Assembly: GCA_003833135.1 (NCBI GenBank)
Contig: QZLH01000413.1
Location: 7,186-71,185 of the forward strand
DNA from: Oehlia diaphana
Taxonomy: Eukaryota > Glomeromycota > Glomeromycetes > Glomerales > Glomeraceae
Reading direction: 5' to 3'
Length of the DNA: 64,000 nucleotides
Notes under the pieces: generated by a model
What the model was told of the DNA's origin: nothing
The model's database searches: none
The model's input: only the letters and a program-made list of their open reading frames with translations
Position numbers and translations under genes: made by a program
Shown: in pieces, positions 1-64,000 of the stretch
How the letters are laid out: every line of letters begins with the position of its first letter
Position numbering within the stretch: the stretch's first letter is position 1

Positions 1-154
1 GGAATGGACTTTTCATATTTGTATTTTACTTTATTTGTATCTTATTTAATAAAGTACTAGTAAATAATAGTAATTTAAGCAGTAAATTCAGTGACTAAAT
101 CATGTAAATTCAGTAACCAAACCAGTGTAAATTCCGTAATAAAATCGTGCAAAT

Positions 155-257
155 GATACGTTTTTTGTGATACGGAATTGTGCATTTTTCCGTATCTTCT
201 CATGATACGTTATTTCTAAGGAAAAAAATCTTATAAAAACTTTATAAAAAACGTATC
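155..257. repeat. Nested inverted repeat
   Basis: GATACGTTTTTT (155-166) pairs with AAAAAACGTATC (246-257), and inside it GATACGGAA (169-177) pairs with TTCCGTATC (189-197). This is likely a small MITE relic. I could not find a clear target-site duplication. Confidence 0.55.
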
Positions 258-1410
258 CAGTTTTTTTATAGGGGCGGTGGATACCCTGCCATTCCTGTTT
301 GTTGATTTAAAGTGCATTATTTTGTAAGATTAACATTTTTTTGTTGTAAATTATTAATTTGCTGTTGTAAAGTATTATTTTGAGTTTGTGAGGCTCGGAA
401 TTGTTACCTCCAGTTTTGAGCTTGACGAATACAACCAGTATGACATCTCTTCCATCTTTCAGTATCATGATTATATCTTACAGTCCATCTGCGAATATTT
501 CTCCTATAGTCTGTAATTTGCCAATTTTCGTTGATTAAGTAATTGTAATGCAAAAGTTATGAACTGGAGTCATGAAGTTTTTAATATTGAAGAAGTTCGT
601 TTACTTGATGGACCAAAGCATATGGAAACTATAATTCACTAATGATGGTGTTGAACTACCTCCTGAGAGTATTGTTCATTAATAATCACCCTCAATTTCA
701 AGTAATGGATATTATTTTCTCATTTTTTCTAGTGATTATTTTATTTATTTGTGAGCAATGAATAATTACTTAATTTGATTTTATTATTCCAAAGGATAAA
801 AATTATTCATTAAAACGGTGACAGCATTCAATAAAGAACAAAAGCTTTCAGTTTAATTTAGAAATACTTGGATTTCAATAGACTTTATTGTATATCAAAT
901 AAAATTGTATGAAAATTATAATAAATCAAATATAAAGACTTTGGAAAAATGGGTGAAAGTTATCAATACAATTATCATTGGATTGTACAACTAGATTCAT
1001 TACAATATGAGCAAATCACAGAACCAGTTCCCGCGCATCGTGAGCAAACTAATCTCAATTGAAACCCATTTATGTGAGTTTGGATAGCACCTCCAGCGCC
1101 ACCACAAATTCCACAGCGGACTCTCTCAATACCATAACAAACACGGCACTAGAGGATTGATTATATAACTAGCTCAATATTTAACTCCTGGAAAGTAAGA
1201 ACGAAAAAAAGATAACTTACTCTAGTCATTTCGCTGTATTATAGAATGTATACGGTAAATTAGTAGTAAACTATACTTGTACCGGGAAATATTAGCTTTA
1301 ACAATAATATATAGTATGTGCGAGGAAATTCAAGAATGAAAATTCACTTTTGATTAACACAAAATGAAAAAGACGGGAGTATAAATATCTAAACAAAGAT
1401 CTCATTGAAT

Positions 1411-1671
1411 GCGGAATTGGGAATCTAATCAAATGATTAATCGCCCAAATTGGAATAATTAAGCGTCCTATTCTATTAATCTATGAAAAATTTCTAAATG
1501 ATGAAACGGTATGCGAATTAGGTATTTAATCAAATGATTAATTTCTCAAACTGGAATAATTGTGTTAGATTCTATTATCCGTAAATAGTGAAACGGATGA
1601 TTAATCGCTCAAATTGGAATAGTTATATCATGTTATATTCTATTATCTATGAATTTCTAAATAATGCAAAA
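1411..1671. repeat. Imperfect tandem repeat, about 3 units
   Basis: About three diverged units of 80-100 bp share AAATGATTAATCGCCCAAAT-like cores (1431, 1532 and 1596) followed by TTGGAATAATT and TTCTATTA. No coding potential is seen; origin unknown. Confidence 0.6.
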
Positions 1672-2399
1672 ATGAAATACTATGGCGTAATTACCCTCAT
1701 TCGCAGTGCTAAATTCAACCTTTTGTCATTCAGAAACTAATTTTCATTTTATCTTTATTGGCGTAATCATAATGTAATAACAGTAAGATGATTAACAAAA
1801 AAAAAAGCCAATCAATTATTGGTCACATGATAATTTATTATGAAAACGCTAACAACGCTAACGTTTACAGTTTTAAGCAATTCTCATTTTTTGTTGGGCG
1901 TGTATAATACTCCTTTGTTTTTTCACTAATTATTGACATATCCCGTTATCTATTATTATTTCTTATTATATCTAAATAAAAGAAAATAACTGATTTATTA
2001 ACTTCATTCAGGAAGAACTTCTGTCGCACAAACAAAAAGCTTGATATTACGGAATTTCACGTGATTTTATATCTATATACAATTACCAGAAATTTTTACT
2101 GGAATGGATGGTTCCAGTATATCGAATCCCACTGTTTATTTAGCGAGTAAATTAAACGATATTTAAAAAAAAAGCTGTGTCAATAAGCGCCTTTATATCT
2201 ATAGCAGAAGTAATTAACAAAATTGGCTAGAACCTATAACGGTGCTTGAAATTTAGGGTACTGTTTTAATAATTATTGTAGATATTATACATAATGACAT
2301 AATGACATAATGATACTACATAATCATTTTAAAAATTGCTCCGTAAACTAGATTATACTATATAAGCCACATGTACGATATATAAAGTATGATAGGTTT

Positions 2400-4085
2400 T
2401 GATCAATATAAGACACTTCTACTTTCCTTTCTCTTTTTCTCTTTTAAAACAAATGGTATGTTCAAAAATATTTTCTGATGATATACCAGAAGTGATGCAA
2501 AATACTATAGAAAAACTTAGTGATGATATAAAATCACTTCATTCTTCTATTTTGATAAATAGAAATTGTTGTTTTCTCGTGATAACTTTACTTTGGGAAG
2601 ATCCTTTTTCTGTTAAATATCGAAATAGTTTATTACCATTTCATTGACACATATTTTTCATTTTTAAATGAAAATGACAAAGATAAAATTAATAAAATTA
2701 AATTTCACAAGTCAGATATAATAAGTTCATATAAACCTTTTTCTAATTATCATACTTTAATAAAAACCTTAGATACTTTCCTAATGGAATTACATGTTAT
2801 AAATTGGCTCAACACTACAACTAGCTAGTAATGTTCAAGGAACTTTTAACGAAAAAGCTTATAATCAATTAATTACGTTGCAATATGAATCTAATGAAGA
2901 AATCAGATTGGTCAAGGAAAATAAATCATGGAATAACGAAATTCAAATAATTTGTACAATTTTATTCAACCTTTTTGTAGAAAATAATGTCATTTTAAAC
3001 AAACTACATATAATGATTGCTTTTTATAATGAATAACTTTTTGATTCTATTTATGAGTTGATTTTAAATAATCCAACGTTCATATCAAATATTGAAGAAT
3101 TTGCTTTTCATTTATTTAATTATAACAAACAATTCTCCAATTTTTGTCTTATCTTCCATCAACTCTTAAACATATTGAGTTTTTTCCTAAGGATCAAAAA
3201 TAGAGAAGAAAAAGATATTATTACAGATTTAATTAAAATCACAGTCACAACTTTCTTCAATTAATATGAGATTTTTTTATGATATATTAAGTCATTCATT
3301 CTTAGATTCTTTAAAAAATTCATCAAATACTTTAACATCATTGAATTTTGGCTCAGATATTCCATTTGATTTGAGTTATGATACACTTTCTCATCTTACT
3401 CAACTTGAATCTCTTCAATTTAAAGATTGCGAGTTGAATTCAAATATTTTTCGATCTTTACTTTAAAATTAAAACACCATTGAAGATCAAAACTTTGGTC
3501 ATTAAAAATATTCAGGTTGGAAAATTATCGAAATCGAATTATATGTTCAAAAAGTTGGTTATTATATAAAAAATTTGGTTTTGGATATTGGATATTTGGA
3601 TATGTTTAGAACGTTTATTGATGGCATTATTAATTATTGTGGAAAAGCTCAATTTCTTGATTTATGTCATATTGATTTCAGAAGTCATTATGAACATTTT
3701 TCTTATAATGGTATTTTTAATGATGATGTTAATGAATTTAAAATTAGTTCAATGATTTTAAAATTATTATGTAATTCTTTACCTCCTATTTTATGATATT
3801 TAGATTTAAATCTTGTGGTTAATCCCGATCATTTAAAATTACTTTTGGTAAATTGTGATCAAATTGATCTTAAAAAATTATTAATTAGAATTTGAAGTCT
3901 CATAATTTAGATGTTACTTTAAATGTTATAAAAAAGATTTTATTAAGAATAAGAATTTGAATTATTTATCTTATTCTATTAGGAATGATTCTAAATTTCG
4001 TAATAATTTGGAATTATTATTTAAAGAAATTCAATCATTTGTTAAAATTAAAAATAATTATGATTTAGCTATTAAAATTAGATAA
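2400..4085 (+). pseudogene. F-box/LRR protein pseudogene
   Basis: The 5' part (about 2455-2646) encodes an F-box-like segment, with DDIPEVMQN near the start and LLWEDPF at the end, matching the layout of the large F-box family in Rhizophagus. Later short open stretches (3058-3264, 3266-3466, 3575-3796 and up to about 4085) read as leucine-rich repeats, for example LTSLNF and LTQLESLQF. They lie in different frames and are broken by several stops and indels, with no splice signals that would reconnect them. F-box/LRR proteins normally recruit substrates to SCF ubiquitin ligases; this copy cannot make a full product. The family call is from motif layout only. Confidence 0.6.
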
Positions 4086-4458
4086 TATTGGTAATATAAA
4101 ATTCAATTATTGAATTTTATTTACATAATAATTTCTAGTAATTGAAATTTCAATTTATAATAAACATACAGTATTTTTACAAAACATGATATGTACTTTG
4201 TGTTGAAAATTATCTAAAATATCCCCAAATACTAATTTATAAGATCGATATGATGTGAATTTCAAAAAGAAACCATTTTTTTGTTCACCTTGTTTTCTAC
4301 TCAACTCACACAAAAACAATCATCGTAAAATTAAATAGAAATATAAGGTTTGGTACTGTATCGTACTTCATGTATATTTTTTCCAAAAACTGCTGTATCG
4401 GTATATAGGGGTTTGATGTGTTCCGGATCGCTCAAAATTAAGTTTTGAAAAAATAATT
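4086..4458. other. AT-rich spacer, no gene seen
   Basis: Lies between the F-box pseudogene and the hAT-like MITE. No open frame or RNA gene is recognisable. Confidence 0.5.
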
Positions 4459-4683
4459 AGTAAAATAGGACCCAGAAATATACATAAAAGGGTCAGGTTT
4501 GAGTTTGCGTATTTTGAATCAGGAAAATCAATCTTTTTTGATAATGCCAGTCAGAATTTTATTTCCTATTATAGTAACCGACTGACATTATCATAATTCC
4601 GGCCCTGAAAAAATGCGTACAGCTCTAAAAAATTTTTTTCATCACCTGACCCCTATATATATATTTCTGGGTCCTAGTAAAAT
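4459..4683. mobile_element. hAT-like MITE (209 bp) with 8-bp TSD
   Basis: The element spans 4467-4675. Its terminal inverted repeats of about 31 bp begin AGGACCCAGAAATATA and end TATATTTCTGGGTCCT. The 8-bp direct repeat AGTAAAAT flanks it at 4459-4466 and 4676-4683. A second, inner inverted repeat (TGATAATGYCAGTC) lies around 4549-4593. Eight-bp duplications with TIRs are typical of hAT and P superfamilies; there is no coding capacity, so it is non-autonomous. Confidence 0.85.
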
Positions 4684-5719
4684 TGCTGATATAATATGAG
4701 TTTGTATTTTTTGTATATTGCTTGATAATAAAGATAAATAAATACTTGCATTTATAATACGTTAATTAAGATATTTCACATTTTAAAATCTTTCACGTTC
4801 TGTATTTGCTTAAATTTTAACAAAATTAAATAAATTTATAATTTAAAAAACTGGTTATTATATTTTAAACACTATTTAGCGTAATTTTCACTATAAATTT
4901 AGTTATAAAAAAAAATACTATTCTACTAGAGAAGAAAAATAATAATCTATTTTCAAAATATTTTAACGTAAAAACCAACGTTAAACAGATTTTAAATTGT
5001 AATGATTAATATAAAAAAAAAGCTTTCGAAAAAAACATCAATAATATTTGTAATATTGGTATCTAGCTATTAGTTTATGGTCTTTGTTCAAAACTTTATT
5101 GTGCTTGTTAAATTCGATATTTTTGAACCCAATAAATATTTTTTATTATACCTTATTTGTACTCTTCAAATCCAGAAACTCAGGGTTACACACATTATTA
5201 TATAAGCTGGAGCGATGAGCTTGACTACTTAAATAACATTATCAACATACGCGTAATGGATATGGCGCGTAAAATAATATTACATCATATCATACTAATC
5301 ACAATGACACAATGACTCAAAGTAAAATTATCTATAAAACCGCTTTTTTTTCCTCATGGACTTTTTTAGTTTTCGAAAGTTTATTTCTCCCAGTTTTCTA
5401 AAAGTTTTAGTTTCGAAAGTTTTTTTCTCCTTTTACTATTTCTTATATTATTTAAATATTTGCTATTTCTTTAACATTTATTTTTTTTTTTAATATACAT
5501 ATACCAACACTTTTCTAGCACCTTTAAATAACCGCCCTACACCAACTCTTGTTAAAATATTTACGCGTTATCTATCGCGTGTTTTTTTATACTGTCGGAC
5601 TGTCCAATATATTTAATACTCTATCATTTTCTTTACTTGAACTTATATTTAATACATACAATATAAGACTTTCGTTCTTATCCTTTATACAAAAGCCTTG
5701 GAAAGTTTTTACTTAAATG
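4684..5719. other. AT-rich spacer, no gene seen
   Basis: Low-complexity AT-rich DNA without a supportable open frame, RNA gene or clear transposon terminus. Confidence 0.5.
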
Positions 5720-7240
5720 TCAATAAAGATAATTTTTATTGGGCTTTTTTTTGTTATATTGGTAAGTGGAAATGACTAAGCTGGGATGTATAAGGGATTT
5801 GTGCACCTAGAGTGCTTTGGTTATCCTCCTCTTCTAGAAGTCTGGTTACCTTAAATGAGAAAAATAATACTCAAGCTATGTCGCAGACTTCTGTATGTGG
5901 GGCCCTTCCCTTTGGTGGTGGGTCTCACGTCTTATTATCAATGTGACAGTACCTCTGCACGAGTTTGATCACTCACGATATATCGTTAATGTCAGTTGAT
6001 AGTAGGCGTGGGGGCTTGAATCTGTCTTTTCTGCAAAGCTTACTTAGAGTACTCGAGTCTTCTAATATATTTTTTATTATATATTTTATTTTTAGGTAAT
6101 AACTAACTTTTTTTTATAAAAATAAACTCTGGACGTCAGATGATTAATTTTATTTTTGTATTTTAATATTAAATAATGTAAGATTATTTTTCACAATATT
6201 TTAGGAAATAAATTAAAATTCTTATATGGTAAATAAAGTAATGAATTTTATTTTTATTTTTATCTTTAACGGTTTTTTTGAATTTATTAAATTGAACTTA
6301 TCCCGCTGTCAATAATATAAATCTAAACATTTGACTGCCAATTTTTTATTTTTATATTTATTGATAAGATTTGTATAATTATCTTCCATAAGTAAGATCA
6401 GAAGCGGACATTTATACTAATTTTATGTAAAAAAGCTAATGGTAACGATCGCCTTACAAATCTTTACTCCACTACTTTTGACCCCACTTCCTTTTTCCTT
6501 CCTACCATTTTTACTTTTCTTACTAATTTTTATTATATAAGCTATTAAATAGTAACTTAGAAACAAACTCTGCCTTACTATTGACATGTCAACTTGATTC
6601 GAATTCATCAGTGACCATTTAATTTCCAATTTACCATCAGATGGCTGTCCAGGGGACTTCAAACTTTGTTCATGCGATTCAAGCTTTTATCCTGTTCATC
6701 GTTCCTATCAAGTCTAGAATCCCTTTCAAACTACACTCTTTACACTCTATCGAATTTCCCGTGAAGGATGAACTTTGAGATTAAAAAAAAAAAAGTCTCT
6801 AGACATGTTAAAAAGTTGGGCAATTTTAGTTTATGCGGTATTTTAATAAAAAGTTACATTTATCAGTGATTTTCTAGTTAAAGCAGGAATGCTTTCTATT
6901 TGTGTGATGTAACATTATCTTTCTTTTAGTGTACATAATGACAACAACTCAGGAACCATCAGACCTGAATATCACCTAGTCTGTAGGTCTAAGCTCCTGC
7001 TTAGTGGGCAGTACTGAAGTACTTATTGTAATCGGTGACAATTAAGTTTTATTTATGTGATCTTTTGGTAAAATTAAACCCTAAAGCCTGATGTTATTTT
7101 CCTGGTATCACGTTGACAATAGTAAGTTATGACGCTTTTTGTGAACTGTACTGTACACCTCTTAATGCTATTGCCTCCAGTTCAATAATAATTTACTACC
7201 GGGAAATGAACTGACTTGGCTAAATAAAGAAAGTTCGGCT
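5720..7240. other. Higher-GC island, possible transposon remnant
   Basis: Two stretches (about 5760-6060 and 6600-7230) are clearly richer in GC than the surroundings and carry non-repetitive sequence. A minus-strand open frame of 79 codons lies at 6423-6662 and has no recognisable domain. The pattern suggests the body or UTR of a decayed retroelement, but no reverse transcriptase or terminal repeat is visible, so the nature is unresolved. Confidence 0.3.
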
Positions 7241-7519
7241 CAAAATATTAATGATAATAATTTTAATTCACATAAATTTTTTTTTTAAATAAATACGTAT
7301 TTAAACATGTAATGTCACTATGTTAGAATTAAAGTTCTATCAGGATTGACTTTAATTGTAATCGACTAGAATTATTTTTTTTTTTTTTATTCTATTTGTA
7401 GAATTGAAGTTTTTAAAAAAATTTATAATAATAAAAATTTTTCTCCCTTTAAATAAAAATTGTTACCTTAACAATTATTGAGTATGTTTAAAAATTAAAA
7501 GATTTTAACGCTAAATAAT

Positions 7520-7745
7520 TATCAAGATTTTTCCAACTTGCACGAAAACCTTTCCGAATGCACCTGAACCAATTTCTTTAATATTTTTAAAATTTCATAT
7601 TTATAAAATTTAATATGTTTTTTAATAATAGCTTCCTCAATCCAATTAATACATTCATCAATATTTTCGTTATTTTGCATTTTGTTATTATTTTTATTGT
7701 TAGAAATAGTGGATGAAATAATCAAATAAAATTTTTGACGGAAGT
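7520..7745 (-). pseudogene. TKL kinase exon-1 relic
   Basis: Minus-strand relic of the first exon of the kinase-Sel1 gene at 9096-11493. It shares the segments NKNNNKMQNN and INWIEEAIIKKHIK. A frameshift after the KFYKYE segment puts the glycine-loop region out of frame, and no later kinase exons follow. The upstream flank to about 8100 also matches the flank of the 11.5-kb gene, so a gene 5' end plus promoter was duplicated and then truncated. Confidence 0.75.
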
Positions 7746-8100
7746 CGGAAAAGAAAAAAAAGCCTATTTATGGATTTGTGTAAACTTATAACAAACCATA
7801 AATCAGTTATTGATACCCAATTTCCGACGTGTAATTAGCTCGGATTGACGGCGAAGGATGATTACAAATCAGATGTTGATCAATCGGACCCGGTTCACCA
7901 GCCAGAATCAGAGGCGAAAATTAGTATATTTTGATAGCTCATGATTTAGTCTTTAAGTCCAAAATGTTAATTTATATATTGAACACGTGACAAACAATTT
8001 TACGGTGTGAAAAAAAGAGTTTTTAAAATTCCCTTGCTAACTGAAATTTTAAAATGCTGATAAGCGACTTAAAAAGCGTAAAATACGGCATATAATTATC
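7746..8100. repeat. Duplicated promoter segment (copy of 11494-11945)
   Basis: Shares patches with the region upstream of the kinase-Sel1 gene, including TGGATTTGTGTAAA, TTGAACACGTGA and GATAAGCGACTTAAAA, in the same order and orientation. It probably contained the promoter of the duplicated kinase gene. A diverged third relic appears near 21290-21400. Confidence 0.65.
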
Positions 8101-8124
8101 GTCTTGAATGCTGGGAGGTTTTAT

Positions 8125-8323
8125 AGGACTCAGAATATATATATAAAGGGTCAGGTTTGAGTTTGCGTATTTTGAACTAAAAAAAAAACCATGAAAATCT
8201 TCCCTTTTTTAGATAATTTTTGATAATGCCGGTCAGAATTTTACTTCCTTAGTATAGTAGCCGACTGACATTATCATAATACCGACCCTGTACAGCTCAT
8301 GGTAAAAAATTTTTTTATCACGT
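8125..8323. mobile_element. hAT-like MITE copy 2, 3' end degenerate
   Basis: Begins AGGACTCAGAATATATATA and continues with GGGTCAGGTTTGAGTTTGCG, the same as the element at 4467-4675. It keeps the internal GATAATGCCGGTCAG / CTGACATTATC inverted repeat. The right TIR is lost or mutated after about 8323, so no target duplication can be assigned. Confidence 0.75.
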
Positions 8324-9095
8324 ACCAAAATAGTATCCAATAGTATTGGTAAAAGCAAAGTTTCGAGTGAGTATTGTTATTATTTTGAGGAATAACTAAT
8401 TAAAACGCAGATACTGGCGTATATTTTGATTATGGATTCTGTCGCAAAATTTCTTTCATACTTTGTAAATATTAAGGTTTTTAAAATGGATACATTTTTC
8501 CTTTTTTTTGCGGCCTATAAATAATGTCAACGTAAATTAAAACTAATTTTACTTTATGTTTATGAAATTGATGGTGTTAAAAGTTCTATCAAATTTTAAT
8601 GTTTGATCTGAAAGTTATTGGTATTATTTATTCCATGGGGAGTTGGGAATAATAGGGTTTTTTTCCCGAAGGGAAAAAACCCCTAAGAAGCCCGGAGCAT
8701 GTCACTCATTAAATATAACTATTTTAAACTAAAATTAGTAATCTCCCAATCTCCCGGCTATTTATATGAGGCCGGGAAATAAGTAAATGAAGATATCCGG
8801 CCATTTATAAACTCAGCTAATCACTCGCAATTTAAAAAATTAGCCTTAGTTAAAAGTAATTAAATTCAAATAAAAATTAACATATATTTAATTTAGACTA
8901 AACAATTTCTCAAATAAAATTATGTATATCATTTATTTTTTTATAAAGTATAATATATTTAAACGTCTAACAAGGATACTTATTTATTATACTCAATTTA
9001 ATATAAATCCAATTCTACATAAATAATTTAATAAATTCTGGTGTTTATTTATAAATAAATGGAATTATTTTTTAACTAATTTACATTAATTTTTT
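8324..9095. other. AT-rich spacer with one strong hairpin
   Basis: No gene is visible. It contains the hairpin at 8655-8683 and the 3' flank of the kinase-Sel1 gene on the minus strand. Confidence 0.5.
8655..8683. repeat. Perfect short hairpin
   Basis: GGGTTTTTTTCCC followed by GAA and then GGGAAAAAACCC forms a stem of about 12 bp with a 3-nt loop. It lies about 410 bp past the stop of the minus-strand kinase-Sel1 gene. It could be a transposon relic or an RNA structure; no flanking repeat supports either. Confidence 0.5.
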
Positions 9096-10642
9096 CTAAT
9101 TGTTCTTAAGTTCTTTTAATTTATTTTGAGCTTGTTGATGTCCTTGTTTAGCTGATTGTTCATACCAATAAATTGCTCTATCTAAATCTTTTTCAATTCC
9201 TCTTCCATATCTATACATAGTTGCAAGATTATATTGAGCCTTATTATGTCCTAAATCTGCAGCCTTCTGATATAATTCAACTGCCTTTTGCTCATCAATA
9301 TTAATTCCAATTCCATTACTGTAACAATAAGCTAACATCATTATTCCACTTGAAAATTCTCCTTCAGCTGATTGTTTAAATAATTCAATAGCTTTTTTAT
9401 CATCTTTATCAACACCATTTCCATTTCTATATAAATTTCCAAGATTACACATAGCTATCAAATGTCCATTATTTACAGCTTTTTCATACCAATATACTGC
9501 CATTTTTAAATCTTTTTTGACACTTATTCCATCATCATAAAACCAACCTAATTTAAATTGTCCTACTGCATAATTTTTATTAGCTACTTTTTCATAATAT
9601 TCAAATGCTAACTTTTCATTTTTTGTAATTCCTTTTCCAAATTCATAACATTTTCCAGCAAAATATTGTGCTAATATATGATCCTGCTCCAGTGCATTAA
9701 TAAATAAAATGAATGCTTCCTCATTATCTTTGGTTGATCCAATTCCATAACAATTAAAATATCCAAGCAAAAAAATAGAATCTGAAGTATTTTGATTATT
9801 TAATAACCAATTATAAAATTCTTTTGAATTTACATTATGACTATTAAAATAATCAAGAACATGCTGTTTTACCTTATCTATCTCGTTTTTATTAACCCCC
9901 TTACAAATAAGATCAACTATTTCGTTAATCATAATGCTAAAATGATTCTCAGACGAAATATTTTCATTAATTTGTTCGTTTGTAGACATGCCTATTTCAC
10001 TTGTATTCATATTAGTAAAATTTTGGATCACTTTGGATAGATCTCCATGCACTGAATTTCCTACACTATCTGGAGTTAAATTCTCATTTGGCGTAAAATA
10101 AGTTTGGTTGGGAATATCATTCTATTGATCAATCGTCGTGCTATTTGAATTTGGAATAAATACTCTTAATCTATTAACAACATCTTGTATAGTTGGTCGT
10201 TTACTTTGTTCATTATTCCAACATTCTAATAATTAAAGTATTTGATTAAAATAATGACTTTATTAAGTAAAACAAACAATACATTGATTCATATCTACCA
10301 ATATAAAGATTTGAATAATCATTAGGAGTATCAGGAATAATTTCTTCTCTTCGGCCCCGTGAAATGTCATAGCTTAAACCAAACTTATTTTTCTCTTCAT
10401 GAAATGGTGGTTTACCACTTGATATTTCCCATAATAAAACGCCAACACTATATACATCGCTCTTCTCATTTAATTTTGAATTACTACTATTCATTAATGC
10501 TTTTGGATCAATATAGGGAATCATACCACGTAATCATGATTGTAAATTCGATGCTTCGTCAATCCTCTTTGATAATCCAAAGTCCGCCAACTTGATAGAA
10601 TTCTGATGAACCAACACATTACAGGAATGCTATTATAATATA

Positions 10643-10692
<50 letters not shown>

Positions 10693-11493
10693 TAATTTAA
10701 TTCGTAAAATATTTTAATTACTTTATTAAAAAAATTAAAAAATTACCAAGTCTCGGTGAACGATCCTCTCATCATGTAGACATAATACGGAACAAGATAA
10801 CTGATATGCCAAATTGAATTTATCATTCCAATCAAGTCTACTGAAATTTTTGTTCAAATAATCACGAAGAGTACCACCGTCAGCGTATTCCATTACCAAC
10901 AAATAATTTTTTGTTTGGTGAATTATGTTTTCTAACGAAAAAAAAAGAAATAATCATTTATTAGTTTTTTTTTTTTTTTTTAAAAAAAAATAATAATTAT
11001 ATAAATTTAGATATTATATTTGATATTTAAATACCTGACTCAATTCTTACAATTCCATAAAAGCGAATAATATTACTATGAAAATCTACTTCCCTTTGTA
11101 GTTTAAGCTAAATTATGAACGTACGATAATTAGGAAATAAATAAAAAATAAATATTAAAGAATACGAATATTTTTTATGAAATCAAACTTTTTAAATAAA
11201 ATTACCTCATTAACAATTTCTTTTAAAGTGATGCTGTTAAGATTAAAAAAAGTTTTCAACACTAAATAATTATCAAAATTTTTCCAATTTGCACGAAAAA
11301 CCTTTCCGAATGCTCCGGAACCAATTTCTTTAATATTTTTAAAATATTCATATTCATAATATTTAATATGTTTTTTAATAATAGCTTCCTCAATCCAATT
11401 AATCCATTCATTAATATCTTCGTTATTTTGCATTTTGTTATTATTTTTATTGTGGATGAAATTATCAATAAAATTTTTGACGGTGGAAGTCAT
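9096..11493 (-). pseudogene. TKL kinase - Sel1 repeat protein with two in-frame stops
   Basis: Five exons on the minus strand fit GT-AG rules: 11493-11206, 11107-11035, 10931-10747, 10629-10299 and 10225-9096. They sum to 2007 nt with consistent phases. The kinase shows a glycine loop (GSGAFGKV), LVLK lysine, HRDL, ADFGLS and the ECWNNEQSKRP C-lobe motif. Six Sel1-like repeats follow (about 36 residues each, ending at 9096), a scaffold module. TGA at 10536-10534, between DFG and the activation segment, and TAG at 10124-10122, between kinase and Sel1, break the frame. Everything else is well conserved, so this is a recent pseudogene, an allele, or sequence error. The Sel1 part alone is an open frame from 10052. 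A long A tract (10648-10689) sits in the third intron. Confidence 0.85.
10648..10689. repeat. Poly(A) tract
   Basis: About 42 A residues on the plus strand (poly-T in the transcript sense) inside the third intron of the kinase-Sel1 gene. Its length is likely to vary between isolates or to be misassembled. Confidence 0.9.
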
Positions 11494-11945
11494 AAAAAGA
11501 TAAAAATGGATTTGTGTAAATTTATATAGTTACATAACAAATACAATTGAAGTCATAAATGATCGGCAAGATTTTGGCCTAAAATAAGCAACTTTTCAGG
11601 GCCGGAATTATGATACTATTATGATCAAAAGGACAATAAAATTTAGGCCGGCACTATATAAAAAAGGCAAGATTTTCATGAAAATTTTTACAAGCCTTTT
11701 TATGTATTTTTCGGGGGTCCAACCTTAAATCAGTTGTTGATCAACCGGAGTCCGGAGCATCGTAATGGATTATTTATTTATTTTATGTTTCTTCATTACA
11801 ATGATTCGATAGTCTTATTTATTGAACACGTGAAAAACAATTTTATGGTGTGTAAAAAAAAGATATGTTTCTAAAATTCCCTTGATAACTGAAAATTTAA
11901 AATTTTGATAAGCGACTTAAAAGCATAAAATCCGGCATATACAGT
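11494..11945 (-). promoter_or_regulatory. 5' flank of kinase-Sel1 gene, shared with 7746-8100
   Basis: Upstream region of the minus-strand kinase. It shares conserved patches with the flank of the 7.5-kb relic, and a MITE copy interrupts it at 11583-11720. No TATA box can be assigned with confidence in such AT-rich DNA. Confidence 0.4.
11583..11720 (-). mobile_element. hAT-like MITE copy 3, degenerate
   Basis: On the minus strand it starts GGACCCCCGAAAAATACAT and ends near ATCATAATTCCGGCCCTGA. This parallels the 4467-4675 element, with the GTGCCGG...CCGGC core in place of its inner repeat. One terminus is missing. Confidence 0.6.
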
Positions 11946-13370
11946 AAGTTATAAGCGTCAACATTCAAATTTGTTAATTAAATAAACTGATTTATCTTCA
12001 TAGTATCATTATAAAAATATTTTATTGATCAAATATTGAAGTGAACTTAAGATAATTATGCTAACTGAAAATAAAATTTATTATTTATAAACTGTTACAT
12101 TACGCCAATTTTCATTTAATGGGATTTTTTTTAGATATCTGGAATCAACAAATGGAAGAAACAATGAGATTTATATTTTAGTTCTCAAGCATATTCTTGG
12201 ACAACTGCTTTTGAGCCAAAACATCTACCCAATTAATTCAAATGGTCCCATGAAACCGCAAATTAAATAGTCGTATTTTTTTCCTTCACTTTATATTTTG
12301 AATTTGAAACAATGTGATTATCGTGAAAAAAATTACCCATATTTAATATTAGTCAAATAGAGTTTATATTTTTTAAAGGTACAGTAAATTTTAAGCGTTT
12401 AATAAAAAAAAATTATTCGTTAAATTCACTGTTTGAAAAAAACTATTTATATATTTGAAGATTCGTGATAATAAATTTTAATAATAAATTATAATTAATT
12501 ACTCAAAGAAATAATGCATTTTACGTTAAAAAGGATGCGAAATGGAGTGTTGAAAATCAAGACATTATTACCATCTAATATAAATCGTTACTATCTTAAA
12601 CTTCATTTGGAGGTTTCTCGAAAATATTTAAATAATCTGTAATTTTTTAAGTTAAAAGATGAGTTTAGATTGTTGTAAAATAAACTAATATAGTAAAATT
12701 TCCATCCATTAGATTGTGCAATAAATAAGTGTGACAATGAAAAAATAATAATTAGATATTAAACATAAAAATTAGCGTAAATTGAACAAATTACTATGAA
12801 TAAAGTTATAATGAATTGAATTTTATAAATATAAATTTTTTTAATAAAATTAATTTATACTCTTTTCCATCGGAAATTCACATATTAAAACTAATAAAGA
12901 CTAGTCCTAGAAATTAAAAATTCAGTTAGTAGGCCATATCATGAATGTTTCATCAATTTTAACTCGGCATGTATATATATTAAGAAATGAAAATAAAAAA
13001 AAAATTATTCAAAAAATAAATCTTACGCAATAATAATGATATATGATAAATATTCTCTCTTTTTTTTCGATAAATGCATTTCTTTATATATAACTGTATT
13101 TTAAAAAAAAACGAAATTACATCGTAAATTTAGAAAATACATATGAAATTAAGAAAAATTCTAAAAGAGCCAAACTTTAATCTCTTCATATCAAAAACCT
13201 CCGTATAACTAACGAAGTATCACATATCTACCTATACTAAACGATGTAAACTATCCACACAATCATTTGTTCAAAAATAACTAAACTAATTAATTATACG
13301 CTATCTTACTATTTAATTAATATATTTATATTTTTTCCGCTATTATCTATTATTTTTTTAATTTTCTAAA
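11946..13370. other. AT-rich spacer, no gene seen
   Basis: Dense stops in every frame; no RNA gene or element terminus recognised. Confidence 0.5.
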
Positions 13371-13799
13371 TTATTTATCTAATCTTGCTACCTCCTTTTG
13401 TTCAGGTCGTCTCAATGTTGTTAAAATTGATGATGGCTCACTTTGTTGCCACTCCATCGAACAACCATTGCGTCTTGAAGTAAAATTCTTATCATCTTTC
13501 CCGCTCCATTTTCGTAGATAAAAACATCCTGTTTCTTGACTTGTAATCCCTTTCCGTATACTTCAATCCTTCGACTCACTTATCGCTTTCATCAGATCGT
13601 TCTCATTGTTGAAATACACTATTATAATAAATCTATTTTTATTGTCTCTAACTATTTTTCCAAAAAATACTCCGTATTTATTCATATAATCTTTAATAAT
13701 TAAACGGTCTTTCGCCGCATTATCATCCCCTAACCTTTTACTTGCCTGCCAGCAAAATTTATTTCTAACTTTGCGATAAGTCAATTTTGAATCAAACAT
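13371..13799 (-). pseudogene. Unrecognised protein, frameshifted paralogue of 28723-29281
   Basis: The first open stretch (13799-13563, 78 codons, starting MFDSKL) contains YFNNENDLMKAI. A one-base shift is then needed to continue with GKGLQVKKQD down to a stop at 13371. The gene at 28723-29281 has the same order of segments (MFGAKL, YFNNEKDLMQAI, GKGLQMKSQD), which shows that both belong to one family and that both now carry a frameshift. I do not recognise the family. The compact alpha/beta-like N-terminal part could be a small RNA- or nucleic-acid-binding fold in a retroelement ORF1, but that is speculation. Confidence 0.55.
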
Positions 13800-14543
13800 C
13801 TTAAAGAAAATATGTCAATATATATAATGTGTTATTATTAATTTGTTCTATAATTTACTATTTAGCATCTAGTAAAACAAATTAAATGACTAAATTCACG
13901 TTCATTAAAATTTACTTTGTTTTCTAAATTCCACATTAGATGATGTCACTATAGATTAAACAATTTTTTATTCATCATTGCCAGCAACTTGAGATACAGT
14001 CTCAATCCTTGTAATTCTTGTCCTTTTTACTTGTATAACATTCAAAAGAGTTCACTTTGCCATTTCATTTTACAGCAAGCATAACAAAATTCTCCCTATT
14101 GTTTATCATAATTTCACCGTTCTTTTATCCGTTAAATTTATTTTTGAAAAGTTATTAGGTTTAAAATTAAGTTGTTTATTTCTTCTGCAAATATAGCAAT
14201 TTGTCTTATAAAATACAAATGTTATAAAGATTATTATTATTACTACCATCTGTAATTCTCTTTCAATCATTCTATTCATTAATACTTTTTCCTAGCATCT
14301 AGTGATTCCTCGATCAATTAGGTGATCATTGATCATGAATGTTTCAAATCGGTCAGTTGGTGTAAATCATCTTTGAGAGAGCATTAACATCTTACACAAA
14401 GGATTATAGTTTATGTGGTGAAATTAATTTTTAGATAATATTACACTAGCTAGATAATTAATTTATAATGCATTTTATAATTACATTTAAATTTACGTAT
14501 TTTTATATAATTAAACTTTATATTTTACAACAATTCATATTAA
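13800..14543. other. AT-rich spacer, no gene seen
   Basis: Upstream flank of the minus-strand gene at 13371-13799; no other feature is supportable. Confidence 0.5.
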
Positions 14544-14877
14544 ATACCGTATAGCGCTGCATACAGTACTCCCTTGTAATAGTACCCCCTTCAAATAGTA
14601 CCAGGGTATTATTCAAATTCACATTCGGGTATTTTTGAAAAATACCCCGGTAATAACCAAAATTCGATTTTGAATAGTACCCGGATATTAATCATATTCC
14701 GACTTAAAACTAATCAGAATTTATGTACTAATTTATTTAATTGTAATAAAATCAAATGTACCCTCCTTCCAATATACCCCTTTTAATAGTACCCCCTCCT
14801 CCTATTATAGTATCCTCCCGGGTCTATTCAATCTAAACAGACTTTCTTGAATAGTACCGGGGTACGCTATACGGTAT
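14544..14877. mobile_element. Inverted-repeat-bounded element with AATAGTACCC motifs
   Basis: Bounded by ATACCGTATAGCG (14544-14556) and its exact complement CGCTATACGGTAT (14865-14877). Several imperfect copies of AATAGTACCCC lie inside, some beside each terminus. There is no open frame. It resembles a non-autonomous Tc1/mariner-type element, but the exact ends and target duplication are uncertain. Confidence 0.5.
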
Positions 14878-15484
14878 ACGGTACATGTTAATAAAATAAT
14901 ATTACAATTAGTGTTATATTAACTATTGTACGATATCCCTACAAGACCAATAATGAGTTATCTTAATATGGTTTGTATATAATGTACTGTAACGTTAATT
15001 TTAAAATACATTTAAAAAATTTTTATTTGCATTATTTATATTATTTATTCAAATAAAAATTTTCACCAATACCTTTTATTTTTTATCTTTTGTCATATAT
15101 TATTTTAACAATCAAAATACATTCAAAAAGATTAAAAAACAAATATTTTAATATTTTAATAAATAGATAAATCACATGTTTAGCTTCTTTTTATTTGTAT
15201 ATCTGACAAATTTTATATGGTAGTTTGTGAGAAATTATAAAATTGTTCGATATCACGTAACGATTGACACAATAAGGCTTGTCATACATACTTACAAATG
15301 CTTATGATCAACATAATACATAATCCATACTCATAAAAGCGTTTAATAAAAAAAAAAAAAAAAAAAAAATATTTACATTAACTTTTTCAGTCAAAGAGCA
15401 TTTTAATATATTTACATAGTAATGGCTCTCAGTAATGATAAAGGTAATAATTATGTGTATAGTATAAACATTTAATACAATTAG
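14878..15484. other. AT-rich spacer upstream of the exon-array kinase
   Basis: It should hold the promoter and first exon(s) of the gene at 15485-20148, but I could not identify a start codon or first exon with confidence. A possible acceptor (TTTTTCAG, ending at 15391) and a possible donor near 15432 exist, but joining them does not give the right phase at 15485. Confidence 0.35.
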
Positions 15485-15623
15485 AATTCTAATATTTTTA
15501 AACAAATTTATAATATAATAAAACTAGTTTCTGGTAATATTGAATTTGAAGGAAGCAGCACTGAAGAATTCAAAGGAAGTGACTCTGGAGAATTTGAAGG
15601 AAGTAGTACTAAGGAATATAAAG
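15485..15623 (+). CDS. Exon upstream of the array (Gly/Ser/Glu repeats)
   Basis: Open from the acceptor TTAG (ending 15484) to the donor AAAG|GTATAT at 15624, ending in phase 1. The frame encodes KLVSGNIEFEGSSTEEF and then two more EF(E/K)GS-type repeats. Composition is much less AT-rich than the flanks, which supports coding. Confidence 0.55.
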
Positions 15624-18600
15624 GTATATTAAACAAACTGAAATATTAAATTTTTGTTTATAAATAATTTAAAAATATTACCTTATATGATACACAAATA
15701 TAATTTAAACTATCTATATTATACAAAAATTATTTTAAATCATTTAGCTCGTAAGTTAATAAGTCATCCTATAATTGAATAATAATAGAATTACTTATTG
15801 TTTTTTATTATATTTCACGTGACCATTTAATGATATAGTTGGTAAGTTATCAGTTATTTTAAATCTCTAGTTCTTCACTTTATTATTTTATAAAATATTC
15901 AAATAACTAAATTCTTTGTTTAAATAATTAATTATATTACAGATGGTAAGTTACAACTTTATATTTACTTGACTAATATTTTATATAATTTAACTAATTA
16001 TATTCTTAATTTAAATCATTAGAATGTAAGTAATATATTTAATTTACAGTAAATACTTTTGCATTATGTTTATATCTAATTAATTAATAATTAATAATAC
16101 TGCAGGGTGTAAGTTATATTTATATTTCTATTATTTATATAATTTAAACTAACTAAATAATTTATTTTAAAAATTATTTTGTAATTTTATTTAGTTCGTA
16201 AGTTATAAGTTATTTTTTAATTTTATTATTACTTAAATATATAATATTTACATATAATTTAAACTAACTAAATTTTTTATTTAAAAAATTATTTAAATAA
16301 TATAGGGAGTAAGTTATTTATTTAATTCTAATGTTACTTTATTTATATAATATTTACATATAATCTAAACTAACTAAATTCTTTATTTAAAAAATTATTT
16401 AAATAATATAGATAGTAAGTTATTTATTTAATTCTATTGTTACTTTATTTATATAATACTAACATATAATCTAAACTAACTAAATTCTTTATTTATAAAT
16501 TATTAAATAATATAGGGAGTAAGTTATTTATTTAAATCTATTATTACTTATTTATATAATATTTACACATAATTTAAACTAACTAAATTCTTTATTTAAA
16601 AGATCGTAAGTTATATCATAAGTTATTTAATTCCATTATTACTTATTTATATAATATTTACATATAAATTTAAACTAACTAAATTCTTTATTTAAAAAAT
16701 TATTAAATAAAATAGTGGGTAAGTTATTTATTTAATTCTATTATTACTTATTTATTTAATATTTACATATAATTTAAACTAACTAAATTCTTTATTTAAA
16801 AGCATGTAAGTTATAAGTTATTTAATTCTATTATTACTTATTTATATAAAATTTACATATAATTTAAACTAACTAAATTCTTTATTTAAAAAATATTAAA
16901 TAAAATAGTGGGTAAGTTATTTATTTAATTCTATTATTACTTATTTATATAATATTTACATATAATTTAAACTAACTAAATTCTTCATTTAAAAGATAGT
17001 AAGTTATAAGTTATTTAATTCTATTATTACTTATTTATATAATATTTACATATAATTTAAACTAACTAAATTCTTTATTTAAAAGAATGTAAGTTATAAG
17101 TTATTTAATTCTATTATTACTTATTTATATAATATTTACACATAATTTTAACTAACTAAATTCTAAATTATTAAATATTATAGGGTGTAAGTTATTTATT
17201 TAATTCTATTATTACTTATTTATATAATATTTACACATAGTTTTTAACTAACTAAATTCTTTATTTAAAAGATTGTAAGTTATAAGTTATTTATTTAATT
17301 CTATTATTATTTATTTATATAACATTTACATATAATTTAAACTAACTAAATTCTATTTAAAAAATTATTCAAATATTTTAGATCGTAAGTAATTCTATTA
17401 TATTTATATAATATTTACATATAATTTAACTAATTAAATACTTTATTTAAAAAATTATTTTACAGAAGGTAAGTTATTTATTTAATTCTATTATTACTTA
17501 TTTATATAATATACATATAATTTAAATTAATTAAATGCTTTATTCAAAAAATTAACAATATAGGGCGTAAGTTATTTATTTAATTCTATTATTACTTATT
17601 TATATAATATTTACACATAATTTTTAACTAACAAAATTCTTTATTTAAAAGATTGTAAGTTATAAGTTATTTATTTAATTCTATTAGTTATTACTTATTT
17701 ATATAATATTACACATAATTTTAACTAACTAAATTCTTTATTTAAAAAATTATTAAATAATATAGGGTGTAAGTTATTTATTTAATTCTATTATTACTTA
17801 TTTATATAACATTTACATATAATTTAAACTAACTAAGTTCTTTATTTAAAAAATTATTCAAATATTTTAGATCGTAAGTAATTCTATTATATTTATATAA
17901 TATTTGCATATAATCTAAACTAACTAAATTCTTTATTTAAAAAATTATTTAAATAATATAGGGAGTAAGTTATTTATTTAATTCTATTATTACTTATTTA
18001 TATAATATTTATAATATTTACATAAAATTTAAACTAACTAAATTCTTTATTTTAAAGATAGTAAGTTATAAGTTATTTAATTCTATTATTACTTATTTAT
18101 ATAATATTTATAGTATTTACATATAATTTAAACTAACTAAATTCTTTATTTAAAAGATAGTAAGTTATAAGTTATTTAATTCTATTATTACATATCATTT
18201 ATATAATATTTACATATAATCTAAACTAACTAAATTCTTTATTTAAAAATTTAATAATACAGTTTGTAAGCTATTTGTTATTTCTATTGTTATGTATTTT
18301 ATAAATATTTACATATAATTTAAACTAACTAAATTCTTCATTTAAAAAATTATTTTACAGTTGGTAAATTATTTATATAATTCTATTATTTACTTATTTA
18401 TGTAATATTTATGTAATATTTATATATTATTTAAATTAACTAAATTCATTTATTTAAAAATTATTTAATAATATAGAGTGTAAGTTATATATTTTATTTA
18501 ATTCCATTATTACTTATTTATATAATATTTATATATAATTAAAACTAACTAAATTCTTTATTTAAAATTATTCATACAGCTTGTAAGCTATTTGTTATTT

Positions 18601-20148
18601 CTATTGTTATGTACTTAATAAATATTTATTTATTTAATTGAATCCTTTTATATAAAATTTCTGTTACTTTAGTTGGTAAGTTGTGAAATATAGGTTATTG
18701 TAATATATATTTATGCAAAAACTAAGATATACATTATATTAAATTTCTATTTAAATTTTAGAGTTAGTGTTGATTTTAATCTTAAATTTTTAGTGTAATT
18801 TTTAATATAAACTTCAATATAATTTTAATTATTTAAAATTTGTAGGTTTGGAAAAAGTGGAAATATAATTATAGATAATTTTATTTTGGAAAAAAAATTA
18901 AAATGGATTCCTTATGATAAATTTAAAAATGTTCAATATCTTGATAAAGGAGGATTTGGTACTATATACAAAGCTATTTGGTTAAATGATAATGAAGATA
19001 AAGAAGTAATACTTAAATGTCATAATAATTTAAGTGAAAACTTAAATGAATTTTTAAATGAAGTATGACAATATATTGTTTATTTTTTAATTAATTTAAA
19101 TTATTGTTTATTTATACTTATTTACTTATACTAGTATGTTATTATTTTTTATAGTGGAATTATCATAAAAACTGTTCAAATTCAGATAGCATTATTTATT
19201 TTTATGGATTTACAAAAGATCCAGATACTTTGAAATATATGGTTGTAATGGATTATGCAAACAAAGGTAATTTAAGAGGAAACTTAACAAGAATAATCAA
19301 AAGTAATTGGTATTGCAAATTATATATGTTATATGATATTAGTTTTGGACTTTATGATATACATTATCAAAATCTTATTCATTGTGATTTTCATGATGGC
19401 AATATTCTAAATCACAATGAAAGGAAAATTTATATTAGTGATTTAGGATTATGTCAACCTGTAAAATCATTTTTGAAAAAATATGATATTTATGGTGTTA
19501 TATCATTTATGGCACCTGAAGTTTTAAGAGGCAAATCTTATACTCCAGCTAGTGATATATATAGTTTTTCTATGATTATGTGGGAATTTACATCTGGAAT
19601 ACCACCATTTAATAATAGAGCACATGATATTCAACTTAGTTTAAGTATTTGTAAAGGAGAGCGTCCTGAAATTATTGAAAATACTCCACAATGCTATGTA
19701 GATTTAATGAAAAAGTGTTGGGATGAAGATCCATTAAAAAGGCCATCGTCTAATGAAGTGCGCAAGATTTTTAATAAGTGGATTTATCTTGATAATAAAA
19801 TTGAAAATATTAATGAAGAATTAAAATGCAATATTATGGAATTTATAAATTCACCAATTGAGCATAACAATCTTACTGCTGAATCACATCCACAAACATG
19901 TTATACAAGTCGCTTACTTGATTTTACTAGTAAAGAATTGAATGAAATTCTTGAAAGTGAAGATTCACAAGCTAATGTAAAAGTGAATGAATTACTAGTA
20001 AGTAAAGATTTGGATGATTGTATATTTAATTTGAAGTCATTAGGTATGTAGTATATTATATAAAAGAATTAATTTTGCAAAATTATTTATGTGAAATTAA
20101 TTTTATTTATTTAATTATTTAGATATTAAAACAGATGAAATTAACTAA
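15485..20148 (+). CDS. TKL protein kinase with microexon-array N-terminus (5' end not found)
   Basis: Proposed exons: 15485-15623; 31 exons of 3 nt and one of 7 nt (18762-18768) within 15748-18768; 18846-19062; 19155-20043; 20123-20148. They sum to 1371 nt in one open frame. The first exon encodes Gly/Ser/Glu-rich repeats (EFEGSSTEEFKGS...). The 18846 exon gives SGNIIIDNF and LKWIPYDKF, the usual lead-in to Rhizophagus TKL kinases. The kinase shows the loop GGFGTIY, ILK lysine, HCDFHDGN (non-RD) and SDLGLC, where DLG replaces DFG, then the C-lobe CWDEDPLKRP. The catalytic Asp remains, so activity is possible. A short tail follows to 20148. The kinase exons are solid; the array exons are inferred from splice motifs only, and the start codon is missing from the model. 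Confidence 0.7.
15624..18845 (+). repeat. Tandem intron-like array, 31 units joined by single codons
   Basis: At 31 boundaries the sequence reads AG, three variable bases, then GTAA (GTAAG except at 18364). The 3-nt pieces start at 15748, 15839, 15943, 16023, 16106, 16195, 16306, 16412, 16516, 16603, 16716, 16803, 16909, 16996, 17086, 17184, 17272, 17382, 17466, 17564, 17652, 17766, 17871, 17962, 18058, 18157, 18263, 18361, 18477, 18580 and 18673. The intervening units are 81-124 nt, and most contain AACTAACTAAATTC, a good fungal branch-point match. From about 16109 the units are near-identical; the first five are diverged yet keep the splice motifs. The codons have about 35% GC, far above the units. 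Confidence 0.85.
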
Positions 20149-21279
20149 TTAATAAATAATTCATAGTTTTTTTAAGTGATATTTGACATGATGGTATTTA
20201 GCAGAAATTGATTTTTATTTTATTTTTAGATTTATTTAAACACTAAGACTAGAGTAGCAAAATATTTACAAGTTTCTTAGTTTGCAATTTAAATAATTCC
20301 TTTTTTTATAGCTTATCCAATTGCAAGTATTAAATATTTTATTTTACTTAGAATTATTTAAACACTAAGACTAGAGTAGTAAATACAGTACTTTACAAGT
20401 TTCTTAGTTTGTAATTTAAATAAATCTCAAAATTTGCCGTATGCAGGGAACTTCATCCCCATAGTTAAATTTTTTATATTTGTTATTTTTTATAAATAAT
20501 TTATTTTTTTATATTTTTTTATATGTTGTACATATTCTTTATTACCATTCATTATTTTTTTTTCTTTCTCACACTTTATCCAGATGTTAAAAAGAAAATA
20601 TTGAATGAAATTGATAAAAGTTATTTTCATTAATTTACTGTATTTTATTAATATCAGCCAATGCACTTATTTATTCATTTCTTAATATTTTATGACTTAT
20701 TTTGACTTATAATACTTTTATTTTCTCAAAAAATAATTTAGTTAAAATCACTTTATTAATTTAATATTGTTTCATTATATAATCACTCATTAAAAATTAA
20801 AAAATTATTAAACTAATCTTAAGAATTGTTACCTAATGCGTATTTCAATAATTTCTTACGCTCCTTTTACCTTACGGAAGTAATTTTAAATCTATACTTT
20901 TATGAAAATAAAGACAGCGCCTAAAAAGTTATTTTTGATTCCATATATTAATTTTAGCAAAAAAGTCATCAGTTCGTAAAATTTTGCCATACAACTGTTA
21001 TTGTCCGGAGAGAAGCGAAGGACAGTATATGTTTACGCACTATGAAAAAAAATGATCCCGTGAATTTCTCTGTGATCGTTGCCCAAAATTTTAGTTTTTT
21101 TCGCTCCGGACTTACAACGGTTCCCGTTTCCTAGTAACGATTAATGAAAGAATGTCGGACTGCCTGATGTAAAAGATTATACTATCGTGCTTCTTCAAAT
21201 TGGTTTAAAAAATAATTCGAAAATAGAAATCAAATTAATTTATAATATTAAATTTTTCTTTCAGTTTGTTATTATGAAT
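20149..21279. other. AT-rich spacer with a tandem duplication
   Basis: Downstream of the kinase. It holds the 20219-20424 duplication and a somewhat GC-richer patch (about 20990-21180) with no recognisable gene. Confidence 0.5.
20219..20424. repeat. Direct duplication, two units of about 80 bp
   Basis: Units at about 20219-20295 and 20340-20424 share TTTAAACACTAAGACTAGAG and ACAAGTTTCTTAGTTTG followed by AATTTAAATAA, with few differences. It lies just 3' of the kinase. Confidence 0.8.
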
Positions 21280-21400
21280 CAATTTTAATTGTTATATTAT
21301 TAGAAATGGTGAATAAATAAATTTTTGACGAAAAAAAATAATCTATTTATGTATTTATGTATTTATGTAAATTTATGTAATTACGTGATTACGTGAACAA
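21280..21400. repeat. Diverged relic of kinase 5' flank
   Basis: ATTAGAAATGGTGAATAAAT and ATTTTTGACG followed by an A run and CTATTTATG match the 7690-7780 segment around the kinase exon-1 relic in order and orientation. Similarity is weak and short. Confidence 0.35.
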
Positions 21401-24400
21401 CCTGTTGCACAAATAATCCTGGTTCTCCCAGTAATATTTAGATTACACGTATAAATTATGTAAATTGCTATCAGATCTATTTCATAGAGTTGTATCATTT
21501 TTTTTATACGATAAATAATTTATTAACTGAATATTAATTGTTAAATTAAAATCACCCACCGCCCGATAAAACAAAAATGGAAATTATTTAATTATTTTAC
21601 TGAAATTATGAGTTTTGTAAATTTTCCCTATTTCGATGGTTTAGATGTCTGATGTTATTGTGTTTATAACTAAGCAATCTTAAAAGTAATATACAGCAAT
21701 AAAAAAGTAGATATGAATTAATTAATAGTAATTACAACGATGATAGTATTTTTAAGTGTAACTTACCATCAACTCATCTAAATTAAATTATTTGTGAAAA
21801 TATATAATTAAATATTATATATTTTACGCAAAATTTTGAGTGAAAAGGCAGTTATGATTCATTACATGATAAAAATTTTAAAAAACTTATTTAAAAGACT
21901 TAATTATAACGACAAGAAGAAGTGTATGAATATATAAAGCGGAGTGGAAGACTTTTTACATTCTACGCAAAAGCATGCAATGTTTATTTGACTTATATAC
22001 ACTTGACAATATATTTTTTATTTAAGCTTAATACTTTTTGTACTATTAGTTTATTAATTTCGATACTATTGACTTAGAATTAGACTTACCTTAATAAGAT
22101 GTATATAATAAATTTAATTATTTCTAAATTATTTCTTTATGTAATTTAAGATTCGTTAATAATAAACGAAAAAAATATAATAAATGAAAAAATATAATTT
22201 ATATATTGTATAATTTATTTTCGCTAATATCTTAAAATAATAAAATAAAAATATAAAATGGATAGCTAGCCTGTATTTATTCATCCTGAAACACTTAGAA
22301 AACGCAAAATTAGAGAAAATGAAAATCATAATCAACGTGAAAGGCTCATGATGTCTATAAATCATTGCAAAGTATAACATCAATAAGATTTCACTTTGGA
22401 AAACGTGCAGCGTGACGCCCGCTTAGGACGTTTAACGGTCACCGTTACCTAATAATATAGAGGTTCTAACTAAAAATTGATCATTCATTAATGAAAAATG
22501 ATAAGAAAGACAATAACCAAGATACGTGATCAATAAAATGCATAATACGAGATTAAAATCTTATATTAATATGAACACATAGAAAAACTTTACTAAACTC
22601 TTTTTTTTTGATTATTTTTCGCCTATTTCCTTTTTGCAAGGATCCCATACTCCTTTATAGAAAATTTGTAGGTCTATCTAAAGAATTTATTTTATATTAT
22701 TAATAGAGACTAATGTTCTAAATCGTATAATTGTTGAAACTATCGGTGCACTAATAACTTTTAATATTTGAAGAAAATATAAAAAATTTTATTATTCATT
22801 GTAATAAATGTGTTATATTTCATATTTGTTGGAAGGCACACTGTATTAGAAGGGTTATCCAAGCACTGTTTGTTGGAGGACTATTGGAACATATTGTTGT
22901 CGTTTGCTGGAGGATTATCGTTATTTGTTGGAAGCTTATTGCTGTCGTTATCTCGGTGGACCTAAACATATATTATACTTTTTTTAGTTTATTTTAATTA
23001 TTATATAATTTATTCATTAAAAAAAAAAGAAATACCATCTTTAATTATAATAAAGTAATGTTTTGGTTAATTGAAATTGATCGAACAAATTTAAACATTA
23101 TAACAATTTTTCAGTTATTCCTTTTAATGATAATTTTATTAATTTTTTTTTTAAATTAAAATAAATTAATCAATTTAACATGTAATAGTTATTTCACGAG
23201 AAGCCGTTGATCATTAACGGATGAGAATGAGATCCGTGAAATAACTGGTTTTTATCACGAAGTTTAATGTTTCAATAGAGAAAATCACGGACGACAATTA
23301 GGGAACGTGGTACAAAATTAAAATATGTTATTATTAAAGTAATATAGACGTAAAAAATCATATTAATATAATATTCAAACGCCCATTTAAAGTTTTAAGG
23401 TGAAGTGTTTTTATTACAATATTTATTTAATTAATTAAAAAAAAAAATTTTTTTTTTTTCTTTCTTTTATATTCGTTAACACTTTGAAGTGGAAAATTTT
23501 GAAATATTGGCGTGTAGTTCAAATCGGCAATTTTTTTTTCGAATTACTAATTTTATTCTAATAAATTCAGTATTTTAGTCTTATTGGTGCCAGTAATTTA
23601 AAATAATTGATCACTAACGGTGTTTCTCTTCTTTTTTTAAGGTTAAATTTAATATTGGGATGATCATATTGCAGTCACGCTGATCTTTTTTTATCAGATT
23701 GTTCTTGATCATTGTGTTGATATTAATAGTTAATTCTAACTTCTAACAGTATTTCTCTATTTAGGATCGGATGTCCAATTCGGGTTGGTACACTGTGGTG
23801 ACGCCAATTTTCTTAATTGATTTATAGAACTTAAATAATTGGGGATGCTTTTTTTACTGTGGCTCATTATTTAAAATGCGACAAAAAATTTAAAACAAAA
23901 TGGTGTAAGCCACCTCTAGTCTAGTTTAATAAAATTATTTAATATATATTAAAAAAAAAAAAAATTTATTTTATTAAAACTTTTACACATATCTCACGTA
24001 AATAAAATAAATAAAGCATAAAGAATTTATTGTTATACAAACTACATGTAAAAATATTTATGAATTAAACATATTAAAAAATTTAATATTTTTTAGCTCG
24101 GATTGACAACCAAAAATAATACCCTGGTAAACAGTTTATCCCGGTCAATCAACTATCCGCCCAATATTGGCGATCGACCAGGCTAGTGTAACGTATTTTA
24201 TCCTAGGGGTTTGGATTTTACGTAATGTGTCACTATTTACTGTAATCTGATTTATTTTTAAAGTTTGAACTATAAGTCTATAGTATATAAGGCTAATAGC
24301 TAATTTATGTTATGACTTCGAAATGGTAAAGATGTCATGATTCACATATGACTTTATAGGATCACCTAATCTGATAAAATTTTAATTATGATTATCCAAA

Positions 24401-24727
24401 AATTATCATTGGTTAAGAATCCCAATTCTAAAAAAAAATTGGCATAAGACTTTAGTAAACATAATCGAACATAATCATGGACGTGACTAATAAATTATGC
24501 CATGATTGTGATATAAAAGATATGACATCAGATCGACACGCGATATCTGATGATTCCTACAAACGATCCTATTAATAAGTGAAGATCATTACACGTATAC
24601 AGTATACTATATACAGTATATCAATCCCCCCCTTTTTTTTAAAAAAAAAAAAAAATACATAAATATATAAATATAGCCAAAATGATTTTATTGAACCACT
24701 AGTTTCTATAATTCCACATACGAAGCT
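21401..24727. other. Long AT-rich gene-free segment
   Basis: No open frame with coding character. It holds a hairpin (23187-23246), a degenerate short repeat rich in GTTGGAGGATTATTG-like words (22827-22970), and several homopolymer runs. The last 100 bp are the likely promoter of the MFS gene. Confidence 0.5.
23187..23246. repeat. Hairpin, 12-bp perfect stem
   Basis: AGTTATTTCACG (23187-23198) pairs with CGTGAAATAACT (23235-23246), and an inner CCGTT...AACGG stem lies at 23204-23220. Possibly a tiny MITE or a cruciform-forming relic. Confidence 0.6.
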
Positions 24728-26677
24728 ATGGCTACACGATCTTCATTGTCAAGTGAATTACCAGAGGAAAGAAGAATTAGTATTGATTCTAAGCACGAAG
24801 ATAATGATAAAGCTTCATTAGATGAAGTAACTTATGAAGAAGAAAGACCTTTGAGATATAAATTGATTGCTTTATTATGCGTTTTATCTTTAGCTGGTAG
24901 GTATTTAAAGTAGGAAAAGTAATATGTTAATTGATGATTTAGTTAATTATTTTTCATTTTTTTATAGTGGGAAGTCATTATGCCGCTCATGCTCTTGACG
25001 CTTTAAAGTCAATCGTCAAGACAGTATGTATATCTTCTATATTGCTTTTCCCACAATCACATGATGTTAAATTATTCTCTTTAACTATAAGGAATTGGGC
25101 ATCTCAAATTCAAGATATGGAATTATTCAATCAGCAGTATCGTTGGTTAATACAATTCTGCCTATTCTCGGTGGTATATTTATCGATATATTTGGTACTT
25201 GGGTTGGTTCCATATTGGCCACTTCTCTTATTGCCATAGGAAATATATTTGTAGCATTATCAGCAAATTTAAGATCATTTGCTATGATGGTAATTGGTAG
25301 AACCTTATATGGTATTGGTAGTGGAACTATTGTTATAGTTCAAACGGCTATTTTAAGTCATTGGTTCAAAGGAAAAGGATTGGCCATTGCCGTAGGAACT
25401 CAAATTGCTGTGTCAAGACTGGTACGATATATTAATAATGCAAAGGTCAGAGTCGCACGTGATAATTTAATTAACCTTTTTTTCTATCAAGGCATCATTC
25501 CTGAGCAATCTGACGGTAGTCCCTATCTGGGAAAGTACAGGATTTTATGGATGGTCACTTTGGGTATAATGATTTATAATTATTCAACTTAAATCTTTTG
25601 ACTTTAAAAGCTTATCCTTTCTTTTTTATTATATAGTTTTCAGCACTTCTTTGCGTTATTTCATTAATAATCAACATCATATACATTTTTTTGATGAAAA
25701 TACTCCATGACGAATTATCAAGACATGAAATGAAAAAGATAAAACAAAAGAAAACATTTAGTCCTAAGAAATTATTATTATTTCCTAATATTTTTTGGAT
25801 CTTTGTTTTACTTGAATTTGGTTTGGGAAGTGCATGGACTTCATTTTTACATACACAAACGTAAATAAGAGTATTTACTATCTCATTACATTCTTATGCA
25901 TTAATTATATTAATGATTTGACTTGCATTTTAATTATTAGGGAATTGATAAAAGTCAGATGGAATAGCACAGATAAATATGCTGCTTTTGCTTCTAGTAT
26001 TGCCCAGTTTTTACCAATATTCGTTTCACCTTTCCTTGGACACTTTTTAGATCGTTTTGGAAATCGATCTCTAACATGTAAGAATTATTTATTTTACTTC
26101 TCTATCAATATTTATTATATACATTTAAATAACTATATAAATATCGTTTTTTTAACTATTTGAACTAGTGATTGTGTCTTCAATTTTTCTTACCATATCA
26201 ATGTGTCTCCTTGGATTCGTAAAATTAACACCTATCGTAATAATTATGGGAACGATCTGTTTTTCAATTTCACTTTCATTAGGACCTGTAGTTTTATTGT
26301 CATCTATACCAATAATAATGCCGTTAGATTATGTCGGTACAGCATTAGGTATAGATAAATCAAGTACAAATATTGGTTCAACAATTTACGATATACTTGT
26401 TGGAATATTACAAGATAAAGATGGAGGCAAATATGGAATGGTAATGCGATTTTATTTAGGTAGTAGTATATGTACTGTATTTATATCTATATTTTTATTT
26501 TTTGTATCAAAAAATTGGCGTAATGGTATTTTGGATATGAAAGAAGATGAAAGAAAAAGAAAACGTGATATTGTTAAAGAATATAACAAACCTATGAAAA
26601 TGAATTATTTTTATATCGCTATTTTTATTGCTTTATTAATTACAAGTTGGGTTTTATTCTTTAGTTATATTAGTTAA
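24728..26677 (+). CDS. Major facilitator superfamily transporter, MFSD1-like
   Basis: Seven exons with GT-AG introns: 24728-24896, 24968-25023, 25092-25421, 25492-25563, 25637-25860, 25941-26077 and 26169-26677. They sum to 1497 nt, giving 498 aa in one frame. The protein has a charged cytosolic N-terminus of about 45 residues, then about 12 hydrophobic segments. Motifs include GIFIDIFGT after helix 2, GRTLYGIGSG, the family-typical WFKGKGLAIAVGTQ and LGHFLDRFGN at the start of the second half. This matches the MFSD1 branch, whose animal member is a lysosomal dipeptide transporter, so a vacuolar or endosomal small-molecule carrier is the best guess; substrate unknown. A hydrophobic stretch ends the protein. 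It is one of the few intact genes here, and no paralogue is visible nearby. Confidence 0.9.
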
Positions 26678-27694
26678 GAGAGAGATATATATAAGTATTT
26701 TAAATTGTATATCAAAAATTAAGTCTATCTAGTCTATCTATGATATTCTTTGTAACATTATAAACTTCAATTTTTTCCCTAATATATTATGTCAAATTCT
26801 TTTTTATATTTTTGTATCATTTTAAAAAATTAATATATACAGTTAATAAAAGAAAAAAAAATTAGAAGGAAGGATTAATTTGCTGATTTGATATGTAATA
26901 GATTCAATGTAGGAATTTCTATAATAAAATGTTACATAAATTCTCAATAGTTTCACTATATTTCTTCGCAGTTCATATTGCATGAAAGAGCATATTTTAA
27001 TCTTTTTATAGGTGCAGAAAAATTGTTTTTTGCGTGATTTTTTACAAATGAAAATGGACTGTCATTTACCGCCGTAATTTATTACTTTTGAGATGATCAT
27101 CTTTAAGTGCTTTGGAATTTTCAATTAATAAGAATTTATGATACAGGATATGAAATTTTATGACTCATTTTTACTTTATGACTAGGAAATAGAAACTGTT
27201 GTGAGTCCAGAGAGCTAATTATTTTTAATTGTGTTCTGTTGTTTAGCTTCTAGTTTCAGAATGATTCGAATGTAAAATTTAGCGAATCAGGTAAAATAAT
27301 TTATTTGAAGTGATTTATTATCTCATTTATAGTTTCTCATTTAATTCGTCTATTTTTATTTAATTATTACTAATAATAGATCTTAATGAAATTAATCAAG
27401 AAGATAATTTGAATGATGAGACTTAAATTATAAAATATTATTTTAAAAAGATAATAGTTAAAAAATTTTTATTTAACTTATTTCACATTTTTATTTACCT
27501 TAGTATTATATTTTAGTGGGAATTTTTTATGACAGAATCAAATAAGCAAAAAAAGAAAAAAAATATTAAATAAAAAGAGGCCGCTCTACTTTTGATTACA
27601 ATCAAACGTTAGAAAGCGAAATACTTTGACAAATATTCATTCTGATATCATGATAAATATTCAATAGAAAGTTCTTAGTAGGTTAGCTTGTCTA
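26678..27694. other. AT-rich spacer, no gene seen
   Basis: 3' flank of the MFS gene on the plus strand and of the kinase pseudogene on the minus strand. Nothing further is recognisable. Confidence 0.5.
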
Positions 27695-28312
27695 TTAGTA
27701 AACCATTAAGAAAAACTTTAAAATTGATCCCATAGCCAAACCAGCATCATGTGGTTCATTATGAAAAGGTGGCCGTCCACTAGGAATTTCCCACAAGAGT
27801 ATGCCGATACTGTAGATGTCACTCTTTTTATTTAATGAATATACTATTTTGATATTACTATCCCTTTTTGCTATTAAATACTTGTGGATGCAACCATTCC
27901 AAATAATTTGGTTGAATGTTAGATAATTTCTCAATCCTTTTTGACAATCCAAAATCTGCTAATTTAATGGTATTCTTATGAATTAATATATTATTTGAGT
28001 GCTATTATTAAATGCATTAACTAAATTAGTATAATTAGACATTAATAATTTATTAAAATGTAAATAACTGAAGTAAATAACCTACTAAATCATGATGAAT
28101 GACATCTTCGTTATGTAAGCATGATATAGCATTAGCTAACTGAAATGCTAGATCCAATTTATTGCTCCAAGTGAGATTATCAAAAATTCACTTAAATAAT
28201 TTCGGAGAGTACCACTATGACACTATCAGCATATTCCATTACCAGTAAATACTTTTTAAAATTATTGTCTTGGTTTGCTTTTGAGAAAAAAAAAGAAAAA
28301 TTATTTAGATAT

Positions 28313-28349
<37 letters not shown>

Positions 28350-28500
28350 TTTTTTTAATTTTTTTTTTTTTTTTTTTTTTTCAAAAAAAAGACAATAATG
28401 ATTCAAATTATATGTCATACCTGTTGTAATGCCACAAAAAACGAATAATGTTTTCATGAGAATCTATTTTGCGCTGAAGATTAATCTAATATTGAAATAA
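27695..28500 (-). pseudogene. TKL kinase pseudogene
   Basis: Minus-strand remnants of kinase exons in the correct order. They are an INLQRKIDSHENIIRF exon (28490-28430), a YLLVMEYADS exon with LDLAFQLANAISCLHNED and HHDL (about 28260-28090), and an [10 protein letters not shown] exon with [24 protein letters not shown] and SGRPPF (about 28005-27695). Frameshifts occur in the second exon and after the DFG exon segment. The C-lobe stops at about 27695 without the CW...RP motif, and no N-lobe exon was found. The relic is the same family as the 9.1-11.5 kb kinase. A long T/A/T homopolymer block (28312-28388) lies in the intron between the first two remnants. Confidence 0.8.
28312..28388. repeat. 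Homopolymer block T/A/T
   Basis: Runs of T, then A, then T with almost no other bases, able to fold on itself. Likely error-prone in assembly. Confidence 0.85.
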
Positions 28501-28722
28501 AATTTTATGTTAGAAACGTAATATATAATTAAAGATAGAAAAACAAAAAAAAAATGATAAAATGTTCATAAATTATAATTACTTGGTTGGCCAGATTGGC
28601 CACATGATCGCATCATGTTTATTTTTTCATTTTTAACAAAGGAAATGAAAGAGAAATTTCCTTACAGGTAGATCGAACATACAGTAGCTTTAACAAAAAA
28701 CGAACAAACGTACTTTTTTAGG

Positions 28723-29281
28723 ATGTTTGGCGCTAAATTGGATGCAATGAAAATAAAAGGGAGACACGCCTGGCAAGCATATAGAAAACTAAATGTTAAG
28801 ATAGAAAATGAAAAAAACTATGGGGTCATTTTGTCAAATTATCAAAATAAACAAAATTAAATATATTTTGATATATTTCAACAATGAAAAAGACTTAATG
28901 CAGGCAATTTATAGATCCACAACGGGCGAGGATTTAGGAAAAGGATTGCAGATGAAAAGTCAAGACGAGTTGATAGGAAAGGATGGAGTTTATAAGAAAA
29001 GGACCAGAATCAGTAAATTTAGTGTACCTACACACAAAACATCTAAGGGTAAAAAATTCGTAGATGCACTTTCCAGTCCGCTTTCCACGATACCTAGAAG
29101 CAAAGAAGAACATGAAGAACTGGACGATTTAAACAGTGGATTCGGTGAACGTTTGAATAAAATGGAGGAAAAGAATGATGATACAATGAAAGAAGGAACG
29201 ACGAGTGCAGAGAAAGACAAATTTAACGAAAACAAAAAAATGTGTAGTGACAACGCAAGGACGAAGAGAAGATTCCGATAG
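28723..29281 (+). pseudogene. Unrecognised protein, frameshifted paralogue of 13371-13799
   Basis: ATG at 28723 starts MFGAKLDAM and runs through RHAWQAYRKL. A shift near 28815 (around TATGGGG) is needed to enter the longer frame that contains YILIYFNNEKDLMQAI and GKGLQMKSQD. The frame then runs to 29281 through a charged, low-complexity tail (EEHEELDDLNSGF, KMEEKNDD). Without the shift the second frame still gives 157 codons from 28808. The N-terminal half matches the minus-strand gene at 13.4 kb; the acidic/basic tail differs. The family and function are not recognised. Confidence 0.55.
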
Positions 29282-30197
29282 CGAATAAACAAATTCGTCT
29301 AAATTAATGAAACAAAGTTAAATTTAAAATATTAGATTTATTTGGATTTGGTTGAAGATGCATGCGGATGATAAGGAATTTCATTCGATTTTGGATACAT
29401 TTCCGTTAAGGATGTAGATTTAGGGCTTTTATTTTTTATATATTTCAAATTAATTTCATTTTTGTTTTTTATATATCAATTTGTCTTTTAGATTATAAAT
29501 GATTTTTAAAGAGATTTGTTTTTCAGTCAATGTGTTATTTTTTCATGTATATTTCGAGTTTAGGAAATTTAGAGAAAAAATAAGAAAATATATAAAAAAA
29601 TTAGAAAAAAATTTTAAAACATTTTTAGATTAGTAGCATTTTGTTTTATTTTCTACACAACAGATAGATTTTGAAATAACAATTATTTTTTTCTTTTTAG
29701 AATTTATCTTAGTAATATACTATTTAGAATAGATTGGTTAGTTATAGAGGATTGTATACTTTTTTCTAGGTATTTGTATAATTATGTTTTTGTATGCATA
29801 ATTAATAAACGCGTTACTAATTTTTTAAAAAAAATAAAAAGGTTCGAGGTTCATTTCCTCGGTTCTTTCAGTCTCGAGGAGCATAGCAGGCTTTCTTAAT
29901 TGTCACGTAAATGTCGATCATTTTGTCGATCATTTTGTCATTTTGTCACATTTTACAAAATACCGTTATTCGTTAATTTTGCACTTATTAAATCTAAATT
30001 TTTAATACGTCAATAGCTATAATAATTGTAAAAACTATAAACATTAATAAATTTAAATGTTAAATCAAGCAAATAAATATAAATATAAATATTATATAAT
30101 ATTTTACGGTGAAGTTAAACGTAAATAAAATAAAATTTAACGTAAACTTAATTATAAAATCAACCAATAAATTAACCTTAATTAACTCCAAATTATA
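29282..30197. other. AT-rich spacer, no gene seen
   Basis: Short direct repeats of CGATCATTTTGT occur near 29915-29945. A TTCGAGGTTC-like word near 29845 is isolated and not part of a tRNA. Confidence 0.5.
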
Positions 30198-33100
30198 TTA
30201 TTGACATAATTTAAATGAGTTTAATGCCTCCTCCAATTTTCTGTTTATATCTTCATCAGCGAAAACAACTGCATTATCATCATTATCCTCTAAATTTGCC
30301 TGGTCCTCCAAATCTTCGCCATTATCCTTATCATCATCAAATTTCATATTCAACATATTCTGAAATATCTTGCAATTATCTTTAATACCATTACAAAGAT
30401 ATTTATAACAATATGGGCACCTCTGATTCACTTGGTTAAAACATTCTGTATGGTAACCATGACCACATGAAAGAACACTACCTGACGCCTCTTCTGATGA
30501 CAAAGTGCATTTACTCCAATCACATAGTTTGTCTGATTTAGGAGGACAAGATGAATTCCAACCCATTGGAAGAACTTTTTCATCCACAATTTTGCCAAGT
30601 GTTGGTAAATTGTATTGCCAATTCTTTTTAATTTTCTTTTTTGTTGTACATCCACGATTTTTCCAAACATTTTGGAATAAATCTAAAAGGAAAATCGCAG
30701 CCTTTTTTTCCAGAAACTCTAACTGCTTTTCTGTGTAAACAATGTTATGATTTTTTGAAAAAACTTTGGTAAAGGAGTTATTATCACGCATCTGGTCAAT
30801 TATTTTTGCTTGATTAATAATTTGTTGAGCAGTATTAAAATTATTTGTTTGATGTCTAATACAACTGTGAAAGTTTTCTACATAATAATCATTAAAGATA
30901 TGAAGAGAACTTTTGAGAATTTCTGCCATTGGGTGATTTATATTTTGCCAATAAAAAACGTCACTAAGAAATGCCAATGGTAACTTATTATAATTTTTAC
31001 GGCGGTATCGATAAAAAATTGTCCATATACGAAGCATTGCTTCTTCATAAACTTCCCAACATCCACTTCGAAAAATTATTGGATAAAAATCCAAAACTAA
31101 TGGAATTACATCATCTAGAAGATTAATGAACATACGTGCTTCAGGGTCTTTGCAATTAAAAAAAAGATTTTTGACAGATTCTTTGACCAAAGACCAACCC
31201 TTAAATGCAAGCTCTAAAAGAAGATTAATCCGATATGGTTTTGGCTTTTTAGCAAGAATTTTGCGCGAGCCAAAAATTGCGTGATACATATTTTCAAAAA
31301 AACAATAGTTAACAAGAAATACAGTCTCCCGACTATTTAGAGATACATGTAAAGGACCTATAAAAGGTACTATATTAAGAATTTGTGGTGGCACATCAGA
31401 TCGTTCCCCATTAATCATACGATGTACAACAGCACGACGAACATTTTTCTGTCCAGGATAATCCATAGGGGCAACCAAAATATTTTCTTCTAAATATGCA
31501 CGTAGCTCTGGAATGTTGGCAATTAATTGTATTGCTGAAATATAATCTTTTGTTGAATGTAAACTGCCTTCCAATAGGTCAATTAGCTTTGTATTTTGCA
31601 TACTTCGATCATTTTTTCGTTCAGCAATCCGTATATCATAGCTATGTACAAGTAAATGTTCAGTTCGTTCTTCATGAGTTTCAGGTAATCCAAACAAATT
31701 TGTAAAAGATTTTTTTCGTTCCTGATAAGTAATACTTAAATCCTTCATATATTTTAAATTAAGTTGGGAAATTATATTACTGAAATCAACTCCTTTTGGA
31801 TTTTGAATTAATTGATTGGTAACATTATTAAATGGAATAGCAGATACTTGGGAAGATGATTTCATAAGTATTGTTACAAAGTGTAAAGCACTGCTTGTGG
31901 TGGTAGTATCTGGTCTTCGTAAAGTATGAATATTGTGATAGTCATCAATGTTAAGAACAATTAAATTATTTTTCTATTAAATACAAAAAAATTAAAAATG
32001 GAGTTAAAAATTTTAATAATCGGCAATATTAAAAATAATAAAATAATTTTTATTAAGATGTAAAAAATACAAAAAAATACGTTGTCAATAATATAATCTT
32101 TGACAGTTTGCTGATGTAAATTAGCTAGCTGAATCTTTTTTTTTTGAATAGTTTCTTTTCTCACTGTAAGTCCAGCATTTGACAAAGTATCAATTGCTGA
32201 TACAGAAGTTCCTGATGCATTCAGCAAAAATCCTACATCCTCTTTTACGCCACTTATGAATTTATTATTGAATCCAGCTAAAAGATAACACATTATAACG
32301 AGTTTTTTTTTATTTTGTTGATTTGTTATAGGATTTTTCTTTTGGGGATTTGTACCAACGTAAAATTCATCAAAAAATCCTTGCAATTTTGGTTCTTCTT
32401 TTTCTAACATTTTTTTAAATTCTTCAGGATCATAGATTGGCTTTTCGTTATCTTTGTGTTGTTTTTTATATAAAACGTTAGACATTAAACGAATTTTTTC
32501 GCTAGAAATTGAGGCTATGAGAAATTTTTTATTAAAAATTGAAATAAAAAATTAGAATATAAAAAAATTTTCATTACTTAACAAGTTCCCTCACTAGAAA
32601 TTGAAACTAAAAATTTTTTTATTAAAAATGAAATGAAATGATTAGAAATATGAAAAAAATTCATACATACTTAATTTAATTCGTTTGAGTTCTTCACGAG
32701 CTTCATGATATAAAATTTCTAAATCATTATACTCTTTAGCTGAATACAGAAGATCATTACGAAGAGCATATGGATGATTAGAAGTGATCGTTGGCACTCT
32801 TTGCATCGGTGGTTGATAATTTAAAGATAGTTGGTTTTCTTTATCATGATCCATTGCAGTAAGACATGGGTTGCAAATACGTGTATCCAAAGGAAGATTC
32901 AAGATAGGTTGGAGTCGTTTTGGAATTTTTACAAGAATATTCTTTCGTGGTCGTCCTATTTTATTATCCTTTGTATACTCTTTATGTTTAGGATGAGCAC
33001 ATTGTTGTTTCTTCATAGCTCTTGCTAGTCGATGATTTTCATTCACTATTAGTTTATTATAATGATATCGGCATAATTCTTTTCCAACCAAATCCATGCC

Positions 33101-33205
33101 AAGATTTGTTTCAGGAATCTTGACATCATCCGTTACAAGTGCAGTGCCATTGATAAGGTCATCACACATACCATTTTGTAATGAACATTTATTAAATTTA
33201 GACAT
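30198..33205 (-). CDS. Transposase-like protein with C-terminal RING-like finger (914 aa)
   Basis: Three exons: 33205-32671, 32514-32081 and 31973-30198. They sum to 2745 nt with consistent phases, and each intron has GT-AG ends. The N-terminus is Cys/His-rich (CRYHYNKL, CAHPKHKEY, CNPC), like a DNA-binding finger. Exon 3 opens with NIDDYHNIHTLRRPD, followed by FIGPLHVSLNSRE and YYVENFHSCIRHQ. These acidic and His motifs have the look of a domesticated or mobile DDE-type transposase core, but I cannot name the superfamily. Residues of about 807-845 carry C-x4-C, C-x-H-x2-H-x2-C and C-x2-C, a RING-H2-like arrangement that suggests E3 ligase or simple zinc-finger use. The tail is acidic. I found no TIRs around it, so it may be a host gene family rather than an active transposon. 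Confidence 0.75.
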
Positions 33206-33982
33206 TCCTATATATTACAAAACATTTAATTATTAAATATAATATATGAAATATACAAAATTTAACGCACTATACCTTCCAAATTATTTGTTCGATAACC
33301 TAATTATTTTTTATTAAAAGTTCTTTATTAAATTAAATAAAATAAAAGTATTATCGGTATTTACGCTCTATTAGAAGTATTAAAGTATTTATAACTTCTG
33401 AATTACTCTTTCGACAGCTGAATTATTTTGTAAACCGTTTAAAAAGGACCTAAAAAAAATTTTTTTTTTATTCTTTTGTGCTATTAAATTTTTTGTGGCA
33501 CAATTAAATTAAAATAGTGCGATTATCACATATTTATATTTTTACGATATATTAGAAATCGCCAATAAAAATACACGTCTGTATATAAACAATTACGTCA
33601 TTCAAATTATATGAAAACATGACGTCATATTTGAATTTTTATTATTAATTTTTTTATTACGTGATTATTTGAAGTAATATATATGTTGATCATCATGTGA
33701 TTATTCGAAAATCGTAAAGCCTGCCATGCTATACAGACTACGTTCATACACCGTACACCCTGTATCACCGGGTATTATGCAGTGTGATATATTCGCATTT
33801 TTATGTACTGTTAGCCGGTTTCCGGCATGATGTATTTTATTAAATAAAGCATCGTTATACTGTTCTTCGATAAATGCCACGTGCGATGATGCAATGCCTG
33901 TGCGACATAAAAACATATATTAGCGCTTGTTTTTTCCCATCCTAGATAAAATTTTTATCTCACTCCGGAAAGTAACACTATT
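33206..33982. promoter_or_regulatory. Divergent intergenic region
   Basis: Separates the minus-strand 914-aa gene from the plus-strand SAM-domain gene, so it should hold both promoters. A minus-strand open frame of 71 codons (33916-33701) has no recognisable domain, and I do not call it a gene. Confidence 0.4.
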
Positions 33983-35066
33983 TTGTCCGAGCCTAATAAA
34001 CATATAAAAGCGCTATGTCTACCTCAACAACTGAACTTAGTTGAAAACTGGGATACAGAGTCCCTTATCGATTTTTCGAAAGAGCAAAACCTCAAGCTCG
34101 AGAAAAAGCACTTCGATATTCTTCGCAAGGAAGAAATTACCGGCCTCTCCTTTCTTGACCTGAGCGAAGAAAAATTTCGTAGCGTTGGCTTTGCGTTGGG
34201 ACCAGCAACACTTCTCGCAAAAGAGGTCCAGACCCTCAAAGAAAAGCCGAAGCGTGCGTTCTCGTCGTACCTCAGCTTGAAGGAGGTGCTAGCGAAATAT
34301 AATCTCGTCTCTGAAGGAATTATACCCCTTTTCATACCGCAAACCTATGAAATTAAGGAGGACAATAAGCATTTCGTGCTGTGTATGACTGATATCAACT
34401 TACGGCTTCAGAGTTATGGAACGTTGGTGATCACAAGTTTGGAGTCCATGCGTAATGAGTACGTTTCAACCATACTTCATACCGCCCTTCGAATTGCAGA
34501 AGACACTACAAATAAAAAGTTCAGCATGAAACCAGAATACGAAATAACTGGGGATGAAAGTGCGGACGGGTCGATTATGCAATCAAGGTAAGCTTTTTAT
34601 TTTTGCCATCCTCGCACATTGCTCCTATGTTAACTTACCACAAACTATAAACGATTAGGATGAGGAGAGTCTTATTTATGTTACTGAGGACAAGGTTCAG
34701 CAAAAGTTGACAGAAGGCTTCGCTCAGAATATCAAACAGCTCGAAAGTTCGTATGAAATGAATAAGAGAAAACGAAAGAGGGGTGATGATTAGTTTGATT
34801 ATCTTTACGGGATCGTGACATCTGCCAGAGATTGGCATTTCCTCCTCTATTCTCCAGGTGAAATTTTACAGGCGAGTATGGCCCCCTTTAGCATAGAATT
34901 TACCGAAGAATCTTTGGTTGAGAACTCCGAAGAATACCAAACATTGCGTAAGGGTGTGAGGAAGGTTCTTGGTATAATCGTGGGTTTGTTAAAAGATAGG
35001 GCATGTGCTGAGGAAGAACCTGAAAGGAAGAGGGTTAGGATAGAGGGTTATCGTTCGAAAAAATAA
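33983..35066 (+). pseudogene. SAM-domain PD-(D/E)XK nuclease-like protein, Crinkler-like, disrupted
   Basis: Two exons: 33983-34587 and 34659-35066 (intron GTAAGC...TTAG). Residues 22-88 are a SAM domain (LIDFSKEQNLKLEKKHFDIL, then LGPATLLAKEVQ). A middle region (SYGTLV, NEYVSTILHTAL) leads to a D...TEDK signature split across the intron, as in PD-(D/E)XK nucleases. The end carries basic stretches (KRKRKRG, RKRVRIEG) that could be nuclear signals. This matches a protein type repeated many times in Rhizophagus. A one-base indel near 34564 breaks the RVDYAIK segment just before the donor, and a TAG at 34791-34793 sits before FDYLYG. Base composition is far less AT-rich than the neighbours. Confidence 0.8.
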
Positions 35067-35084
35067 TCGTGTATATTTTAGCAT

Positions 35085-35150
35085 AGACATCATGTATCCC
35101 GGGCAGAATCCCGATCCTTGTATTTATTTTTGCACGTGTTAATAAAGCAA
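35085..35150 (+). terminator. Conserved 3' UTR with poly(A) signal
   Basis: ATCATGTATCCCGGGCAG, a CCCGAT stretch, TGTATTTATTTTTGCA and AATAAA (35141-35146). The same order occurs after the fragment at 36780-36948, so the 3' UTR was copied with the gene. Confidence 0.6.
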
Positions 35151-35484
35151 GTTTTTACATTTGTCATAACATTGAATAATTCCATAATTCCTTTGTGTAT
35201 AAAATTTTATTAAACATGTCATCCGAGTTTTTAAAGCAAAGGATACGAAAAATTAAGGAATTTGTTAATCAAACACCCAAAAGGTTCGATCTCCTATAAG
35301 ATCACATCTTAAAATTTAAGACCTAAAGAAATTCTTAATGCAAAATAGCTTTATTTGTTCTTATAATTTGAATTACGCATGAAATACAATTAGAGTATAG
35401 AATTCTTTGAAAATAGCTTTTAGACAAATCATTTTTGTTATACAATTGTTGAAGATATATTTTCCAGGTTTAATTATTTGTCCA

Positions 35485-36363
35485 CTAAGGATTAAGTACC
35501 CGATCTTGGACCTTCCACAGATCCAAATCGAAATTAATGGAAGGAAGGATGGATGGAGTACGATGAAATATCTCGACAGCAGGAATATGTAATTGATATG
35601 TTGGAATATTAGCAGTATTACAAGGGGGTGCACCGGGTCTCCCAAAACCAGTGATATTAACGCCAGGAACACCTATATTAACAAAGAAATTCACTACTCT
35701 GTTATGGATTGGTGCCCACCCAAATGATATCACTATAGTCGGGATATTAGGAGTTTGACTCGTCCTTTGGTACAACATTGCAACCATTGCGTTAGAAGGG
35801 TAAATTTTGATAGCTAGATAGATCATGATCGTAGTACGTCCAGATATGTAAAATGGCGCCCATCTGTGTAAGCTACGGATCGACTCAGAATAACCAACTT
35901 CAAGAACCATGTTTGGAAAAGCCCACCCTAGTGAATTACATGCTTGACCAACCGGAGGCGGAGGAAGCCGTCTTGGTCGAAATGCATAGTCAGCGGTAAA
36001 GTAGCTATTTGGAGCTACATTGATGTCTTCTTCAGCTGTGCAAGTTACTTCGTCGCACCAACGGGCTATTGACGCAGCGACTGTGCCTGCTGCTGTTCCA
36101 TGAGGTCCTAGAGGTATCTCATATGCTACAACCTCTCCATTAACCAAGCGAATTTTGACGGGAATATTTTTCTCAGCCTTGCAAAAATTTTGATAACTTT
36201 CAAGCGATATATTTCTGGCAAGAACAACTCCTTCTGCGGGCGGGTTTGGTTCAAGTAAGCGCTCCTTTACAGAATCAAGAAGTTCTTGGGATAGTCTAAG
36301 CCTTGATGATTGCATTGTTGAGGACTGGTAAAAAGAAGTTGAAATAGTCGATAAGGTATACAT
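35485..36363 (-). CDS. Uma2-like (DUF820) putative endonuclease-fold protein
   Basis: A single open frame of 292 codons. The core follows the Uma2/DUF820 pattern: an N-terminal helix with SLESYQNFCKAE, the strand VNGEVVAYE, GPHGTAAGTV, then NVAPNSYFTADYAFRP (Asp 125), FPNMVLEVGYSES (Glu 155) and a C-terminal strand region ISGRTTIMIYLAIKIY. Asp and Glu match the metal-binding pair of the PD-(D/E)XK fold; the usual Lys is not clearly placed. Uma2 proteins are mainly bacterial, and expansions in mycorrhizal fungi may stem from horizontal transfer. Composition is much less AT-rich than the flanks. Its role is unknown. It sits tail-to-tail with the SAM/nuclease pseudogene and next to a related fragment. 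Confidence 0.8.
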   Translation of the reverse strand: MYTLSTISTSFYQSSTMQSSRLRLSQELLDSVKERLLEPNPPAEGVVLARNISLESYQNFCKAEKNIPVKIRLVNGEVVAYEIPLGPHGTAAGTVAASIARWCDEVTCTAEEDINVAPNSYFTADYAFRPRRLPPPPVGQACNSLGWAFPNMVLEVGYSESIRSLHRWAPFYISGRTTIMIYLAIKIYPSNAMVAMLYQRTSQTPNIPTIVISFGWAPIHNRVVNFFVNIGVPGVNITGFGRPGAPPCNTANIPTYQLHIPAVEIFHRTPSILPSINFDLDLWKVQDRVLNP

Positions 36364-36779
36364 TTTTGAAATTTTCTGAGGCAGAACAAAAAAAGAAAAA
36401 TGGGACTTTAAATACCTTTAACATTGATTGATATAATGACGTGGTATAATGATGTGGAAATATATAATGATGTCGCTGATCTTTGATTTACTTGTGACAC
36501 AGATTCATAACCACGTTTTGACAGAATATTTCGGTTGTGGCCATGCAAAGAAGCGACTTCATAGCTTGCAAATTAATGACCATATTTTCTAGATTTCTGA
36601 GGACCCTGCTAACATCTCGGAATACAAACAATATAAATCTTCGTTTGGGCTTTACTAAGGTTAATGCTATATACTGTTGATTTATTTTCTGACACTTCAT
36701 ATCTCGTATAACTGACGACCGTTTTATTTTAACCAGAATATCGATTATTAATAGTACGAACAGGACTGATTATCGAATT
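36364..36779. other. Spacer with mixed composition, no gene seen
   Basis: Contains the Uma2 gene promoter (minus strand) and no supportable gene. A short repeat of ATAATGATGTGG-like words lies at about 36430-36475. The stretch may be the eroded 5' part of the gene whose 3' end survives at 36780-36948. Confidence 0.35.
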
Positions 36780-36948
36780 TCACTGACAGAAGACGTTCTT
36801 GGGAATCCAGCAGAAATTGTGTAAGAATGTGAAGAGGGTTTTAGAGGCTATAGTAGGGTTATTAAAGGATAGAGTAGTAGGTAGCGAGGAACCTGCAACT
36901 AAGAAACGCCGTGTAGAAGAAAAAGTCAAGATCGCAGGGAAAAAATAA
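36780..36948 (+). pseudogene. C-terminal fragment of a second SAM/nuclease-type gene
   Basis: The frame QKLCKNVKRVLEAIVGLLKD followed by EEPATKKRRVEEK and a stop near 36948 aligns with the last 45 residues of the 33983-35066 gene (VRKVLGIIVGLLKDRAC...). The upstream part of the gene is absent. The downstream UTR (36955-37020) is also shared, with AATAAA at 37015-37020. Confidence 0.75.
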
Positions 36949-37128
36949 GCATGTTTAAATACGTCATGTATCATGGGCAAAGGCCCGATCTTTGTATTTA
37001 TTTTTGCATTTATTAATAAATTTTTTTCTTGGCAAAAACCGTTAACTTGGTTAACGATCAGCTGAAATAACCTATATATTTTTCCGATTTTGAATACTAA
37101 CATACAGAACATAAAAATATTATAGGAC

Positions 37129-37572
37129 ATGCAATCTGAAATAGATTTATTGAGGCAACGCATTACCGAGCTTGAAGCCAGGAAAGCTGAGCTTGAGATC
37201 GAAAATGCCGAGATTTCTGAACTTAGAAAGAAGCTTGCTGAGCTTGAAGCCAGGAATGTAGAACTTATAAAGCAAATTGTGGAAGATAATAACAGACGTG
37301 ATGCTAAAATTGAGGATACCACCGATAGAGTTGCGAAATTGGAACAGAAACAACTGCAGAATGATAATACTCCTAGTAACAACTCATCTAACTTCAATTT
37401 CCATGACAAACCATTAGAGGATAGGAAGATGGGAAAACCCGGTGATAATAAGGTATTCGATGACATAGACTTTGGCCTCGACGATGAAATACTTGACGGT
37501 AAACCTGCCTTGCCTGTTGACTCGAATCACCCAATCAACGCTCGAACAGAAGGAATCTCGGTACAGGCGTAA
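37129..37572 (+). CDS. Small coiled-coil protein (147 aa)
   Basis: ATG at 37129 gives MQSEIDLLRQRITELEARKA. Heptad-like Leu/Ile and Glu/Lys spacing continues to about residue 85, predicting a long coiled coil. The rest is an acidic, disordered tail (DDIDFGLDDEILDG) ending GISVQA. It has no paralogue inside the window. Similar coiled-coil leaders occur in Rhizophagus families that are often fused to other domains, so this may be a complete small protein or a detached N-terminal module. Composition is typical of expressed genes here. Confidence 0.65.
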   Translation: MQSEIDLLRQRITELEARKAELEIENAEISELRKKLAELEARNVELIKQIVEDNNRRDAKIEDTTDRVAKLEQKQLQNDNTPSNNSSNFNFHDKPLEDRKMGKPGDNKVFDDIDFGLDDEILDGKPALPVDSNHPINARTEGISVQA

Positions 37573-38039
37573 TCTGGTCGAACACCTGCTCAATAACTTA
37601 AAATGTATTCGTTTTTTATGTATCGATTGCTGTTACGAATAAAAAAAGATTACTTAATTTCAGAAGAATATGGTACTTTATTTAAATATAATTTTTGTCA
37701 TGTAAGCGGCAAAAAATTTTTTTGCTAATATTCCATGGAATTTTTGTGGATTCATAAAAATTTCATGCAAACTAGTCCAAAATTTTCTATTTTTACTATT
37801 ATCACTTATTAAAATTATCAACTTTTGATCTATAATATTGCTTAATATTATTATTAAATCTTATAAAATAAATTGATAGAAATGTGCAGTTAATGTTGCT
37901 CTATCATTTTATCGGTTTAGATTTTTTGTATGTTGCTTAGTTTATGAATTATAATAGTTAAAGTTACATAATATTAGTGTGGTTTATAGGTGACAGCCAC
38001 CATAGCTTTAAATTTAAAGTGTATACTATATAATAACTA
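37573..38039. other. AT-rich spacer, no gene seen
   Basis: 3' flank of the coiled-coil gene; nothing further recognisable. Confidence 0.5.
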
Positions 38040-38694
38040 CAGTCCCCGGCGAAAAGAATGGCAGTGCGAATATCATTTGTTATTTTGGATATGAGATCGG
38101 AATTTTCCTATTTAAATTAAAACTTGTAATGCCCAATGGATTTTTAGAATACTATTTTAAAAAGCAATAAAAAAAATTGGAAATTTTATTATTGTTTTTA
38201 CACCTATTTTACCTTCTAAAAAACAAAGAAGTTATAAATTAAATAGAAATTGGAGAATAATAATTTGTTATGAATTTTTTTAAACTGCACAAAATCCTAC
38301 ATAATAATAAATTCCAATTTTTTTTAAAAAAAAACTACTTACTTTTAACTGTCTAATATTATAATTACATTTTGTTATATTACATTACCACAGAGGAATA
38401 CTACTGATAATTTTTACATTAAAATTGAATTTGATATGAAAGTTTGTAATAAAAAGTTTAAACTTCATTTTCTCATCAACCAAAGCTTGTATTGAAACAA
38501 ATTACAATTATGAGATTCCTTTTAATTATGAGATTTAAATAATGGTCTATTATTATATTATTGAGCTTTTATATTACTTTTGGAAAATGATTATCTTTAT
38601 GCAACATAATAATTCATCATACTCACTATTATACTTGAACTATCACATTACACAGATGCCACACAGGAATTTTCACAGGTCAAATGAAAAAAAA

Positions 38695-38810
38695 TCAGAT
38701 TTATCTATTTTAAAATAGGATTTCTGATTTTTGGCTATTTTAGTATAGAATTGCCGATTTTTGGCTATTTTTAATAACATTTCTGATTTTTAAATAGGAT
38801 TTCTGATTCA
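38695..38810. repeat. Short tandem repeat of about 35 bp
   Basis: Imperfect copies of TTTCTGATTTTTGGCTATTTT occur about four times before the gap. They may have caused the assembly break. Confidence 0.7.
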
Positions 38811-38903
38811 TGCAACATGTTGATTATTACGTGTTACGGTTTTTTATGAATTTTTTGTTTTTTTTTTTTATTTTAACTATTTTTTTATCTTTCATTTACA
38901 AAA

Positions 38904-39069
38904 NNNNNNNNNNNNNNNNNNNNNNNNNNNNNNNNNNNNNNNNNNNNNNNNNNNNNNNNNNNNNNNNNNNNNNNNNNNNNNNNNNNNNNNNNNNNNNNNN
39001 NNNNNNNNNNNNNNNNNNNNNNNNNNNNNNNNNNNNNNNNNNNNNNNNNNNNNNNNNNNNNNNNNNNNN
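38904..39069. other. Assembly gap (166 N)
   Basis: A run of N. Any open frame crossing it is meaningless. Confidence 0.99.
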
Positions 39070-39529
39070 TTAAATAATGGTCTATTATTATATTATTGAG
39101 CTTTTATATTACTTTTGGAAAATGATTATCTTTATGCAACATAATAATTCATCATACTCACTATTATACTTGAACTATTACATTACACAGATGCCACACA
39201 GGAATTTTAAGACCACCATTCGAACCACATAGTCAAGAGGAATCCAATGGTGGTAATTTTGTCTCAATCTGACCTCTGGATGGCGAGAAAGTTAAAAGAA
39301 TATTAAAATATCATAATACAAGAACACTATTAAGAGTGCGAATAGTACACAATACTAAATTGAAGCATTTATTGACACGGAAGATATCATATCAAATATT
39401 GGTTAAATTATGAAATATATGTATTTTCTGCTCCTCTTTCAGAAAATAAAAAAAAATTTCACATTTTACTATAAATTGCATTTGTGATATCAAAAAAACT
39501 GACCGCCATTCTTTTTGCCGGGGTCTGTA

Positions 39530-40424
39530 CCTTTATTAACAATTGAACATAAATAAAACTTAATAATAAATGCTAAAAAATAAAATATATCAAATAGAAA
39601 CATGAATCGCTAGGCGATCTGCAATATAACTTAAAACTAAAAACTATAATAAAACTATACAAAAAAATTCTCTCTATTTCCCTTCGTCCGCACCTTTCTT
39701 TTATATTTCTCCCCACTTCCGTATAACTTATACTAAATGCTAGTGTTTCTTCGTACCAATCATCCTATGTATTAATTAAACAAAGTATATGCTAGAAATC
39801 TTATGCTTATCTAATATTCCTGCGCCACAGAACTAGCCCGGGTAACACCTAATTTGATAACGGACCAAACTTAGTTCTATTTTTACATTAGATTTTCTAA
39901 ATGATCGGCAAAATAATCGACATTGTAATAAAATAGAAAGCCCGGTAGCCTATTTAAATTTATATGACGCGTCGTCGCGCCGTACTGATCAAAAATCCAG
40001 GGTGGTCACCCGGGATTTTTGAACAATATGGCGCTTTATAAATTTTATTTTATAGTGACCCTATTTAATAATCTAACAACTTGCAATATACTGTATATTC
40101 TTTTTTTGGCCTTTTTGGCAGCGATGTACTTCCACATTTAAGTTAATCTTTTTATGTACTGTATGGCTAGGGATTCTTCTATACAATTAATTTTATAAGC
40201 GAGGTAAATTTCCAAATACAATATATAAAATTAGGAACGCAAAAAGTGTATGGTTGATCAATGCAGAGTGACAATGGATTGGCAACGTACATACAGTAGT
40301 TATGTTGTGACTTGTGACTTTGTCTACCACATAAAGTGCATCATTTGTTAATCGGGCTTTTTTTTCCTCAAAAAAAAAAAAAAATAACTGAAATAAACTC
40401 CACTATTATAACTTAAATGATAAA
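39530..40424. other. Spacer with one hairpin element, gene A promoter
   Basis: Holds the hairpin at 39955-40050. The last 180 bp show patches shared with the segment upstream of the 52.5-kb paralogue (TTGATCAATGC, GGATTG, CAACATG-type words). These are probable promoter remnants. Confidence 0.45.
39955..40050. mobile_element. Hairpin MITE-like element
   Basis: TAAATTTATA (39955) pairs with TATAAATTTTA (about 40038). The centre TCAAAAATCCAGGGTGG and CACCCGGGATTTTTGA folds on itself. GC-rich words (GCGCCGTACTG against CAATATGGCGC) lie between. There is no coding capacity, and the target duplication is not clear. Confidence 0.5.
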
Positions 40425-43400
40425 ATGACTTCTGTAAAAGAATGGGTTGAGGAAAAGATAAAAAATAAATATATCCAATATTTTGAATATGATAAATTTA
40501 GTCAAATAGTCGAAATTGATAGAGGAGGTTTCGGTAAAGTGAGTAAAGCAAATTTGGCTAATACGGGATTGGTCGCACTAAAAATTATTTTTAGTAAAAA
40601 TTCAAATATTGGAGAATATGAACTTATTAAGGCTAATTATGAGCTTGTCAAGGAGGTAGGAATCGCTTTTTTATGTTGTACATTATATTAGCTTTATATT
40701 CAATAAAAATAAGGATTAATTTTGTTCTATCATTTTTTTTTTTTTAGTTAGAACTCCTTCGCGAGATCGATTATCGTCAAAACATCAATCGTATTCTGGG
40801 AATAACAAAAGGTTAATGTTAAGAAAATTTTTCAAACAATTTACTTAAACAGCTCAATCTAACTTATTTGTATTTAATAGATTCTGAGTATTACATATTG
40901 GTGTTGGAATATGCCAATGAAGGAAATTTAAGAGATTATTTGAAAAAAAAATTTACTTCCTTGAAATGGAATGATAAAATTCAAATGGCATTGGATATTA
41001 CTAATGGATTGAAATTTTTACATTCCGAAGATATTATCCATAGAGACTTGGTTGGTAAAGGAGTTTATAATTTTTTATATTTCGATGATTAATTTAATAA
41101 TTACTGTCAATTATTTTGTAGCACTCACACAACATATTAGTAAATAATGGAAAATTATTAATTGCAGACTTTGGAACATTTAAAAAGTTGACAGAAGTCA
41201 CGACCAGTAAAAACTGGATGGTAGAATATATTGATCCACAATGTTTTAGGCATGTCGATTATAAAATAAATATAAAGCTGATGTCTATAGTTTAGGTGTT
41301 TTATTATGGGAAATTTCAAGTGGACGTCCTCCTTTTTCTAACTGTTCGCAAGACACACGAAATAAACTTTATCATCTCATTAAAGATGGTCATAGAGAAG
41401 AATCAATCAAGGGTACACCTCTAAAGTATCAAAGACTTTATCATGAATGTTGGGATGGCGAACCAAAATCAAGACCCGATATCGAAGAAGTACATGAAAT
41501 TTTATGTCAATTAAATACAGGTACAAAATAATTTAATGTAAACAATGAATTTAACGAAAAACTAATGAATATAAATTAAATATAGAAAAGCTCGGACCGG
41601 AAAAAAATTGGTATTCGGACTGGTTAGAAAAATCAATTGCCGAAGAATTTATCACATATTACGAATATTCGGAATTTAAAAATCCACAAACAATAGGGAA
41701 AGGTTCATTTGGAAATGTCACTCGTTCTAATTGGAAAAATACTAATAAATATTTTGCCTTGAAAAGTTTCAATGATGATAAAACAATACTAAAGGAAATA
41801 ATTAATGAGGTATAAAATTATATATAATAGTCTAAAAATTTTCAATGATTTTTATCTTATAAATTCTTTGCAGATAAAATTGCAAAAAAAAGTTGATTTT
41901 CATGAAAATATTTTACGATTCTATGGGATCACAATAACAAAAAAAGCTGGTAAATCTACATATAATTACATTATTTCTGCCTTATTTTTAAAGAAAAATA
42001 TATTTAATGTTTTTTTTAATAATACATTTAAATATAATTCAAGAATACGCATTGGTTTTGGAATATGCTGATAGTGGTACGCTAAAGACTTATTTACAGC
42101 ATCACTTTAATGAACTTGGATGGGATGATAAATACCAGTTTGCACTGCATAGAAAGTGCGGTAGCGTGTATACATGAATGTGATATTATTCATTGTGATT
42201 TGGTAATAAGTCAATTTTATGATTTTTAATATTTAATTTTAGCTGATTAGTAATAAAGTTCTTGCATTTAATCAAAATAGCATGCTGACAATGTATTTGT
42301 ACATGAGAAAAAGTTAAAACTGGCAGACTTTGGTTTATCAAGGAAGATTGCAGCATCAAGTAATCTAAAAGTATTTGGAGTGATACCTTATATCGATCCA
42401 AAAAGGTTAAGTGATCAGCAAAATTATAAATTAAATAAGAAGTCTGATGTATATAGTGTTGGTGTTTTAATGTGGCAAATTTCGAGTGGATATCAGCCAT
42501 ATCCATCATATGATAATAAGTATGACGTAAGTTTAGCCATATCAATAATAAATGGAAGAAGAGAAGAAGTTATTGAGGGGACCCCTGCTGAATATAGTAA
42601 ATTATATACAAGTAATAATTAATTCTATTATTTAATTATTTTTAATTAATGATAAAATTAAATTTTATTGATTTATTTATTAGAATGTTGGAAATATGAG
42701 CCAGATGAACGTCCAAATATGCAAGATGTCGTTTTAATTCTTAAAGCCTTAATCTCTCCTGAACAAAATGATACAAAATTTGATGAAGTTTATAAAGAAG
42801 AAAATATCTTATTAGAAAAATATAAATCAAGCTCAAAATCGAGTGAAGGAATAGAAGATATAAATAAGAGTTTATCAGTAGGTTCAGTGGATTTTGCCAC
42901 ATTAAATAATATAGAATCTGGAAGCAATTTAAGTATGTAATATCAAGTATCTGTTGCTCGATCGAATTTTTTTGAAAAAAAAAATGAGGTTATAAGTTAT
43001 ATTAATTTAATTTACAGAAGAATGCTGGGATGGCGAATCAAAATCAAGATATGATGTTGAAGTAGTACATGAAATTTCAAGTCGATTAATATTGAGGATT
43101 CACAATATTCACAATTTAATTTACCAAATATTGATAACAATGACAACTTAATTATTTCTTCAGATTATCAAAATTCAAATTTAATAAGTAAGTGTGATAT
43201 ATTAATTATGTTAATTAGCATCAGAATGAATTTATTAATAATCTGCTACTGATATTAATCAGGTTTAGCTTCAGACACTTCCAAGAATTTATTTACCCAT
43301 TCTCTCAGTAAATCAAAATTAAGAAATCAAGATTGGATTAATGAAGAATATTCAAATAAAGAATTTATGGATATTATTGAAGGCGAAAAGTTAAAACTTA

Positions 43401-44695
43401 AAGGTCCTTTGAAAATAAAAGACTTTATGAAGTTAAAAAGTATTAGTTTAGAGAAATGTGAGTTAACCAGTTTGGAAATTAGTGGTTGTCCTCAGCTTAT
43501 TAAGATTGACTTATCAGAACTTTTCAGACTTACAAGTTTATCCATAACTAAATGCTCAGAACTAATCACATTTGATTGCTCATCAAATGAGTTAACCAGT
43601 TTGGAAATAAGTAATTGTTATCATCTTAATAAGATTGACTTGTCAAAACTTCCTAAACTCACAAGTCTATCTGTAACTGAATGTCAAAAACTGACCAAGC
43701 TTGACTGTTCTAATAGTAAATTAACTGAGTTGGAAGTTAGTAATCTTATTGAGCTCAACTGTTCGAATACTTCAATTGAGGAATTAAATCTTAATTTTTG
43801 TCCGAATATTAAAAAACTCATTTGTTCTAACAATGAAAAACTAATTAATTTAGATGTAAGCATTTGTTCACAATTAGACTTTCTTGATTGTACCAGCAGT
43901 AAATTAACTATTCTTGACCTAAGTATTTGCTCCAAATCTATTATGGTTAAACCTCCTAATATGGATATTATCCAAGAAAAAGAAAAAATTAAGAATATAG
44001 TGATAGTTGGCTGCACTGATGTTGGTAAATCTACATTAGCCAATGTATTAACTGGCTCTGATTATTTCAGTAAAAATGCATACACAGCTAGTAAGACTAT
44101 AAATTTCAAGAAAAAACATTTTAAATGGAATGGAAAATATTTTTGTATAGTTGATGCTATTGGACCTAAACTAACTACAGGAAATACTTTACTCAAATCA
44201 GTAGAAGAAATCTTTTCTATGCTAGAAGGGATAAGCCAAATTTTATTTGTGATTGATGGAAGATTCACAACAGAAGAAATAAAAATATTCAACTTACTCA
44301 AAGGTCTTATTACCAATATTTTTGAAATTAACATTCTTGAATATGTTACTATTGTGAGAACTAAGTTCAGTAATTTTAAGAAAAAAAAGGAATGCGAAGC
44401 AGATAAGAATCAATTGCATAATGAGAATGAGAGTATTAGTGAAATAGTTAAATCATGTAGAGATGTTGTTCATGTAGACAATCCTTCAGTAAATATTCAA
44501 ATTACTGATGATGATGATCAATATACAATTAATATTAATAAAAAAATAAGAGAAAGGTCAAGAAAGATAATGTTAGACTATTTAGATGAAGCATGTCAGG
44601 TAGATCACTTCAAATTAAAATCATGGGATGAGACACATAAACTGGTTGCTGAATATATAGAAAGTAATTGTGAGAATTTACCAAAGTTAGAATAG
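40425..44695 (+). pseudogene. Kinase-kinase-LRR-AIG1 GTPase gene with three frameshifts
   Basis: Proposed exons: 40425-40655, 40748-40811, 40881-41050, 41122-41520, 41586-41809, 41874-41949, 42044-42202, 42281-42611, 42684-42932, 43018-43187 and 43263-44695. Kinase 1 has DRGGFGKV, VALK, HRDL, ADFG and CWDGEPKSRPD. Kinase 2 has GKGSFGNV, ALK, HCDL (non-RD), ADFGLS and CWKYEPDERP. A partial third C-lobe follows (ECWDGESKSR). The last exon encodes about seven irregular LRRs, then an AIG1-like P-loop GTPase (GCTDVGKST, DAIG, RTKF). Indels near 41275, 42155 and 43085 break the frame; otherwise splicing is consistent. The last exon alone is open for 442 codons. A paralogue lies at 52517-55531. Confidence 0.8.
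43367..44695 (+). CDS. LRR plus AIG1-type GTPase, intact terminal segment
   Basis: Open from an internal Met at 43367 to a stop at 44695 (442 codons), part of the last exon above. Residues 10-190 are LRRs of the LTSLEISGCPQLIKIDLS type. Residues 215-223 form the P-loop GCTDVGKST, 263-266 is DAIG (G3), and 331-334 is RTKF in the position where AIG1/GIMAP proteins have a divergent G4. GIMAP-type GTPases bind GTP, dimerise at membranes and act in immunity in animals and plants; the fungal role is unknown. It could be expressed on its own if the upstream part is dead, but that needs a transcript. Confidence 0.6.
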   Translation: MDIIEGEKLKLKGPLKIKDFMKLKSISLEKCELTSLEISGCPQLIKIDLSELFRLTSLSITKCSELITFDCSSNELTSLEISNCYHLNKIDLSKLPKLTSLSVTECQKLTKLDCSNSKLTELEVSNLIELNCSNTSIEELNLNFCPNIKKLICSNNEKLINLDVSICSQLDFLDCTSSKLTILDLSICSKSIMVKPPNMDIIQEKEKIKNIVIVGCTDVGKSTLANVLTGSDYFSKNAYTASKTINFKKKHFKWNGKYFCIVDAIGPKLTTGNTLLKSVEEIFSMLEGISQILFVIDGRFTTEEIKIFNLLKGLITNIFEINILEYVTIVRTKFSNFKKKKECEADKNQLHNENESISEIVKSCRDVVHVDNPSVNIQITDDDDQYTININKKIRERSRKIMLDYLDEACQVDHFKLKSWDETHKLVAEYIESNCENLPKLE

Positions 44696-45663
44696 AACCA
44701 GAAACTTATTAAATAACTTGATTTATCACAATTAATTAAAAAATAAATTAGTTTTATCAAAATTATTAAATCGAATCCGTATATATGATAATACAATGAC
44801 GTTTTAATTTGTTGTAAACAAGGTAATACGAAGATTTAACAATTTGTGCAATTTGTTATTTGTGTAATTTTACAATATTACAATGCTATACTTTTAATAT
44901 AAGATTATAATTAATTAAATAATAAATAAAATATATTAATAATGACCTTTAAAAATTTCATTATTATATGTTCTAAATTCCGCGGAATTTTCAGGGTTTC
45001 CGCAGAGGATTCCATGGAATTTCATTGTATTACAGTTTAGATCGGCACATGAGTAGTGGTAAATCGCAGCCAAATTTAGCTGCAAAACGCTTTAAGGCAT
45101 AATAATGAAATTTAATAAAAAATGTATGCCACAATATTTTAAATTTTTTAATATAGAAAATTTCAAAAACAGCAAAACTTCATTTTTTTAAAATATATTG
45201 CGCAGCAGCCCCTAAATCATATATTCTAATACTGTATTTATATATACATTTCAAATTATTAAGTAAAATAGGGTTTCTATTAGTCTATCGTTCATATGTG
45301 GATTAGCAACTAATTCAATTTATAATTTTCCTTTTTTCAACATTTAATAACTAATAATTTTAAAAAGAAATGATGGTACCTCATCAAAATAAAGATATCT
45401 TTTAAATCCGTATTAGTTATTAACTTGTCTGCTTTCAACTAAATAAATTTTAAAATAGTTATACAGTACTTAATAACTAGCGTCTGTAGAGAAACATTTC
45501 AACCATTTTAAAAACGGCAATAAATCAATTTGTACATTTCCGGAATTGAGACATTTATGAAACAATCTATACAACGTTCGCTCAACACAAGAAAACACAA
45601 GAATTGATTTATGACAATTTAAAATAATTTTATCGTTGAACAGAATGAATATGAAGATCGTAG
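44696..45663. other. AT-rich spacer, no gene seen
   Basis: 3' flank of gene A. A palindromic AATTCCGCGGAATTT word lies at about 44975. No other feature. Confidence 0.5.
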
Positions 45664-46121
45664 TTTACAAGTCAAACCTCTATGTACTGATCCCCGGTTT
45701 ACCGATAATTCCTGTACTGATAAATTTTTATTGTCCCATTTCATGTATAATAAAAAAACAACGTTGTATCGATATTGTACTATATAATTTCGCGATGCAA
45801 CGTATACCGATACTTTTTCTCGATCTCTTTATAATAATCGGTACATCTTAATATATGTTACTATAAAATTTGCCCAAGTAAAAAGATTTAATTTGAACTC
45901 TTGCGGTTTAATTTGCCGAAATTTGATTATTTTGGCCCATTAATCGGGTGGCATTTATATTTTTTCATCGGTATCAAAGTCTGACTGTCCGCTAATCTGA
46001 TAATAGAGGTGATTTACAATATGATACTGTATATACAGTAATTGTGTATCGATAATTCAATGTACTGATACTTTTTCCCTAAAACAACCTCATCGATACA
46101 TAGACGGAGGTTTGACTGTAT
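45664..46121. mobile_element. Pogo-like MITE, degenerate (about 460 bp)
   Basis: The left end AAGTCAAACCTCTATGTACT and the right end ATAGACGGAGGTTTGACTG are inverted repeats flanked by TA. Inside are diverged TGTACTGATA / GATACTTTTTC words. AGTCAAACCTC-type ends resemble pogo/Tigger elements of the Tc1/mariner group. No transposase. The 71-codon frame across its left half is chance. Confidence 0.6.
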
Positions 46122-46840
46122 TTAAAAAAAAACTTCAATACTTTTAATTTGATTCGAATGTGTAATTATATTTTATTTTACTTTAATTATAATCGCTAGT
46201 CTATTGATTGGTTCTTCCATAAACTATTTGCTTTGCCAAAAGAAACTGAACCATTTCCTAGTTATGCTGAATCACTGGAAATACGTAATGGTACAGAAAG
46301 ACAAGATCATATGATACTGTATTTATGATATTTATAAAGAAATATATATACCGGTAAATCAGCATAACTGATAATGATATATTGACTATTTTATTACTAG
46401 CTCGACTTTTTTAAAGACAATTTATCTTTTTATTTCTTGTATAAGTGTTCAAACTATTAAAAAAATTTAATTCATTCAATCTATCTTTAATAATCTGTGT
46501 CATGTTTCATCGCTTTCGATCAAAAAATTATCCTATTGATTTCTTGTCCGAAAAAAAAAGCATTCGTCCACTGTAATAAATATGGTGTCGATCGACATAC
46601 AGATAAAAAAAAATTAAACATATACAGTTGGCTCGCGTTATAACGAATTTGGTGTCCATACTTTTTTTTTTTTTTAAATAGTAACGCATATAAAGTTTTA
46701 CATAATTAATTATAAAATACTTAGAGCTTAAAATTATAAAATACATAATACTATCTAAAATAAACTATGCTAATTTATCCTATAACTAAAATTTGTATCA
46801 AATAATCAATTAACTATGTAAACTATTTTAATATTACGTA
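46122..46840. other. AT-rich spacer with a possible TIR end
   Basis: CAGTTGGCTCGCGTTATAAC at 46625 looks like another pogo-type terminus, but I found no matching right end, so it is only a suggestion. This segment is also the 3' flank of the LINE fragment. Confidence 0.35.
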
Positions 46841-49022
46841 TCAAATTAATTTAGGTATGAGGTCCCAAGTATTTCCTAAATTATTGTTCCCATCTGTTAT
46901 ACTTCCTATCATTCTGTCTTGCGTTGCTAATCTAATGTTTTTATTAAATTTTTTTGTTTGTTTTGTTTTTTCTAAATTTTCCTGTGTTTTTATCTTTTTT
47001 ATTATTTTATCAGTTTCTTCGTTCACTTGATGATCCTTCATTACTTTTTCGATTTTCTTTTTTCTTTTGAGATATTGTTTTTGTATTCCGTCCAATTTTT
47101 CTAGTCTAGCGATCTCTTCGCATCGTGGTAACCATATTCTCGATCTGAATTCTTCGTATATTAAATTCCATAATTCTTTAATAATAATTTTTTCTTCTTT
47201 CATTTTTGTTAGATCATTAAAATTATTATTATACACTCCTCTTAATAATTCCCATATACGATTTTTTCCTAATAGAACTTTCGAGTTTTCTTCCAGGATT
47301 CTAATAAAATCAAAATTGTATTTTCGTAGGATCTCTATATCCTCTTTACGGTCCTTGTCCTCTAAATATTTTTCATATTTATAAATCGATTCTTCTGCAA
47401 TTTCTTCCATTGTCGATTCGTTATCTTCGCAAAGCCAAATATGATCCCAATTTTATTTTTCGTTCTTCTTGCATCTTTTACATAATTCGTCATTTATTGA
47501 ATCCGTATTTCTTTTACAAAGAGTTGAATAAGTTGGTAAATCTATCAATAAATATTTTATACGATATGATCGATCTCTTGTATCTTTAACGTTACATTGT
47601 CTTGCGCTAAAATTTATTCGATTGCTAATAAATTCTAAAGTTGATTGCCAGTCAAACTCTTTCTTGTAATTATACATCATCGATCATCTCACTGTTCAAT
47701 ATCTCATTCTTCCATATTGCGTTCGAAACTTTCTTCCTCCACTTTCTAAATCCTCCCGTGACTATCTTCTTTTTCCAAATCAAATTATATTCGTTAATCA
47801 ATAAAGCGCTTTCGATCAATTCAATTTTATAATTTGTTTTCTTCTCTTTAACTTGGTTATCTAAAATTCCTCTCATTCTCTTTTTAATATCATTAATAAT
47901 TCTATATTCTTTTTCATCACTATCTATTATCGTAATCTCATTTACTTTTAAAAATTTTTCTATGTATAATAATTCTATATAATAATCACTATCGATTTTA
48001 TTCCTATTACTTTGAATATTATTAAATTCATATATAAGGGTTTTGATTTTTCATTAATTCCTAAAATAATATCACTCGATTTACAAATAATTAATAATCC
48101 AATAATAATACTCATAATCAGAATTTTGAATTCATTCTTATTTGTACATTCATAACTTGCTGATAACATTATTTCTTCCGTGTTTAATGAATTATCATCT
48201 TTTAAAATCCATATTATATTATAATGATATATCCTTTTTCCCATGCTATTTAATGAATTTTTTGTTTTTTTCAGGTCTATTATTAAATAATATTTCTTTC
48301 TTCCCTTTGCAATGTCCATCGTTCTCAAATATACAATCTTTAATTAATGTAATGAATTCTTCATCCGCTAGTATTAGATTATCAATATTTTCAATTCTGT
48401 CATTATATTCTTCGATCTTTGTTTCTTCTTCGTTAAATTTCATTATCCATTCATTTTCATAATCACATTTCTAAGTGTTTTGTAGAGTTTAATTAATTCT
48501 TCTTCCTTTCTTGATTCTATAATTCTACTCTTTTTATTTTCAAGATATATTAAGCATTCTTTCAATCCTTTTTTCTTACTTATATTCAAATTACAGCCTT
48601 CACATTTCTTTAACCAAAGAGAATTATTCATATCTAATCGGTCTTTATTGTATATAAAATGAACTCCCATTCTTTTGTAATTTTTGCTATAGATCTTTTT
48701 TTATCTTCTGCGAATATTGGAAATTCTCCTATTTCTTCATTCCAAGTTACCAATGTATGTTTACCCGTTCTTTCATTCTCATCAAAATATTTATATGAAT
48801 ATTACTTTTTTCTGTTCTACCTATATATTCATTTTTTATTTTCCTTACCATTCCGCTTGCATCGTCTAATATTTTTGATTCTATTTCTTTGAACCAAACT
48901 GGTATTCTTCCCTTCGTGCTTAATCCTAATTCTTTACACATATGTTTCCACTTCATTAGTGATATGCCATCTGCTTCTAAAAGATCTTCTAAAAACATTA
49001 CGTGTTTATTTCTTCTTGACAA
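46841..49022 (-). mobile_element. 5'-truncated non-LTR retrotransposon fragment
   Basis: Successive minus-strand frames (49022-48747, 48670-48443, 48443-48246, 48328-47975, 47876-47670, 47680-47453 and 47410-46841) read as one broken polyprotein. Recognisable parts are a WLKKCEGCNLNISK segment, an RNase H-like stretch (KKYYLIIDLKKTKNS, then SSDIILGI) and, around 47480-47410, a CKRCKKNE...HIWLCEDNES zinc-binding element of the zf-RVT type. A conserved C-terminal block with IWELLRGVYNNNFNDLTK closes the fragment. The reverse transcriptase domain, expected upstream of 49022, is missing. Many indels show it is dead. The layout matches abundant Rhizophagus LINE 3' ends. Confidence 0.7.
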
Positions 49023-49300
49023 TGCGCTTCTATTAATATTTTATTCGCCTAATACTGTATATCTGTTATATCTAATATTCCTCCTTTAATTATATGATCG
49101 TTATTTTTCGCAAGAATTTCGTGATCACAAAGAATGCTGTTCTGACCTTCGTTATGAAAAATTCGGTAACACTATAACGGACTTTTAATATCATATAACA
49201 AAATTCGGAATATTTGTATAACGAATTTTTATTCGTGTATTATCGTATCATCATGCGAGGAGATCATATTGTACTACAACAAATCAGATGATCATCAGAT

Positions 49301-50133
49301 GATATTTGCTAGGGGTTAGATAAATATACGGGGGGACAACTCATAGGTTACACAGGCTGATCAGTAAAATCCGAACTGTCGCCACTATACTTGCCGCCCA
49401 TATTCAAAAAAGGAAATTATAACAATAATTGATCGGCAAGTGTATTGTTACAATTTCCTTTTTGGTAAATGGGCGGCAAGTATAGTCGCCACCATAAATT
49501 GGTTACACAAACAAATTTTCATATTAAATCGCGCAAAAATTTTACTTTTTTTTAATTTTTTCGACGTGCATAGATAGAAGCAGCCGATCTTAAAAGTTAA
49601 GGTTGTATATGTTAGCTCTATGTAAGTGTAGTTTTTTTATCAAAATTGAACTACTGGTTGCTTCGTTCTTGATTTTATATGTAATTGTTACTTTTATTAT
49701 ATTAGAAAGCTAGAATTATACTTTTTTTTTTTTAGAGATTCCAATAAAAAGTTATAAAATATTTTTGCTTAAAACATTTAAAAATAGTGTTTTCTTCTTT
49801 TATTATGTATTATTTTCAAGTGTGTAATAATTTTTCATATAGTTTTGACTTTTGAGGTATTTCAAATAGCCGATCCTATTTTTTGAAAAATACAGAAAAT
49901 AAACTAACGAAAAAAAATACGTAACGATAAAACTTGAGCATTTCGTCATTTCCGAAAAATAGTGTGATGGGTTGATTATCGGCAGATCTTTCACTTTAAA
50001 CATGGGGTATCGTTACATTTTACTAGTAACACATAGTAATTTACATATGGCGACAGTTCTGGCGATCACTAATCAGCCTGTGTAACCTATGAGTTGTCCC
50101 CCCCCGTATATTTATCTAACCCCTAGATATTTG
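49301..50133. mobile_element. Non-autonomous TIR element (about 818 bp) with nested MITE
   Basis: The left TIR starts CTAGGGGTTAGATAAATATA at 49309 and the right TIR ends CTAACCCCTAG at 50126. The inverted repeat runs about 76 bp inward to GAACTGTCGCCA. ATATTTG flanks it at 49302-49308 and 50127-50133 (or the 8-bp GATATTTG, 49301-49308 and 50126-50133, if the last G is shared), as in hAT elements. The interior codes for nothing convincing. A smaller element sits at the inner edge of the left TIR. Confidence 0.85.
49379..49491. mobile_element. Nested hairpin MITE (101 bp)
   Basis: Element 49385-49485 begins CTATACTTGCCGCCC and ends GGGCGGCAAGTATAG. The two arms are complementary over about 43 bp with few mismatches. 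TCGCCA flanks it on both sides (49379-49384 and 49486-49491). It inserted into the left TIR of the larger element, whose right TIR keeps the uninterrupted TCGCCA. Confidence 0.85.
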
Positions 50134-52516
50134 GACAAATTTCAGAGTAATCGTCACGTGATTAATACAGTTGCGACCTGAACCCCGGTCTATTTTAAGG
50201 ACACTCTAAAATCAAATGATCAGACATTGATTTGGCAATATCGTCAGTCACGTGACAATAGCCTTATCACAATACATACAACAGTCTGCGCATTCACATT
50301 TATCTAGATTCGGTCGTGTTTTTAGATAGTTTTTTTCCTTTTATTACTAGTTAGGGTCCGCTTCAGGGAACTTGTTCGTTGTTGTGGGCATATTCTTAGA
50401 ATAGTTTTATGAGTTTCATTGTATTTCTCCTGAACTATCCATAAAATAAATAATGTTCACATTTCCCAATTCCCATCGATCCGGCGATGTTCTTAGAACA
50501 TCCCGTTTCTTCAGATCTATTTTTCCACCAAGGTGACATCGCCTTCGTAGCGATTTGGTTCTCAGTTTTCGAATTGCTTTCGGTTTTAGTGTTTGTAATT
50601 TGTACTGATACCTCGTTCACTTTGTGTAATAAAAATAAAATAAAAATTAAAAATTCACATTTCCATCCGAGATTACCGTAAATGTTAATCCAAGTTACAT
50701 TCAAATCCCTTATTTTGATCCTTCTCACCAACTTTTGATGATTTCTTCAATATCCTAAACCATGCTTCTGTAAAGCATGCTGGAATAATTTTATTAATTG
50801 CGAGCGATCTTGAGTCGAAATTGATCAATATTTAATATATTTTTTTTCGTTTATTTTTAATTTGTTTCGTTATTTTTTTTTCTTTCGGTATATTTTATTT
50901 TCGTTTATTTCAATTTTTTTTCATTCTTTTCGGTATATCTTGAATGATGTTCTTCATTATACTTCGTCGTTGTCTTTCGTTGTTTTTTTAAAAAAATTCA
51001 TTTTATCAAAATTTGGCTTTGCATCATTCAAATATTAAATAATATAAATATTAAAAGGTTCTTAATGCGTGGAAAAAATATTAACATAGTACAATGAACT
51101 ATTTGTATTAAGTTTGTCATAAAAAACAAATAAATAAAATCAAAAATACATGATAAAATGCTATACATGTTGTGTCACGACATTATTTAGTTTGTCTCTG
51201 AGAAATTTATACAATCAATTTTCAGAGATGATATGGGAAGAGATATTACTGTTGGAGTTGACAACACTAAAATCATGTTAAATCTATCGCCTAGTTTCTT
51301 TTTATTACTGTGCATATATCGAACATTACCATAATACCGGTAATTATAACGAATTTTTTAACGAATCTTGATTTTATTCTTTTTTTTTTTTACAATATAA
51401 ATAATACAGTGTGTTAGCGCCATGTAACGTAAAATTGATTAAATAAATAATGGATTTATTTATTCATAGATATTGTATCCCATGTTATTTACTTTTTATT
51501 TAAAAAAAATTATTGTATATTTATTAATTTTCTATTAATATTGTTAAATGCCTTATGAAATACACAAAAATAAATAAATAAATAAATATTAGCATATAAT
51601 AGAACCTTACAAAAATTTTTTCTTAGGACATTAGGTGGAGAACTGGAGATCGGCAAATCCGTGCAGAGATCCGTGCATTATACAGTATGTTAAATTCCCT
51701 CATCAATCACTCAGGACTCCAAATTTTTATATTTTATTGAACTGGTGTTTCTCTACAAAATATATTAATTTCATATGAAATAGGTTATTATTTATTGAGG
51801 AAACTAAATTAAAACTACCACAGAAAATAAATTTGATTTTCCCAATAATCTAATGAGTCAAAATTAAGGGAAGGATGTTTACTTTACGATACATGCAATT
51901 TTAACTCAATTAGATTATTGGTTATTAAGAAATTCAATGTGTGTGGACTCAAAATGATGAACATTATTTTTAAATATTTTAAAAAATATATTCATATTAT
52001 CTCTGAAAAAAAAACAATGTTTATACATCAACGTTAAAATTTTCAGCCGCTTAACATTTATATTTATTGAGATATTCAAGTTTTTATCAGAAAAATTATT
52101 TACTTATCACGCTAAATATAAACTCAATGCCAATTATTATTATAAAGTATGGTAGACTCTAAGCAACATTTAATGCCGCCATCTTTATTATTAAAAAAAA
52201 GTTAATTCAACAGGAGAATTAAGTTTGAATAAATAATTCTCACCTTGTACAAGTTTAAAAATTATATTAATTTGACTTTCCTTTTTAGGTGATATCTACA
52301 TTCTCAATTGATTATTACTTAAGAATTGCAGTTGATCAATGCTTAAAGTGGATTGCCAACATGCATAGTTATTCATCATCTGTGCACGCATCAATTGCAA
52401 CATGTAACCATTAACGGGATTATTTGTAATGTCCCCGGATTCATAACGCTGAAAAAAAAAAAAAAATTTTCTCCCCTAAAAAATTACAATTTTACTATTT
52501 TAATTTAAATGACAAG
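50134..52516. other. AT-rich spacer, gene B promoter at the end
   Basis: No supportable gene. The last 180 bp share patches with the segment upstream of gene A. Confidence 0.5.
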
Positions 52517-55500
52517 ATGACTTCAATAAAAGAATGGATTGAGATAAAGATAAAGACCGGATATATTCATTATTTTGAATACGATAAATTTAGTCAAATC
52601 ACCGAAATTGATAGAGGAGGTTTCGGTAAAGTGAATAAAGCAAATTTGGCTAATGCAGGATTAGTTGCATTAAAAATTTTTTTTAATAACAATTCAAATA
52701 TTGAAGAAGATGAGCTTAATGAGGTTAATAAAAGGTTTATTAAAGAGGTAGGAATCGACCTTTTATGTTGTACAGCATGTTAGCTTGGTATATACATATA
52801 AATAAAATTAATTTTTTTGTTTACCAAATTTTTTTTTTAGTTAAGACTCCTTCGCGAGGTTGATTATCATCAAAACATAAATCGTATCCTGGGAATAACA
52901 AAAGGTTTATGTTAAGATTTTTTTTTTAAATAATTTATTTATATTGTCCAGTCTAACCTATTTATATTTCAAATTAAAAGATTCTGAGTATTATATTTTG
53001 GTGCTGGAATATGCCAATGAAGGAAATTTAAGAGATTATTTGAAAAAAAACTTTGCTTCCTTAAAATGGAATAATAAAAGTCAAATGGCGTTGGATATTA
53101 CTAGTGGATTGAAATTTTTACACTCCAAAGAGATAATCCATAGAGACTTGGTAAAGGAATATTTGTTTTATAATATTTTGTTTATGATATTGGTTTTGGT
53201 GATAATTTTAATAAATAATGTCAATCATTATGTAGCACTCAAAAAATATATTAGTGAAAAATGGAAAATTATTAATTGCAGACTTTGGATTATCTAAGAA
53301 GTTGGCAGATATTACATCCAATTCAATGGGTAACAATTGTGGGGTGATTGAATATATTGAACCACAATGTTTTAAGAGTATCAAGTATAAAAAGGATAAG
53401 AAATCAGATATTTATAGTTTAGGTGTTCTATTATGGGAAATTTCAAGCGGGCGTCCTCCTTTTTCTGGCTGTGAGCGAAATTTACTTAAAGATCACATTA
53501 AAGATGGTAATAGAGAAGAACCAACTGAAGGTACACCTCTAAAGTATCAACAACTATATCAAAAATGTTGGGATGGTGAACCAAAATCAAGACCCGATAT
53601 TGAGGAAGTATATGAAATTTTAAAAACTTCTTTTGATCTACAATCTCCGTATCTTAACATGCCTAATGAAGACAAAAGTTCGAAGACTGATGATGACGAT
53701 TTAACTATTCCTTCTAACTATCAAAATCTAAATTCAAGAAGTAAGTTTAATAAATTAATTGTACTGATCAATATTAAAATTTTTTTTTTTTATTAATAAT
53801 TATTATATTAGTTACTTCATCGGACACTACCAAACTCAATAGTAAATTAAATGAAAACGGCGAACCAAAATCAAATCTCGATATGGAAAAAGTAAATGAA
53901 ACTTTAAACCAATTAAAAACTGGATCTTTTGAACAACAATCCTCACATCTTAATATACCTAATAATGATAACAGAAGTAATTCGCAATATTTAAATTCAA
54001 GAAGTAAGTTAATATATTGGTTATTAAATTACTTATTTTTTATTAATAATTTACCATATTATTTATTTCATCAGATAATACCACATTTAATAATCAATTA
54101 GATGAAAAAAAGAAAAAAGGAAATCCCAGGAATTTATTAATAATTGGTCATGCAGGTAGTGGTAAATCAACATTGTCCAATGTATTAAGTAATACTGATG
54201 ATTTTGAAGAGAGCAAGTGCTCTAAAAATTTCCGAAAACAAATTTTTGAATGGAAAGGTATTAAATATCATGTAGTTGATGACATTGGAATGGCGTTAAC
54301 TAATAAGAAAGTTATGTATGAAAAAATGCCGGAAGTAAATTATTTGATGCCGGAAGGAGTAAGCCAAATATTATTTGTGATTGACGGAAAATTTACGGCA
54401 GAAGAAGAAAGTACGTTTAACTTGCTTGAAGATTCCATTTTTGGAAATGATATTTCTGAATATATCACTATTGTGAGAACTAAATTTAGTAACTTTAAAA
54501 ATGAAAGAGAGTGCAAAAAAGATAAAGACGATTTGTATAATGAAAATGAAACAGTTGCCAAATTATGTAAAAGTATCGTCCATATAGATAATCCCCCGAT
54601 AAATATTTTTGTTCATGATGAAGACGATAAGGAAACAATTATAGTTAATGGAAGAAGAAGAGATCAGTCAAGAACTATACTGCTAGATTATTTGAATAAA
54701 GTAATCTCAGAAAAATACTATGATAAAATCTTCGTGGGAAATATTGCTGGTCCGATTGGCGATACATTAAACTTTAAGAATTATAATGATCAAACTATAA
54801 ATTTAGCGCGAATGAATCGATCGGTCAGAATGAAGTCTAAAAAATTGAACCGCAGTATAAATTTAGAAAATCCGAAATTTAATTTAGAAGTAGGAATTAG
54901 GAATTTGTTAATAGTTGGTCGCGCTAATAGTGGTAAATCTACATTAGCTGAAGTACTGAGTGATTCTCATTATTACGCTGGAAAGATCGAAAAGAAATAC
55001 AATGTGATTGATATTGAAGTAACTAAGCCAATTAAGAATATAATAAAAATATCGGAAAAAATAAAAGAGATATGCCAAATTTTATTTGTTATTGATGGAA
55101 AAATCACGGCAGATGCAGTGGAAGCTATCTTTGACAATGATATTCATGAACATATTACTATTGTGAGAACTAAATTTAGTAATTTTAAAAATGAAGACAA
55201 ATGCAAAAAAGATAAAGAAGATTTGTGTAAACAGAATGAAGCAGTTGCTAAAATACGTCAAAATATTGTTTATGTGGACAATCCCCCGATAAATATTAAT
55301 GTAAAAGACAAAGATGATGAAGCAACGATTACATTAAGTAAAAAAAGAAGAGATTGGTCAAAAACCATATTGTTAGACCACTTGAATAAAGTATTCCAGG
55401 AAAAAGGTGATGAATTATGTAATGAAATTGCTATAGAAAGTATTACTGAAGAATTAAAACGCAATCTAAAACCAGAAATTCCGGAAGAAATAGGACGCGA

Positions 55501-55531
55501 TAATTACATTTTGAAATTTTTCACAGGTTAG
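52517..55531 (+). CDS. TKL kinase fused to two AIG1-type GTPase domains (872 aa)
   Basis: Six exons: 52517-52747, 52841-52904, 52981-53150, 53236-53740, 53812-54003 and 54075-55531. They sum to 2619 nt in one frame with GT-AG introns. The kinase has the glycine loop RGGFGKV (33-39), VALK (Lys 53), HRD (152-154), DFG (171-173) and CWDGEPKSRPD, so it should be active. The short exon 5 repeats the linker motif. GTPase 1 has the P-loop GHAGSGKST (412-420), a VDDIG G3 and the RTKF motif. GTPase 2 has the P-loop GRANSGKST (669-677), but its G3 is reduced to IDIEV, so it is probably regulatory. Similar to gene A but without LRRs and the second kinase. A cytosolic signalling or sensor protein is the best guess. 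The stop at 55531 lies 7 bases after a possible donor (G|GTTAGT), so a further exon is conceivable. Confidence 0.85.
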
Positions 55532-55679
55532 TAAGATTCATTTTAATATTAATATGTAATTAAATATATACTAATAAGTTGTTATTTGAAATAGACATGA
55601 CTAAAACCCTAATTAAGATTTTTATTAACTAATCAACCAGGGAAGATCAAATAGATAATTTACATTAACCGAAATAAAG

Positions 55680-55960
55680 TGATTTTGGATAACTAAGCCA
55701 GCTAAAAATACAGTAAAGGATGAAAGAGATATTGATGGAAAATTCATAGCAGAACTAAAAGTAACCTTAAAATGAAGTCAAGTGAATGAAGCATTGCTAA
55801 AATATGTCAAAGCACTGTTTATTTGGATAATCCACCAATAAATACTGTATATCTCTGTTTTATGGCTACGACGATGATTATAAAAAAAAAATGAATTTAA
55901 TAAGAGAAAAAGATTAGTAAGTTATACAACTCAGAAAAAATATTTAGGAAAAAAATATAA
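55680..55960 (+). pseudogene. Decayed third AIG1 GTPase copy
   Basis: Segments AACTAAGCCAGCTAAAAATA, GATATTGATGGAAAATTCAT and TTTGGATAATCCACCAATAA match, in order, the second GTPase domain of the gene just upstream (TKPIKN, IDGKITA, VDNPPINI). Frames are broken by several indels. It shows past tandem growth of the GTPase module in this gene. Confidence 0.75.
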
Positions 55961-57032
55961 CACCACGAAGTCATGAAGCGATCGGCAATTTTTCCTAACC
56001 TCTAAATAGCTCACTCCAATTATTTATTATGTATAATTTATAAATGTACTATATTATAACACTAAACTTAATGTTGAATTTATTTAATTTATAGTGATTA
56101 TCAGTATATATAAATATAGATTAGATTGTGTTTTGGAGTTATGATAAGTAAACTAGGATTAGAAAATTTGTCTAAGAAAATGATGTTAAATACAACACCA
56201 CTGGTTATATATATTATATAATTCGAAAAAATTAATTCGATATAAAATGCCGCGATTTTTTTTAAATAAATTCATATTTAAAAAGCTAAAATGTCAAGTA
56301 ATGGTTATTTAAAAATGATGTTTCTTAATAAATTATCGTAATTACATGTCGCAAATAAAAACAGCAGATACCCGAAAAAATCGAACAGTCTTATAAAAGC
56401 ACCTGTGGCTTTATAACTACTTTTCTGACAATTCTCAAAAAAATTTTTTTTTAATTCATTTATACATAAAAAAACTAAAGGAAATAGTAACAACGTACTA
56501 GATAATATTTTTACAATTTATATTTATAGATTAAAGAATAATAGAAGTAAATAAGTTAATAGTAATTTTATGAAAATGTGTAAAAAATATGGAAAAAATG
56601 ATTTCATCAAATGTACAGTTTTTGAAATTAGCATTTAGGCATTTCTCCGCTGAATGAAATTTGTTTGAGTGTTGATGAGAAATTACGCTGAGGTTCGACA
56701 AAAAACTGGAAGATATTCTGAATAGTTAGCCATACTTATGAAAAAAAAAAAGAAAAAAATTACAAAATATCCAAAATAAAAGTTAAAATATCACTATTCT
56801 CTAATATGATGAATAACATTTGATTTGTTAAAAGATGACATTTCTCCTTAATTAAATTCATAAAAATATCTTACCTTCATAATCTTAATAGGCTTAAATT
56901 AACTTATTGACGGTACGAATTGTTTACAATATCCTTTCCAAAGGGTTGTGATCATTGTTTCATAGGCCGAGCCTACGATTACGCTGACGTCAAGGTGATG
57001 TTCACGACTTTATCAATGTTAGGCTTTTGGAC
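55961..57032. other. AT-rich spacer, no gene seen
   Basis: No open frame with coding character and no RNA gene. Confidence 0.5.
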
Positions 57033-57220
57033 CCTATAAAAAAAGAATGTCCGGAAATTGTCGTCGAAAATGTCCGGAAAATGAAAGTGTCCGGAAAATT
57101 GCAATATTCCGGACACTTTCAAGACACCAGGCCTGGACATTTTCCGGCCATTTCGTCCGGAATATTGCGACATTTTCTGGACACCTGACAATTTCCGGAC
57201 ATTTTTTTTTTATAGGACTA
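57033..57220. mobile_element. MITE-like inverted-repeat element rich in GTCCGG
   Basis: The left end CCTATAAAAAAAGAATGTCC and the right end GGACATTTTTTTTTTATAGG are inverted repeats extending to GGAAATTGTC / GACAATTTCC. Many TCCGGA words and a central AATATTCCGG / CCGGAATATT pair make the whole element palindromic. Non-coding. The target duplication is not clear. Confidence 0.7.
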
Positions 57221-60200
57221 TGGGATCAATTTCATTTGGACTATTGGACTATAGACTTGCGCCCACGGCCCAACTATAAATTTAAAATTCATATGTAATA
57301 TAAATGATTTTTTTTGTGTTAGTAACGTGTAATTCATAGTAAAGGTTTACATATAAATTTATACAGAAATACATAGAGCAAACATTCTATATACTAACTC
57401 CATAATTTCTATGGGTGCGTTGCCAAAGTAACACTAAAGGACCCTAATATATAAACCCGCGAGCGAAAACCGAAAATAAAAAAAAAAAGCTACACTATAA
57501 CTAAAAAGAAAAAAATCTATCTACATCGCCCACAAAAATTAAAATTAAAATAAACTTGATAAGAAACCTCACTTGTTTCCAAAAGGCGCCACCGTAGCTT
57601 TGCTATTTCATCAGCGCGTTTACTTTAAAATCAACAATTGAAAAAATCAAATTGGATTTTGCATTCTCATTGCTAATTGTAATAATAAACGTATAACTTG
57701 TAATTTAATAAATATTTGATTTCCAAGAATTTTTGTTGTTGATATCAACAGCGAACAGTAGATTTAATAGAATTTCCAAAAAATATTGTTCAAATTGCAC
57801 CTTTCGAAAAATTGATACTACAAAGATAATAAGCCACAATTGTATAAGAAATCAAAGACTAGCATCTATACTTCTTTCATCGATTCAATTCTCAAATGCG
57901 CCTACTACAACCATATCTGGAACAGTTGTTGCAGCAAATAACTTGGTTACTCTGAAGTATCTGCTCCTGTTAAAAACTATCTTTTTATAAACACTCAAAG
58001 CATCAATTTCATTCCGTGAAAAGAGAATAGGAAATCTCGATTAACGTGAATTCAATCAACTTATCTAGTACAAAATATATTTAATACTTACAGAAGTGAA
58101 AGGAATGAAAGTTTCAAAATTATTCAAACTCGTAAGCTTTTTGGTTATATCGAAAGGTGGGAAGATATGCAGAACGCATTGAATATTGGGAGCATCAGCG
58201 TGGAAATATATGTAATATAGTTTATTTATTTACTTATTTATTTATTTACTTATTTATGAATTCTGATTCTTACAAGCTTCCACGTACGAAATTCAATTTA
58301 GTTTTAATGCGCAATTTATTATCTGTTAAATTAATAACTAGATCGTTTAAACATATTATTTAAGAATTAATTTTATCAAAAAGAGAATCTCACATCTAAT
58401 AAATGGTGATAATTCTAAAAATATTCATCTTCATCCATGATCATTTCCGCAGCCATGCTAATTGACTTGCATCTTTATTCTGCCACTTTGAACTTTTGAA
58501 AAATTGGGCAAACATAAGAAATATCAATTTCATTTTGAAATAACTTAGCTACAATTTGACCAAGCTTTGCTGACCTTCATTTTATATAGTATTTAATAAG
58601 AAGTCGATGATATATTTGTAATACACCTCTCTATCACTCAACCTACCATTTCCTTCACACTATCCCTTCCCTTTACGTTGAATTTCTGGATTTTAAAAAT
58701 GAAAAGAAGAATTTCAATATGAAAAGGAATTATTAGCAGTAACTAGGAACTAGGAATTAGGAAGTGCGATCGGGGTAGAATAACAACTTCCAAGTGATAA
58801 AAGGATTCTAATAAATATTTCTGTTGCATTAAAAATTGAATTATATTACGGTTAAATTTTTCTTTGTTAAAAAAACATCAGATTATCAATTTTATTTTCG
58901 GTCGATTTTATTATTAACATAATAGATAGTAATTCTTTAAGCTCAAAACATGGAAGTAATTTTAGTTGATACTAAATTAGTCGTGATCCTCTCTAATCAA
59001 TTTTTTAAAAAAATTCATTAAACAAAAAAACGGTAGAATTATTTTCTAATTAATAATAAATTGACCAGATTAAAAATAAATAAATACCTTTGACCACTTT
59101 AAGTATTCAACTATTCAACTTTAAAATAAAAAAACATTAAGGACCATCAATATCATCATCATCATCATCATCATCATCATGACCAACATAAATTGGTAGG
59201 AGCATGAAGCTCGCGGCCTTCTTTATTCATCTCTACTAATCTTAGAAAATATTTCATATTTGAAATATGAAAAGAAATTCTTAATATTTAATTTTTAACC
59301 GATTCTTACAAATAGTAAATTCTAAATTTATTAAATAATAATAAAAACAAAAGACATCTTCAGGACAACAATAAAGGATGGTTCCCGCTTTCTTAGGTTT
59401 TCAAAAAGGTTTTTAATAATTTAAAAATTCATATATTAAATTATAAATTGAAAAGTATGCGAAAAGTGTGTTAAAATGGCAGCAACTAACTAATACCATA
59501 TGGATTAAGTGAGTTGTATAGAATAGGTCTGACGGTCATTAGATTCGTGTGAAGACGATTTTATGACAATTAATGAGATGTTGATGAAGAAGGGTATTGT
59601 CAAGCGAAGATGTCTGAACATCAGAAATCAACTTTAGCGCGTATACTAGGTATACTAGTCTTCTTGGCGTCCCATCATTCCATATGATGACTTTTATGTT
59701 GATTAATAATATCCAAAATGCTCTAAATTATCAAATTATATACTTCCCTCTGGTCTTAATATCTATCTACTTTTTTTTCCATTTCTTTTCCTAACAATAT
59801 CATCAATTACAGTATAACATGTTATATTTTTTCATAGCTGTATAATTTAATAATTTTGAATTCACCACATTTCCAACAATCCCACATCGATCATTTTTTC
59901 CCCGGTTACTTTATTAATTAATGGATGTTTCCGTGGAGAATTTTATGGAAAAATATTTTAAATTGACTCAACTAAATTATATGAAATGATGATTATTCCA
60001 GTCGCGTGCTTTTTAGCTTATTGATCATCCGTTTAACTTATTTTGTCTCGTTCTCTAAGGGTTATAAGATTGCGAGAATATTCATTATAAAACGATTCAA
60101 GATCCTAAACGACTAACATTTAAATAGGTCGATATTTGTCATTACTTGATTTTCACATTTGATGTTCAATTAAATTCAACCTAAATAAAAAAAAGTACGT

Positions 60201-60228
60201 TACGTTAACTTTATATGCTATATACATT
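57221..60228. other. Spacer; one doubtful small frame and simple repeats
   Basis: A frame of 85 codons at 57733-57990 (SRFNRISKKYCSNCTFRK...) has slightly better composition but no recognisable domain. Simple repeats lie at 58218-58256 (TTTA type) and 59152-59180 (ATC). Confidence 0.4.
59152..59180. repeat. (ATC)n microsatellite
   Basis: About nine to ten uninterrupted ATC units. Not inside a recognisable frame. Confidence 0.95.
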
Positions 60229-60519
60229 ATGAATTTTTTATTTTATTACTTACTAAATTTTACGGTTTCTGTTTTGACCACGATAAAATATCTACGGATA
60301 TTATTCCTATGGGTAGATGCCGTGATATTGACGATATGGATCCTTCTATTTGAGGTGACGCGGGCGATTGATGCTGCTAATAATTGTATCGGAATGAATA
60401 ACAGAGCTTATAAGGAGCCTTCCTTTCTAATTTCACTTCGGTTAACAGAACACCTTTTCTTTCACCTTATAAGCGCCGTGGCTAAAGGGAAATTAGTTCG
60501 ATTTCTGGAAATTCACTAA
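60229..60519 (+). CDS. Possible small membrane protein exon (96 codons)
   Basis: The frame starts MNFLFYYLLNF, with hydrophobic stretches to about residue 45 (two possible membrane segments, including LWVDAVILTIWILLFEVTRA), then a polar part. Composition is less AT-rich than the flanks, which hints at coding. It may be one exon of a larger MARVEL-like membrane protein, but I found no partner exons. Confidence 0.3.
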   Translation: MNFLFYYLLNFTVSVLTTIKYLRILFLWVDAVILTIWILLFEVTRAIDAANNCIGMNNRAYKEPSFLISLRLTEHLFFHLISAVAKGKLVRFLEIH

Positions 60520-63500
60520 ATGAACTATATTTCTTGAGACCTGTGTCTTTTGCTCTTACAATAAGCTGTTTACCTTTTATTTAGACTCAACTATATGTTT
60601 TTGGCTAATATGCAGTTTGTTTATTTTCTCAATAACTTTGCGGGAAAATACTGGGAAAATCTAATAGAAATATGTGGTACAATAGTTGATAAACTTGTCA
60701 TTTAACATTCACCATATTATTCTTTTAATTTGCATTTGTATAAAGAAATAAAGGAAAAAAAAAATAATTGAATAAATAACAACTTTTTAAAAAACATGGC
60801 TTGTTTCTATAAAGAAAAAAAAAATAAAAAGAACAATTTAACTACAATCAAATTATTACTTTAGGGAAATGTCTCTTTTTCAGTAATACCACATATGGGA
60901 ATTTGACTAATTCATGTCACGAGTATTTTATCTCCACAGATCTCCACACTGTAGACACCATCTTAATAAATACCACCCAAAAAGATTGGATTTTGTCTTG
61001 ATGGTTCTGAGCACCTTACCCAGGAATACATAGTGAAGGAAGACAGGTTGATTTCAGTATTGATGGGGCGATCTTTTAAGAGGGAAATTGGTCGCTAGTT
61101 GGTACGGTGTAAGTATTTAGATGCAATTTATTTTTGTGCCTATGATTTTTTATTAAACTTTATTGGAAAGTCGTTCTGATGCTTGATAATATAGCTCTGA
61201 TTTGAATTTGTAGAACATTTCCAATACACAAATCGGCCAATACCCCATGGCTAATTCAAAAGCAATTAACAGGAATCAGCGTGGACTACATCTCAAAGAA
61301 CATCACGAAGAAGCCGTGGAACTTTATCCCAGTGATCCACTGCTTTGGCAACCCAAGTTTGGAATGCAGTGAGAAATGATGGTGATAGCAAGAAGTTTTA
61401 GTTCATAGCTCCTTACAAAATAAAAGTTTTGATAATCTATTTTGGCAAAGAAATCTTAGCTAAAGATGTACCGAACCCAAACATTATCTTAATATGTGCA
61501 AAGATAGGTTTGTACAAATGTTGCATTTCTACAATTAAAAGGATCAATGGGCGGTCACTTATGCGGACTTAGTTAAGTTTTTATTATTTTCATTAGTCTT
61601 TTGTACCGCACGGGAATGTTCTCGTTGGCTGGCAATAGGAAGTGTTCGTACTAGCTATGTGTTATAAAAAATAAAAATACTTTCGTGATTGATCAATAGA
61701 TTCAATGGGTTCAACGCAAACAACTAATTCTGTATTTGGTAAATTAATGGCTGGTTTTATTGGTCGTATATCGCTTAAAATAATAATAATAATAATAATT
61801 AAGGTATAAACTATTTCTATTTAGATAAATGATTTTCAAAAAGTTGGTGAAGAGAATTTAAAACTAAAATAATTGTTCATATAATACCGTGATCATATGA
61901 TTCTATAATATAATTAAGTGATCGAAAATAATATACATATTTCGAAAGTCCAATAGATTTGAAATAATGTAAATTTTTTTTTTTGAATAATAAATAAATT
62001 TTGCTGGAGATTATTAAAAACATGAAAAAAATTGAACTCAAATTCAAATTGTTTTTTTTTTGGTAACAAAATTTCCAAAAGGTTGTCAACGGCATTTTCG
62101 CGTAAAATTTGAGCATACCAAATCCAACAATCTCGATCGAAGTAATAAAATGGTAGAAAAAGATCTGAGATTTTTAGAACAATCAAGAAATAATTAGATT
62201 GAAAATTTTCACAAATAAACGAATACAAAAAAAAAAAAACTATTTAAAATAATCCTTGCCGAACATAGGATTGGTATGAAGTCTTCCTTGAATCAATGGG
62301 ATTGATCTCTAATCAATCAAAAGATACATACCTCTCCCACCCAAAATATTATTATACGGAATTTTAATTAAAGTAATAAAATTTAAAGATTTTTTTTCTT
62401 CTTCAAATTCATTATAATTGTAAATCGGTCATATAAAATTTTTCTTTATTTAATTGTTTGAATTATTATTTGCATTATTTGAATAATTTGCATTAATTAA
62501 ATTACTTATGTTGAGTTACTATGTTTATAGCTGATGCTCAAACACCATTCTTTTAAAAATTTTTTCAATTCAAAAGTACGCCCTCAGCCTTCAGCGACAC
62601 AGCCTAGACGAAATGATTTTAAAAGGATAATCCTTTTGAAATCTTGTCAATTGAGAATTTCGGACAGTACAAATATGATCCTTTCTTTTTGAACTAATAA
62701 TTCGTATCATTCGTAACTAACCAAACGGTTGGTTAAATGTGAAATTGTTACCCAAATGGTTTTTCTTGAGAATCTAAATTTTCTTGCCATTTGTAGAAAC
62801 AAGTTCGTTTGTCACATTGTATATTTTCAGGACGCAAAAGAATTATTTTCTCGTGATAAATAAAATTTTGACTTAAAAGTACAATGATTCAAATGATTGG
62901 TTGATATAATATGATTAAATGTTTCACAGATTTTTTTATCTTTTAAAAAAAATGTATAGTTTTCATACTTTCCATAAAAATGTTCAAAGCAAAAATATTT
63001 TAATTGCGGACGCATTTTTTTTCTTTATTTCACATTTAGCCTTACATTTTGTACAAACTTTGAAACTTATATTTTTATTATTGCTCTAAGCAAGTTAAAT
63101 TTCATGCTCTCCAATATTGAAAAGTTCTGCGACCTAATTATGCTCTTACACTTTCTGCGAAACATGTAGCGAGTTTGTTGATTGGTTGTGATTGGAAAGG
63201 TTGTGGAAAACATTTTAATAGTTAAATATCACGGGAGAACACAAACAGAAGAAATGCCATATAATTGTGATGGTTTAAAAAATCTCTCCAAAATTTTTCA
63301 CAAATTCATAATAATGTCCTCCCTAGCAATTATAGAATTCCCATGAGACTTATTATATATCATATATGACATTCATACTTGACCAAATAGCAATAAAAAG
63401 AATAATCTTTGGATTAAAATCAATTTTGGCATAATAAAGATATGAAATAAAAAAAGGTTATAGACATGTTGTTCAGGTGAATATGCTGTGATAAAGATTT

Positions 63501-63880
63501 CAAATAAATTCGTATAAATATAATAAATATGTTAATAATCTTTTTCTTTTTAATTTAATTATTTATTAGTGACGGGTGAGAAGACAATTTAAGAGCAGAA
63601 TTTCTTTGTTATATGCTAAAATTGAGCGAAACAACATAATCTCAACTATCCGAAATAGTTTGGAGATACTTTGTCGGCGCTATTGGGAGATGATTGTTGT
63701 TTTCAAGTAATTCTTTGGTAGTTATTTTACAAAGCGAAATATTATAGTAGCTATTTTACACGTTTAGGATAGCAAGTTGGTAACTAAAATTGATGTGATG
63801 TAGGAATAAGAATCTATAGGATCATTTATTGAAAGTTTTATTTATGTTATATAAATTAATAATAGATTTTTACTTCAAAT
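60520..63880. other. Spacer, no convincing gene
   Basis: A higher-GC patch at about 60950-61660 contains short frames (61243-61371 and about 61538-61667) with mixed composition but no recognisable domains. It may be an eroded gene or transposon. (AAT) repeats lie near 61780-61798. The rest is AT-rich. Confidence 0.4.
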
Positions 63881-63996
63881 CACCGGAGGTGATCATCACC
63901 GTTGGCCAGAATTATCAATTTTTACCGGCACTATATTTTTTTAATGCTGGTCGATCATCATAATTTCAGTCACCGGTGATCATCACCCCGGTGATA
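63879..63996. mobile_element. MITE-like palindromic element at window end
   Basis: The left part ATCACCGGAGGTGATCATCA and the right part TGATCATCACCCCGGTGAT are inverted repeats. Between them, CCGGCACTATATTTTTTTAA resembles the core of the degenerate element at 11583-11720. The target duplication may lie partly beyond the window. Confidence 0.6.
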
Positions 63997-64000
63997 ATTA

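Follow-up and report, generated by a model that had tools for sequence, protein, structure and literature searches.

The window, a 64,000-nucleotide stretch of Oehlia diaphana DNA, carries a kinase gene in which part of the coding sequence is very probably divided into exons of a single codon each. Judged from the DNA, all 31 of these 3-nt exons would be joined, and a 1-nt exon would then restore the register of the kinase exons. The computed evidence consists of a splice-site spacing of exactly 3 nt, an avoidance of stop codons that depends on the order of the pieces, a 1-nt site common to related loci, and recurrence in sister genes. From these data we infer the splicing as drawn, the order of splicing, and any role of the peptide. 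Splicing of such tiny exons is considered difficult, since neighboring spliceosomes would clash.

The N terminus of a deposited R. diaphanus protein, P0001 (MALSNDKV), matches exon 1 of the proposed gene model, and the residues of exon 2 are also present in this protein. The parts of the model are listed below, with splice sites marked by a slash.

15422–15443, forward strand: exon 1, ATG GCT CTC AGT AAT GAT AAA G, ending one base into a codon
15528–15623, forward strand: exon 2, 96 nt, with 24-nt coding repeats (SGNIEFEGSSTEEFKGSDSGEFEGSSTKEYK) and the 3′ end AAA G/GTATAT
15748–15750, forward strand: first 3-nt exon, CTC, with AG at 15746 and GTAAG from 15751
15748–18675, forward strand: array of 31 putative three-base exons and the 30 introns between them, from a boundary scan and from stop avoidance pooled with sister arrays
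18673–18675, forward strand: last 3-nt exon, TTG (TTG or TCG across the 15 loci compared)
18762–18762, forward strand: proposed 1-nt exon, A, in TTTTAG/A/GTTAGT (TAG-N-GTWAG in 15 of 15 loci; open frame)
18846–19062, forward strand: first kinase exon, containing ..FGKSGNIIIDNFILEKKLKWIPYDKFKNVQYLDKGGFGTIYKA.., from tblastn
19155–20043, forward strand: second kinase exon, from its open frame and Pfam kinase domains
20123–20148, forward strand: last exon, DIKTDEIN and stop, as in P0001

A Pfam search of positions 19155–20050 returned PF07714 (E = 4.4e-32) and PF00069 (E = 3.1e-31). With the 31 pieces and the 1-nt exon included, the whole gene has an open frame of 447 residues. Each 3-nt exon would complete one codon with its first two bases and open the following codon with its third, and therefore every codon of the stretch would be interrupted by an intron of ∼80–115 nt. 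Joined in order and followed by the register-restoring 1-nt exon, the pieces would yield the product ...STKEYK-ALDEWFRNRNLALDKWYYQGHWYRNNIFESF-E-FGKSGN..., in which 32 residues are inserted as an N-terminal extension between the exon 2 sequence and the kinase.

The 31 AG-NNN-GTAA boundaries reported in the initial annotation are all present at 15746–18675, with GTAAG in 30 and GTAAA in one (18364); each triplet was taken as the bases 2–4 past the AG position of its boundary. The motif AG-N3-GTAAG occurs 30 times within 15600–18900 and once in the remaining 60.7 kb of the window, and AG-to-GTAAG spacers of 0, 1, 2, and 4–11 nt have zero or one instance each within 15600–18900. Unit spacing ranges from 80 to 116 nt, yet the AG–GT spacing remains constant at 3. 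The high GC content claimed for the triplets was borne out (0.355, versus 0.07–0.20 in unit bodies), as was a CTAAC-like motif in most units (CTAA[CT] in 25 of 31), and the pieces are indeed free of stops in the frame of the upstream exon (ALDEWFRNRNLALDKW...). A repeat finder identifies the units as clear tandem repeats. Its main array starts at 16206, past the sixth piece and not past the fifth.

Eighteen arrays of this family were read, counting that of the window; the shortest has 6 pieces and the longest at least 71. Two further arrays represent a second family, on C38. Across the genome (108.8 Mb), sites with CTAAC upstream number 1,015 at a spacing of 3, compared with 86 at a spacing of 2 and 88 at a spacing of 4. 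Within the 18 array spans, AG lies exactly 3 nt 5′ of GTAAG for 511 of 521 GTAAG sequences. Other spacings from 0 to 12 occur 0–5 times each, except for 36 cases at spacing 1, of which 34 have a second AG at 3. A weaker donor is located 3 nt past [TC]AG in 38 of 71 gaps between GTAAG/GTATG pieces, and any other spacing from 0 to 9 is seen in at most five of the same gaps; 34 gaps stayed unfilled in the 18 arrays, and junctions across these were left out of the counts. The second family also keeps the 3-nt spacing, and its introns score 0.82 against those of the window (shuffled, 0.66; within-family, 1.09–1.44). Kinase matches were found by tblastn in 12 of 14 array stretches, and the kinase starts at most 400 nt past the last piece in 15 of the 18 window-family arrays. 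AG and GT 3 nt apart, with splice signals that look functional, are what would be predicted for 3-nt microexons. A 1-nt spacer is present in L028, and a 2-nt spacer in L026, where little kinase is left. In L019, exon 2 has no AG at its acceptor place.

A junction codon is made of the last base of one piece and the first two bases of the next. None of the 585 consecutive junctions, pooled, contains a stop, whereas ∼29 stops are expected from reordering. The values are 0 of 236 for the first 10 arrays (shuffle mean 13.3), 0 of 57 for the second family (3.5 expected, P about 0.007), and 0 of 292 for eight arrays fetched afterward (12.2 expected; the lowest of 3,000 shuffles gave 3). The window alone (0 of 30, 1.3 expected, P = 0.17) is not significant, and the significance of stop avoidance comes from the sister arrays. 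These counts omitted L026, which by itself has 0 stops in 5 junctions, and, in each of L028, L031, and L023, a small number of outlying pieces (one or a few).

In contrast, junctions made by skipping 1–5 pieces in the first set of arrays, or 1–4 in the second, carry stops at the shuffle rate. Joining each piece to the second one after it gives 11 stops in 213 junctions (11.9 expected) in the first set and 12 in 265 (11.1) in the second; joining to the third gives 9 in 190 (10.3) and 10 in 238 (9.8), respectively. A recount over whole stretches with GTAAG/GTATG pieces only produced the same contrast (consecutive, 0 of 453 with 21.0 expected; skip-one, 17 of 371 with 16.8 expected), as did a tally in which every ordered pair type was entered a single time (0 of 320 versus 20 of 310, Fisher P = 5e-7). 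Likewise, AA, AG, or GA follows a T-ending piece in 0 of 150 cases and follows other endings in 123 of 435. Because stops are purged at consecutive junctions only, selection appears to see the pieces joined in order and split one base into the codon. The pieces therefore seem to behave as ordered coding exons in the frame first assigned to them. With no stop among the 585 consecutive junctions and the chance rate at skips, there is indirect evidence that the array bases would be translated in the mature mRNA.

The same counts bear on a proposal of the initial annotation, in which 3-nt exons are freely kept or skipped and many N-terminal kinase variants result. Because the pieces are 3 nt each, the downstream frame would survive any subset, and micro-exons of animal brain are often alternative (PMC4674806, in the portion available). 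However, with chance-rate stops at skip junctions, random skipping would often truncate the protein, and it follows that skipping has not been kept open by selection. This restriction of purging to consecutive junctions is indirect evidence against alternative inclusion as a selected function, and we consider free inclusion very unlikely.

That P0001 takes only 10 of the 31 pieces could also be seen as favoring variable inclusion. This protein reads STKEYK-DEWWNRMVEF-GGFGT, a segment that is spelled by ten 3-nt exons of the window (with five alternative choices) if exon 2 ends as in the gene model and splicing enters the kinase at AAAG/GAGGATTT. Possibly P0001 was predicted ab initio; with only 10 of the 31 pieces and a kinase acceptor that lies further downstream, it is evidence for 3-nt exons, though not for the exact structure. 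In further deposited models of the family (P0022, P0039, and P0063), the array is omitted or apparently read in other frames; when the N-terminal part of P0022 was searched against proteins, it matched nothing except itself. The deposited Rhizophagus models compared here disagree over this stretch, possibly since exons of 1 or 3 nt are rarely called by gene finders.

Even less probable is that the array forms one or several long noncoding minisatellite introns, with AG-NNN-GTAAG frozen in the repeat unit. The tandem nature of the units fits this idea, as does the frame. Splicing directly from 15623 to 18846 does reach a stop within a few codons, as originally claimed, but because the 31 pieces total 93 nt, the frame is open when the array is skipped and a closing exon of either 1 or 7 nt is retained. 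The frame argument for obligatory inclusion is therefore insufficient by itself. Nothing would keep stops out of consecutive junctions in a repeat that is skipped, yet none of the 585 has one, and the 3-nt spacing holds despite units of 80–116 nt and in the second family. Least likely of all, with almost no probability, is a reading of whole codons (LLMNGFGIG...) that reaches the kinase through a closing exon of 5 nt (AGTAA), the route apparently taken by some deposited models (..LSKFGKSGN): although TAA, TAG, and TGA pieces are rare (3 of 259 in the first set, 10.3 expected from letter shuffling, P = 0.003; 0 of 321 in the second), the pre-array exon ends one base into a codon (by eye in the window, L019, L020, L026, L027, L029, and L030), the 5-nt exon has no GT donor in L031 and yields S-stop-FGK in the window, five triplets are stops (donor GTAAG in one, weak in four; two in the second family), and order-dependent avoidance is present in the split-codon register only. 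The rarity of stop-spelling triplets is not required by the split-codon frame; it may reflect decoy donors, as AG-TAA-GTAAG contains GTAAGT.

A single base (A, 18762) is the most likely closing exon, and the 7-nt exon previously drawn at 18762–18768 is not what the paralogs indicate. The sequence TAG-N-GTWAG is found at the closing site in all 15 loci whose kinase exon begins just downstream. The base is A in 14 of these and G in L021, and the codons made there are Glu (13), Asp (1), and Gly (1); in the window, G + A + G would give Glu, followed by FGKSGN. Because the 1-nt site is shared by readable loci, closing exons of 5 and 7 nt were dropped, together with an early alternative of 31 nt (18764–18794). 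The donor of the 1-nt exon is weaker in the window (GTTAGT) than in the other 14 loci (GTAAG). L028, whose last called piece is >400 nt from the kinase and which is thus not among the 15, carries T at the closing site, and its kinase acceptor seems to have been lost.

Since neighboring introns are only 3 nt apart, two spliceosomes would hardly fit side by side. Intron-side signals (GTAAG, a CTAAC-like branch site, and AG) probably define the introns, which would be removed one at a time. Each step would add one codon to the growing upstream exon, which would then abut the next GTAAG, and splicing would advance as a three-base ratchet, probably in the 5′-to-3′ direction. Duplication of an intron plus its triplet would add exactly one codon regardless of unit length, and arrays may therefore lengthen or shorten with the frame intact.

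Simple duplication had been expected to copy the triplet with the rest of the unit. This is only half right: of 207 junctions that have a near-identical neighbor within their array, 83 carry its triplet and 124 carry a different one. Triplet variability per site exceeds that of the inner left flank (0.18–0.41 against 0.07) and that measured against a chosen nearest neighbor (0.20–0.43 against 0.05, biased by the choice). With ungapped right and left flanks as controls (0.17 and 0.29–0.31), only the third base is clearly above its surroundings, and hypervariability of the triplet overall was not upheld. Single-base triplet differences between near-identical units comprise 68 that change the amino acid and 3 that are silent (∼19% silent expected). 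Diversifying selection is only suggested by these numbers because each pair entered the count from either side and splicing may constrain the second base.

With moderate confidence, we propose an architecture in which a protein segment is built one codon per exon, every codon being intron-split, by a spliceosome ratchet that moves one codon at a time. In a mycorrhizal genus, this architecture would have spread across a large kinase family, with the arrays N-terminal in one subfamily and C-terminal in another. The arrays would grow and shrink by unit duplication without frame cost and would diversify mainly at positions that change amino acids. With 31 to at least 71 such exons per transcript in >12 genes read here, they would offer a natural system for testing how introns are defined, in what order they are spliced, and whether splicing is stepwise. 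If true, the architecture stretches the accepted limits of the splicing machinery and offers a new route to a longer protein, in which array length can drift freely because each duplicated intron adds one codon. For arbuscular mycorrhizal symbiosis, the arrays would equip members of a very large kinase family with variable tails at the N or C terminus; R. irregularis is credited with 2,533 kinases in the available text of PMC10234402, which also reports Nanopore RNA-seq on DAOM197198 spores of this species.

No description of arrays of single-codon exons was found in the one open-access library searched, and nothing related was found there on microexons in Rhizophagus irregularis. Several known systems share individual features. 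Ratchet points are not known to leave anything in the mRNA. Those of Drosophila, which undergo recursive splicing (PMC8605326, PMC6110457, available portions), resemble the array in stepwise removal and in having acceptor and donor side by side, but they serve long introns, whereas here the introns are short and three bases would remain per step. Zero-length AG/GT sites are nearly lacking in the arrays: 5 of 521 GTAAG sequences abut AG, and all five have an AG 3 nt upstream.

The Schistosoma mansoni micro-exon genes (MEGs), as described in the accessible part of PMC10526429, are 35 genes with 10–20 short exons (mostly 15 bp, with a range given as 6–81 in the text and 3–81 in the abstract) and introns of up to about 5 kb; their products are secreted and alternative splicing is prominent. 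Both systems form multigene families in which very short exons, most of them frame-neutral, are strung together between longer introns, and both are difficult for automatic annotation; here the window has 31 pieces, and the 18 arrays range from 6 to at least 71. The arrays differ in that their exons run into the tens and measure exactly 3 nt, their introns are mostly ∼80–115 nt long, the product holds a kinase domain, and there is no apparent sign of selection for skipping. The excerpts of PMC4674806 describe a constitutive 1-nt exon between two introns of Arabidopsis APC11, demonstrated experimentally, for which intron definition and recursive splicing, intron after intron, were suggested. 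That exon is isolated, whereas the 1-nt exon computed here would cap a chain of 3-nt exons. Fusarium CYP621A likewise needs a single 1-nt exon for correct assembly of its coding sequence, with no array mentioned in the available part of the report (PMC12940212). Drosophila homothorax has an exon of exactly 3 bp, as in the array, but only one, and it is alternatively spliced (PMC7392893, in part). Introner-like elements are near-identical introns scattered singly in unrelated genes; the arrays read here are tandem and located mostly at kinases.

The array of 3-nt exons lies in a protein kinase gene, between exon 2 and the kinase exons. The window belongs to contig C411, one of the 1,672 contigs (108.8 Mb) of the genome searched. 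In a protein search, P0001, a deposited Rhizophagus diaphanus model, matches the kinase that follows the array at 99% over 75% of the query; the next matches listed are from R. irregularis, so that R. diaphanus is the probable source of the window. Pfam matches of the kinase are PF07714 and PF00069. The initial annotation had described about 31 introns separated by single-codon exons, and all 31 boundaries are borne out on recount. When every piece and the proposed 1-nt exon are joined, the frame of the gene is open over 447 residues.

Parts of the window gene
15422-15443, exon 1
15528-15623, exon 2, upstream of the array
18762, proposed closing 1-nt exon (A), donor GTTAGT
from 18846, kinase exons, downstream of the array

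The same architecture recurs across the genome. The pattern CTAAC-N(8-38)-AG-NNN-GTAAG has 513 + 502 matches, versus 130 + 138 when it is read backwards as a control, and CTAAC-led patterns with two or four bases instead of three have 86 and 88. The motif TTTAGTTGGTAAGTTNTNA, typical of TTG pieces, occurs 113 times (control, 0). Sister stretches were picked at clusters of pattern matches, 14 being fetched first and then eight smaller ones, and kinase matches were found in 12 of the first 14. Window-type arrays hold 6 to 71 pieces as called, which is a lower bound for those reaching a stretch end; the arrays of L033, L034 and L036 start within the first 65 bases of their stretches and so are cut. 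Many loci share similar opening pieces (CTC, TTG, ATG or AAA, ATT or AAT, GGT) and similar closing ones (CTT or CCT, then TTG); it is in the middle pieces that they differ.

Within the spans of 18 arrays of the window's family, an AG lies exactly three bases 5' of 511 of the 521 GTAAG motifs. Among the other ten are nested motifs (a TAA triplet, GTAAGTAAG), units with a decayed AG, a 6-nt exon (L038) and a 1-nt spacer (L028). A weaker donor is present at spacing 3 in 38 of 71 gaps between strong pieces, whereas any other spacing from 0 to 9 is seen in at most five. This spacing holds notwithstanding unit lengths that vary in the window between 80 and 116 nt. Rare 6-nt exons, in frame, occur amid the 3-nt exons at L022:6179 and L038:5430 (ACATTG and TTGGCC).

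If the pieces are joined consecutively behind an exon 2 whose final base opens a new codon, every codon would straddle a piece junction, taking its first base from the 3' end of one piece and the other two from the start of its successor, two places ∼90 nt from each other in the DNA. We know of no process that would keep such places free of TAA, TAG and TGA, unless the joined product is translated. Expected numbers of stops were obtained by reordering the pieces within each array. Among ten arrays (the window, L019, L020, L021, L025 and L027–L031), none of 236 consecutive junctions is a stop, versus a mean of ∼13 and never fewer than five in 5,000 shuffles. Eight arrays collected later (L033–L040) give 0 of 292, with 12.2 expected. 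When whole stretches of all 18 arrays are taken and only GTAAG or GTATG pieces are used, the count is 0 of 453 (21.0 expected; 1,000 shuffles never gave fewer than 8). The window alone, with 0 of 30 and 1.3 expected, is not significant.

Relatedness of duplicated units acts on junctions that skip a piece as it does on consecutive ones. With the same GTAAG or GTATG pieces, skip-one junctions yield 17 stops in 371, versus 16.8 expected, and skipping up to five pieces in the first set, or up to four in the second, gives stops at the shuffle level. Since tandem duplication copies neighbors together, each ordered pair type was also counted once, which leaves 0 of 320 consecutive versus 20 of 310 skip-one types (Fisher P = 5e-7).

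A second kinase subfamily has 3-nt exon arrays whose introns are unlike those of the window's family, which suggests more than one origin or transfer of the architecture. Its two arrays extend over three stretches, and here too 0 of 57 consecutive junctions are stops (3.5 expected, P about 0.007). The L022 array is positioned 3' of the kinase domain and thus would contribute to a C-terminal tail.

Arrays of the second family, contig C38
L022:3297-6291
L023:8605 to L024:1647, L023 continuing into L024

TAA, TAG and TGA are also rare as triplets in both sets, though the supported register does not read them as codons. They may be avoided since AG-TAA-GTAAG and AG-TGA-GTAAG hold a decoy donor.

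If exon 2 leaves a single base of an unfinished codon, getting back into frame ahead of the kinase requires an exon length of 1 mod 3. Where the initial annotation had a closing 7-nt exon, side-by-side reading of the sister genes reveals TAG-N-GTWAG before the kinase exon in 15 of the 15 loci whose kinase start is ≤400 nt from the last piece. The base N is A in 14 loci and G in L021; the residue it completes is Glu in 13 loci, with Asp in L037 and Gly in L021. The genome holds 24 matches of the 18-mer around this site (control, 0). L028, outside the 400-nt cut, has the site with T, and its kinase acceptor looks lost; in L030 and L038 the kinase start was not found.

The third base of the triplets is near-even (A 142, C 114, G 147 and T 137 of 540), so donor recognition seems to draw little on the exon side. 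The GTAAG and AG signals are maintained while this base varies, a pattern that fits introns being recognized through their own signals. Because neighboring splice sites 3 nt apart would hardly be usable at once, the introns are likely removed one by one, as is likewise argued for an Arabidopsis 1-nt exon by those who described it (PMC4674806). A 5'-to-3' order would be simplest because each step would bring the completed exon right up to the following GTAAG.

The gene is predicted to encode a kinase carrying an extra segment, of 32 residues in the window and more in longer sister arrays. Predicted segments differ strongly among sister genes, and their commonest residues over 528 codons are Arg, Asn, Leu, Phe and Trp. 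A putative role in partner or substrate recognition is plausible.

At this place P0001 reads STKEYK-DEWWNRMVEF-GGFGT. With the end of exon 2 given and the kinase acceptor taken at AAAG/GAGGATTT, an exhaustive search found five choices of window 3-nt exons, each of ten pieces, that spell its segment. Public annotation thus already seems to hold 3-nt exons, by RNA or by prediction. Some deposited models read ..LSKFGKS at the closing site; a different register may have been imposed on them by gene finders, which do not place 1-nt exons. Strings such as GILELVIELLLGIGLLLELGILGIELS precede SKFGKS in the R. irregularis models P0022 and P0039, which suggests similar arrays in that species.

Several loci have features of their own. 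The short array at L031:2192-4071 is flanked upstream by a kinase-like reading frame and on its other side by a second kinase; P0070, a deposited 646-aa R. diaphanus model, looks like a two-kinase fusion with kinases as at L031. L019, otherwise with a 42-piece array, has AACTGG at ∼3600-3700 where the window exon-2 acceptor is AACTAG, possibly reflecting decay or another acceptor. In L026 (contig C46, 203000-211000), the array adjoins a kinase with a C-terminal tblastn match only and has a 2-nt spacer at one place, as would be expected were coding constraint lifted. Elsewhere in the window, a ∼65-nt segment (TTTAAACACTAAGACTAGAGTAG...) is present twice, by eye, at ∼20230-20420, just 3' of the kinase gene, and a 442-aa open frame at 43367-44695 holds 129-nt repeats at 43463-43744 (TRF).
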